From contig OZ038533.1 of assembly GCA_964036665.1 (NCBI GenBank), positions 4,574,001 through 4,638,000 of the forward strand: a DNA stretch of 64,000 bases, in the 5' to 3' direction. Made by a program: the position numbers and the translations under genes. Positions within the stretch are counted from its first letter, which is position 1, and every line of letters starts with the position of its first letter. Source of the stretch: Gordius sp. MW1. Taxonomy: Eukaryota; Nematomorpha; Gordioida; Gordea; Gordiidae. The notes under the pieces were generated by a model, which saw only the letters and a program-made list of their open reading frames with translations, was not told the DNA's origin and made no database searches. Below are positions 1 to 64,000 of this stretch, one piece after another.

Positions 1-77
1 CTAGATGCAAACACTAAATCTAACCTTAACCCTTGCCTATATTACATTTTGCCTATATTACATTTTGCCTATAAATG

Positions 78-992
78 GAAAATTTGTATAAATAATTAAT
101 TAATCATTAGGCATTCAATACCCCCCTATAGGCATTCTCGCCCCTTCCCACCTTTCTCGCCCATAAATTGCATAGCAAATATGATACATTTATACGAAGT
201 AAAGATGAGTCGTCCCCCCTTCCCTTCCCCTTCCCTTCTCCCCTTCCCCTTTCCACGAGGGCCGAAGGCCCGAGTTTTATTTTCATATCATGTCCAACAT
301 TTCATCATTTGTTTATTGAAAAACAAATTTAGGCTACTAAGACCTTTATAAAATATTCGATGAAGAATTAAGTTTATCAAATTACCATTATAAGTTAAAT
401 CAACGCGGAAATATGACAACAATAAGTGAGAGCTGGACTAGTTTGCATGGAGAAAAGATAATCAATTATATGTGAGGTATAACATCACACAGGAGAATAT
501 ATATGTGATAAAATAGCAAAATAATAAAACAGATTGCGAAAGAAAAATTTGTTGCTGTTGTTATAGATAATGCAGCCAACAATAAAAATTGGAGGCTTTT
601 GAAAGCTAATTACGCCACACTTCAATGATTGCCCTGGCTTGAACCTACTAATCATCAAGGACGTTTGTTCAAAAAGTGAAGTCATACATATTTTGATTAA
701 TAAAGCCAAGAATATTATCAAGTAAAACGCAATGCAATATTTACATTGATTATAAAAAACTCGGGCCTTCGGCCCTCATGGGAAGGGGGAGAAGGGAAGG
801 GGAAGGAGAGGGAAGGGGAGGTCAAGGGGAAGGGGAGGAGGGGAAGGGGGGACGACTCATCTATACTCCGTATAAACGTAGCATATTTGCTATGCAATTT
901 ATGGGCGAGAAAGGTGGGAAGGGGCGAGAATGCCCATAGAGGAAAATTAAATGCAAAATTATTAGTTAATTATTAATTTATACAAATATTTA
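78..992. mobile_element. Non-autonomous element with ~200-bp inverted arms
   Basis: The arms at about 78-275 and 758-992 are inverted copies. Each carries, in order, an AT-rich tip, a block containing CCCATAAATTGCATAGCAAA, a block containing GATGAGTCGTCCCC, purine or pyrimidine runs (GGGGAAGG type), and CGGGCCTTCGGCCC. The roughly 480-bp spacer is AT-rich and has no recognisable coding. The same CATAAATTGCATAGCAA and GACTCATCTAT blocks recur near 28250, 39300, 1700, 24920 and 41770, so this belongs to a family. I did not find a clear target duplication. The class is inferred only from the arm layout. Confidence 0.7.
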
Positions 993-1019
993 AAAAGTTA
1001 AATGGTATTAACAAGAACA

Positions 1020-1800
1020 ATATATTAATTTAAAAAATAAAAAAAATTTGCCCTCGCCGGGATTCGAACCCACATCAGTAGAGGCATAGGCTTTTGTAGA
1101 GGCACAGGGACCCATATCAGTAGAGGCGTAGGCCCTTGTAGGAAAGGGCATAGGGTAATTATCAATGTTTACCTAATATACCCAATTCAAAAACGAAAAA
1201 ATAAAATTTCGATTTATTTGGCCACTGGTCATTTTTTCATTGGTCAGTAGCCAGCGGACGGTCAAAAATTTATATTATCAATGGTATTAACAAGAACAAA
1301 ATATTAATTTAATTAAAAAAAAAATAAAAAATAAATTCGTTCTGTCCTGGGATTGAACACGAGCCTACAGGACACAAGCCGTGCGCTATACCCATAGACT
1401 ATACCCACTCACACCCTGCTGGTATTAATATGGTAGAAGTTTTTATGTTATTTATATAAATAATGAAATAATAAAGTTGGCTTTTATGTTTAGAAAACCA
1501 ATATACTTCATCGGTCAGTAGCCAGCGGACGGTCAAAAAGTCATATTATCAATGGTATTAAAAGAACAAAATATTAATTTAATTTAAAAAAAAATTAAGA
1601 AAAATTTGTCCTCTCCTGGGATTGAACTCTAGACCTCCAGGTCACAAAGCTGGCGCCATAACTTGGTGGACAGACAACGGACGGACAACAAAAAACGAGC
1701 CCATAAATTGCATAGCAATTAATAGATGCAATTGCGTCGGGAAAGTCAATTTCATAGAAATTTCCAGGTCCTACTTGATGGGGTGGGGTTGTTATATTGC
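1020..1800. repeat. tRNA-derived (SINE-like) repeats, degenerate
   Basis: At least three short units read on the - strand. Around 1050, 1345 and 1615 each has a GGGATTCGAACC- or GGGATTGAAC-like box (reverse of a tRNA B box). The unit at 1335-1425 also has a tRNA-like body ending in CCTGGGATTGAACACGAGCC. Between them are stretches shared with the satellites at 25-26.7 kb and 41 kb (CATTGGTCAG, CGGACGGTCAAAAA). Arms cannot be folded into a full cloverleaf by eye, so these are tRNA-derived repeats, not tRNA genes. The block ends with another CATAAATTGCATAGCAATTAAT motif near 1700. Confidence 0.6.
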
Positions 1801-2539
1801 TTGAGAGTTTGATTTAGAAATAAAGCTAATGAAGTGGTAATCAGTGAAAGTTTTAAAGATAAAGAAAAAAGGATAATTTTTTGGGTAACGAAAACTTTGG
1901 AAACTTTACTCCAACTATTTTGCCCCTCCTAGGTCTTATATATTCTAAAATACTGCAGGTAGAAGGGGACAGAGCATTTTTGTCCCATGTAGTCGAAGCA
2001 TTTTATATAGAATACTCATCGAAAGAAGGGTCATCTACATGAGCAATCACATAAATCATCAATTGTAAAAGGCACTTTTTGTTGTCAAGATCTTCAGTTG
2101 GCCGCAAAACTCAGGAACAAATAGCTAATGACAAAATACGAAAATTGTGGCCATAAGATACAATTTACACCTTATTAACCAAGTAAACCCACATGATTAT
2201 TATGCACTGTCATCCTCAGATTCTACAGATGGAGATCTATAAAAAATTTAATCAAATGCCGAATAAGGTTAGTTTTTTATAAACATAAATAACCTAAACT
2301 TTTTAGATGCATTTATTTAATTATTTAACCGTTTTTCTTAATATATCTGTTAAAATCGATGTTAAATGTGTTGTTTTTAATGTTTCTATTATTTTTTCAA
2401 GGTGTTGTTTCACCCTACACGGGGCTATTAAAAATTTCCTTCAATTTCCCATAAATTCCCTTATTTTTCCAATTTCCCGTTGAAAATTCCCCCAATGCTT
2501 GCGTCGGAGAAAATATGACATCTTTAATATTGCTATAGG
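1801..2539. other. Intergenic, no feature seen
   Basis: AT-rich sequence with no convincing frame, RNA or repeat boundary. Confidence 0.5.
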
Positions 2540-3480
2540 TGAACAAACTACCTTCGTGAGCAAATTAATATGTGTTAAAAATATGTACAAGTAAATGGCA
2601 CAATTCTTTTACTCTTCCATTCCCGCCTCCATATCTATCCAAGCATACATGAAGGGGAGGGAGTGGAAGAGAAAAGAGGAGTGTAGGTGAAGAGAGAGAC
2701 AGATGTGTTAGTAAACATCGAGTGCGCAGTATGTACTCTAATCTAATCTACATGTACTCCGTTTTCCCACCATAGTTGGACGAATTTTAATAAGGGGAAG
2801 GGATTCACCTAAACGCGAATAAATTTAAATATAAAAATGAAAAAAACTAAAATAATGAACTTATAGAAGACACTTTAATCTAGAGTAATAAATTAATATT
2901 TTTAGTATAAGTTTAAAATGTCGTGGCAATATAGCCTTAAAAAGGTTAAAATGAGCATTTTTTGCACCTTCAACCCCGTTTATCTAAAAAAACTGGAAGT
3001 TTTGGAAGAAAATTAAAAACATTATTGTTCAGCGCAAAATTCTCTATAATAATTTTAGATGCGATTTCATTATGGTTTTTTTTGTAGACCTGTTTAAAGT
3101 CTTCCGTTTGATCCTCTACTTTTCGAGCCATAATAAGTTCTCCTTTACCCTTCTCTTGGATTAAGTTTTCCCTAGGTGTCTCTCTAGGTGGCTCAGTTTC
3201 ACGAACTTGGGGAGCGACTCGAACTTGAGTCACTTTTTCTCTCTTAATCTTATGTTGTACTAGCCTGATTGGAAATAAATTATAGGTGTGCCTATTTAAA
3301 TTTAATCTTCCTAATCTCAAATTGACCAGCACGAGTGAAAAGAATTTTACACTTGAATATTAATTAAAATTTATATAGTCAAACCGCTCCTCGATCTTTA
3401 TGGTAAGAGCGCTAACCCTTTCACGCGATGGTGTTTCTTAAGTAGGTTATCGTCTATTATGACATCAGGGTATGATTCAC
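2540..3480 (-). repeat. Dispersed repeat carrying a short decayed ORF
   Basis: This stretch is a diverged copy of about 19060-19990. The shared core includes AAAATGAGCATTTTTTGCACC, the region around 3010-3330 and the tail near 3370-3470 (CCCTTTCACGCGATGGTGTTTC). The - strand at 3332-2970 has a 120-residue frame rich in charged residues (for example HKIKREKVTQVRV and MARKVEDQTEDFKQVYKK). The copy at 19.3-19.7 kb preserves most of the sequence but not the full frame. This suggests a retroelement Gag-like or unknown transposon protein rather than a host gene. No known domain recognised. Confidence 0.55.
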
Positions 3481-3641
3481 CTGAATTTATCCTTAAAACT
3501 GATATAGTATTTTTTTTAATCATTTAATATTTTTATCATGATAATAACATATTTTGTGAACACGAAAATAACAATTGTAAATAGAAGGCGTTCATAGTAA
3601 AATCTCAAACGACTTTTTTTGCCCCTCGGCAAAAAGCGAAC

Positions 3642-3797
3642 TGTAATGTATTATTGTAATTGTTCGTGGTAATTGTTTTGTTATGTTCTAGAAATGTGTA
3701 TTCCATTCGAAGCTTAACTAAAAAATTATTATCTTTAAATGACGAGTATTATATAGATCTTACCCTTGGGAATAATCCACTTCTGAAGATACTATAC
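3642..3797 (+). repeat. 5' LTR of Gypsy element A
   Basis: It begins TGTAATGTATTATTG and ends ...GATACTATAC. It matches 7665-7820 over its full 156-bp length. Confidence 0.85.
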
Positions 3798-3879
3798 TGG
3801 CGACGAGAAAAAAAAGAACCCTGGACCTTGACACTCTCCTACCCCGTTTAATTAACTTAGTTTTCCTATCGTTTTCTTA

Positions 3880-4748
3880 TGGAACACGTTAAATCTGAAT
3901 TGAATTTTTTTTTGGATCACACTAAGGATTTGAAGGATCTATTCTTTATGATCCAAGTAATTCAATAGATCATTATTTGTTCAATGTGGAACTCGTATTT
4001 AAGTTAAGAAGCATATCGGGAGATAATTCTTTTGATTACATATATAGATTTTAAGAACCTTACTAAAATAAGAGACTACATATACATTAAATTATTAGAA
4101 AATATAAACTACGAGGATATATTAGTAGCACTTAGGGAAATTTTTGCTGATAAATTTTCGATATATCACCATAGATAAATATTTTATAAAGAAACAAGAG
4201 GAAATGAAAGTTTTATTGACTTTAGTATTCGTTTAAAATTCCTTTTAAAGAATTGTCAATTCCAGAGTAATGTTAACGAGGTCTTATAGGACATTGTTGT
4301 CCTGGGGTGTAATTTACCAAACCCTAACATTGAGTTAAGAGCAAAATATCCAATGGGTAACATAAGCTTCGAAAAAATAGTTAATTTATTTATGGCGTCA
4401 GATTCAGTGGAGCACGAAACATCGGGTGTGACGGAAGTTAACAAGATTAAAGAGAAATCTTTTAATATCTCTTATAAAAATATAAATTTTCCTAAACTTA
4501 GCACATTTAGGAAAAAGCCACCCATTAAATGTTATCTGTGTGTAAAACCGAACCGTATTGCAAAAAATTGTAGAACGGTAACTAAAACGATATCAGCCAT
4601 CAGCCCCGACTACGAGCATTACACCAAAGCCCACATCAACGTACGCATCAACGATGTGCCCTACGAAATGATCTTCGATACCGGGGCTGCATGTAGCGTA
4701 ATAGATGAAATAATGTTGACGCGAATAGGTAAACCTAATTTTTTTTAA
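3880..4748 (+). pseudogene. Gag and protease of Gypsy element A (broken)
   Basis: An ATG at 3880 opens a Gag-like frame interrupted by several stops and a frame change before 4353. The 4353-4748 part is open. It has a zinc-knuckle remnant (CYLC, then NRIAKNC at about residue 60) in which the histidine expected before IAKNC is arginine, so metal binding is probably lost. It then runs into a retropepsin, with the active-site triplet in IFDTGAACSVID. The protease frame ends early at a stop near 4746. A further protease-like stretch continues in another frame to about 4940. Confidence 0.8.
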
Positions 4749-4839
4749 AATATATATTGTTTATTTGAACGTAATAACATTATAAAAACGAAGTGTTAAA
4801 ATTCGAAAAATATAAGAGCGGGTATAAAACAAAATAAAA

Positions 4840-6000
4840 AAAAATATAAAGATTTACGGCTATGGTAAAACGGTTATTACAACACTTGGTAAAAGTAATG
4901 TGAAGGTGGAAGTTGATGGTATACAAAATACTTAGATGTTTACGTCATCAAAGGTAAAGGTTCAGTGATTTTTGGCATGCTATTTATTTCAGAATTTAAT
5001 TTAACGTTACCAAAATCGGTTTGCTTAAATTCTATCATTTCGACCCCTTCAAATGTACATGATGTTATTAAAAAATTTCCTCACAATTTTTCCGACAAAT
5101 TAGGAAAAGTCAAGGATAAGGTGACATCGAAGTCAATGATAATGCGATTCCCAAAATGTTTGCAGCAAGAAGGGCACCGTTTCCACTATAACAAGCAGTT
5201 GAGGATGAACTTCAACGGTTACTGAACGAAGACGTCATTGAAAAAATTAATCCATCTTTAACGCCAATTAAATGAGCTACCCCCTGTTAATGTAAAGAAG
5301 AAAACAGGGCAATTCAGAATTTGTGGCGATTTACGATTAACCATAAATCAATATTTGGCTAAAGATCAGGATATATTACCTACAATCAGCGATGTTGCTG
5401 AAAGAATAGCCGGACGTAAAATTTTCTCAATTATATTTAGATTTAAAAGACGCGTTCCTTCAAATTGAACTTGATGAAAAAAGTAGGACGTATTTAAACA
5501 TAGCAACGCACGTAGGATATTTACGTTATAAGCCGTTTGGGCTTACAACTGCACCAATCATCTTTCATAGGTTTAATAGACAATTGGTTGGCAGCATACC
5601 CGGGGTGAGCGTCTTTATGGACGATGTAATAGTAAGATGTAAAACGAAAAGGATCACTTAGAAAATTTGTTAAAAGTATTAAATATTTTTCAAAATGTGG
5701 GTTTAACAACATCTACGAAAAAAATGCAACTTTTTAAAAAGTCTGTAAAGGACTTAGGACACGTAATAAATAGTGAAGGTACAACACCAAGTGAGGATAA
5801 GGCTTTAGAAATTAAAAGTTTCAAAACACCAGAAAACAAAAGGGAACTTCGTTCTTTCTTTGGTTTAGTTAACTATCTGGAAACTTTTATTCCTAACTTT
5901 AAAATAAATTGTGCGCCATTATATAAACTCACTTCTAAGAACACAAAATGGTTATGGGGCGAAATGGAAAATTTAACATTTGAAAAGGTTTAAAAAATTT
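4840..6000 (+). pseudogene. Reverse transcriptase of Gypsy element A (broken)
   Basis: Pieces of a Ty3/Gypsy reverse transcriptase lie in several frames: FRICGDLRLTIN near 5320, PFGLTTAP near 5535, and the catalytic box FMDDV at about 5617 (usual form YxDD). The thumb and connection part (5667-5993) is open and includes GHVINSEG and LRSFFGLVNYLETFIPNF. Frameshifts near 5270, 5440 and 5650, and stops, rule out activity. Confidence 0.85.
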
Positions 6001-6434
6001 CAAACAAAACAACAATAGCGCCTTATCAAAAAGATTTGTCTATTATAATTTCGATAGACGCGTCAGATATAGGTTTAGGAGCAGTTATAGCGCATAAGTT
6101 TTCCTCTGGCCAAGAAAAACCTATTGCCTACGCCTCTCGTTCCCTAAATCCCACTGAGAAGAATTATTCAGTCATAGATAGAGAAGCATCAGCCCTAATG
6201 TATGCGATTAACAAATTCCATCAGTATATTTACGGTCGTAAATTCACTATACAAAGAGACCATCACCCTCTCATATATATTTTTGGAAAAACCAATAATA
6301 GATTATTAAGATGGGCGATAAAATTATTACAATATGATTATGAAATAAAATATATCCCGGGGCAGTCCAATCAGTGTTCGGGTGCGCTCTCACGTTTATG
6401 CCTAAAAGGTTCTCCTCATAACCTAAATAGTTAA
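6001..6434 (+). pseudogene. RNase H domain of Gypsy element A
   Basis: The frame 6036-6434 carries the RNase H signature, with the first acidic residue in SIDASDIGLGAV, then PIAYASRSL, the glutamate in DREASALMYAI, and the terminal IPGQSNQCSGALSRL. Here the catalytic-box aspartate normally in ADALSR has become G (SGALSR). It directly follows the RT and precedes the integrase, as in other Gypsy elements. Confidence 0.85.
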
Positions 6435-6639
6435 AATGATGATATACGGCAAATTAAAATACAGTTAATAGATGATTTAACCTTAATAAAAAACCTTATT
6501 GAAGAGACAGTAAAAGACACTGTATTAAAAGAAATAATTGAGATATTTAATAATAGATGGCAAGGCTCTAAAATGAAAACGTACGAAAGTACATTCAATT
6601 AAAAAATTACATTTCTTACGAAACAACCTTTTATATTTT

Positions 6640-7640
6640 AAAGATCGACTAATAGTACCGGAGAAATTAAGGTCAAATATTCTTAAAATTTTACACGATG
6701 GCCATCCGGGAATTGTAGCCATGAAGTCGGGAGGTATTATGTCTATTGGAACAACATTGACGCGGATATTGAAAAATACGATAATGCTCTTAAATTTTGC
6801 CAAGTTGAAAAACCTAATATTAAAGAAGTGCCTTTATACGCTTGGAACGTTCCAATCAAGCCATGGGAACGGGTCCACATAGACTTGGCGGGTCCTATTG
6901 ATAAGAAATATTGGTTGGTATGTATCGACGCTTTTTCAAAATGGCCCGAGGTAATGGTGCTTAGAGAGATTAATTCGACAAATATTATCCAAAATTTAAG
7001 AACAATATTTGCGCGTTTTGGGTTACCCAGATATATAGTTAGTGACAATGGGCCCTAGTTTAAATCCATAGAATTTAAAATATTTTGTAAAAACAATGGT
7101 ATTGTACAAACGGGGGCTCTTTACCACCCCAAAACAAATGGTCTCGCGGAGAGGTACATTACAACGATAAAAAGTAAATTTTTTGCTAACAAAAATCGGG
7201 GGTAAACGACTCACTAAATTTGCTACAAGTTCTTATGAGCATGCAAACGAGCCAGAACGTTACTAAAGACATTAGCCCGGCTGAAGCAATGTTTAATCGC
7301 AGGATTCGTACGACGCTAGACCAGCTAAAGAAAACGACTCGCGAGAAGTAAAGAATCCCTTTGGAAGCAAAAGTATTACATAAACAGGTGGACACAGGAA
7401 AGATGTTTCGAACCCGAGCAACCAGTATGGGTACACAACGACACAAGTCCTGGCTGGAGGGAAGGATTTATAGACGCACAAACAAGCGCGACAACATATG
7501 ATGTCAACATAGACGGAAGTACAAGAAGAAAACACTGGGATCAACTAAGGGAAAGAAAAACACTAGACCAAGGTGCGGTCTTTGAAAGAAACATTCTAAA
7601 TGACAAAAGGGTATCGAAACCACCTGATCGCTATGATGGG
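6640..7640 (+). pseudogene. Integrase of Gypsy element A (broken)
   Basis: The zinc-binding end is represented by KILHDGHPGIVAMKS near 6690. The catalytic core follows, with the first aspartate in HIDLAGPIDKKYWLV and the second in YIVSDNGP (stop just after, at 7056). The glutamate region (NGLAERYI) lies near 7138 in another frame. A C-terminal chromatin-side segment (EPVWVHNDTS) appears near 7420. At least three frame changes separate these pieces. Confidence 0.85.
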
Positions 7641-7664
7641 AGGCATCTTTAAAAAGGGGAATAA

Positions 7665-7820
7665 TGTAATGTATTATTGTAAATATTCGTGGTAATTGTT
7701 TTGTTATGTTCTAGAAATGTGTATTCTATTCGAAGCTTAACTAAATAATTATTATCTTTATATAACGAATATTATATAGATGTTACCCTTGGGAATAATC
7801 CACTTCTGAAGATACCATAC
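7665..7820 (+). repeat. 3' LTR of Gypsy element A
   Basis: It has the same 156-bp extent as the 5' LTR, starts TGTAATGTATTATTG and ends GATACCATAC. A purine-rich AAAAAGGGGAATAA just before it fits a polypurine tract. Confidence 0.85.
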
Positions 7821-8200
7821 AAACAAATATCAGATACAAATCATTTTGTACTTTTCGCGCGATGCTTAAAAAATTGAATTTGGTATGTATGCATTTTTTA
7901 TATAATTTTATATGTTTAAGAATAATTACGATCTTATCAATGAATACCATTGATATAAGATAAATTTCACGGTGAATATAAAGATATTAATAAAAAAAAT
8001 GAAGAGTTTGATAAACTAGTCCAAATATTCACTTCGCTTTTATTCGCTTCGCGCTTAATTTAAATTAGATCATAATCACCTACTAAATTTGGTTTAATAA
8101 ATATCTCAGCAAATACATTTTCGTATCATTTGTGCCCATGAAACCCGATTGTAGCGAATTTCTGCAACATATTTTCAAAATACTATCTTATATAATTATG
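7821..8200. other. Intergenic, no feature seen
   Basis: AT-rich DNA without a supported feature. Confidence 0.4.
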
Positions 8201-8227
8201 TATCATAAGCAAAAGATCACTGTGTTG

Positions 8228-8640
8228 ATAAGTGGCGTAGCTAGCCTTTTTGCCTTGGGTGGGGGGGGGGCTGAGCTTTGATTTCACAAGTGGGAAGGGG
8301 TCAAACGCAATTAAAAATCTTTTCCCTCATAAACGTTGGTCAAATTCATGGGCGTAGCCAGGGGGGAAGGGCAGGACGCCCCCCCCCCACGTGCGAACAT
8401 TTTTTTTGTTCAACGGGGATATTGGCAAGAAACTTTGATATTACACAAATTAGTACAAATAGTAAAAAACTTTACAACAAGATTTTTATAAAAATCTTGT
8501 ATTGCCACAACCCCAAAAAGTTTTTGGCCAAATATATAACAAATCCTAATTTTACATATGCGATATTGGCAGTAATTTCAGGCAATTATATCAGGAAAAC
8601 ATGACAACATTTAAAAGCTTTTTTTAAGGTAGATTTTGAA
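8228..8640 (-). mobile_element. hAT-like fragment, inverted copy of the end of the 24.2-kb relic
   Basis: It starts with AGTGGCGTAGCTAGCCTTTTTGCC. It matches, in inverse orientation, the sequence 23650-24215, including the TTGATTTCA...CAAGTGG block, the CATAAACG block and the long stretch around 8410-8630. A second end motif, CATGGGCGTAGCCAGG, lies at 8346. No coding remains. Confidence 0.65.
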
Positions 8641-8717
8641 AAGGCAAAAAACTAAAATATAAAAAATATAATTGTGAAATCAAAATTCACAAATGCGATA
8701 ATGAGTATTAAGTTATT

Positions 8718-11019
8718 GTCTTCTTCTTCTTTATCAGTTATTTGGTCCAACATAGGTGGGCTTTGTTTTGATAAGTTTTTTCCATCTTGACCGGGTGAGT
8801 GCCATGTCTTGACTAATCTCTTTAGTTTCCATAACTTTATCGACTTGCCCTTTCCACGTGACACGGGGTCGTCCTCTTCCTCTCTTTCCCCGTACCTCCA
8901 TGTCCAGCACTTTTCGATTTACGTTATCCGTGTCCCTTCTTAGTACATGCCCATACTACTTTAGCCGATTTTCGTTAATCATGTCCGCCATAGGTTGAAT
9001 ACCCATTTTCGTCATAAGAAAGTCATTCGTCATATGGTGGAGCTTAGTATACCCCAAGCTCCACCGTATCATTCTCGTGGCTTAGCTTTCCTTCCGTGGT
9101 GTTTAATGCCCATGTTTCACTTCCATAGAGTAACACCGGTCTTACGATGGATTTGTAAGCTTTGCTCTTCAGCCATATTGCATTTTCTTGTTGCACATTA
9201 CATCGGATATACTTCGCCATTTTAGCCATCCTTTTTGGATCCGGGCATTGACTTCCGTTGCGCAACCTCCCTCTTGATGTAGCATCAAGCCGAGGTATGT
9301 AAACCTGTCTACTTTTGGGTACTTTAGATGGTCATCCAGGGATGGGGTGCCTGTACCGTTCATTCATGTATACCGTTTTTCGATCGTTAACCTTTAAACC
9401 ATATCCAGCTAAGCGCTTTGACCACTTTTCGGCTACTTCGAATACTTTCTCCCTTTTTTCCTCGCATAGTACTATATCATCGGCATATAGCATAACCATG
9501 GCGATGGCTTTTGTATGTCCCTCGTTATCGTGTCTATAATTATATTAAATAAGGACTTAAAGCAGAGCCTTGATGTAATCCAATTTAACCCGAAAAGGTT
9601 TAGAGTCTCCAACTGTCGTCCTAACGCAAGAGTTTGAGGCTTCATAAATATTATTCATAAGCCGTATATATGCCTCAGGGATATTTTGTTTCCTCACGCA
9701 CCACCATATTAAATCGCGGGGGACCGTGTTATAAGCTTTCTCCAAGTCGATAAAAACCATATGTAGGTCTTTTCTCTTTTCACCATACTTTTCCATCATT
9801 TGTCTTAGGGCGAAGATTGGGTCGATTGTGGATTTGCCGGCCACGAACGAATTAATTAGCCGATATTTCCACCTCGTTCTTGAGCTTTGTTACTAAGATT
9901 CTTTCCATAAGCTTCAAGGAGTGGCAAGTTAGCTTGATACCCCTGTAATTGCCGCAGTCCTGAAGGTCTCATTTTCCTTTAAATAAGGGTATAATCGTGC
10001 TTGCTCTCCATTTATAAGGGATTCGCTCTTCTACCAATATCTTGTTAAGGAGGTTCGTCATGGTGGTGACTCCTTCTTCACGACATCCGAGCAATGCTTC
10101 CATAGGTATTCCATCTGGACCATTTGCTTTTCTTTTTTGCATCTTGTTCATTTGTGTCCTTATTTCATCCTCCTGAAAGAGTTCGACCATACTTATATTT
10201 GGCTCAATTTCGGGAAGGGAATCCTTGTCATTTGCATTATTCATAAGTTTCTTAAAATATCCTTTCCACCTTTCCATCACTTCTTTCGGCTTGAATAAGG
10301 TTTGACCCTTCTCGCTTTTGACTATTTTAAGAACTCCGACATCGCGACTTTTCTTCTCCCTTATCTTGGCCAATTTGTACATAAGTCTTTCGCCCCCTTT
10401 ATGATCCAGTTTGTTTGCCATCTCGGTGTACGCGGCATTCTTCGCTTTTGCAACGGCCTTTTTTGCGGCTCTCTATGCGTCCCTGTACTCTTGATAATCC
10501 TCCGACTTTTTTGATTTATGCCACCTAAATAGATTTTTCTTTCTTTCGATGAAATCTTTAACCGATTGATCCCACCACCATAGTTCCCTATTCATAGCTT
10601 TGCTTCCTTTGGTCTGTCCTAGAACATGAATCGCTGTTTCCTTAATATCCTTAGCTAGCGTCTCTCAATCTTCGTCTACGTCCCTTTGCACCCATGAGTG
10701 AGGAGGCTTTTTGATGATATTCTTTGTTCGTCGACTTATCCTTTAGCCTTTCGTATCGAAGAGGTTCATAGACCTTTCTTCTTTCGGGAAATACTCTTCT
10801 GTCAAGATCCATAACAATGGGACGATGTTGCCTGGCAATTTCTCCCTATTACTTTGCAATCCTTGATACTCCATATTTCTCTGTATAAGCAAATAGTCAA
10901 TTTGACTAAAATGCTTCCCACTTCTATAAGTCACAATATGATCTTCGCGCTTTTGAAAATAGGTGTTAACGATCGCCGTGTCATATGCTTGAGATACTTG
11001 GAGAAGTTTTTCCCCTTAT
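8718..11019 (-). mobile_element. RTE-clade LINE, 5'-truncated copy
   Basis: Read on the - strand this runs from the end of the AP endonuclease (SQIDYLLI near 10890), through the reverse transcriptase, to the 3' tail. The tail ends in an AAGAAGAAG run and GACCAAATAACTGATAA, which also end the fragments at 35440 and 18280. The upstream limit at 11019 is where similarity to the copy at 17330 stops. See the finding that the same element may continue after a 6.2-kb insertion. Confidence 0.88.
9044..10990 (-). pseudogene. RTE reverse transcriptase (broken)
   Basis: The protein is spread over several - strand frames. At 10421-9969 are the linker and fingers, with KRKANGPDGIPMEAL and PYKWRASTIIPLFKGKG. 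At 9844-9557 comes AGKSTIDPIFALRQ, then the motif-A region HMVFIDLEKAYNTVPRDL with its aspartate. At 9363-9044 is the C-terminal part with FTYLGLMLHQEGG and LLYGSETW. The order is typical of RTE elements: endonuclease, RT, short C-terminal domain. Stops and frameshifts near 9550, 9950 and 10440 make it inactive. Confidence 0.85.
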
Positions 11020-11020
11020 T

Positions 11021-11230
11021 CCTGATCCCCCTAGATAGAAGGATTTTAATCTTTTTAAACAGATACCAAAATCTGAGAAATATACAGTTTAATTATTCAT
11101 ATGATCTCCCTGGATAAAAGGTCCAATCTTTTTTTAAACATATATTAAAATTTGAGAAATATACAATTTTTATTACTCATATGATCTTTTATTCATGCAA
11201 TATACAATTTTACTCTGCTCATTTATGAAC
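11021..11230. repeat. Two-unit direct repeat (~85-90 bp)
   Basis: Two similar units at about 11025-11110 and 11106-11195 share TAAAAGG..AATC, AAATTTGAGAAATATACA-like blocks and CATATGATCT. A partial third unit follows. Function unknown. The next 330 bases up to 11560 are AT-rich without a call. Confidence 0.5.
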
Positions 11231-11573
11231 TCCCTGATCCCACCTTATTTAAATTTATATTGCATAACAACCTTCTAATTTTGCTGTATACCACTTATAT
11301 CTGAGAATAATCAGACTTATGCTATTGCATCACTTTTTACTAAAGGCATAATATTAATTAAACACGTACCCTGAAAATATCAAACTTGCACATTAAATTT
11401 ACCTTCATGGTAGCACTTAAATCTCTATGTTCTACATGTAAGAGAAACATTTGTTAAAAAATTGTTTTGTCCACCATGGCCCATTATTGGCTAAATGCCC
11501 TTCATCTGGTAAGCTGCCCCCCCCCCCAAATATATTATGTCTAAAGCATTAGAAATTTAATCTAATAATAATA

Positions 11574-12240
11574 TTGACATTACACCTTGATATGGATTGT
11601 AACGGTATTCATCCTTCTACGGATAAAGTGCGAGCTATTAAAAATAGCCCCTCTCCAAAGAATATTAAAGAATTGCGATCTTTTTTAGGCTTAATCAACT
11701 ACCACGAAAAATTTATTCCACATTTACATGGTATAATGGCACCATTACACAAATTGACGAGCGTCAAAGCCAAATGGGTTTGGTCTCAAACGGAAGAGTC
11801 AGTTTTTCAAAAGGTCAAAGCTTTGTTATCAGACCAATCGACCTTAGTACCATACTCGAATGAACTTCCATTAATTCTTGAATGCGATGCTTCAGAAATG
11901 GGGTTTGGAGCTGTACTCTATCATTTAATTAAAAATAATAAAAGACCAATCGCATATGCGTCAAAAACGCTAATTGATGGAGAGAAACAATATTCACCAA
12001 TTGACAGAGAAGCAAAAGCCTTAGTCTTTGGTATAGAAAAATTTCATACATATTCTAAGGACCGATCATAAACCTCTGGAAAGGATATTTGGAGCCACAC
12101 GAGATTTACCGAACATAAGCAACAATCGGTTAGTCAGATGGGCATGGAAGATGTCTTATGACTATACTATTGAATACATTCCAGGCAAGGAGATTGTATG
12201 TGCTGATGCATTATCACGCCTACCGGTACCAGCGTCTGAT
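11574..12240 (+). pseudogene. RT thumb and RNase H of Gypsy element B
   Basis: The open frame starts inside the RT connection (GIHPSTDKVRAIK, LRSFLGLINYHEKF). It continues into RNase H with the first catalytic aspartate in LECDASEMGFGAVLYH and the glutamate in DREAKALVFGIEKF. A frameshift at about 12055 breaks the domain. The rest (TDHKPLERIFGA, IPGKEIVCADALSRL) follows in a second frame and keeps the final aspartate. The first two thirds of the RT are absent. Confidence 0.85.
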
Positions 12241-13525
12241 GCGGATAAAGTCAATTTTTATAAAAGTAATTCAACTTATCATATCCGTCTTCTTAATTTG
12301 CAAGATTTGCACCTGACGGAAGAAGTGTTAATTAGGGAGTCACATAATGATTCGAATTTAAGAATATTAAAAAAATTTATAGACAAAGGTTGGCCAACGG
12401 ACAAAAATGCGGTTAGCAAGGAATTGCAGGTATTTTTCGATAGAAAGAATGAAATAGAACAAGACAAGGGAGTCATTTGCATTAACGGATTGATAGTTGT
12501 CCCATCGCGGCTTAGGCAACAAGTTTTGACTATTATTCATAGGGGTCATCCGGGGATTAACTCCATGAAATCCATCGCCAGGTTATACGTGTATTGGCCA
12601 CACTTGGATAAAGATATCGAAACACACGTTCGGACATGTGCTGGGTGTCAGAAGAATAGATGTAATCGACTCCGTGGGAAAGGGTACACATAGATTATGC
12701 GGGGCCAGTGGATGGTTATTATTGGCTGGTGGCGATAGATTCTTATTCCAAATGGATCGAATCGGCGTTACTGCGAAGTTCGACAATTAAAGTTACGTTG
12801 AAGAAACTGCGAGATTGGTTTGCTAGGTGGGGAGTTCCTAAACAAATAGTGACAGACAACGGGCCGCAGTTTCGAAGCTGGGAAATGCAGGGTTTTACGA
12901 TAAATACCAGATCAAACACATTTATGCAACACCAGATCATCCCAAAACCAATGGCCTCGCCGAAAGAGCCATTAGGACTCTGAAATCACGGTATGCAGCT
13001 GCACGCGATTACAACTCGGATCCGGAAGATTGCATGATTGATGTTCTCATCAGCTACCGCATCAGCGAACACTCTTCTACAGGAAGATCACCGTCAAAAG
13101 CGTTAATTGGAAGAAATCTCAAAACTTCGTTGGACTGGATACGTCCAACTCAAAACAAATTTATGGAACAAAAAATCGATGAACAGGAAACGAGACATGA
13201 TGCGCAGACGGAGAATAGAGAATTCATTCCTGGCCAATTAGTATGGGTGAAAAATGAAGTTAATAAAGGTTGGAGAACGGGGAAGATAATAAAACGCAAC
13301 GGTCCATGTTCGTATTTAGTGGAAACACTAAGTAAAAACATGCGGAAACATAGCGACCAGTTGAGAGATCGTTCGAGTGCCATGGATACACACAGGCCCG
13401 AGGACACTGAAGATAGTTTGGACTACAGCACATCAACTCCGACCTCTAACGTGGAAGATCCAGAATGGCAGATCAGTCAAAGGAAATCAACCAGGAATAG
13501 GAAACCCCCGAGACGGTTGATCTAA
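12241..13525 (+). pseudogene. Integrase of Gypsy element B (nearly complete, frameshifted)
   Basis: The HHCC zinc finger is intact (HRGHPGINSMK then TCAGCQKN, 12540-12655). Frame changes near 12690 and 12950 separate it from the catalytic core. The core keeps both aspartates (VAIDSYSKW; IVTDNGPQF) and the glutamate region (NGLAERAIRTL near 12955). The C-terminal part 13034-13525 is open and ends in a stop just before the polypurine-like GGCGAGGGGAAA and the LTR. Only about two lesions separate it from an open frame, so it is younger than element A. Confidence 0.85.
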
Positions 13526-13542
13526 TAGACGGCGAGGGGAAA

Positions 13543-13712
13543 TGTTATGTTTGTACTTATGTTATGTTTTATAATATAGATATACACGTTTTTATTAATA
13601 TCGTTTATTTTCTATATTCCATGTGGACATGTTTTTGATCATATGTTGTATTTTGATTCGTGTCACAAATTTAAATAAAGCCTTCGTAATTCGATTCTAT
13701 GATTCCATATCA
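13543..13712 (+). repeat. Single LTR of Gypsy element B
   Basis: The 170-bp segment begins TGTTATGTTTG and ends ATTCCATATCA (TG...CA). It contains AATAAAG near 13674. It is preceded by a purine tract and followed at once by TGGCGACGAAGATAAA, which fits a primer-binding site. Element A has the same motif at this place. Confidence 0.8.
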
Positions 13713-13772
13713 GTGGCGACGAAGATAAAAGAACAAGTATATAAATAAATTGTTTTTAGGAAACATTCGAAT

Positions 13773-14344
13773 ATGGAGGAACCCAAACTATCTAAAATCC
13801 ATTTATCTGAATTTAATCCGGATTTACATTCCATAGAGGATTACTTATTCAATTTGGAAGTGAAATCAAAGGAATCGAGCCGACCCACACAAACAAGAAA
13901 AAGGTTTTGCTTGCCTTTATAGGGCTAGGAACTATTAAAGAACTCAGGCAATTATTATATCCGACTACACTGAAAGATGCCAAGTGGAAGGATATTGAGA
14001 AGATACTATATCAAAAATTACAACCCCCCCAAACAGTGTTCGCTTCCAGATTTGAACTGTTGAATATTACAAGACAGAACGGGGAAACAATATTAGAATT
14101 GTTAAAAAGAATAAAGACATGTATTAGCAAGTGCAACTACAAGTCGGATATTAACGAACGTTGCCGGGATCAATTTGTGTATGCTTGCAAGTTGAAAAGG
14201 TTGGGATTGGAACTAAGGAGCAAATATCCTGATACATTGGACGAGAATGGAAATCCCTTATCTCTGGATCGAGTGATTAACATGGCAATAACAATGGAGA
14301 GGGCGGAGATGGAAACACAGGAAGGAAAAGATGAGATGATCTAG
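13773..14344 (+). pseudogene. Gag of Gypsy element B (frameshifted, 3'-truncated)
   Basis: The ATG at 13773 lies 60 bp after the LTR and starts a Gag frame (MEEPKLSKIHLSEF). A frame change near 13860 is needed to reach the open stretch 13907-14342 (LLAFIGLGTIKEL, TRQNGETILELLKRIKTC). A stop at 14342 and loss of all downstream sequence remove the zinc knuckle and protease. Confidence 0.78.
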
Positions 14345-14410
14345 AAAATGATAGAAATGGAAACACCCGAAGGAAGAGACGAAATGCTCCATAAAATAAA
14401 AAATCAAACC

Positions 14411-14443
14411 AAAACATAACATAACATAAGTACAAACATAACA
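14411..14443 (-). repeat. Inverted tip of the element-B LTR
   Basis: Read on the - strand from 14443 this is TGTTATGTTTGTACTTATG followed by an extra TTATG copy. It is the first ~28 bases of the LTR at 13543 in opposite orientation. It marks the breakpoint between the Gag remnant and the next LINE. Confidence 0.65.
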
Positions 14444-14449
14444 CACCTA

Positions 14450-17218
14450 ACTCTAATACATTCCCAGCTACTCCTAATAATGTTTATTACAGCAATGAGC
14501 CTCTGGATTCCACATGGAGTAAAGTTCTTTTAGCACATGGCTTCACCCCCACAATTTCAAGAATTCCAAAAAGAGCACGACCTTGCATGCAACAATTTTT
14601 GATAAATTTGCTTAACAGTATTATTAGTGACCCACACAACATCACAGCATGGGAAAAACATCAAATTTTCTTATCATATTTTGGCTCCATCTCAAACTAT
14701 AAAGTCTAATTTATCACAGAAAATTAAAAAGGATAATTGAATTTTAATATAAATAATACCCTTGAGCCTTACACACATTCAGAGAGAGAATTAAAGTCTT
14801 TTACTCCAAAACAAACGGCAAAGAGAATCTAAAGGAAAATTAATTCTTTTAACATCCAAATGGCAATGAGACTTTTAGAGGATAATAACCCAATTGTAAC
14901 CCCTTGTCAGGAGTCAACAACTCCTAGCAAAACACCCCAAACATTACTCACAATATACCTTCCCCATTACGCCATCCAGCATAATTTTAAAGTCCTCAGA
15001 TATAAGTGAAGCTATCCATTCTTTTCCCATGAATTCTGCTGCAGGCTTGGATGGCATTATACCAATCTATCTTCAAGATCTCATAAAAGTTGAAAACATT
15101 AACTCTCCAGTTTTACTCACTGCCCTAATAAATTTTTGCAATTTAGTCATTAATGGCAACATTCCTTAGGAAGTACGACCGATAGTCTTTGGGGCAAAGT
15201 TACTTGCTACCGAAAACTCGAATAAAACATTGAGACCGATCGCTATTGGCGGAGTTTTTAGAAGAATCATCTCTAAAATAATATGCAAAGCAATTAAACC
15301 AAATTTAACCCTATCCTTAATGCCTCACCAGCTAGGCTTCGGAGTCAAAGGAGGGTGCGAAATAGCAACACACGCCGCAAGACCTCGAAAATCTATGACC
15401 CAATGAGTCTTTTTTAAAATTAGATTTTTTGAACGCTTTTAATAACTTAAACAGATATTCCTTTATTAAAACCTTTATTGAGACTTATCCTAAATATGCT
15501 TATTATATCCTTTTAAGTTATGGGACACCCTCTATCCTAAAATTCGGGCAATATTTAATTGATTCAGCGGAGGGAATACAACAAGGGGACCCCCTTGGCC
15601 CCCCTTTATTTTGTATGGCTATCCAACCTCTGATAGAGCGTATCAACAATGAATGTAACCTTAACTTAAACGTATGGTACCTCGATGATGCCACTTTATC
15701 AAGCACCTCGGAAGAATTGGCCAAAGATGTCGAGATTATAAAGGTTTATCACCTAAATCTTAATCTAGCATTAAATATTACTAAATGCGAAATTTTTACT
15801 GGTAATACATGTAACATTCACCCTTCATTTTTATCTTTTTCACGCCTTGAGAAAAACGAGGTTTTTATCTTAGGATCTCCAATAGAGGGTTCAGAATCCC
15901 TAAGATGTTATCTCGACAATAACCTTAAAAATTTTAAATGTAAAAATGAAATTTTTAAGCTTATGCCCGCCCATCACGCATTTTACATATTGAAAATCTA
16001 CTTTAATATAGCCAAAATATTATTTTGCTTCCGATCCACAAGCGCATTTTTGCACACACATATTTTACATAATTTCGAAACCCTAACCCTAAAATCTGTC
16101 ATTGAATCCACCCTCAACTTATCATTCGATACTAACACCTGGCTACAAGCCACATTACCAACAAAATCTGGGGGTCTGGGAATTCGTTCACCAAGCTCCT
16201 TATCATTGGCCTCATTTATAACCTCCCACTTGTCCTCAAAGCCTATCGTCGCTAAACTAATCTCATACTCCCTCGATGAAACATTTATACAGGCCCTATC
16301 CCTTTGGAATTTAAATGTTCTACCAGAAAGCTCCCCACCACAAACACCAAATCAAAAGGATTGGGATGTATGTTTGGTTTCGCGCTCCGTTGCTTATCTC
16401 CTTTTGAGCTGCGATACCAAACAACATTACAAACATAGATCTTTAGTGTTTGATAAATCTGGACATGAATGGCTAGAAGCGTATCTTAGCAAGTTCTCCA
16501 ATATGATGTTAGAGGATTGCGAGCTATCCTACAAAATAGCACTAAGCCTTGGAATAAAATACACAAAGGCATATGCCTGTAAAAATTGCAACCTGCCAGT
16601 GGATGAAGAAGCACGCCACCCGTTACACTGCGGACTAAATAAATTTAGACACTTGCGACACTCTAAAATCAATTCTTTTATCCAGTCAGCCCTTAGAAAG
16701 GCCCATATTCCATCCATACTTAAACCTTCAGATCCTGCCCTTGAAGCTCGAATGCGTCCGGACGGTTCCTCTCTAGTCCCATGGGAAAATGGTCTCCTTT
16801 TAAAGTGGGATTTTACATGCATAGACCTATTTGCCCCCTCTAATCTTAATTATGACCCCATGGCCCTCGCTGAAGAACGCAAGCTTTAAAAATACAAGGC
16901 CCTTTTGGACTCTAGTATTTTTATCCCAATAGTTTCCTCTGTTCAGGATCCTATGGAAAAATGGCGTTGGCTTTATTCAAAGAAATAGGTAGGCGATCCC
17001 CTCCCTCCAAACATTCCCCCGCATTTTTATTGAAACAATCAATAGCTATCTTAAGCAAAATTAATTTCAAATCTTTTTTGGATTCCTGGCCTCTTCTAAA
17101 AGAGAAAGATGAAGACATATTACTAATATGATGTATTTTTAAAAATATAATTATTATATAATTGTATCATTTAATATTATGTTTAGATATATATCAATAA
17201 ACTAATTTCATCTCTCAA
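14450..17218 (+). mobile_element. Non-LTR retrotransposon with restriction-like endonuclease
   Basis: A LINE-like unit with its own RT (15025-15830 region) and a C-terminal zinc knuckle plus PD-(D/E)XK-like endonuclease. It ends in an AT-rich 3' region and a short A-run at 17212-17219. The 5' part (14450-15420) is recognisable in pieces, such as SAAGLDGIIPIYL near 15030 and LRPIAIGGVFRRII near 15225, broken by stops. The layout resembles the R2-like superfamily (single ORF, RLE at the C end). I cannot place it in a named clade. Confidence 0.78.
15398..16889 (+). pseudogene. RT-RLE polyprotein, C-terminal two thirds, open
   Basis: The frame is open from about 15398 (after a TGA) to the stop at 16887, so its first residue is not a true start. 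RT motif A is LKLDFLNAFN, motif B is QGDPLGPPLFC, and the catalytic box is WYLDDATL. The C-terminal part has a knuckle CKNCNLPVDEEARHPLHC (C-x2-C, H-x3-C). It is followed by RMRPDGSSLVPW and LKWDFTCIDL, which fit the RPD and D residues of a restriction-like endonuclease. The N-terminal part upstream is interrupted. About 490 residues without a stop suggest fairly recent activity of this family. Confidence 0.78.
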
Positions 17219-17220
17219 AA

Positions 17221-17518
17221 AAAATGCTTCCCACTTCTATAAGTCACAATATAATCTTCGCGCTTTTGAAAATAGGTGTTAACGGTCGCCATGTCATATG
17301 CTTGGGATACTTGGAGAAGTTTTTCCCCTTCTTTGTTCTTGAGACCATGCCCATAGCCTCCATGATTGCGTTCATAACCGAGGCGATCTTTTCCTACGTG
17401 AGCGTTGAAATCGGCCCCAATAATTAGCCTTTCTTCCTGTCGGATTCCTTGTATTTCCTTTTCCAAGGAATCGAAGAATATGTCTTTCGATTCCATACAC
17501 CCAATTTGGGGAGCATTA
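17221..17518 (-). mobile_element. RTE LINE fragment, endonuclease part
   Basis: On the - strand it encodes the middle of the RTE AP endonuclease: DIFFDSLEKEIQGI, then the metal-site motif IIGADFNAHVGKDR, then YRSGKHF. Its first ~108 bases (17221-17330) repeat 10911-11019 with only about four differences. It stops at GGGGAGCAT, inside the endonuclease. Confidence 0.8.
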
Positions 17519-17524
17519 ATATAT

Positions 17525-17665
17525 TATTTGCACAAGCCCACTTTACACCACCAAAAATTTAAAATGAACTAATAAATTTAAGGGCTAAAATGATCCTTAA
17601 ATATATTCCATCAAAATTCAATGAATCAAAAGTTTATTTAAAAATTTTAGATGAAATTATACAGG
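17525..17665 (-). mobile_element. hAT relic piece, copy of 23390-23525
   Basis: The segment TTACACCACCaAAAATTtAAAATGAACTAA onward matches the reverse complement of 23390-23525. It is non-coding here and wedged between two RTE fragments. Confidence 0.55.
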
Positions 17666-17669
17666 CAAC

Positions 17670-18285
17670 CCATCGTTGGATGACTATATAAAGTACCCTA
17701 AAGTAGAAAAGTTTACATACCCGGCTTGATGCTACTTCAAAAGGGAGGTTGCGCAACGGAAGTCAATGACCGGATCCAAAAAGGATGGCTTAAATGGCGA
17801 AGTACATCCGGTGTAATGTGCGGCAAGAAAATGTCATTATGGTTAAAGAGCAAAGCTTTCAAATCCATCGTAAGACCGGTGTTATTCTATGGAAGTGAAA
17901 CTTGGGACCACGGAAACAAAGCTGTTACAAGCCACAGAGATGAGAATGCTACGGGAGCTTGGGGTACACTATCGACCATATGACGAATGACCTGCTCATG
18001 ACAAAAACGGGTATTTAACCTATGGCGGACATGACTAACGAAAATCGGCTAAGGTGGTATGGGCATATACTAGGAAGGGACACGAATGACGTAAATCAAA
18101 AACTACTGGATTTGGAGGTACTAGGGAAGAGAGGTCGCGGACGCCCCCGTGTCATGTGGAAAGAGTAGGTCGATAAAATAATGAAAACTAAAGAGATTAG
18201 TCAAGACATGGCACTAACCTTGTCAAGATGGAAGAAACTAATCAAAACAAACCCCACGATGGTGGGACCAAACAACTGAAAAGAA
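17670..18285 (+). mobile_element. RTE LINE 3' fragment
   Basis: The + strand encodes the RTE C-terminal region: QKGGCATEVNDRIQKGWLKW, LFYGSETW, then NENRLRWYGHILGRDTNDVN and GKRGRGRPRVMW in a second frame. It ends at the same 3' tail as the 8718 copy (GACCAAACAACTGA). It lies opposite to the fragment at 17221-17518. Confidence 0.83.
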
Positions 18286-18940
18286 TTGTTGATTTTTTTG
18301 TTAAATTTTTTGATATAAAAAAACGTGGTCGAAATTTTAAAAATAGTGCGTGTAATTTTGAATAAAAAAATGTTGATTTTTTAAGTTTAAAATTGTAATT
18401 TTCTTTAAATTTTGGTGGTTTGTGTTAGAAGTTTGTCGATATTTTTGCCAAATTGCTTGATAAGAAAACTGTTATATTTTAATTTAAATTTTTAAAATTT
18501 ATTACAAAATTGGTATGAAACTTGAATAAAATTTTAAGGTTTTTAAAAAAAAAATATAGTTATTACATTTTTTACACATGTAAAACCTATACTTTATAAA
18601 ATTGGTAAAAAATTAGAATGAAAAATTTAAAAGTTATTTAATAAATAATCAAATAAATATTTTTAGTAATTTAAACCTTAAAAATATTATTAAAAAAAAT
18701 TAAATAAGAATGCCATTCTACATTTTGAACTTGCGATTAAGGTATTTTGCTTTTTTTAATTGTTGTTTTTTTAAAAAATTTGGCAAAAAAATAGACAAAT
18801 TTGTGACAAAACCCACCAAATTATAAAAAAGGGCAAACATTAATGCAAGATTGGGAAGGCATATAAATGGCACCCGGTCAAAGTAGCAAAAAAATAGCAG
18901 CCTAATTGGTCAGAACTGATCAAGATTGGTCAGGACTTAA
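18286..18940. other. Very AT-rich stretch, no feature seen
   Basis: Long A- and T-runs, no convincing coding or RNA. Confidence 0.5.
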
Positions 18941-19005
18941 CATATTCAAGAGGGTTAGGGGTGTTTTAGGTTGGCGTTTTAGGTTAGGGTTAGGGTTAAT
19001 TGCAC
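18941..19005 (+). repeat. Interstitial TTAGGG-like motif
   Basis: It contains TTTTAGGTTAGGGTTAGGGTTA followed by ATTGCACA. The same arrangement recurs at 61141-61200, so it is part of a dispersed repeat rather than an isolated telomere remnant. Confidence 0.5.
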
Positions 19006-19059
19006 ATCAAATTCCCTCCCCATTTGATTTAATTCTAATATATTGATATTCTAAAAATA

Positions 19060-19990
19060 TTTTTCTGCTAATTTTTCATTATTCTGCTACTTTGACCCCG
19101 ATTCATATAAATGGTCAGGGAGAGAGTAAGTTGCACGCGAAGAAAAGAGAGGGAAAGAGCGTTCATTTCTAAAAGCTTTGATTGATCACCCTTTTCTCTC
19201 CTACTAGTGTGCGGGAGGGGAGTCAAGATGTTCAAACTTTTAGAGATATGCTGTAGGTTAAAAATGCTTTGGCAATGCAGCCTCAAAAAAGATTAAAATG
19301 AGCATTTTTTGCACCTTCAACCCCGTCTATCTAAAAAGCTTGTAGTTTTGGAAGGAACTAAAAACATTTTATTGTTCATCGCAAAATTCTCTATAATAAT
19401 TTTGGATACGATTGATGGTTTTTTGTAGGCCTGTTTAAAGTCTTCCGTTTGATCCTCTACTTTTTAAGCCATAATAAGTTCTCCTTGCTTCTCTTAGACC
19501 AACTTTTCCCCAGGTGTATCTCTAGGTAGCTCAGTTTCACGAACTTGGCCAGCGACTCGAACTTGAATCGCCTTTTCTCTCTTAATCTTATGTTGTACTA
19601 GCCTGAGTGGAATTAAATTATAGGTGTGCATATTTAAATTTAATCTTCCTAATCTAAAATTGTACCAGCATGAGTGAAAAGAATTTTAGACTTGCATATT
19701 AATTAAAATTTATATAGTCATACTGCTCCTCGATTTTTTTGGTAGGGGCGCTAACCCTTTCACGCGATGGTGTTTCTTAAAGTAGGTTGTCGCCTATGGC
19801 ATCAGGGTAAGATTCATCAGAATTCATCTTTAAATATGATAATAGTAATAAATAATTATAATTAAAGTAATTTGTAAGAAGATTGTTTTAGTTTTAAGTT
19901 TACGATTAATTAAAAATATAATTGGTGAACAAATTTATCATCGTGAGTAAAATATATGTGTTAAAAATTTGTACAAATAAATGGCACAAA
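19060..19990 (-). repeat. Second copy of the 2540-3480 dispersed repeat
   Basis: Shared blocks include AAAATGAGCATTTTTTGCACC, the region 19330-19680 and CCCTTTCACGCGATGGTGTTTC. The coding frame present in the first copy is interrupted here. Confidence 0.6.
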
Positions 19991-20029
19991 TGTTAAAAAC
20001 TACGATGACTTACTTTAATGTCACAGAAC

Positions 20030-20800
20030 CTTCGAAAATTATAAAGCTCCCGAAAATTAAAATAATTTAGAAGCTTTGTAATTCTCGAAAGCTGTAAATA
20101 ACATTGTCGTATCCGGAGATACGCGAATATTTAAATTCTCCCACCCCCCATGTACTCTTATACAAAAGTTAAGGATTGCCACCTAACCCCTTGTAAAACT
20201 GCTTATCTCAGACATACTTATTCGATTCGCCTCCCTTCCTTTCTTTATACTGCAAGTTCGTTGAATGAGATTCTTTTGATCTCACCGCGTATTTTAATAT
20301 AGTACTACTAACTTTTCCTTTCCATTTAATTTACAGTACGTGTGTGATACTTTCCTCTCTCCCCCCACGCGCTGATACGTATTTGTTATTTCTTCCCCTA
20401 TTGATAAACATGAACACGCATCATTTTTATACACAACATATTGTATCGAGGGTTGTGTGATTTTATGCATTCATTATTTAATTCTTGTAATAGTCTCGGA
20501 TATAAATAAATTAGTTAAAATACCATGTAGTAAAATCAAATTAAAAGTATATTGTGGCCGGGGGAGTCCTTTACCTTTTTCCCCCTGCCATCCACCCTGC
20601 CGTCTGACTATAGTATCCCAACATATGCCCCTATCCTTCCTTCCAATTCTCCCAATTAATTCCTGATGATTCTCCCCCTTCCTTCAAACCGAGGGTGTCC
20701 CCTTATTATGCCCTCGATTAATATATCTCCCCTTATTCCTATTCCTCATATCTTAAATCCCATCCTACACAAATGTAAAGATTTCATCGTTGATTGTTTA
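20030..20800. repeat. Dispersed repeat shared with 58500-59030
   Basis: Blocks in common with 58590-58990 are ACGTGTGTGATACTTT, CGCTGATACGTATTTGTTAT, AACATGAACACGCATCATT and CCTGATGATTC. No coding recognised. Confidence 0.55.
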
Positions 20801-21267
20801 AAAACAGAAAAAATATACAAGTTTATAATATAAGCTTATAAATTGTTACTAGAATAAAGACAGTTGGTTACAGTGCTAATAGACGGTTAATAATTTTAAA
20901 TTTGGTTCAAATAACTTTAAAATCTCAAAACCTTTGTGTGGAGTTTTGTCATGTTACTGTTGTAATCATTAGCGTAGAGAAAGAGTGGGTTTTCGGGTTA
21001 ACCCCCCCCCCCCCCCCATGGACAATAAAATTTGAATTTTTTTTTCAAATTATTCGGAAAAATTCAATGATATTAAAAGGAGTCTTGTTTGCGCATATAG
21101 AAATATAAGTTATCTTAATTAATTTGAAATTTAATTTTAGAATAATATATTAATTCTAACACTATTTGTACAAAATTTCTTAATAAACAAAAGCCTGTTT
21201 GAGACTGATGTATTTAACATAATTAATATCGAACATTTTTAACATATAAATAAATATAGTTTATATA

Positions 21268-21640
21268 CCATAAGCAAAGGATCACTATGGTACACACTAA
21301 ATGTGTTTTATTTTAGCAATAAATTTTCTTCTTCCGAACAAATACCTGTTTATTTTGATTGGTCTGAAAGTGATGATGATCAATTTGGAGGGCGTTAGTG
21401 GCGTAAATGGGGGGGGGGGGGGGTGGAACGGGAAATTCCCCCCTCCCCTGTTTTGTGATTAATAACTAAATTAAATGGGTATAAATATTATAGTTTAGTT
21501 CCATCAAAGACTTTAAGACACTTATAAAAACCTAGAAACATAACATATATATTTAATTTGATTAAATTTTGTACAAAATACGTTTGCCAGATTTCCTCGC
21601 CCCCCCCCCCCCTCGTAAAAATCTTGGCTACGCGCCTGGA
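21268..21640. mobile_element. hAT-like MITE with G-run and C-run ends
   Basis: The left end has TTAGTGGCGTAAATG followed by a G-run. The right end has a C-run, then TCTTGGCTACGCGCCTGG at 21621-21640. These are degenerate forms of the CATGGGCGTAGCCAGG end found across the window. The flank CATAAGCAAAGGATCACTATG at 21270 also occurs at 8204. Confidence 0.55.
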
Positions 21641-21823
21641 TGGCGTGTGTTAGATCCAGCCATGAGGAGTCAATATCTTTTTACAAAGATGGAATCTTCC
21701 ATAGAAGTTATCAATGAAAACTTTAATGAAGTTGAGGAATATCAAACTCATTACAGGGTAGCAGAAGTCTCTGGACGCATTTTTCTGAGGAACTTAATAA
21801 TAATGCTAGGATACTTTCATTGA
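21641..21823 (+). pseudogene. Transposon-like ORF relic, family not recognised
   Basis: An open stretch (PAMRSQYLFTKMESSIEVI, HYRVAEVSGRIFL) follows directly on a hAT-like end. It has no domain I can name and no splice sites that would make it a host exon. Probably part of a decayed transposase or retroelement. Confidence 0.3.
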
Positions 21824-22699
21824 GTCTTACCTTAGCAGTTCTTATTATTGGAATTAGCAAATAATTGTGTTACGGAATTTTTTTACTGAAAAAAACCTGT
21901 GGAACTTATTGAAGTTGACCACATTCCTTTTTAATTTTATACTTTTATCATGTTATTGTAAATATTATCCTCTGCATGAATGATTAAATTGAAAAAAAAT
22001 TTAATGTCTGAATTGAGATTTTAGGGCAATTACATGTTAAATGATTACAATATGTACATTAAATTCTAACAAATTTACTCAGAAAAAATAGTCACTAATT
22101 AAAATTGCCTATAGATGGCGCTAATTACATGATACTTTTAATTTAATGCGGCACTCCTGAAAGGGGTTATTATTATCTTTTGATTTATAACGTAAACCCG
22201 CAATTTTATAACTAATTTCACAATATGATGATTATAATTATTTGTTTTTGAATAAAACTTTTAATTATAATATTACAAATAAAGATGCATAAGACAATAA
22301 AAGATGCAAATTCTATAAAATTTTCAGTCATTTAATTCGTTATAATATACTATTAAGCGATTTGCTTCAAATTTTTATATTTAATTATTACCTTCTAAAC
22401 GTATAAAATAAAAAAATTCTAACACTTTTTATTGTTTTGAATCTACCTATTCTATAATTTATTTCAAATAATAGCAGAATTTAACATAAGATTTCGGAAA
22501 CTAATTGTAATTTATATAGTCCTTAGAAGGTTTAAACCCTTCATCCTCTTTTTTTGCGATAAATCTCTTTTGTCAGAAGTTATTAACCAATATAAATTTA
22601 AACTGCAAGATGCCAAAATAATAATGGCAAAATTAAGTAATATATTATAATTCTTTACCTTCAAATAAAAAAAATGCAATGATATTTTCACTTATTTAA

Positions 22700-24215
22700 A
22701 TTTTGCCCTCAACAGTGTTTCCAAATTTTATTATTTTGATTAAAATATTTTTAACTATCCCTATAACTTCATATTCATGCGAAAGATCGTTCTCATTGCT
22801 AAAACGGATTAAAACTATCTTCGTTCCAAAATTGGACAAGATAGGTTATCTTCCTTAGCTTTATTGAGCTTAGAACATGACTTTATACATGTTAATATCC
22901 CGGATGATATTATAAATTCGTTTGCAGCATCGAGTAAAAGGCGTAATGAACTACTATTAAAAGACTAATTTTAATATTTATGGAAAATTACTGGGCTTTT
23001 AAACTTGTTTTGAACTTTTTAACTCCTTCAAAATATATTAAAAGATTATTAAATTTACGAAAATTCCATTCTGGATTCAATTTAATTGTCCATCTCACAT
23101 GCTTATTGTTTAACATATCTTGCATATTTTTATGAACTACATGCGCGTATAAAGCCAATGATTTTCCAAAAAATAGTTTATACACCATTTTTTCCCTTTA
23201 TTAGTGATATCCCATCATAAGTTTGATAAATTAATATTAATAAAAAATTTCTGAATTTTAAAGACAATTGTTTACGCTTCAAAACTTTCAAAAGATAAAA
23301 ATCCTAAAAAAATTCCTTTTGTGTGTCAGTGGATCCAACAAAGTGTACATAAACGCTAAGTTTTCATCTGCATCTCGCATATTTGACTTCATCTAAAATT
23401 ATTAAATAAAATTTTGATTCATCTAATTTTGACAGAATATTTTTAAAATTCATTTACCCGTTAAATTTTTTAGTTCATTTTAATTTTTAGGTGGTGTAAG
23501 GGGGGGGGGGGGCGGGTTGTGCAAATGTATCTATAATATTATCAGGGGTTACTTTCTAAACACTCATTCTCGAACGAATTTTGATTTCTTAATTAATTTT
23601 TTTATATTTATTTTACAATTTCGCCCTTTGAGGATCTAACGTTAAAAAAGGCTTTTAAATATTCTCATTGTTTTCCTGATATAAATTCTGCCTGAAAATG
23701 CTGCTAATATCGCATATATAAAATTAAAATTTGTTATTATATGGTCAAGATTTTTTGGGGTCTTGGAAACAAAGTATTTTTATAAAAATTTGTTGTATAG
23801 TGTTTTACTATTTGTATTATTTTCTAAAATGTCTAAGATCTCTTGCCAAAATCCCCGTTCCACTATTATACCATGTGAAATGTTCTATATTGTTTCAACT
23901 ACATGACTTTGTTTTATTTATGAATAAACTTTATTTATTTTAGGCCCGATAAACATGAGGGGTTATAGAAAAAATACACAAAGCAGTAGCGGAATTATAA
24001 GTTTGTCCAGCGTTTATGAGGGAAAATTTTCAATTACGTTTGACCCATGGGCGTTTTTAATTAGGGGGGGGGCAAAACTTATTTTTTTTAATTTCTAAGG
24101 GTTTTTGTTATTTTTTTGTCCCCCCCCCTATCTACGCCCATGGTTTGACCCCTTTCCACTTGTTTGAAATCAAAGCTCGGAACCCCCCAAGGCAAAAGGC
24201 TAGCTACGCTATTGA
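22700..24215. mobile_element. Decayed hAT element
   Basis: It ends at 24215 with CCAAGGCAAAAGGCTAGCTACGC, an inverted form of the end at 8231. At 24046-24145 lies an internal or nested pair, CATGGGCG...CTACGCCCATGG. The + strand 22737-22968 encodes a hAT dimerisation remnant. The - strand 23188-22988 has a short frame (KLFFGKSLALYAHVVHKN) that may be another transposase part. Pieces are shuffled in strand, so this is probably two merged insertions. Confidence 0.6.
22737..22968 (+). pseudogene. hAT transposase C-terminal dimerisation remnant
   Basis: Read in two frames, the segment gives TSYSCERSFSLLKRIKTI, then LALLSLEHDFIHVNIPDD, and ends NELLLKD with a stop. This matches the hAT-family C-terminal dimerisation domain (T-S-x-x-x-E-R-x-F-S, then the leucine-rich helix) as found in zinc-finger MYM-like hAT proteins. 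The frame break near 22850 disables it. Confidence 0.75.
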
Positions 24216-24904
24216 TTTCATCCATTAAACTTTATTAAATTAACAAATATATTTTAAGCTACATTTTTTGATAGCTATATATACATTAGATTATGGCAAT
24301 TAAAAAATAAAATAATATAAATTACGGAATAAGATAAATTAATCATCATTTTGATATTAATTATGAAATATTATTATATATAATGTCATTAATTTAAAAG
24401 ATATGTCTATTATTTATGCAATGAAAGATTTATAACCTTAACCCGACCCGGATTCCATAGTCAGCATCGGAATTAAAGGGGGTCAAAAATGATTTAGGAA
24501 GGGGCAAAATAATATTTTGATAATAATTTTGCCATGATTTTAAAGAATTTTTGGGGGTTTAGGGGGCAAGCCCGAGTATATTCATAATCATCTATTGCTC
24601 GCACCTTAAGGTCTTTGCCATTTGGATGGGCTTGAATTATCTCAAGAGCAAGGCAATTAAAATATTAAATTAACCGCCAATAAATTCTGATTCTAGCCTG
24701 TTCCTGAAGTCAATTCCCACTGCCACGTATAGCTGTCCGGGGGAAAAGCATTATGTGTTCAAATCTAAGCCACAAATACACATATTGCTGATATGTTAAT
24801 AAACTATTAGAATAGTTTTTATAAATAGAATACTTCAGTCTTTTTGAAAGATTATTTGCATTGCCGTATTTGCATGTATGACGTCATGAATTTGGGTATG
24901 CATG

Positions 24905-26780
24905 ATATTAATTGCTATGCAATTTATGGGCTCACTTTCCATTTTCCGAAGTCACGCACCGAACGTGGATGTCACGCACTTTTAATTTTTGTTATTTGTT
25001 AATTTAATTTAACCAGTTTTTGGGTTCGAATCCCGGGATTTTTTTTTCTATTATGATTGTTCCTGTTACTACCATTGATAATAAGACTTTTTGGCCGTCC
25101 GTTGGGTGCTGACCAATAAAAAAAATGACCATTTGGCCAAAGTGTGAAGCGAAATTATTTTTGCGTTTTTTTTTGACTCATATGATTGTTCTTGTTCCTA
25201 CCATTGATAATAAGACTTTCTGGTCGTCCGTTGGCTGCTGTCCAATGGAATCGTGGATGTCACGCACCGAACCGAACGTGGATATGCACTTTTAATTTTT
25301 GTTAATTTAACCAGTTTTTGGGTTCGAATCTCGGTTTTTTTTTTGAATATTATTATTGTAACTGTTACTACCATTGATAATATGACTTTTTGGCCGTCCG
25401 CTGGCTACTGACCACTGTAAAAAAATGACCATTTGGCCAAAATGTTAAACTAAATTTTTTTTTGCGTTTTTTTAACCAGTTTTTGGGTTCGAATCCCGGG
25501 ATTTTTTTTTTCTATTATGATTGTTCCTGTTACTACCATTAATAATAAGACTTTTTGGCCGTCCGTTGGGTGCTGACCAATAAACAAAATGACCATTTGG
25601 CCAAAGTGTGAAGCGAAATTATTTTTGCGTTTTTTTTTGACTCTTATGATTGTTCTTGTTCCTACCATTGATAATAAGACTTTTTGGCCGTCCGTTGGCT
25701 GCTGACCAATGGAATCGTGGATGTCACGCACCGAACCGAACGTGGATACGCACTTTAAATTTTCGTTAATTTAACCAGTTTTTGGGTTCGAATCTCGGGT
25801 TTTTTTTTGAATATTATTATTGTAACTGTTACTACCATTGATAATATGACTTTTTGGCCGTCCGCTGGCTACTGACCACTGTAAAAAAATGACCATTTGG
25901 CCAAAATGTTAAACGAAATTTTTTTTTGCGTTTTTTTTGACTCTTATGATTGTTCTTGTTCCTACCATTGATAATAAGACTTTTTGGCCGTCCGTTGGCT
26001 GCTGACCAATGGAATCGTGGATGTCTTGCACCGAATGTCTTTTTTGTTTACTTTTAATTTTTGTTAATTTAACCAGTTTTTGGGTTCGAATCCCGGAGTT
26101 TTTTTTGACTCTTATGTTTGTTACTGTTACTACCATTGATAATATGACCTTTTGGCCGTCCGTTGGCTACTGACCACTGTAAAAAAAATGACCATTTGGC
26201 CAAAGTATGAAACGAAATTTTTTTTTTGCGTTTTTTTTGACTCTTATGATTTTTCCTGTTACTACCATTGATAATAAGACTTTTTGGCCGTCCGTTGGGT
26301 TCTGACCACTGTAAAAAAATGACCATTTGGCCAAAGTGTGAAACGAAATTTTTTTTGCGTTTTTTTTGACTCTTATGATTGTTCTTGTTACTATCATTGA
26401 TAATATGACCTTTTGGCCGTCCGTTGGCTACTGACCACTGTAAAAAAATGACCATTGGCCAAAATGTGAATCGAAAATTTTTTTTCTCCTTTTTTTCGCT
26501 AACATTGATTTATAGACCATCTGTTGGTACTGACCAATTAAAAAAAATGCCCATTGGCCAAGATGTGATTCGAAATTTTTTTTTTCGTTTTTGATTTGAC
26601 TATTATAAATTTATATCCACTTTTACCGTGTCCTGGCTGCTGACCAATGAAAAAAATGACCATTGACCAAAATGTGATTCGAAAATTATTTTTTCGTTTT
26701 TTTGACTATTATGAATTTATATCCACTTTTACCGTGTGCTGGCTGCTGACCAATGGAAAAAAATGACCTTAGGTAACTTT
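24905..26780 (+). repeat. tRNA-boxed satellite array, left arm
   Basis: About ten units of roughly 130-170 bp each. A full unit reads: AACCAGTTTTTGGGTTCGAATC (a perfect tRNA B box), a T-run, GACTCTTATGATTGTTC, ACTACCATTGATAATAAGAC, TTTTTGGCCGTCCGTTGG, CTGACCA, and AAAATGACCATTTGGCCAAA. Some units lack the B-box part. The array starts after ATTAATTGCTATGCAATTTATGGGCTCAC (24907-24935). An inverted counterpart lies at 40795-41790. The short open frames inside come from the repeat and differ from unit to unit. Confidence 0.88.
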
Positions 26781-28162
26781 TTATGTTTGTTATTAAGTTT
26801 TATTAATTATATTGTCTAAGTTTCTAAATTTTTAATTGATTTTATTACGTTTTTCGTTGCTTTTTCTATTTTTATATGTTCAAAATTTATAAATTTTACT
26901 CGAAATTTAAATTTTAGATAAATAGCTCTAATTCCATTTCCGAAATTTTAATATGAAATTCCAACAATATTCTTCCATTTATAACTACTTCCCTAAAAAA
27001 ATAACTTTTCAATGGAGAAAAGTAGTAGAAAAGTAGTAGCCAGGGTAATTTACAAATTATTATAAATCACTCGAGATTCTAGAATTTAATTTAGAAAATG
27101 TTAGTACTAATTCAGTAGGAGAAGAAGGGTAACATAGAGATCAGGCAGGATCAGGGTTATAATATAAGCTAAATATAAATAGATTCTAGAATCTATTTCC
27201 ATATAAAAAGAAAGATTAAGTATTTGTTATATCTTTCTTAGTTAATCGTTCATCTATTTCAGCTAAACCGAATTCAAAAAGGCATACGACAACAACGAGA
27301 TGTTGTAATAGGCTTCGGGGCTCAAAAAAAAGCTAATAGATCATTTTTGAATATCCCATTTTTTATACCATTTTTGAATATCTATACTATTTTATTTTTA
27401 GATATCTTATTAATTAATCTAATTATTATTACATCTTATATTTAAAAGTCATATTTTTGAATATCTAACCCATTTTCATATATTTAAATTTTATTTTCAA
27501 ATTTGCTATGCGGCATACACCTCATAAGACATCAAGTACATTTTAGGGTCTAAATTTTTTATTAGCTTTTTTCTGATCATATTTCCTAGATACGCCTATG
27601 ACAGTGAACAAAAGTAAGTTTTTAAATTCACTTGACGGCGTCGCGCATCTGTGCATCACATCCCATTATCGATTAATTTATTATAAAGGGGAGAGAGGGG
27701 AGGGGAAAGGGGAGAAACAGTGGAGCCCCTTATAATTCTAATCCTGCTTACGTCATGCAAATAAAATTGTTATTTAGCACAACGCTCTCTCCTAAAAATT
27801 TTAGCCAAAGTTTTAATAAATTTCAAATTAATTATGGATTTAAAGGGGGCAACTGCCCCTCTTTGCCACCCACTGGCTACACCGATGTTTATTTGTACCT
27901 TCAAGGTCGATAGATATTAGGCTTATTATCTCTATACAGGGGCGAAGCCAGGTTTTGGATTGGGGGGGGGCAAAACATTTAAAAGTAAAAATAAAATATT
28001 TAAACTCATTTATTTATAATTATTTATACATTAAGGTATATATTTTTTCTTTTTAACTTTCTTTTTAGGTTTTCTATGAAATCACAATCTAATTAAATGA
28101 AATATATTAACCCAGTAAAAAAATATATATACTTTTATAAGGTTAAAAATATATTACATAGT
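26781..28162. other. No gene; carries one inverted block and weak hAT ends
   Basis: The block at about 27350-27460 (TTTTTGAATATCTATACTATTTTATT...) is inverted at 40685-40795. Two hAT-like end motifs sit at 27590 and 27941 (GGGGCGAAGCCAGG, then a G-run). No coding recognised. Confidence 0.5.
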
Positions 28163-28475
28163 TGGCTGTCTTAGCCAAGGGGGAAACCCTAGTAATTATC
28201 CTACCCCCTATAGGGATTCTAGCCCCTTCTCACCTTTCTCGCCCATAAATTGCATAGCAAATAAGCTACATTTATACGTAGAATAGATGAGTCGTCCCCT
28301 CTTCCCTTCTCCCCCTTCTCCGGGGGTCTGGGGGCGGAGCCCCCAGGAGATGGGGGTTTGGGGGCAGAGCCCCCAACGGGGGACTGGGGGCGGAGCCCCC
28401 AGCAGGGGGTTTGGGGGCGAAGCCCCCAAGGGGGTCTGGGGGCGAAGCCCCCAGTTACGCCCGAAGGGCGTATTT
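28163..28475 (+). repeat. TIR-type repeat with five G+C hairpin units, left copy
   Basis: It begins TTAGCCAAGGGGGAAACCCTAG, continues with CCCCCTATAGGG, CATAAATTGCATAGCAAAT and GATGAGTCGTCCCC. From 28322 to 28455 come five tandem units of 25-28 bp, each holding GGGGGCGGAGCCCCC or a close variant (hairpin with a GNAG loop). It ends with CGCCCGAAGGGCG. An inverted counterpart is at 39105-39395. Confidence 0.85.
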
Positions 28476-28705
28476 TTTATTAAGTGAGGAAGAAGGAGGG
28501 GCGGCTGCTTTCTATAAATCCAAAAGCTCTTTGAAGCTTATTTAAATATTGGCTAATTATTATCAAAAAAATATTTTTTAACCCCCTCAAATTTCGATGC
28601 AGGGACGCTACCGCCCATGCTATATGGTATTTTTACAAGTAGAATAGAATACTTCAGCGTTCAGCCTTTTAACATAGATTATTCACACTGTTGCATTTTA
28701 GAGTA

Positions 28706-30339
28706 GGGGAGACCGGGGCTATCGCGATTAAAAATTTTCAAAAAGGTCTGGACAAAAATTGTTAACCGATTTTCATATACTTTTTTTAGAAAATATTCGT
28801 GTCTAGAGTGTTTTTCAAAGGAAAAAAAATATGGCAATACAGTTGATAGATTTTTCGTAATACGGGTTTAAAAAAAAGACAACTCGTATAAATTTCGAAA
28901 ACTACCCGGGGTTATCGCGTCCTTTCGAAGGGGCTATCGCGTCCTCTCTAATATAAAGCTCCAAAACTAAAAACTAATTGATTACCTAGGCCTAAATAAC
29001 CAAATTTTTTAATGTTTATAATCTTTTGTAACTTATAAATGTTGATAATATTCTTTAAGAGTGGTTTATCAGAGATTGTTGTTAAATTATTACCTAATGA
29101 AACTAAGTGAATGGTTTAAATTGCAAAACATTAAGTTTATAAAAACTTTAAAGCTTAAAAAGTTTGATATAATAATTTTATAAGAGGATTAATGTGTTTT
29201 TATGTTAAAATTAATGACTTATAATTGCATATGCTTTATGTGAAAGTATTAAAAAGTTTTTTATATTTTAATATAAAACTTTTCATAGAGATTTAACATA
29301 TAAAGTGCCTTTTCTAAGATTTCTGTGCTAGAATCATTGATTTATATGCCTTATTACACAAATATCATTTAAAATGAATAATTGTTAAACAAGGTTAAGG
29401 TTTACAAATAATGCAAATTTATATTATGTGCTTAAAAATGTCAAAATATTAGAAGTTCATAATCTACTAAAGCTTATAAAATTTTACATATCAATTACTT
29501 TATCAAATTTTTGTGCTAGAATCATTGATTTAAATCTTTATTGGTATAAAAATGTCATGTAATTATTAAAGATGGTTAGGATTTACATTTAATGCAAATA
29601 TAGAAAATATCATAATTGCAGCAGGATCCATGAGCCCAGAGGGAGCATTTCCTACAGCTGAACCAGTCTTCATTATTATGATGATTTGTATAATCTTTGC
29701 CACAGGCAATTATTTTGTGATCTGATCAATTTTTTAGTAATCTTACCTTGGCATTTGGCCACCTTTTCTCTTACCTTTTTTTTATGAGGTGATGATGTGA
29801 GTATTGTTGACACTTGCTGTCTAGTTGAAGTTTTTCTAGTTAAAATGGGATGGGGATAAAGTGATTCTGGATTAAAATTATTTAGGGACACTTCATTATT
29901 GGTAGTTTGAGATTCATTGAGATTAAAAAAGTGAATGAGTGAAAAGGAAACGATAGCCCCGGTTGCGATAGCCCCGGCATGATCATTGAACTTTAAGTTG
30001 TGCTTAAGATGATACAACTCGTCAAAAAAATATTTGAATATAAATATAATAAAAGAGTTACTTCTTCTTACCTTGGTATATATTTCAGGTTGGCAGAATA
30101 AGTAGTTTTTAAATAATTTACAAAATACAAAAAAATAAAAAAGGACGTTTTAGCCCCGAAAAACCTTTTTTTCTACATAATTTTTTTGTAAGAAAGGTTA
30201 ATCCAAATATTTTTTGTGCCTAACATGTGCCTTAATAAAATACATTTATGATTATAATTTGAGGTCTTAATAAACATAAATGACAAAAATAATCGAGAAG
30301 ACGCTATAGCCCCGGGTAAAAGATAGCCCCGGTCTCCCC
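28706..30339. mobile_element. pogo/jerky-like DNA transposon remnant
   Basis: The ends are near-perfect inverted repeats: GGGGAGACCGGGGCTATC at 28706 and its complement GATAGCCCCGGTCTCCCC ending 30339. Both are flanked by TA, as expected for Tc1/mariner-pogo insertions. The motif GGGGCTATCG (or complement) recurs near both ends (28911, 28931, 29961, 29972, 30305). The only coding left is the C-terminal transposase piece on the - strand. The interior is AT-rich. Confidence 0.82.
29676..30017 (-). pseudogene. pogo/jerky-like transposase C-terminus
   Basis: A 113-residue frame. Its middle part, PESLYPHPILTRKTS then VSTILTSSPHKKKVREK, resembles the tail that follows the DDE domain in jerky/Tigger-type transposases (P-x-P...S-x-I-L-T-x-T/S-P-x-K). 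The DDE residues themselves are not present. The stretch AGAIATGAIVS near the start is simply two GGGGCTATCG motifs read as codons, so that part is not conserved coding. Confidence 0.6.
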
Positions 30340-30472
30340 TATCTCAGTATGACGTCATGAAGTTGCGTATAATTGACACCTCATTAAGTGTTAAAAGTAT
30401 AAACCAAAAATATAAGGCCTATTCTTAGACCTACCAAATATGCACAAAATTTTTCATAAAATTACAAACATG

Positions 30473-30640
30473 GGCGAAGCCAGGTTTTAAAAGGGGGGGC
30501 GAAACATTTGAAAGTTTAATAGGGTGGGGCAAAACATAAAATTTTATAATTTTTAAGAGTTTTTGCATTAAATTTTTTTTCGTCATTTAAAGGGGGGGGG
30601 GGGTGGGACAGCCGCTCCCCCCCCCCCATTGTCTACATGA
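30473..30640. mobile_element. hAT-like MITE, degenerate
   Basis: Left end CATGGGCGAAGCCAGG with a following G-run. Right part GACAGCCGCTCCCC and a C-run ending near TTGTCTACATGA. Confidence 0.45.
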
Positions 30641-30859
30641 TTACAAACACCTTGACACGAGAATTTTATATATTAGCCTTTAACTTTCGAAAAAATACGA
30701 TAAAATTCTATTAGATTTTATCTGAATTGCAATGTTAATGCTGTGAAATGACCTGTTACATGATTGCTTTTATAGAAAGTTTAGCTAAAAAATATATCAA
30801 GATATGCAAGAGAATTCAAGTATTCATATTGCCGAAACCAACTACAAGGTATTCTTTGG

Positions 30860-31320
30860 ACAAAATCCTTCTATAATTTATTTTCATTCGCGTTTCTGGC
30901 AAAACAATTAAAGAATTCGGAGGAAATATTATTTGGAATTTTGCCAAAACTTGTTTCTTGTCCAAAAACCGTTCATTTTCTTTGCATATCGAGGTTTCTT
31001 ATGTTCAAAATCATACAACTTAGCCTTAGGGTCGAATACTATTACTAAAGTTTCTGTTAACTGTCTGACTTGCTGAAGATCTAGGTCCTTTTATGCAATT
31101 GCTTGCATAATATATCCAGATTGTCGTAGAGAAGTGAGCCAAGTTGCAGCTTCTGTTGCAACATCGTGATCATACCAGCTTGCTTCAATTTCTCCTTATT
31201 TGGTTTCTCTTCCATTTCTGACAACATTTCAATTAAAACTTCAGTTTGAATAGATTAAATAGATTGACACTTTTATTAGCGATTCTTAGGGAATTAGCTC
31301 CCACTCCAGATGACGCTGGG
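30860..31320 (-). pseudogene. Decayed transposon coding, family unclear
   Basis: On the - strand a broken frame gives HDVATEAATWLTSLRQSGY near 31160 and KLYDFEHKKPRYAKKMNGF near 31000. Stops interrupt it. Its position between hAT-like end motifs (30473 and the CCTGGCTACGCGCC at 31445) suggests hAT transposase origin, but I do not recognise a diagnostic motif. Confidence 0.35.
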
Positions 31321-31479
31321 AAAAAGAAAATATGAAATTTTTTCATAATGACTTTTTTATACCAGATTTTATAATATTGATGTTGAAAATAATGTTATAA
31401 AAATTTTGGAAATTTCCCCCCCCCCCCCCTCGTAGAAAATCCTGGCTACGCGCCTGGTATGGCCCTAATGCCTTGAACA

Positions 31480-32070
31480 TTTGATTAATAATAGTTATTG
31501 TTAAATGGCGTTTTAATTAAATTAAGGGACTAAAGGGATTATATAATAGGTCAATTAGTTGACGGTTTATTTAATAAAAAGCTATTATACATACGTCTTT
31601 TATAATTAAAATTCCTTGCTGGCACCAGGTTATAAATCCAATTAGCTTTTAAATAGGTTTTGCGAGGAGCTTTTAATATAAATATCACACACCCTAATCA
31701 AGTGGCACATTTGTATATTACTAGGAAAACCATCATAAAAATTTTATATGGAGTTAAGGGGAAGAAGATAGACGTGCTTAAAGCTAGATATTTCATCAAG
31801 GTTATGGAGTAAAGAAATTTATTGTTAAATAATGTAGTAGCCTGTAAATGTAATATTGAAATAAGGGTTTAAAACGATTCACCGGTGTAAGGATAGGGAT
31901 AAATTTAGCCAAATTAGTCTTTAATTCAATAATAGCATTAGATGGCATGTAAATAAAAGTTATTATTATTTGATTGGCTGTTACCACCCGTCTTAATCGG
32001 GAACTCACTTCATAATATAGTAGCTATTTAGAAATATGTTAAATGCAAATGTGGTAACAAATAGAAGTAT
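31480..32070. other. Intergenic, no feature seen
   Basis: AT-rich, no supported feature. Confidence 0.4.
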
Positions 32071-32079
32071 GATGAGAGT

Positions 32080-32246
32080 CATGGGCGTAGCCAGAATTGG
32101 ATTTAGAGGGGGGCAATAAACATTTCGGCAAGGGCAAAATGATAATTTTTAGTAACTTTGGTCATAATTAAATTAAATTTGAAAATTTTGGGATATAGAG
32201 GGGGGCAGCTGCCTCTCCCTGACGACACCCATTGGCTACGCTCATA
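32080..32246. mobile_element. hAT-like MITE (CATGGGCGTAGCC family)
   Basis: Left end CATGGGCGTAGCCAG, right end TTGGCTACGCTCATA. The flanking octamers ATGAGAGT and GTGAGATT agree at six of eight positions, consistent with an old hAT target duplication. Confidence 0.7.
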
Positions 32247-32259
32247 GTGAGATTGATTG

Positions 32260-33400
32260 AACGATATGATTTTATAAAGAACCTTGTCTTTAAAATGTCG
32301 TTAAGTTTTATAAAACTAAAAGGTCGATTACAATTAATAAAGATGTTCCATCTGGCTCACAGATTGGGCCGAGTAAAAGGCTGTAAGTCGCAACTTTATG
32401 GCTAAAAAAATAGTGAATCATACAATGGCGCAGCTAGGGTGAGCTGAGGGTGCCAAGGCCCCCCCCCCACCGGCCCTCCAAAAGACAAATCTTGGTCTCT
32501 TAGCCCCTCAGGCAAAATTTTTCAATCAAATTACGAGTATTTAACTAAAAATTAATATGATACTAAATATAGGTATTTATAATTAATTTTTTAATTGAGC
32601 TAGCAGACTTTTTGCTCGCTACTCTTCAATAACACTGGTCAAAAACAACCGACAAATGGTTTGCAGAGTCTGGTAGAGTTTTTTAATGTGAACACGAATA
32701 TATTTTTCTTTTTTCCCCTATACATCAAGTTTTTAAAATATTTGCTGTCAAAGTTGCTAATAACAGCGATTTTGGCACTTTCCAAACTTCATTAAAGTGC
32801 ATATTGATCGTTAAAATTTTAATTTAACTAATTTGATTTATAAATAAAGGGGAGAGGAATTTATTACAAATCATTTTTTTTTATCCTGGCATATAATAAG
32901 TTAAATACAAAATTAATTTATCCTAACCCTTCACATAAAAATTGCCCCAGCCGATTTTATATGCTCTAGCTTAGTTACTTTAAGAACAATACATAATTTA
33001 TTTATACAAGTAAATAGTTTTAAAGCAACGTTGACTTTTACTAATGCGGGCCTGATGCGGCGCAATTTTTGGGTTTATCTGCGGGCAGGGTGCTGGCCTA
33101 AAAAAATAGATTTGTGAGGTTATGGGTGGGGCCTTACCCTAAAGTTTCGGCCCATGGGGCGACCTTTAGCCTGTGGCAATTTGTTGATGTTAAAGAATAG
33201 GGAGCAAATAAAATTTGCTAATGGCAAAATAATGCTAGTTAAGATGTGAGGAGGGGATGGTAAACAAGATTATGAAGATCTAAGCTTTGGGAACATAATT
33301 TAGATAGGGACTGGAAGCGGTACGAGCTAAATCGAATGAGATTAGGTACAGGTTTTAAGGTGAATGTCACAAAAGGACAAGTGGCTATAAAGTTCATAGA
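32260..33400. other. Intergenic, no gene seen
   Basis: A worn hAT-like end (GCGCAGCTAGGGTG, C-run) lies at 32430-32475. Otherwise nothing recognisable. Confidence 0.45.
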
Positions 33401-33411
33401 AAGGGTATAGG

Positions 33412-33552
33412 CATTGGCGTAGCCAGGGGCGAAATTTTTTTTCCAATGCAAATACTTTAGAAAATTAAATTTTTTTTTGTTTTGCCCCCCTCTAATTGAA
33501 CTTTTAAACGTTTTGCCCCCCCCCCCTAATCAAAAACCTGGCTAAGCCCATG
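33412..33552. mobile_element. hAT-like MITE (CATGGGCGTAGCC family)
   Basis: Left end CATTGGCGTAGCCAGG, right end CCTGGCTAAGCCCATG. The interior is the same TTTTGCCCCCC / TTTAAACGTTTTGCC sequence as in the 37341 copy. Confidence 0.7.
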
Positions 33553-34026
33553 GTGTTAGGAAAAAGATACCTAAGTAAAATAGTTGGCTCCCTCCCCTAA
33601 GTAAAATAGTTGGCTCCCTCCCCCACGAGGGCTAAAAGCTAGCTGCTAGCGCAGTCAAAATTTTGATTAGAAGTTTAAGTAGGTGCAAAATAGTATTCTA
33701 GAAATTTCCCTATGAAGGCATTTTTTAAATTTAAGTGAGGGGGTACAAAGATATTCTGTCCTCTCCTCCCGTGGTACTTTTTATAAAGCTTATAACATAT
33801 CATCCCTACACTTTTGCAACAGTCAATCAAATATGAGCGACGTTATTATATAGGGTTCCGTGAAAATTTTTCCCATAAAAATCAAAATTGTTCTCCTTTT
33901 ACCTCACATCTCACATCAATAAATTAATAATAATGTTCAATAAATGGAAGGTAAAATTCCTTAAAACCGTCGATATTTAGCACATTTTAATTGCCCAATA
34001 ACTCCAAAAAAATCATTTGGCCCCTC

Positions 34027-42089
<8,063 letters not shown>

Positions 42090-42173
42090 AATATAAGCAT
42101 AAATATTTCAAATTTGTCATCAATTGTGTTTTTTCTGTTTTTATTTGTAAATTTGTGGACATTTAGCTGTATT

Positions 42174-42179
42174 AATAAA
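42174..42179 (+). terminator. Poly(A) signal of the homeobox gene
   Basis: AATAAA, 85 nt after the stop codon. Confidence 0.6.
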
Positions 42180-42646
42180 ATGATTATACTTAGAAAGATC
42201 GTAATATATATTGCTAAAATAGTAACATTACTGGCTAGATTTATCAGAACATCCATTGCGTATAAAACATGCATAAAAATCTAAATTGTTTATTTAATAA
42301 TAAAGTTTATTTACAAAAAAAGAATATATACTCATGCCAAATTTGAAAGGCGTTTTAAATAACCAATTTCAAGTTCCAATACAAGACATGCATTGAAAAG
42401 TAATATTGTACCGTTTAATAAAACCAAAAGCCTCATTGTAATTGATAATAGGCGCATAATTTATAAAAACAATATAAAATTCATTAAGAGAAGGAAAAGG
42501 CAAATTATGCAAGAAAAAGCAAAATTCTAAATTTACCAAAGAAACTTCTCATTTTACGTGAACAAATTTTTTAAAACCCATGCTGTGAAATCCTTTCAAC
42601 CTTTAGTTATATTTCTTTGCCAATATTTAAAAAATAATTCTTGCAC

Positions 42647-42652
42647 TTTATT
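42647..42652 (-). terminator. Poly(A) signal of the mS39 gene
   Basis: AATAAA on the - strand, about 47 nt after the stop codon. Confidence 0.6.
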
Positions 42653-42698
42653 AAGCGCCACATGTTTTTTATATTACATAAACGTATAATAACAAACA

Positions 42699-44600
42699 CT
42701 AGTTTTCTAATTTTCCTTTGTTACTATCTTTGGCAATTAAGGATTTCTTTTTTACCTCGTAATCATCCAGGCAAGCATCTATTATGGCCCTTTTATTAAA
42801 ATATAAAAAATATATAATTCTTTAAATAAATTTGTTGCGAATAAAATAATCAAAATTTACTTGTCTTTTTCATTAAGCATTAGTAAATTTGTGTTATCAT
42901 TCGTATGATCACCCGCATCCATTATCAATTTGTAGAGTTGGGGAGTATTAGGAGCCGCGATGTGGCAAGCAATTTTGAAACAAATCTTATATATTTTAAT
43001 AAAATAAAATTATACGAATAAAAAATAAATATAAAAAATATAATTTCAAAGTAAATAATTTATAATTACCATCGTATTATGGATATCATTCTGGGTGATG
43101 CTCGATTTAACGATGTTTTCAAGTAGGGTGTGACTAAATGGGAAATGATTTTAAAATGATGCCTTTTCAAATTAAAAAAATATATGGTACAATGTTTTAT
43201 TAAATGGTATAAAAAAATTACATTCACGACTAAAAAAAAGATATAAAGACGCGCTATAGCTAAACGGGTGGCATTGATCCGTGTATGAAAATCGTGTTGG
43301 ATTAAACGATTTCCATTGTGATCTTTTGCCTGAAAAAAAGGTTAAACATTTAGGATTTATAAACCTTTCGCTGATACGAGTTTAATAACAATCGATTTAA
43401 AAACCCGCTCCTTTCAAACCCTAAATATTTGCATTTACATATTAATTTTAATAAATAATAATCGGACTGTCTTGGTTAACTAAATTGTACTTTAAATTTT
43501 TAAGTTGAACTAAACTTTTTTCCTTTGAATCATAAGGTATGCGTGCTAAAGAGGCTTAATTCGTCAATCTTGACCCCAACTTAAATAATTGCAATGCCTA
43601 AAAAGCGACATCTATTTGTAAATAGGAACGCAAAAAAACATATTCGTGTTTCAAAACATAGGAATTATTCGATCGACGAAAATATTCGATTTTTAAAGAA
43701 TTAATTGAAAAAACATCAAAATTGCTAATTAATTTTAATTTGAGACCATGTGTTTGCTATAAAAATAACCATATGTTAAATTTGTGATTATCGAAAAATT
43801 CGGCTAGGAAATAGTAACTCGAATACAATATTTAAGTAGTGATTACAAGCAAGAATTAGGCATAATATATATGGTTTGAAGAATTCTGAAAATCGCTTTA
43901 ATGGTTAAAATGGGTTGTTACACGTTATAAAATTAAAGATTATTGATTCATCGTTATATAAGAACAACTTAGATATTCAAGATGAGGATCGTTTTTCGCA
44001 ACACTATATATGCGTGAATATAATAAGAGTTGAGCAATCTAATAGTTTATAGCTTTGCTCACAATTAAACAAAATTCTATAAAATCCCTTATACCTCAAT
44101 TCGGTTATTATGTCAGATTCATGGAACCGTCGCAACAAGGACCTATTAAATAATGACAAAAAATTAATAAAATTATATAGGAAATAACTTTGTCAATATT
44201 TAAACAATTATAAAAGGAATAAGCCAATTAATTTCGTTAATACAAAGTGAACAAAAAAAGAAAGGGTACACTAAATTTACCAAATATCTTCGAATAATTG
44301 GGCGTGGTATAAGACTTGAATAACGTCGTTAAACATCCCAGCTAAGCTATTGAAAAAATATGTAGCGTAACGTTTTCAAATTTAAAACCGTTTTTAAAAT
44401 AAAATATGTAACAATATTAAAAATTTGTGCAAAATTATTTACTAATCTTCTACGGATAGAGTAGTTGAGGTGCCAGAGTCTTGATTGATCTTCGAGCTAT
44501 TTTTAAAGTCATTGCCGCGATTTGTTTTGGTGGTGAGGTCGGGTTCTTGCGTTATGCGTTGCACTATTTCTTGAGCTATAGCCCCAAACCGTTCTTTCGT
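42699..44600 (-). CDS. PTCD3: 3' exons of mS39 (model partly uncertain)
   Basis: Proposed exons are 44600-44454 (KERFGAIAQEIVQRITQEP), 43329-~43222 (DFHTRINATRLAIARLYI), 43133-43070 (HTLLENIVKSSITQNDI), 42985-42861 (ICFKIACHIAAPNTPQLY, then LIMDAGDHTNDN) and 42789-42699 (AIIDACLDDYEVKKKSL, stop). The last three are in phase with one another and match the C-terminal region of PTCD3 (SELLNELMDSA, then VVELASAFSLP). The step from the 43222 exon to the 43133 exon does not keep phase with any GT donor I can see. About 15 residues expected there are also missing, so a small exon or a sequence error is likely. Confidence 0.68.
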
Positions 44601-47600
44601 CTTAAATTAGTAATTAAAATTATATACAAATGTCGTACACTTACACTTTATATTCACTTCATAATTTATTCATTGATGGATTTAACTTGCGCTGTTTGTA
44701 CACACTAAGGTTCGGGGAGCGGGTGGGCAATTTAGTAATTAATCGGACCGGGCCAAGTTCAGAAGAAATATTCAATTACATTTTAGTGTTTATTAAATAA
44801 ACTAACGATCGTGACTTAAAAGTAATAATATTTCAAGTCAATATTTAAACTATCTGGCTGCAATACAGCGAAATTTAGAGGGTAATAAGAAAACTGTATA
44901 CCATTCTTATTGTAAATGATCCCAAGCACACTTTTACCTCTCCAAACAAGTTCGCATCATGCCCGTGAAGACTTGGGGATTGCATAACTCTTATAGAAGA
45001 GACCATGATTTTCAGGAATTCCCGAAAAAAATCCATATCTCTATCCAATCCTCTATTGTTCGACCTTTCATCTCCCCTCGGTTTTGAGGAAACATTTAAG
45101 CTGTGCGTTATTATGATGGCAAAAATTTTGAAATCAGACCATAGCCTTGGCACAAACTCGAGCAGACTTTTAACCTTGGCGCTAGCCCCATCTTGAGTGT
45201 CTTCTTTCAATGCCCGCAATACGAATCTTAACAAATCTTTGGCCATGCCGTGATCCAAACAAAATTCCTGCAAAAGGCAAAATTAAATGTTAAGAAAAAT
45301 AACTTTATATTACACACGACGATAAACATATTCATAAGGGCTCAAAATCATAGTTATAATTTATGTACCTCAGAGAGGCCTTAAATTTAAGTTTATTCAG
45401 CGTAAATTACCCCTAAAAACATTCAAAAAAAATTGAAGTAGGTTTTGGTGTCATAATGGTGAGAAAATTAACGTGATAGTTTAGGTATATTAAAGGCATA
45501 ATATCCAATTTTAAAGGTTTTACAACTATAGAAAACCTTTTTATTTTTTATTTTTGGCCTTAATGTAGCTCTTATTAGTCTTAAAGAAAAGCAAGAATCG
45601 TATGTAACATTTTAACAAAAAAGTAAATCTACATAATACTAAAAAATAAAGGTCAAAATAACTGCGTTTAAATAAAGTTTTCTCAACTTTTGAAAAAGAG
45701 TGTTTATAAAACAAATCCTTAAACAGGGGAGGTCGAAAGTGTATAATTGTACAAAATGTAATTAGAATAAATGCCAACTTAGAAAAGTCATTTGCCGTTT
45801 TTGTATGACCTTCAATAACTAATGATGTTTCACAATTTTCCCATCTACTTATACGCTTAAACAGTCAAAAAATATTTAAAAATATAGAGAAAATCTAAAT
45901 AACAAATGTAAAACAAGCATTATAAAATAAAAATTAAATTCATACAAAGCCTAAAAATACTTTGATCTTCATCAACGTAAAATTCAAAAACACTTACGTT
46001 AGGGACATATTTGTTGTAGGCTTCGATAACGCCACCCACCGTTTCGTACTGGTTCAAAATTCGGAAATAATTTGAACTAAAAAACAAATCAATTATTAAG
46101 ATGCAAATCGCCTAGCTAACATAGTAACAATGCCAAAATTTCAGCTATAAGCTTTTGAGACCCCATTTTATAGTAATTAGTAGTTTTTAGGCTTTTCTTC
46201 AACCCAGAGTCGTTCCAAAATTAATAAAAAGTTTTGTCATAATGTCCTTTTACAAGATCGTAGCGCCTTCTTTAATATTAGGCAATGTTATTTATAATAA
46301 AAACATTTACCATGGCGTTACTATTATATTGTTTAGAAACATGGGCTTAGCCAGCATTGGAATTAGAGGTGGGCAATAATAAAATTTAAGGAGGGGCAAA
46401 ATATTCACTTTTCGAAACTTAAGCCATAATTTTAATTCCAACAAATTTTTGGATTCAGAGGGGGGGGGCAGCCGTCCCTCCCTGCTCCTCCCCCCTTGGC
46501 TACGCCCATATTTAGAAATAAGTTTACGAGAAATTAAAACGGTGAAAGGCACACTTACCGCAGCGGAAAATAATAAGGAGATAGCTAATACCGAATAACC
46601 TAAAAAGTCTGCTGAATCTTATGTATTACGACATAAAATTTTGCAAGGAAAAACATTTTAAACGCAAAATTTTGCTGGGCGAAAGGGGAAAAAATTACAA
46701 AAATTGGTGATGATTATCGTGGTCCCCTATGAGAAGGCGATTGTTGCGGTATTCGTATACTTCTAACAACTGGTGAGCCAAGGCCTTGTCTTCCATATTG
46801 TTTCGGCACTTAAAAAGCGTAAGAAATGCGAAAATAGCTTTAATTTTGCCCTTTGTAACACAATAGTAAAAACAGGAAAAAGTGCGAAACTTATTTTATT
46901 AAATGTAAAATATTAAGACTAGGCGAAGCATATTTCATGGTATGAATTAAGGATGTAGTAAAATAATTGAGCGTCATATAGTGTTGTTAAAATGCCAAAA
47001 TGCTACTACCATAACCTATGGTAGTAGCATACATCTCGCCCATTACCATCATCATAACCAGCATCATGCTGCTTAATAACCCGGTTGCTATCACTGGCAA
47101 CCATGGTTGCTTGGTTGTAAGAGATGTAAGTAACCGGGCATTTGGCAGATAGGATTGATATAACCGTGGTATTGAGCAGGCTCGTTATAAACTAAACATG
47201 GTTTTTAGCAAATTCAATTTTAGCTTACTATTAGAGTTGGTAGCTGCCATATAATGCTAATCAATATTTTTCAATCTTTTATTAATACAAAAATGGTGAT
47301 TAAAAAATTTAAATATATTATAAATATGTCCCGTTATTTTGCCCCCCCCCCCTAATTTTTTATCCTCTTTCTCACCAGGGGGGGGGGGGGGGGGGGGTGT
47401 TTTGCCCCCCCCCTAATTTTTTATCCCCCCCCCCCTATTTTTTATCCTCTTTTTGACGAGAGGGGAGAGGGGGGGGGGGGTGTGTTGCCCCCCCCCCCCT
47501 TATTTTTTATCCTCTTTCTCAAAAGGGGGAAAGGGGGGGGGGGGGGTGTTTTGCCCCCCCTAATTTTTTACGCTCTTTCTTACCAGGGGGAAGGGGGGGG

Positions 47601-50600
47601 GGGTGTTTTGCCCCCCCCCCTTATTTTTTATCCTCTTTCTCACCAGGGGGGAGGGGGGGGGGGGGTGTTTTGCCCCCCCCCTAATTTTTCACCCTCTTTC
47701 TCACCAGGGGAAGGGGGGGGGGGGTGTTTTGCCCCCCCCCCCTTATTTTTTACGCTTTTTCTCACCAGGGGGAAGGGGGGGGGGGTGTTTTGCCCCCCCC
47801 TAATTTTTTATCCCCCCCCCCCCTATTTTTTATCCTCTTTTTGACGAGAGAAGAAAGGGGGGGGGGGTGTGTTGCCCCCCCCCTTATTTTTTATCCTCTA
47901 ATGAGAAAAAGCGTAAAAAATAGGGGGGGGGTGGGCAAAACACCCCCCCCCTGGTCAGAAAGAGGATAAAAAATTAGGGGGGGGGGGCAAAAGACCCCCC
48001 CCCCCCCCTGACCTTTTGTCATAAAGAGGGTAAAAAATGAGGGGGGGGGGCAAACCCCCCCTCCTGATGAACACCCCCCCTGGTGAGGAAAAGCGTAAAA
48101 AAGAGGGAAGGGGCAAAACACCCCCCCCCCCGGTCAGAAAGAGGATAAAAAATTAGGGGGGGGGGGCAAAAGACCCCCCCCCTGCCCTCATGTCAGAAAG
48201 AGGATAAAAAATAGGGGGGGGGGCAAAACACCCCCCCCCCCCCCTGGTGAACACCGCCCCTGGTGAGGAAAAGCGTAAAAAATAAGGGGGGCAAAACACC
48301 CCCCCTCCCCTCTGGAAAAGAGGATAAAAAATAAGGGGGGGGGGCAAAACACCCCCCCCCCCTCCCCTCTGGTCAAAAAGAGGATAAAAAATAAGGGGGG
48401 GGGGCAAAACACCCCCCCCCCCCTCCCCTCTGGTCAAAAAGAGGATAAAAAATAGGGGGGGGGGCAAAACACCCCCCCTCCCCCCTGGTAAGAAAGAGCG
48501 TAAAAAATAAGGGGGGGGGGCAAAACACCCCCCTCCCCCCTGGTCAGAAAGAGGATAAAAAATAAGGGGGGGGGGGGCAAAACACCCCCCCCCCCTCCCC
48601 TCTGGTCAAAAAGAGGATAAAAAATAAGGGGGGGGGGGGCAAAACACCCCCCCCCCCTCCCCTCTGGTCAAAAAGAGGATAAAAAATAGGGGGGGGGCAA
48701 AACACCCCCCCCTCCCCCCTGGTAAGAAAGAGCGTAAAAAATAAGGGGGGGGGGGGCAAAACACCCCCCTCCCCCCTGGTCAGAAAGAGGATAAAAAATT
48801 AGGGGGGGGGGCAAATAACGGGGCAAATTTATAATATATTTAAATTTTTTAATCACCATTTTTGTATTAATAAATGATTGAAATATTGATTAGCATTATA
48901 TGGCAGCTACCAACTCTAATAGTAAGCTAAAATTAAATTTGCTAAAAACCATGTTTAGTTTAAAACAAGCCTGCTCAACCACGGTTATATCAATCCAATC
49001 TGCCAAATGCCCGGTTACTTACATCTCTCCCAACCAGCAACCATGGCAACTTTAATCTGCCATGCTAGTAACCGGGTTATTAAGCAGCATGTGCTGCTTA
49101 ATAATGATGGTAATGGTAGGAGATATGTGCCTATTACCAGGTTTAGCACTATACCAGCAGAACCCATTTAGCAGATTAACAACACTAGCGTCATACTTCA
49201 AATTTTGTTTAGTTAATAAATTGAAAATTATCGCTTAGCGACCACTATAAAGGAGAGATTAGATCATAAAAATACCATTCAGAAAAGCATTAATAATAAT
49301 TATCGTCTTGACCTGAACTTTTTTAAGATATTTTCATGATTTTTTTAAAAATTGTTATTAAACGTAGTGGACATCATAGTTTAAACATTGAAACATAGCT
49401 CATAGTTTTGCTAATATCATCAAGAAGTAATTAAACTAAACACGGACTCTTTTAAGAAATCCTATTAATATTCGTATCGCTAAAGATCTAAGATAAAATG
49501 CAAGAAGGTACAGAGCAATGGTAAAACCATAAGTGGCCAGCATTTTACTGGATAACACAAAAAAAACAAGGCGACCAATTTTATCCAGCTAAAAACATGA
49601 GACGCCACTTAATTATTCGCTAAATATCATATAAGATTCATGTAACAATGCAAAGTGAGATTGTAGTTTTTACCACGTTCATGGCGGTCGTGAAAAAGTT
49701 GACTGCGAGGGATCATTGAAGAGTTCGTATAAAATTATTATATAACATATAACATTACATATTTATAATTAGTGTTGTAAAAAGGGCTGAGTTTTGTTTG
49801 GTCGACCTGTGGTTCTAGTCGACTAAACATAAAAAGACCAAAGCTTTTCTGGTCTGTTTTTCTTAGTCGACCTCCAGGCTTAGTCGAAATTTGAAAAATA
49901 GACTGAAGCGACCGTTATTCTTAGTAGAACCGACGAAGGTCGACCGAGGAAAACCCAGCCGTTTTTACAACACACTATTTTAAAATCAATTATATGTAAA
50001 CGAATCACATGAAGCGCAATATTAATTAAAACTTTGCTCATCATGCCAAAAGTTTGTAATTAATATTTAAGTAAAATTTAGCGTCAAGCATCTTTTTTTA
50101 ACGTGAAAAACACCATTTCCCAATCATTTTTGTAATATTGCCAATAGGCCGTCTTCATTATTGTGTTACAAGCAATTTCATTGTATAGATACGGTGGATT
50201 TGGAGACTTCATCTTCTCCTTTATTCCCCCTGAAGAGGACCATAAGTGTCCGAAATATTGCGTTCCATTTCTCTCTACCTACGCTATCAATCCAAATCCA
50301 CCGTAGTTATAATCACTTTACTTCATTTTTATTTTTTAAGACTTCATCTTCTCCTTTTTTTTCCCCTGAAGATGGACCATAAGTGTCCGAAATAGTGCGT
50401 TCCATTTCCCTCTACCTACGCTATCAATCCAAATCCACCATATTTATACAATGAAATTTATATAAACGGATTGAAAATTATTGACTATATGTTACAAGCA
50501 ATATTTACATTCAATCAGTAGACCAATTATTTTTGGGACCTCTTTTGAAAAGCTATTTAAAATGCGTACATAATAACAGATACATATCGACGATTGTACA

Positions 50601-53600
50601 ATTAATTAATAGCAAAACTAGTTTTAAAACTAATCTGTTACACATCCCTCCCCCCACTTAATCAGTCATAGGCGCTAAATTATAAAATGACTATATCCTC
50701 TAATTTAGAATTAATTGTCAAAATCAATTTGCTTTGTCAGAAGTGTGAATAAAGATTTCAAACATTTTAGTTACCATAATTTAGCTCTTAACGCAATTAA
50801 GATTTATCGTTGTGAAAGGGCTGAAGCTATAGTTTGAAATGAATTCATAAATCGAATTCGAAAGCACATATAGGAACTTTTGGGTGATTACCTAGCCTAA
50901 ACCAGACCAAACTTAAAATACAAGGCTAATTTTGGATTTAAAAATCCAAAATAATAATGGATTAACCGTTTAATAAATAACAAAAAAAATAGTAAAATTA
51001 CCATTAGAATTAAGTAAATTGATAATAATATACCATCGTTAGGATGCTGAATTGTGTATTCTTTATTTTTCAGGTACTCCACAATGTCATAAATAATTGT
51101 ATGATGAGTTCGCCCTTAAAAACACGAAAAATGAGATATATTAGCTAAACCAGAATAACGATTAAAAAAATAAAGTGGTAACACAAATCAAGACGTTTTG
51201 AATTGTTTTAACTAAAATTCGATAACGGGTTATGATGGAGTGTACAATGTGAAAATCAATTTTTATGTGATCAATATAGTTTTTTTAATATAATTTTCAC
51301 TAATTTACACAAAAAAATATAAAAGCAAAAGTTTGAGGTTTTTGTTTCATTATTTTACTATAAACTAAAATTTAAAAAGCTAGCCACTAATACTTATGGA
51401 AATACTGCATAAACAGTAAAATCAGTAAAATAGTGATTATGGTCCTTTCAACGTTCATAATCCAAAAACTGGCCCAAAATGGCTAAAATTTTCAGAAATT
51501 ATTACAATACATAGGAGGCCTATAACCTCACCAAAAATTATCTAAATCTATGATGGCCCAAAATCGCCTTAAAGATAAAAAATTTAGACTTATAGACTTT
51601 ATATGACAGTTACTTTTTTTGATTCCAAATTTTATCATTATTTAATGTATTTTAATCAAAAACCTAGGATTTTAGCATATATTTAATTAAAAGTTTTAAC
51701 ATCAATTGTTATAAAATAAATTTAAAAAACTACAAAAAATTAATTTCCCTTCTGCCCCTAAACTTTGGTTATAAGCATGCTGGCTGCGTCAATTAATATG
51801 TAAAATTTATTGTGACTTACTATCCCTGTAGTGCCCTTTAAGTATGAGTTCGAAAGTTCCAAGACTGGGTTCTAGCGATAATTTTGACGAAACCAAATTA
51901 AGTAGAAATTTTTAGTATGATAGTAAATATTAATAAAAAATAAATCTTATTTTAAATATAATTTATTTTTTCCGTTATTTTAAAAGTTTTAAAAATAAAT
52001 AAAAGCACCTCATTTGGCTACAAAATAAAATATATCAAATTGTGGACTAAGATTGTTTCCTCAATTTCCTTGATGTCATCTTTCAAAAAACCCCAAATTA
52101 ATCAATATTTCAACAACCATAACCTATGTTTGATAAGCTAATACCGTATTGCCATTTGCACAAAAATAGCATAAAAAGGCCCTCAACGACTTTTTTAAGT
52201 CAAATTAAATGTCAAATTCTTTGATCTGACTACAATATCTCATTGTTAAATTTTCAATCCAAATAAGAAAACATTAGAATTTTTATATAAAAAAAAAATC
52301 ATCGAATTGAGCATTGCAACCAAACCAAAATTTAGTCACTTTAATGCTTGCTTACCTATGTGACAAGCCCTCATTTCGGCTAATATTTGCAAGCCAAGTT
52401 GGCTGGCTTGCTTGAAATTCCGATTTTTACAGCTAATTTTTAGAGCTTCATTGAACGTTTCCAGCGTCGGGGCGATGTTATTTTGAGCCATTTCCTCCAT
52501 ATAAGTCTAAGCCGTGATGTGTCGCGAAGAAATTAAATAAAATTAGCTAATCATCGATAAATGTCCATAAAACGAGGTGACGATTTCGTATTGTTTTTCA
52601 TCGGAAAAATTAAGCAATTTTTAAGGTGTTTTACAATTTAAGTAGAAATATTTTAAACCCAATTTATCAGAAGGCTTTTAAGGGGAATAATCATATATTT
52701 AGGCAATTCAGTCTAATACATTACCTTTATAGATTAATGAGACAAAATCACTAATAAATTAAAAAAATTTGATTTTATCGAAATGACCAATATTATAAAG
52801 CACGTCAGAATCCCTAGAAAAAGAAAAAAAATAATAAAAATCCTTAAGCGAATACTGAAAACATAGACTTAAGCCATACAACGGATGTTTAATAAGGCCA
52901 ATAAATTCTGTAAGCTAAAAATTGTAATTTTCTTTAAACACTAATAAAGGTTTATTTCCATATAATTGTGTATGCTGATACATGCTAAAATATATTAGAT
53001 TTATGAGCTGGCATAAAGCCATGGATTGAAATTGTATTGGATTTTATAATTTCCATGGTAATTTTCCGCTTGATGTAAAAAAAATCTTAAGGATCATGTG
53101 TCATGGAAGTAATATATTTTAAAATAAATTAAATTATGAATCTGCAAATCATAGAAAATTAACTGCATTTTTCCCGCGTAATTCAAAGTTTTAACAATAT
53201 TAGGGACAATCAATACCTTAACCCATATCCATTGCATATCGGCATTGTCCATTTGGTATTGAATTACCGAGAGCAAGGCGTTATATATGTGACAATCCAC
53301 TATTTACAGAGGAATTATAAAAAATCATTATTATTAAATTCCAAACACAAATTTGAACTATATGAGAAAATCATTTTTTCAGTAAACTTTATAAATAATT
53401 TACGTGGTATATTATTGGCTTTCATCTCTTCGTACAAACTCTTAACCTTTTCAGCTCGTGCATACTACCAATTTTACCAATACATATATTTAATTAAGGT
53501 TAAAAGTAGAAATACAAAGAAATATTTGTGTTTAATTATTAAACATGAAAATTAAAAAGATAACCTATTTATAAAATTACACTTTAAAATATAATTTTAT

Positions 53601-55687
53601 AAATTAAAAACTGAAAATATATTACCTTAGCCAAACCTCTTATCATAATGGAATAAGCGAGCGTATCTTTAGTTTCCATATCTTCCCAAATTTGATCAGC
53701 ATAGCCCATGTCCCTAGGATATTTTTAAGTAAGAAATCTCCTTAATTTTACTTCCATCGACCTCTGTAAGGTTTTAACCCAGTTACATTTTTGTACCAAT
53801 ACATCTATATAAACCATAAAATTATGATATGTCAAATTCCAGTGTTTTTATCATACTTTTATAAATTTAAATGAAAACATCACACAAATATATAGAGCTT
53901 GCAAGATAATAATTGTTACAGAATAAAGTTAATTTTCTAAGTCAATTTTAGAAAAACACCATCTCAATTTGTGCTAACGCTGTGAAATTTAATAACTTAA
54001 TATATAAATTTGTTTAAAAAAGTAAGGGTAAATTACACTATAAACTGATAGATTAAAAATGAATCAAATTTTATACAACATTCAAATGATTTATTGAATT
54101 ATATATAATTAAAAATCTAACATCATCTCCTGGTTGTATTTTGATATCGTTGCCAGATGTCTCATCCTCAGTGTCAATAATACTTGGGTCTGAGCTGTTA
54201 TTGAAGGCAAACAATTGTAATAATAGAAGTTTTGTTTCTTCATTCACACTATTCCCTGCAAAGTAAACAAAAATATTTACAATTACATATTTAATTGCTT
54301 TTTTTTAATTTAGGGCAATTAAAGTTGAATAATAATGAGTTATAGTACAATTTAAAGTTAGTAAATTTTATAAGAGTTTTAATATGTAGTTTTAAGTAAG
54401 GAAGCTATCTTAGTTAAGCTTTTCTCAAAGCTCAATTTTTAACTATTCTAACCTTATCTAATTGAATTATAAAAACTCCCCTCTACATTTCAGCCCAGAA
54501 AAAAAGACTAGCACTTTACAAACACATTTCCACAGCTTTTAGATAAATTAAAATGTTAAATCAGTAATTTTAATAAGAAATGATATTGGAAGTCAAATAG
54601 AACCTTAACTGTAACCAATTAGCTCCAATTTGTTGATTTAGGCCTATTCAAAAATTATTTTATCTAAAAATTGATAACAAATTTCAATAATTTATCCTGC
54701 CTTACCCAACATAGCCATAATGAGAGACGCAAAGTTAAAATTATATTCCTCTATAATAAAAAAATCTTATAAGATTTAAAACATAAACTATAGCCAAAAG
54801 GTTTTTCTGACCACATACAACATTTTATGCAGTAAAGACAAAAAAGATTTAAAAAGTTTTTTTAAGGATAAGACACTTTTTTTAACTATGCCAATAATAA
54901 TATGTATATAAAGAACATTTTTGTGGTATTTCTATTTTTAATTTATGTCTATAACAAAAAGATATATATATTTAATAAGATGAGCAATTAAATACAATTT
55001 ATATACCAGTATCTTTGATCTCCTTGTAGTTTTTAAACAAAATATCAAAATTAGCATCAAGTTCAATTAACTTTCTTAGTTTTGTATCTGTTGCCTCAAG
55101 TTTATTTACTTCTAGCAATTGAGGATTTTTTGAATAAAAATGCTAATAACAATATAATTAGATCAAGTATCGGAATTTATGTGCACACATTAGAATAATT
55201 AAATAATTGACAAAAACCTCTATTTTAGGAAAATCCTTAGAGTCTTCAAAAAGGTTTGGATATTTATCTAAAAAATACCTAGCTGCCATTCTTCCAGATT
55301 CTTTAGAAAGAGCAAAAGATCTCTTGTTATCATATATTATATTTCACTATTCTTTACAAATCACTTACTTTTTCGTTTTTATTAACAGGAATAAAAAATG
55401 GATCATCATGAAATCTATATTCTGGAGCTGTGTAATCCTGATGTTTTTAAAATAAGTATGCAACTAAATCTATTACTTTTTGCAATGTATCCGATAATGC
55501 TTTCAATAAATCAATTGGGGATCTATAAAATTAACTTTAAAAAATCGTACATTACCTTTCAATTCTTAAAGGAACTTCGATATTATTTGAAAAGCTAATA
55601 GTATGTTTACTAAACTATAAATAATTAAACATAATATTATTACAATTTTTCCTGAATACACACTTTTAAAAATTTTGAAATCAGCAT
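42699..55687 (-). CDS. PTCD3: Mitochondrial small ribosomal subunit protein mS39 (PTCD3), ~21 exons
   Basis: mS39 is a pentatricopeptide-repeat protein of the animal mitoribosome small subunit. Exons (5' to 3'): 55687-55644, 55594-55556, 55522-55477, 55437-55369, 55322-55218, 55142-55007, 54255-~54122, 53713-53626, 53464-53404, 53299-53217, 52506-52356, 51871-51821, 51114-51034, 46837-46699, 46076-45998, 45267-44938, then the 3' exons described separately. Borders are GT-AG and phases agree except after 54122. The translation follows human PTCD3 in order: APEYRFHDDPFFIP, RSFALSKESGRMAARYF, DQIWEDMETKDTLAYSIMIR, NNIPLDCHIYNALLS, NNIAPTLETFNEALK, IEPSLGTFELILK, HTIIYDIVEYLKNK, LNQYETVGGVIEAYNKYVP. 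The basic start (MLISKFLK) fits a mitochondrial presequence. The largest intron (46838-51033) holds several DNA transposons. Confidence 0.93.
46340..46510. mobile_element. hAT-like MITE with perfect 8-bp duplication
   Basis: Ends CATGGGCTTAGCCAGC and TTGGCTACGCCCATA. TTTAGAAA flanks both sides (46332-46339, 46511-46518). It sits in an mS39 intron. Confidence 0.88.
46979..49187. mobile_element. hAT-like foldback element with G-run/C-run core
   Basis: The octamer GCGTCATA flanks both ends (46971-46978, 49188-49195). The tips are TAGTGTTGTTAA and TTAACAACACTA. Arms of about 360 bp (46979-47335 and 48830-49187) are inverted copies, sharing CCATATAATGCTAATCAATA and AACCGGGTTATTAAGCAGCAT-type blocks. 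The core is a two-sided minisatellite. No coding. It lies in the largest mS39 intron. Confidence 0.92.
47340..48815. repeat. Mirror-paired poly-C/poly-G minisatellite
   Basis: Units of about 60 bp: TTTTGCCCCCCCC, TAATTTTTTATCCTCTTTCT, CACCAGGGGG, then a G-run and TGTTTTG. To the left of about 47895 the units read on the + strand (eight or so). To the right they read on the - strand (about eleven). Every unit also has a C-run and a G-run, so it can fold on itself. The many Pro/Gly-rich open frames across the array are by-products. Confidence 0.9.
49770..49977. mobile_element. MITE with TAGTGTTGTAAAAA ends
   Basis: Left tip TAGTGTTGTAAAAAGGGCTGAG and right tip CAGCCGTTTTTACAACACACTA are inverted. 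The interior has several GGTCGAC/AGTCGAC boxes. The tip resembles the foldback element next door. The flanks TTTATAAT and TTTTAAAA match only weakly. Confidence 0.75.
50173..50459. mobile_element. MITE with internal direct duplication
   Basis: The inverted ends are ATTTCATTGTATA..TACGGTGG (50175-50200) and CCACCATATTTATACAATGAAAT (50436-50459). Inside, a ~105-bp block (GACTTCATCTTCTCC ... CCAAATCCACC) occurs twice, at about 50203-50302 and 50340-50441. Each copy contains GGACCATAAGTGTCC, a short palindrome-like box. Confidence 0.78.
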
Positions 55688-56530
55688 GGCACTAGGTAAA
55701 TAGCTTAAGAGGACAAAAATATTTATGTCTTCACTGGCGCAATGCATTACCCCAATCTTAAACCAAATCTCAAAAATTTCGCCTATTAGCAGTAAAGTTT
55801 AACATAAAATTTTAAGCCCCATACTTTCTTGTAAACAAGCCGTCGACACATAAACAAAGTCGGCAATTTGTAAGCGAAAGTAAAATGACATTGCCCTTTT
55901 CATCTAGTAAGCATAAATCTAATATTATATCGATATTGCGTTAACTGTTTAACTACAACATTTATTGACTATCCCAAGCTTGATACACATGATTAAACAA
56001 ATATATGTAGTTTGATATTATTTTTAAGTAAAATTTGTGTATAGTTACTCTTCCTTGTTTTATTAATTATGTTCTTTGTTGACATGCCTATAGCGGATAT
56101 TAACCTAGAATGGTATCATTTAAACGTGTTCAAGTAAATACAAGTATGATTTAACAACCATCTAATCTATCTCGGTCGTGTACAATTTTTACACATTAGC
56201 CATAGTCAATAAAATCTTAAATAGGAGACTTACGCTTAAATCTATAAAAAACAGGAGATCAAAAATTTTCTTATTGATATCACTCGTTCGAATAAAATAA
56301 ATAATTTTTGAAAATTAAAAAGTTTTTACTCTTATTTTATCTATATGTTAGAATCTTAAATAACACCATTTGGTCTTTGAATAAAATATTTTGACACTTT
56401 AAAATTAATCATCGTTTAATAATCAAACATATCTCATTAATTTAAATGTTAATTTGTATATTTGTTACATTAGATGTATCAAGTCCATTATGTTTTCCAT
56501 TGAAAAAATAAAAATGAAGCCTCCAAAATA
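55688..56530. other. Upstream of mS39, no element seen
   Basis: The sequence directly 5' of the mS39 start codon should hold its promoter and 5' UTR, but I see no distinct motif. The rest is AT-rich. Confidence 0.4.
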
Positions 56531-56537
56531 TCAAGTG

Positions 56538-57020
56538 GCAGGCGCGTAGCCAGGATTATCTTGGGGGGGGGGGAGGAGGTGAAAGCTACCAAACCATTTT
56601 AAAACGGTTTTATTCATAATTAAAAAGAATTGAATAATCAAAAGTCGGACGCGCTGCCGGCCCTCTCGACCTAGGTGCCATGCAGGCAACCGTCGCAAAT
56701 TTGGATTTTCAAGTAGGCCCAGGTGGCCACCATTGAAGCAATGGGAGCTTTAGAGATTTTATGTATAATTGAATTTATTTGTCACTTTTTTATTAAAAAA
56801 AATCAAGCATTAAGTCGAAAATCTTCGAAATATAACAAAATTAATGCTTGAATTAAAATCAACATTCAGGGACCGACAGTTCGTACAGCTCTAGCAATTT
56901 GTGCATGGTCAAACGGACTTTAAAAGTGTTTGGGCAGGCCCTGGCAGACAATTTAGTTATGAAACTGTAGAGAGGTAATAGGAGTGAGAAGTGCCTCGGG
57001 CGATACGAAAATTACCAAAT
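56538..57020. mobile_element. hAT-like end and unclassified repeat
   Basis: GGCGCGTAGCCAGGA followed by a G-run (56540-56575) is one hAT-like end. No partner end is clear. 56640-57010 is more G+C-rich than its surroundings and unrecognised. Confidence 0.4.
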
Positions 57021-57229
57021 TGTAGATGTTAGTGGTAATGCCTCAAGCGACAATTATATCGTTAGTTGGTTTTAACATAAATCTACGTTCTGTATACATG
57101 ATTATCATTCCTTACAATTTTCTATCCCTTCCTAGCGTTGGTTATAATATTATTCCGCGCGTATCAGTGGTGTCAAGGAAAAACCTAAGCGGTGATGCTG
57201 AAGTGCAAGCTAAATGATAACATCAAGGC

Positions 57230-57800
57230 ATTTATAACCTAATATAAGCTATTTATAAGGAGCGAAACAAGCCTGCGACGGACGTTAAAAAAGCGGCGTT
57301 GCTATTAAGCAGCCTCGATGGGGAGGCATTCCAGTTACTATTAGAGGACTATAGACCGCAATATCTTACAAGAGTTTCATACGAAGAAGCTAAGTAACAG
57401 CTAAGAAAATTATTCCATAGAAATTCTTGTGTGATGGCAAAGAGATATGAATTCTCAAGCGTTTGACAATAAGTGGGAGAGACGATAGACGTGTGTGCGA
57501 ATAGATTGAAGGCCGCAGCTAACAGTCGCAACTTCGGAAACGAAGAATCGCTAAACAGAATGACGGACCAATTCATTATATGGTGACTCGATAAAGGCTG
57601 ATAGGGTTGTCAGAAGACGACATCAAACGGGACCGTCTACGAGAGCGGGCGTTAACGGCCGAGACAAAAACAGGGGGGGGGGCTAAGAACCTTGCAGGAC
57701 GTATCCGGAGGCGTAGTGGCGAGACGAGAAGTGTGGCCTGGACCGGATTCCCAGGTTAAACCATGCTTTAGATGTGTTAACCGTAGATATATATAAATAA
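57230..57800 (+). pseudogene. LTR-retrotransposon Gag remnant
   Basis: Frame pieces read KKAALLLSSLDGEAFQLLLE, LRKLFHRNSCVMAKRYEF, VGETIDVCANRLKAAANSRN and FGNEESLNRMTDQFII, ending with a partial knuckle PCFRCVNR near 57760. This is the retrotransposon Gag pattern of Ty3/Gypsy elements, with at least four stops. No flanking LTR or pol recognised. Base composition is richer in G+C than the surroundings. Confidence 0.7.
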
Positions 57801-58389
57801 GTTGTTTCAATTTATCTTCGGTTCCCAGCGCTACCGTATCTAGTGTTCGACGAAAATTTTTGACATATCTCGCCCTGATTTTTTTAAATTATAATATATG
57901 TGAAGGAAATTTCAAAATCCAAGATGGCTAACCTTATTTTATTTAAAATCTTATGTACATTTTTACGGTCGCTTGTGCTATTTTACTATATATTATCCGT
58001 TTTTACATTTTATATAAGTTTTAATAATGTTTATAACTTCAAATAAAATTTAATAATATAAAAATATGGTATTATAGGCTTGTACACTAGGTTACTAAAT
58101 TGTATAGAGTTACTTAACAATTATTAAAAATAATTAAATTTTTGTAAAACTATCATGTCTGCCACAGCATGCAATAATAGTTCAGGTAATAAAAGTATTT
58201 CAAAATTGTAGACACATTAAATATAGGGTTAATTTATTTTTAACTTAATTGCTTATTTGAACTGGCTGGGACCCTTTTAATAACTTATATTCAAACGCCG
58301 AAATTATAAAACTGTGGAATAAAAATTCCAAGATTGAACATGTGTGTATATTGAGTATATAAAGTTATTATAACATACATAATCATTAT

Positions 58390-58500
58390 TATTGGAAAAT
58401 CGATAATCTTCTTGGAAGATCTAAAATAATCGATGCGCTTCCATGAAGAGTGATTATTATTCTGGGAAGATCTAGATTAATCGATGCGCTTCCGTAAATG
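58390..58500. repeat. Two-unit ~52-bp tandem repeat
   Basis: GGAAGATCTAAAATAATCGATGCGCTTCC at 58410 and GGAAGATCTAGATTAATCGATGCGCTTCC at 58466. Confidence 0.75.
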
Positions 58501-59030
58501 ACGTCACTACACCCTTATTTAGAATCAATAAAAATAAGTAAACTCTATATATCTACGTTTAAAACTGTTGATACTTTAGTATACACGTCTTTTCATACAC
58601 GTCTTTTTTTTTATTTAATCTTCCTTACGTGTGTGATACTTTACCCCCCCCCCCCCCCACGCGCTTATACGTATTTGTTATTTCTTCCTCATTGATCAAC
58701 ATGAATACGCATCATTGAACTTGATAACGCGTTTCGATTCATTATTATTATTATAATTATTATAGGTTTTCCGTCTTAGGTTGAATAAAATATGTACTAA
58801 AGTCGATAAAAGTACTTTGTATTGAGGCGGTGGAGACGTGTAATCTTGTCGTCCACCGCCGGGGCATCACCCAATTTATTCTGTAGATTCATTTTAATTG
58901 CCTTATGATTGCCCCAATAATATTCCCCTATCCTTCCTCGATAATTACTCCTGATGATTCCCCTTCATTCAAACTTCTTTTTAATATTTAAATCGTATTC
59001 TCCAGAAATACGATAAAAACATTTGATATA
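58500..59030. repeat. Dispersed repeat, second copy of 20030-20800
   Basis: Shares ACGTGTGTGATACTTT, CGCTTATACGTATTTGTTAT, CATGAATACGCATCATT and CCTGATGATTC with the 20-kb copy. A poly-C run of variable length is inserted. Confidence 0.55.
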
Positions 59031-59533
59031 ACTCTTATTGATATGTTTCTAGAGAATTTATTGCATTTTCCTTATTATGATATTGTCAAAGAAACAACAA
59101 GGTGCGCATGGATACTTGTCGTCATTCATAACATAAGTAATTAGTTGTATATACTGCAAAGTTGTAATAGAATGAATAAAAGTAGCATTGTTATTAAATT
59201 TATAACATAAAAATTGAGATTTTAATGAATTGCACCTATATAATTTCATAACAAATACCTTGACCTTCTAGAGTAATCCATCTATTATAGTATAAAACTA
59301 TATTATATTATGTCTCAAAACATATACCTTTACAATTTTAAATTAATTCGCCACAAAATATATATTTACCAATAAAACTTAGTCTTGTATATTATTGTTT
59401 TGCAAAATCGTAACATTTACAAAAAATTAAATGGATTAGAATGGACCTGCCAACCCTACCATAATAATGTAATAGGAAATATATGGCAAAATAAATGCAT
59501 AATGTGTTGAGAATTTCAGAAATGTGCCATGAT

Positions 59534-59573
59534 GAGTTCAATCATGAATCTTGGCAGACTCATGATTGAACTC
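59534..59573. repeat. Perfect 14-bp inverted repeat (hairpin)
   Basis: GAGTTCAATCATGA and TCATGATTGAACTC are separated by 12 nt. No neighbouring gene explains it. Confidence 0.75.
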
Positions 59574-59839
59574 GAAATCAATCGTTTGGCAGGCACAGAA
59601 ATCGCAGGGGGCTCAAAGAATCTTTAGCTAAATTTATATAAGTATGTTTAAAAAAAATTTAAAAAAAATCACATAAAACAGAATGATGTAACTGTTCGTG
59701 TTCGAAATTTAGAGATGTTTTAGTAATATTATTACTTTATCAGACCAGTTTATGTTCATATTATATTAATGCTCAGGTTAGAAATATATAAAAGAAATAT
59801 TAAAAAATCATTAAAAAGTCCTAAGAGCCACAGCTGTAA

Positions 59840-60240
59840 TTCAAATTTTATGCGGATATAGATTTAATATTGATTAATCTTTGCTGTGTATAAACTATAT
59901 AATATAAAGGAATCACAATTATACGTTCAACATCCTCAACAACAACGTCTTCCGAACGCTCAAATTGTCCACTGCTCTGCGCACGGCCCTTTACAAAACA
60001 CATCACAACAAACCAACACCACATGGCCTCTTGCAACGAGCAAAGACTGCCTTCGGCAAAACAATAACACCTACTACCAGCGTTCTCACCACCGCCGACC
60101 GGTTTGGTTGATGACCTATCGCGATTCCAATATAGATGCTTCTGCCCGCGACATATATCTTATTAATATAATGGATAGCACAACAACATCACAGACACAA
60201 CTCACACCTCGGCCACCTAACTAACAACCACGGTAGGCGG
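59840..60240 (+). other. G+C-richer block with one open frame, unassigned
   Basis: A 112-residue frame (59886-60224), rich in Q, T, N and P, stands out in base composition from its surroundings. No domain, no splice signals, and no repeat partner in this window. It could be the end of a retroelement polyprotein. Confidence 0.25.
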
Positions 60241-60268
60241 AAAACAAATGGCTAATTGTACGAACATT

Positions 60269-60503
60269 CAGGGTTTCTTTCAGAAAAAATGCTCCGGGGG
60301 GGGGGGGTATTTTCAACTTCCGGGGGGGGGGGGGGCAAAAAAATTTTTAATTGCTAAACCATTTTGTATAATATTTACTGATTTTTATTGGTGATATATA
60401 AATAGATACATACACGCATAATCATTAAATAATTTATGACTTCATGATGAAAGTTCATGCTTCCTTCAATCAAAACTCTCCGGGGGGGGGGAAAGAAACC
60501 CTG
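60269..60503. mobile_element. hAT-like MITE, CAGGGTTTC family, perfect 8-bp duplication
   Basis: CGAACATT flanks both sides (60261-60268, 60504-60511). Ends CAGGGTTTCTTTC and GAAAGAAACCCTG. Inside, CTCCGGGGGG runs lie near both ends. Confidence 0.9.
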
Positions 60504-60604
60504 CGAACATTACTTACACCTCCCTTATAGCAAACAGTTTTTTTTAATTTTTGTATAAACTCCATTTATACCCAGCGGAGTATTTGTAGTAACCACTACT
60601 ATTT

Positions 60605-60790
60605 AATTGATTGCTCGCGGCATATTATTTAAGTCTACTTCGAAACTTTAATTGACTCATTTATATTACCTTATAAAACTCGCGGCATACTACTTCGCGA
60701 CGTTAATTGACCTATCACATATAGCTCGCGGATTCACCACTAAATGTTAATTGACTTAATGTATTATTTCGATTAGCTCGCGACTATAAA
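60605..60790. repeat. Four diverged tandem units with CTCGCGGC
   Basis: CTCGCGGCAT, CTCGCGGCAT, CTCGCGGATT and CTCGCGACTA begin units of about 45-65 bp. The first three continue to a TTAATTGACT-like block. Confidence 0.65.
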
Positions 60791-61140
60791 AAGAAGTGTT
60801 TTACACTTCTTTATTACTTATTTTCTCCCAAACGTTTCCCTTTTGATTGTTATTAAATAAAGTATTTATTACTTTATAATTTTATCATATTTTTGGATTT
60901 AGAAGGGGGAAGCCGCCCATCCCCCCCCCTAAGGCTACGCCCATGGAATTGCCAGTTTTTAATTTACATTATATTTGGTACCTTAGATTATATGACACAT
61001 ATCCTGCGAGTTTTATTGAACCTGATTGTTAGTAGTTGTGATGGGTATTGATGCATTCGATAAAGTTTAACTGACAAATGTCTAAGAATGTCTATGAATA
61101 TTTAACGAAAATGCTCCTTGAGAAGGGTTTACAGAGACGA

Positions 61141-61200
61141 AAACGTTAGGGTTAGTGTTTTAGGCCGGGGTTTTAGGTTAGGGTTAGAGTTAGATGCACA
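61141..61200 (+). repeat. Interstitial TTAGGG-like motif, second copy
   Basis: GTTAGGGTTAGTGTTTTAGG, then GGTTAGGGTTAGAGTTAG and ATGCACA. Matches the arrangement at 18941-19005. Confidence 0.5.
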
Positions 61201-61385
61201 CATTTAAATCGAGAAATGCATTTTCATAGACATTTATTTGTTTTTTGCTTTTTTGTCAATTGCAACTGAATCGTTGTGATGCGCAATGGAGTTGTACAAA
61301 AGCGAGTTTGAGTCAGCTGTTTTCCACTACTTGACCAATATGTATCAAGCTTTTTATTCCTCGCAATGATAAAAACGAAGCCTCC

Positions 61386-62125
61386 ATGATATCACATGAA
61401 AATATTTATCAGAGTTTTTTCGATAATACTCTTTGTTATATAAATATTGCCAAAGATTATATAGTATTTTTATTTCCTTCATCCAAATTACATGCTGCGG
61501 ATCCATTAGTATCTTTAACTTCAAAGAATCAAGCTACTTTGGCTTTATTATCATATAATAATATCTTGAATTACAAATCTCAGGTAAAATTTTTTATATA
61601 TTTTTGTCAAGTTTCTAATAGTTGTTTGATAAACTATATATATGTCATCTCTCTACAATAGGAATTTAACACCTTTAGTATCTTATCCATCACCTACAAA
61701 GAAGAAGAAGCAGTTCAAGAATGTACTAAAAAAGTACATCACTTAATTATAAAGGATAACAAAATTTTCAAGTGAGCAAAACTTAAAATTCTTAAACTTT
61801 TGCTATTAACCATTTTAAACATAACCTATTGACTAAAAGCTTTGGTTAAGGAATAAAAATTAGTTTAAATAAATTGTGATAATATTTATTATTTTGTAGA
61901 GAAGTTATTAAAACACTCAAATATCGCCTCTTTCAATATCAAAGACAAAATTTGGATATTCATAAACTTTATATGGAAAAGAGTGGAAAGTGTGATGGCC
62001 ATGTGGATATTTATTTTAATTCTGTTGCTAATTTTCAAAAACCAATCATTAAAGTGATGGGCCCTAAATGCGAAGTATCAATCTGCTTAAGCAGTTTAGT
62101 GTTAAAACTATTTATTACATTGTAG
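61386..62125 (+). CDS. Candidate spliced gene of unknown function, 3 exons
   Basis: Exons 61386-61583, 61662-61771 and 61900-62125 join in phase (0, then 2) with GT-AG borders and give 177 residues ending at TAG. The reading is codon-like rather than repetitive: KDYIVFLFPSSKLHAADPL, LSITYKEEEAVQECTKKVHH, YRLFQYQRQNLDIHKLYM, NFQKPIIKVMGPKCEVSI. No transposon motif or repeat partner is seen. I do not recognise the family. An upstream ATG at 61287 opens a 27-codon frame that ends before the proposed start, so the true 5' end may differ, and the third exon may be spliced further. Support rests on phase agreement alone. Confidence 0.5.
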
Positions 62126-62500
62126 ATTTGAATATAGGTTCAATTAAAAGTAAACTTCTAGTCATCCTTTTAGTACACAATGAGTTTTTACCACCCAAAA
62201 TACACCTTATAATGTAGTTTAAGGCTGATAAGCCAACAAAATTTGACATATATAAATATTACACATCACAAGTTTTTACTTGATTGCTCAGATAAATTTA
62301 AATTTATATGTCATTCTAAATATTTTATTAAGGAAGTTTAATTGTTGTCATTTAATTGAAATATATGATTTGCTTTCATAAAACCATTGTTTAATACTTG
62401 AATTGTTATTCCTAAATATTTTTATATTATGATCAAATTCTGTAAACTTTATAACAATTTGCTATTTAATTTATGACAAGACTACTAAATAATTCAAAAA
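62126..62500. other. Intergenic, no feature seen
   Basis: AT-rich sequence downstream of the candidate gene. Confidence 0.4.
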
Positions 62501-62756
62501 TGGCGTTGCCAGGATTGGAACTAAAGATTAATCATTTATGGAGGGTAAAATGATAAATATTCAAGAAGGCAGAGTTGTATTCCATAAAGTATTTATGGTT
62601 TAGAAAGTAGCAGTCTGCCTCCCCCCTGGCTACGCGGTCTGCCAAATTCAAAAATTTGTTAAAATTATGGCTAAAATTTCAAAAAATGCTTATTTTGCCC
62701 CTCCCTAAATCATTATTGCCTCCCTTTAATTCCAATGCTGGCTACGCCCAAGCATG
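62501..62756. mobile_element. Nested hAT-like MITE pieces
   Basis: Three end motifs: TGGCGTTGCCAGGATTGG (62503), CCTGGCTACGCGG (62626) and GCTGGCTACGCCCAAG (62738). The interior (TTTTGCCCCTCCCTAAATCATTA) matches other members. Confidence 0.6.
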
Positions 62757-63019
62757 TTATATACAGTGTAAAGCCACAAATTTTTATTAAAGTGAGTCAA
62801 AAGTTGGATTAAAATTAAGTAGGGACAAAGGTCAAATTTGTACTAAAATTTTATTAAACGTGCCAGGTCGGAAACGGGCTATAAAAACCAACTCCAAAAT
62901 TATGATTGTTTCAAACAAGATTTTACAAGAAAAGGCTAGGGCGTCCTCCACAAACGACGCACACTGCATACCCCGCCCGTGCAATGTGAAAAATATACTA
63001 GGGCTACTGCCCAACTCAC

Positions 63020-64000
63020 AACGAAGCGGTTAAGGAAATTAGTAGTTGAAAGAATGCGAATAACGTGCTGGAATGTGGGAACGTTGACGAGGAAGAGCAT
63101 CTAGGTCGCACAAATGCTAAAAAGAAGGAAGGTACACATCGCCTGCCTACAAGAGACGAGGTGGAACGGAACGAAAGCTTAAGAATTAGGAGAAGGATAC
63201 AAGCTTTTCTACAGTGGGTCACCAAATCGTAGAAACGGGGTCGGTATCGTTCTAAGCGAATCGTTCAAAGACAAGGTGCTGGAAGTCAAGCGTTGTTCCG
63301 ACAGGCTAATGTGGGTGAAGATTGCAGATCAAGGGGGCCTTCTAATTGTTATGCGCGTATGCTCCCCAAATTGGGTGTTCGGAATCAGAGAAAGACATAT
63401 TCTTCGATTCATTGGAAAAGGAAATACAAGGAATAGGACAGGAAGAAAGGCTAATTATTGGGGCAGATTTCAATGGTCACGTAGGGAAAGATCGCGTCGG
63501 GTATGAACGCATCTCCAAGTATCCCAAGCATAGGACATGGCGATCGTTAACACCTCTTTTCAAAAGCGCGAAGATCATATTGTGACCTATAGAAGTGGGA
63601 AGCATTTTAGTCAAATTGACTATTTGCTTATATGGCGAAAGGACTTACGGAGTATCAAGGATTGCAAAGTAATACTGGGAGAAGAAATCGCCAGGCAACA
63701 TCGTTCCCTTGTTATGGATCTTGACAGAAGAGTATCTCCTGAAAGAAGAAAGGTCTATGAACCTCGAATTCTACGAAAGGCTAAAGGATACGTCGACGAA
63801 CGAAGAATACCATCAAAAAGCCTCCTCACTTTTGGGTGCAAGGAAGCTGCAAAGGGACGTAGACGACGATTGGGAGACGCTATCTAAGGACATTAAGGAA
63901 ACAGCGATTCATGTTCTAGGACTTGAGCTGTTAAAGTTCGTCTTAGATATGAACTAGTTCAAGTTCATAGTTCAGTTTGAAAAAAAAGATTAGTTCAAGT
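63020..64000 (+). mobile_element. RTE LINE, 5' part, runs out of the window
   Basis: The + strand encodes the start of an RTE protein: RITCWNVGTL near 63057, the catalytic ETRWNGTKA near 63160, NGVGIVLSESFKDKVLEV at 63240, IIGADFNGHVGKDR near 63455, and SQIDYLLI near 63610. It then continues towards the RT linker (63709-63957). Stops near 63100 and 63180 and frameshifts near 63370 and 63520 inactivate it. This copy supplies the endonuclease missing from the 8718 copy. Confidence 0.87.

Follow-up and report, generated by a model that had tools for sequence, protein, structure and literature searches.

Architecture of the element

The window, a 64,000-nucleotide stretch of Gordius sp. MW1 DNA, holds at positions 46979-49187 a foldback element of 2,209 bp. 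A COX1 match at 97% likewise identifies the host as a Gordius-like hairworm. The arms of the element are inverted and end in 12-bp tips flanked by an 8-bp duplication, and between the arms two arrays face each other. Its parts, and the nearest putative exon of the host gene, are the following.

46971-46978, no strand: left target-site duplication GCGTCATA, a perfect 8-bp copy of 49188-49195
46979-46990, plus strand: left tip TAGTGTTGTTAA, 12 bp
46979-47341, plus strand: left arm, family F1, with genome copies at 95-99% identity
47342-47899, plus strand: left G-run/C-run array, orientation G-TGTTTTG-C
47900-48811, minus strand: right G-run/C-run array, unit as in the left array, orientation reversed
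48812-49187, minus strand: right arm, family F1; reverse-oriented counterpart of the left arm, apart from the outermost 40-48 bp behind the tip
49176-49187, minus strand: right tip TTAACAACACTA, inverted copy of the left tip
49188-49195, no strand: right target-site duplication GCGTCATA, a perfect 8-bp copy of 46971-46978
52339-52506, minus strand: putative PPR exon like mS39 (PTCD3), on the upstream side of the intron in which the element lies (PPR_3 0.0029, below cut-off)

The perfect 8-bp duplication and the 12-bp tips described in an earlier note on this DNA are both in place, and the unit direction flips at 47899/47900, in agreement with the opposed arrays it had placed around 47895. Its 360-bp inverted arms are also present, the left arm (from position 41) aligning with the right (from position 49) at 88% over 334 columns and two stretches, of 98 and 85 nt, being 97% and 93% complementary; that length is nevertheless slightly generous, because the two ends are unlike each other between the tip and positions 41 (left) and 49 (right). 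The array unit measures about 58 bp and consists of a G-run and a C-run with an A/T spacer. Its number had been put too low, at about 19: there are 10 + 17 A/T-spacer anchors and 8 + 14 heptamer links (left + right). No coding content was recognised in the arrays.

The element is a giant hairpin whose inner part is made of mirrored poly-G/poly-C repeats. Its single-strand DNA folding energy is -957.9, as against -372.7 to -411.2 in six dinucleotide shuffles. G-quadruplex motifs number 7 and 4 on its two strands, as against 6 and 3 over the remaining 61,791 bases of the window, and the earlier note's suggestion that quadruplexes could form corresponds to this motif count; since the long G-runs face C-runs of equal length, hairpins would compete with them, and the data decide for neither structure. 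In the whole genome, GGGGGTGTTTTGCCCCC has 2,711 + 2,679 matches and the reversed pattern none.

The earlier note placed the element inside an intron of a mitoribosome gene, a placement that the similarity searches support on one side only. Upstream, the minus-strand segment 55161-55343 matches mS39 (PF22330, 1.3e-10), and 53587-53724, also on the minus strand, does so at 1.1e-4, below cut-off. The best PDB matches of the putative exon at 52339-52506 are other, mostly designed, PPR proteins, the mS39 chains coming next with E values of 0.02-0.12. For the three putative downstream exon pieces no supporting match was found, so the downstream intron boundary depends on reading by eye.

Copies of the element in the genome

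The earlier note had proposed searching the genome for further copies with the same tips and duplications, and they are not absent. The exact end 26-mers of the window element, with 54 and 38 genome occurrences, pair into 36 elements of 2,038-5,003 bp (the window's included), which carry TAGTG at both ends. Besides the window, at least 39 further sites have the F1 left arm at 95-99% identity, on a count from 40 scored candidates out of 428, and the tip TAGTGTTGTTAA, which is common to several families, has 257 + 275 matches as against 27 + 33 for the reversed pattern. Of 18 copies examined with both ends, 17 (the window's, 15 others and L071+L062) are flanked by exact 8-bp duplications, all of them different, while a duplication of 6, 7, 9 or 10 bp was seen in none of the 18; copy L082 has no target-site duplication. 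The target-site logo is weak, with T at position 2 in 8/17 and A at position 7 in 9/17. Among possible empty target sites, three matches flagged by script were not convincing.

The window element is thus a genuine, lately mobile transposon. It would be an assembly artefact if homopolymer repeats had been collapsed or invented, and runs of 10-20 G/C are indeed hard to read and vary in length between otherwise equal copies. Such an origin is extremely improbable, because the exact ends pair into 36 elements and nearly all of the copies tested have exact and different duplications; moreover, the units are individually distinct, and their order is common to separately inserted copies.

Arrays were present in all 16 F1 copies examined, with array centres that vary: none at all, gaps of 138 + 245, a gap of 372, or about 2 kb including a piece of a retrotransposon. 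Copies L061 and L060, which are separate insertions with different target-site duplications and flanks without a match, show no substitution over 1,708 compressed columns; the length of their G/C runs differs in 17 of the 41 runs of 7 or more and in none of the 35 runs of 3-6. L067 and L065 differ by one substitution in 2,804 columns, yet also by 217 bases (compressed). Run-length differences between copies may in part be sequencing error in long homopolymers.

A foldback of the hAT superfamily

Terminal inverted repeats of hAT elements have the form YARNG, with which the TAGTG ends agree, as do duplications of exactly 8 bp. A transposase is found within the same arms. L084, whose left arm is 89% identical to that of F1 over 360 columns, encodes the hAT C-terminal dimerisation domain (PF05699, 1.4e-19); it was seen with its left end, the right end lying outside the recovered stretch, and its transposase pieces are in different frames. 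L082 is bounded by F1 arms on either side (89% and 91%) and contains, besides arrays, an interrupted hAT transposase sequence, of which a 124-aa piece alone gave no Pfam match and is tied to hAT through homology to L084 and to L083, a further locus described below. F1 arms were not seen around any intact transposase. Spacers of shorter copies are related to these sequences: the L065 spacer is 74% identical to L082 over 172 columns and 80% over 411, a stretch that includes array, and its identity to L084 is 76% over 172 and 80% over 420 columns; between the L064 spacer and L082 the identity is 91% over 146 columns. A hAT gene inside L071+L062, BED-like by eye, was considered as the partner transposase and rejected: by reading, it belongs to another hAT, nested in the copy, which has separate ends and a separate duplication, AGGCACAT. 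At the 12 best PF05699 loci (L039-L050) the tip was not found within one mismatch; seven of them have two-mismatch matches to the tip or its reverse complement.

The hAT-like foldback of the earlier note is borne out by these data. The 16 F1 copies have the foldback build, with long inverted repeats that contain tandem arrays and little or no middle. Mutator-type foldbacks make duplications of about 9 bp, a length at which none of the 18 copies has equal flanks, and MITEs are short (under about 800 bp) and internally uniform, whereas the paired elements start at 2,038 bp and have variable cores. The window element is, very probably, a non-autonomous foldback copy of a hAT-superfamily transposon, with arrays that turn over and are shared in the manner proposed below. 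Longer relatives with the same arms contain hAT transposase sequence inside arms and G/C arrays; the window copy would thus be a transposase-less derivative mobilised in trans, having lost everything between the arrays while keeping arms and arrays. The transposase of an intact relative would bind the common ends and move the copies by cut-and-paste with 8-bp duplications, as their structure suggests. The arrays may change length by slippage in the G/C runs and gain or lose whole units, and where the hairpin centre breaks and is repaired they may be altered and other DNA may enter; the differing runs, units and centres are consistent with all three processes.

A core shared between families

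Mirrored G/C arrays are also found in three or more further foldback families; outside an 18-20-bp tip, the arms of these families do not match those of F1. The occurrence of the same repeats in families with different arms suggests that parts have been swapped or copied between them, a process in which elements may have recombined or undergone conversion. We tentatively propose, as a possibility that falls short of even chances, that the mirrored array is a transferable module: hairpin-prone tracts would break, be repaired across elements and so pass the core between families whose arms are unrelated and whose hAT-type transposases are only about one-third identical. Long palindromes are known from the mitochondrial genes of the hairworm phylum.

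A somewhat doubtful alternative is that all the families go back to a single ancient foldback hAT, and that their arms diverged past recognition while their arrays were kept alike by concerted evolution, without transfer. F1, F2, F3 and F5 do share a kind of tip (TAGTGTTGT or TAGAGTTGT), F3 arms surround proteins related to the F1 transposase, a transposase match being enclosed for example at C4:23401469-23409569, and pieces resembling the 119-bp unit of L083 recur weakly (25-57 columns, 76-92%) in L082, L064, L080, L072, L001 and L002. That search covered 13 sequences; in L084 the match falls outside the tip, and none was seen in L065, L073, L074, L076, L003 and the window element. However, F1 and F2 arms do not match beyond 18-20 bp, yet F2 units are nearly as near to F1 units (distance 0.236) as these are among themselves (0.201), all nine F2 units having their nearest neighbour in F1 (the nine come from one element, no other F2 element being offered). 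Moreover, F2 arms are paired with the G/C core in L074 and with a different, 129-bp minisatellite in L001 and L002.

One core in four kinds of arms might also mean that a separate minisatellite or other element had inserted into unrelated transposons. This is quite improbable: the arrays mirror one centre with the arms outside, and their outer boundary, by reading, is TTTG followed by a C-run in F1, F2, F3 (L080) and F5, though not in F4, while reading showed neither a duplication nor termini that would mark a separately inserted element. In F4 the target duplication, judged by eye, has one mismatch in L072 and three in L076, and transposase matches near F4 ends are as frequent on the inner as on the outer side, with 2 and 2 among 100 listed. 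A reading of L075 as a TA-duplicating element was rejected; its sister L080, by reading, has tips TAGTGTTGTAAA and an 8-bp duplication, ATTCATGA.

The arrays could instead be functional subterminal repeats, each unit adding a binding site for the transposase and being favoured because transposition rises with unit number, an idea put forward for Galileo and, in PMC4079207, for TIR-220 of Tetris. Units keep a constant direction with respect to the end nearest to them: exact matches on both strands are present in 9 of 12 clusters, all nine running plus then minus, and a tenth, L086, faces inward by spacer motifs. In each of the four families the most frequent link is TGTTTTG, a heptamer that has GTGTT in common with the tip. 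We nonetheless regard this role as rather unlikely. Extra conservation of the heptamer over the spacer was looked for in F1 and not found: it is exact in 339 of 495 cases (about 95% per site), as against about 93% for the 25-base spacer, values so close that no extra constraint is indicated. The orientation may come from one ancestor, and L082 has few units on one side, as has L084 on its visible side.

Comparison with known systems

If the transferable-module proposal is correct, minisatellites would spread through the genome on different carriers. One genome here holds arms, arrays, hAT transposase sequence and many young derivatives, so array growth, gene loss and core exchange can be traced stepwise, and near-identical pairs with differing run lengths offer a direct gauge of the rate of G/C-tract change.

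In the same genome, L083 (C3:2262800-2268200) has a hAT transposase (PF05699, 1.9e-22) that is 65% identical to the L082 piece and is likewise flanked by mirrored minisatellite arrays; its unit, however, is 119 bp and A/T-rich, with 5.3 and 6.7 copies within the stretch, the outer ends lying beyond it. The foldbacks FB of Drosophila melanogaster and TU of sea urchin have tandem outer repeats, and TU an 8-bp duplication; the foldback build is common to them and the window element, whereas unit sequence and host phylum differ. Foldbacks of both hosts are named in PMC4079207, which describes most foldbacks as seemingly Mutator-like. Tetris of Drosophila virilis is also a non-autonomous foldback; each of its inverted repeats contains internal tandem repeats that vary in number, and it has only end pieces in common with DAIBAM, the two being thought to be moved by one transposase (PMC4079207). 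It differs in its unit of about 220 bp without G/C runs, and its own transposase was not found, whereas here the arms themselves enclose pieces of hAT transposase. In Galileo of Drosophila, long inverted repeats similarly grow through tandem repeats and recruited inner sequence, and defective copies are repeats alone (PMC4168063); yet Galileo belongs to the P superfamily, and in D. willistoni direct tandem repeats are reported from a single copy, as against every F1 copy examined. No published description of the window element was recognised among the listed titles and abstracts of the mostly open-access literature. Foldbacks with tandem arrays are thus already known from Galileo and Tetris, and the element described here is a hAT variant of that build, whose core is perhaps exchangeable.

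Structure of the window element

46979-49187 of the window: foldback copy of family F1, flanked by the 8-bp duplication GCGTCATA.

From each outer end inward, the element consists of a 12-bp tip, an arm of ~360 bp and an array of a ~58-bp unit, in which a G-run, TGTTTTG, a C-run and an A/T-rich, pyrimidine-rich spacer of ~25 bases follow one another; the two facing arrays join at 47899/47900 without a spacer. Folded as one strand, the entire element has a predicted energy of -957.9 kcal/mol, whereas six shuffles gave -372.7 to -411.2; 305 arm-to-arm pairs are predicted.

Elsewhere in the window, tandem arrays of 106-464-bp units lie at 25008-26308, where the array contains the tRNA-like phrase GGTTCGAATCCCGGG, and at 40794-41591. 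Similar sequence occurs beside L059, an F1 copy of which one end was seen, and within L084. By eye, positions 41940-42086 (+ strand) resemble a homeobox exon, which is putative.

F1 copies, target-site duplications and centres

The genome comprises 211.8 Mb in 12 contigs, with CCCTAA telomere repeats at two of the three contig starts inspected. The tip by itself has 532 genome matches, against 60 for the reversed pattern, but is common to several families. The exact end 26-mers of the window element have 54 and 38 matches, and pairing them gave 36 elements of 2,038-5,003 bp, leaving 18 and 2 ends single. Both tips lie inside the extracted sequence in 15 of the 20 located copies, all 15 with perfect duplications; L062, completed by joining L071, also has one, and L054, L055, L059 and L068 were seen at a single end. 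A further copy, L082, has both ends without a target-site duplication. Exact equality was found at 8 bp in 17 of 18 copies and at 6, 7, 9 or 10 bp in none of the 18. The 17 duplications are mutually distinct. The earlier note would have been refuted by a lack of other copies with these tips and duplications; such copies exist. When the flanks of 16 copies were compared, the one stretch shared between copies was 43 bp at 84% (L056/L066), and L063 repeats a 31-bp stretch between its own flanks; since the flanks are otherwise unshared, these copies are separate insertions.

The centres vary among copies. L054 and L055 have the same centre, as judged by gaps, and their shared flanking sequence suggests duplication of a single segment of contig C4. 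On reading, the centre of L055 (1290-3380) is a piece of a reverse-transcriptase retrotransposon, terminating in an inverted repeat with ~47-base arms and a 3-base loop. Breakage at the hairpin centre may have led to the capture of other DNA.

Transposase and origin of F1

L082, C2:15836608-15843766 (7,159 bp): F1 arms at both ends, with arrays on both sides.

On its minus strand L082 carries a hAT gene that is interrupted, and parts of L082 are matched by the spacers of the copies L065 and L064. In L084, an F1 left arm is accompanied by a few units, a spacer of the L065 type and pieces of a hAT gene, of which the last piece matches PF05699 (1.4e-19). The simplest series would lead from a gene-bearing element through copies retaining the spacer to copies with directly joined arrays, such as the window element, and the F1 derivatives would have moved in trans. 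We consider it very probable that the window element is a hAT-superfamily transposon of this origin.

Divergence between copies and probable turnover of the arrays

Six pairs were chosen among the closest of the copy comparisons, and G/C runs were compressed before substitutions were counted.

Substitutions and unequal run lengths in six pairs of F1 copies (long runs, >=7; short runs, 3-6)
L061/L060: 0 substitutions in 1,708 compressed columns; long 17/41, short 0/35
L067/L065: 1 substitution in 2,804 compressed columns; long 52/73, short 0/54
L066/L063: 2 substitutions; long 48/81, short 1/60
L065/L063: 7 substitutions; long 63/80, short 2/56
L069/L056: 11 substitutions; long 55/68, short 4/51
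L058/L057: 21 substitutions; long 35/50, short 0/20

L067 and L065 also differ by 217 compressed bases (several units) in one array. Sequencing error may be part of the run-length signal; for array change, we lean towards slippage together with repair at the hairpin centre, and whole units would turn over too.

The G/C core in other families

The G/C core is not private to F1. The pattern GGGGGTGTTTTGCCCCC has 2,711 + 2,679 genome matches, against none for its reversal, and the first 100 of these fall into 12 clusters, all within the initial 3.2 Mb of C1. Exact matches occur on both strands in nine clusters, + then - in all nine, and on a single strand in three, among which L086 is inward-facing too, by its spacer motifs. 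Arms were inspected at 10 of the 12 clusters: F1 at one, F2 at three, F3 at two, F4 at three and a partial F2 arm at one.

L085, C1:1653700-1655000: G/C arrays with about the inner 60 bp of the F2 arm only, the outer sequence being unmatched.

L085 is possibly a chimera or an old truncated copy. Between F1 arms and those of F2 type or F5, similarity is confined to the outer 18-20 bp, and in the same comparison F3 and F4 arms show no match to F1 arms. Among 548 compressed units (461 from F1, 9 from F2), mean distances within families are 0.201 (F1), 0.203 (F2), 0.199 (F3) and 0.281 (F4), those between families 0.236 (F1-F2) and 0.267 (F3-F4), and those between the F1/F2 and F3/F4 groups 0.304-0.315. 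Exchange of the core between foldback families is possible, and we regard it as somewhat less likely than not.

Junction or arm patterns mark 202 (F2), 159 (F4), 166 (F3) and 70 (F1) genome places, which are ends, not elements. Among the 100 F3 places listed of 166, nine have a transposase match no more than 9 kb away on the inner side and none on the outer, in a tally that omits adjoining second pieces of such matches, and two of the 24 pairs that face each other have one between them. The matches concerned, seven in number, are putative transposases with 32-35% identity to the F1 piece, so that such foldback arms appear to serve two distant lineages of transposase.

Relatives with other minisatellites

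L083:1-5401, C3:2262800-2268200: hAT gene inside a large palindrome in which a 119-bp unit forms mirror arrays.

L083 contains open frames of 289 and 100 aa, and its transposase piece is 65% identical to that of F1 (L082). Among named proteins, the best match to L083 comes from Gordionus, a hairworm (46% across 58% of the query); an unnamed protein ranks above it (34% across 97%). Two more places, on C6 and C8, have equal score and frame length. In L001 and L002, F2-type arms surround ~7 units of a 129-bp minisatellite in place of the G/C core. The ends of these two are TAGTGTTGTTAAATTGC, of hAT type.

Mitochondrial sequence and comparison with known systems

COX1 is located on contig 12 (14.8 kb). 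Among the best 120 of 7,999 matches, its identity is 97% with Gordius sp. VVA-2019 and 92% with Gordionus alpestris; two more proteins, whose names refer to the hairworms Parachordodes and Gordionus, stand at 84-85%, and all others in that set at 71% or less. Taxid 2586752 belongs to Nematomorpha. Nuclear copies of COX1 are found on C1, C3, C4, C5 and C8. The one at C8:2829490-2830827 is full-length, and C4 has four, of which two (+) lie near 0.36-0.38 Mb and two (-) near 1.46-1.49 Mb. Long perfect inverted repeats are a known feature of hairworm mitochondrial genes, according to PMC6649704; in a 1,561-bp mitochondrial piece we found two inverted repeats only, imperfect and of 14-16 nt. As a foldback, the window element is of an ordinary kind; what is unusual is the hAT evidence, the G/C hairpin unit and the presence of one core in several families.
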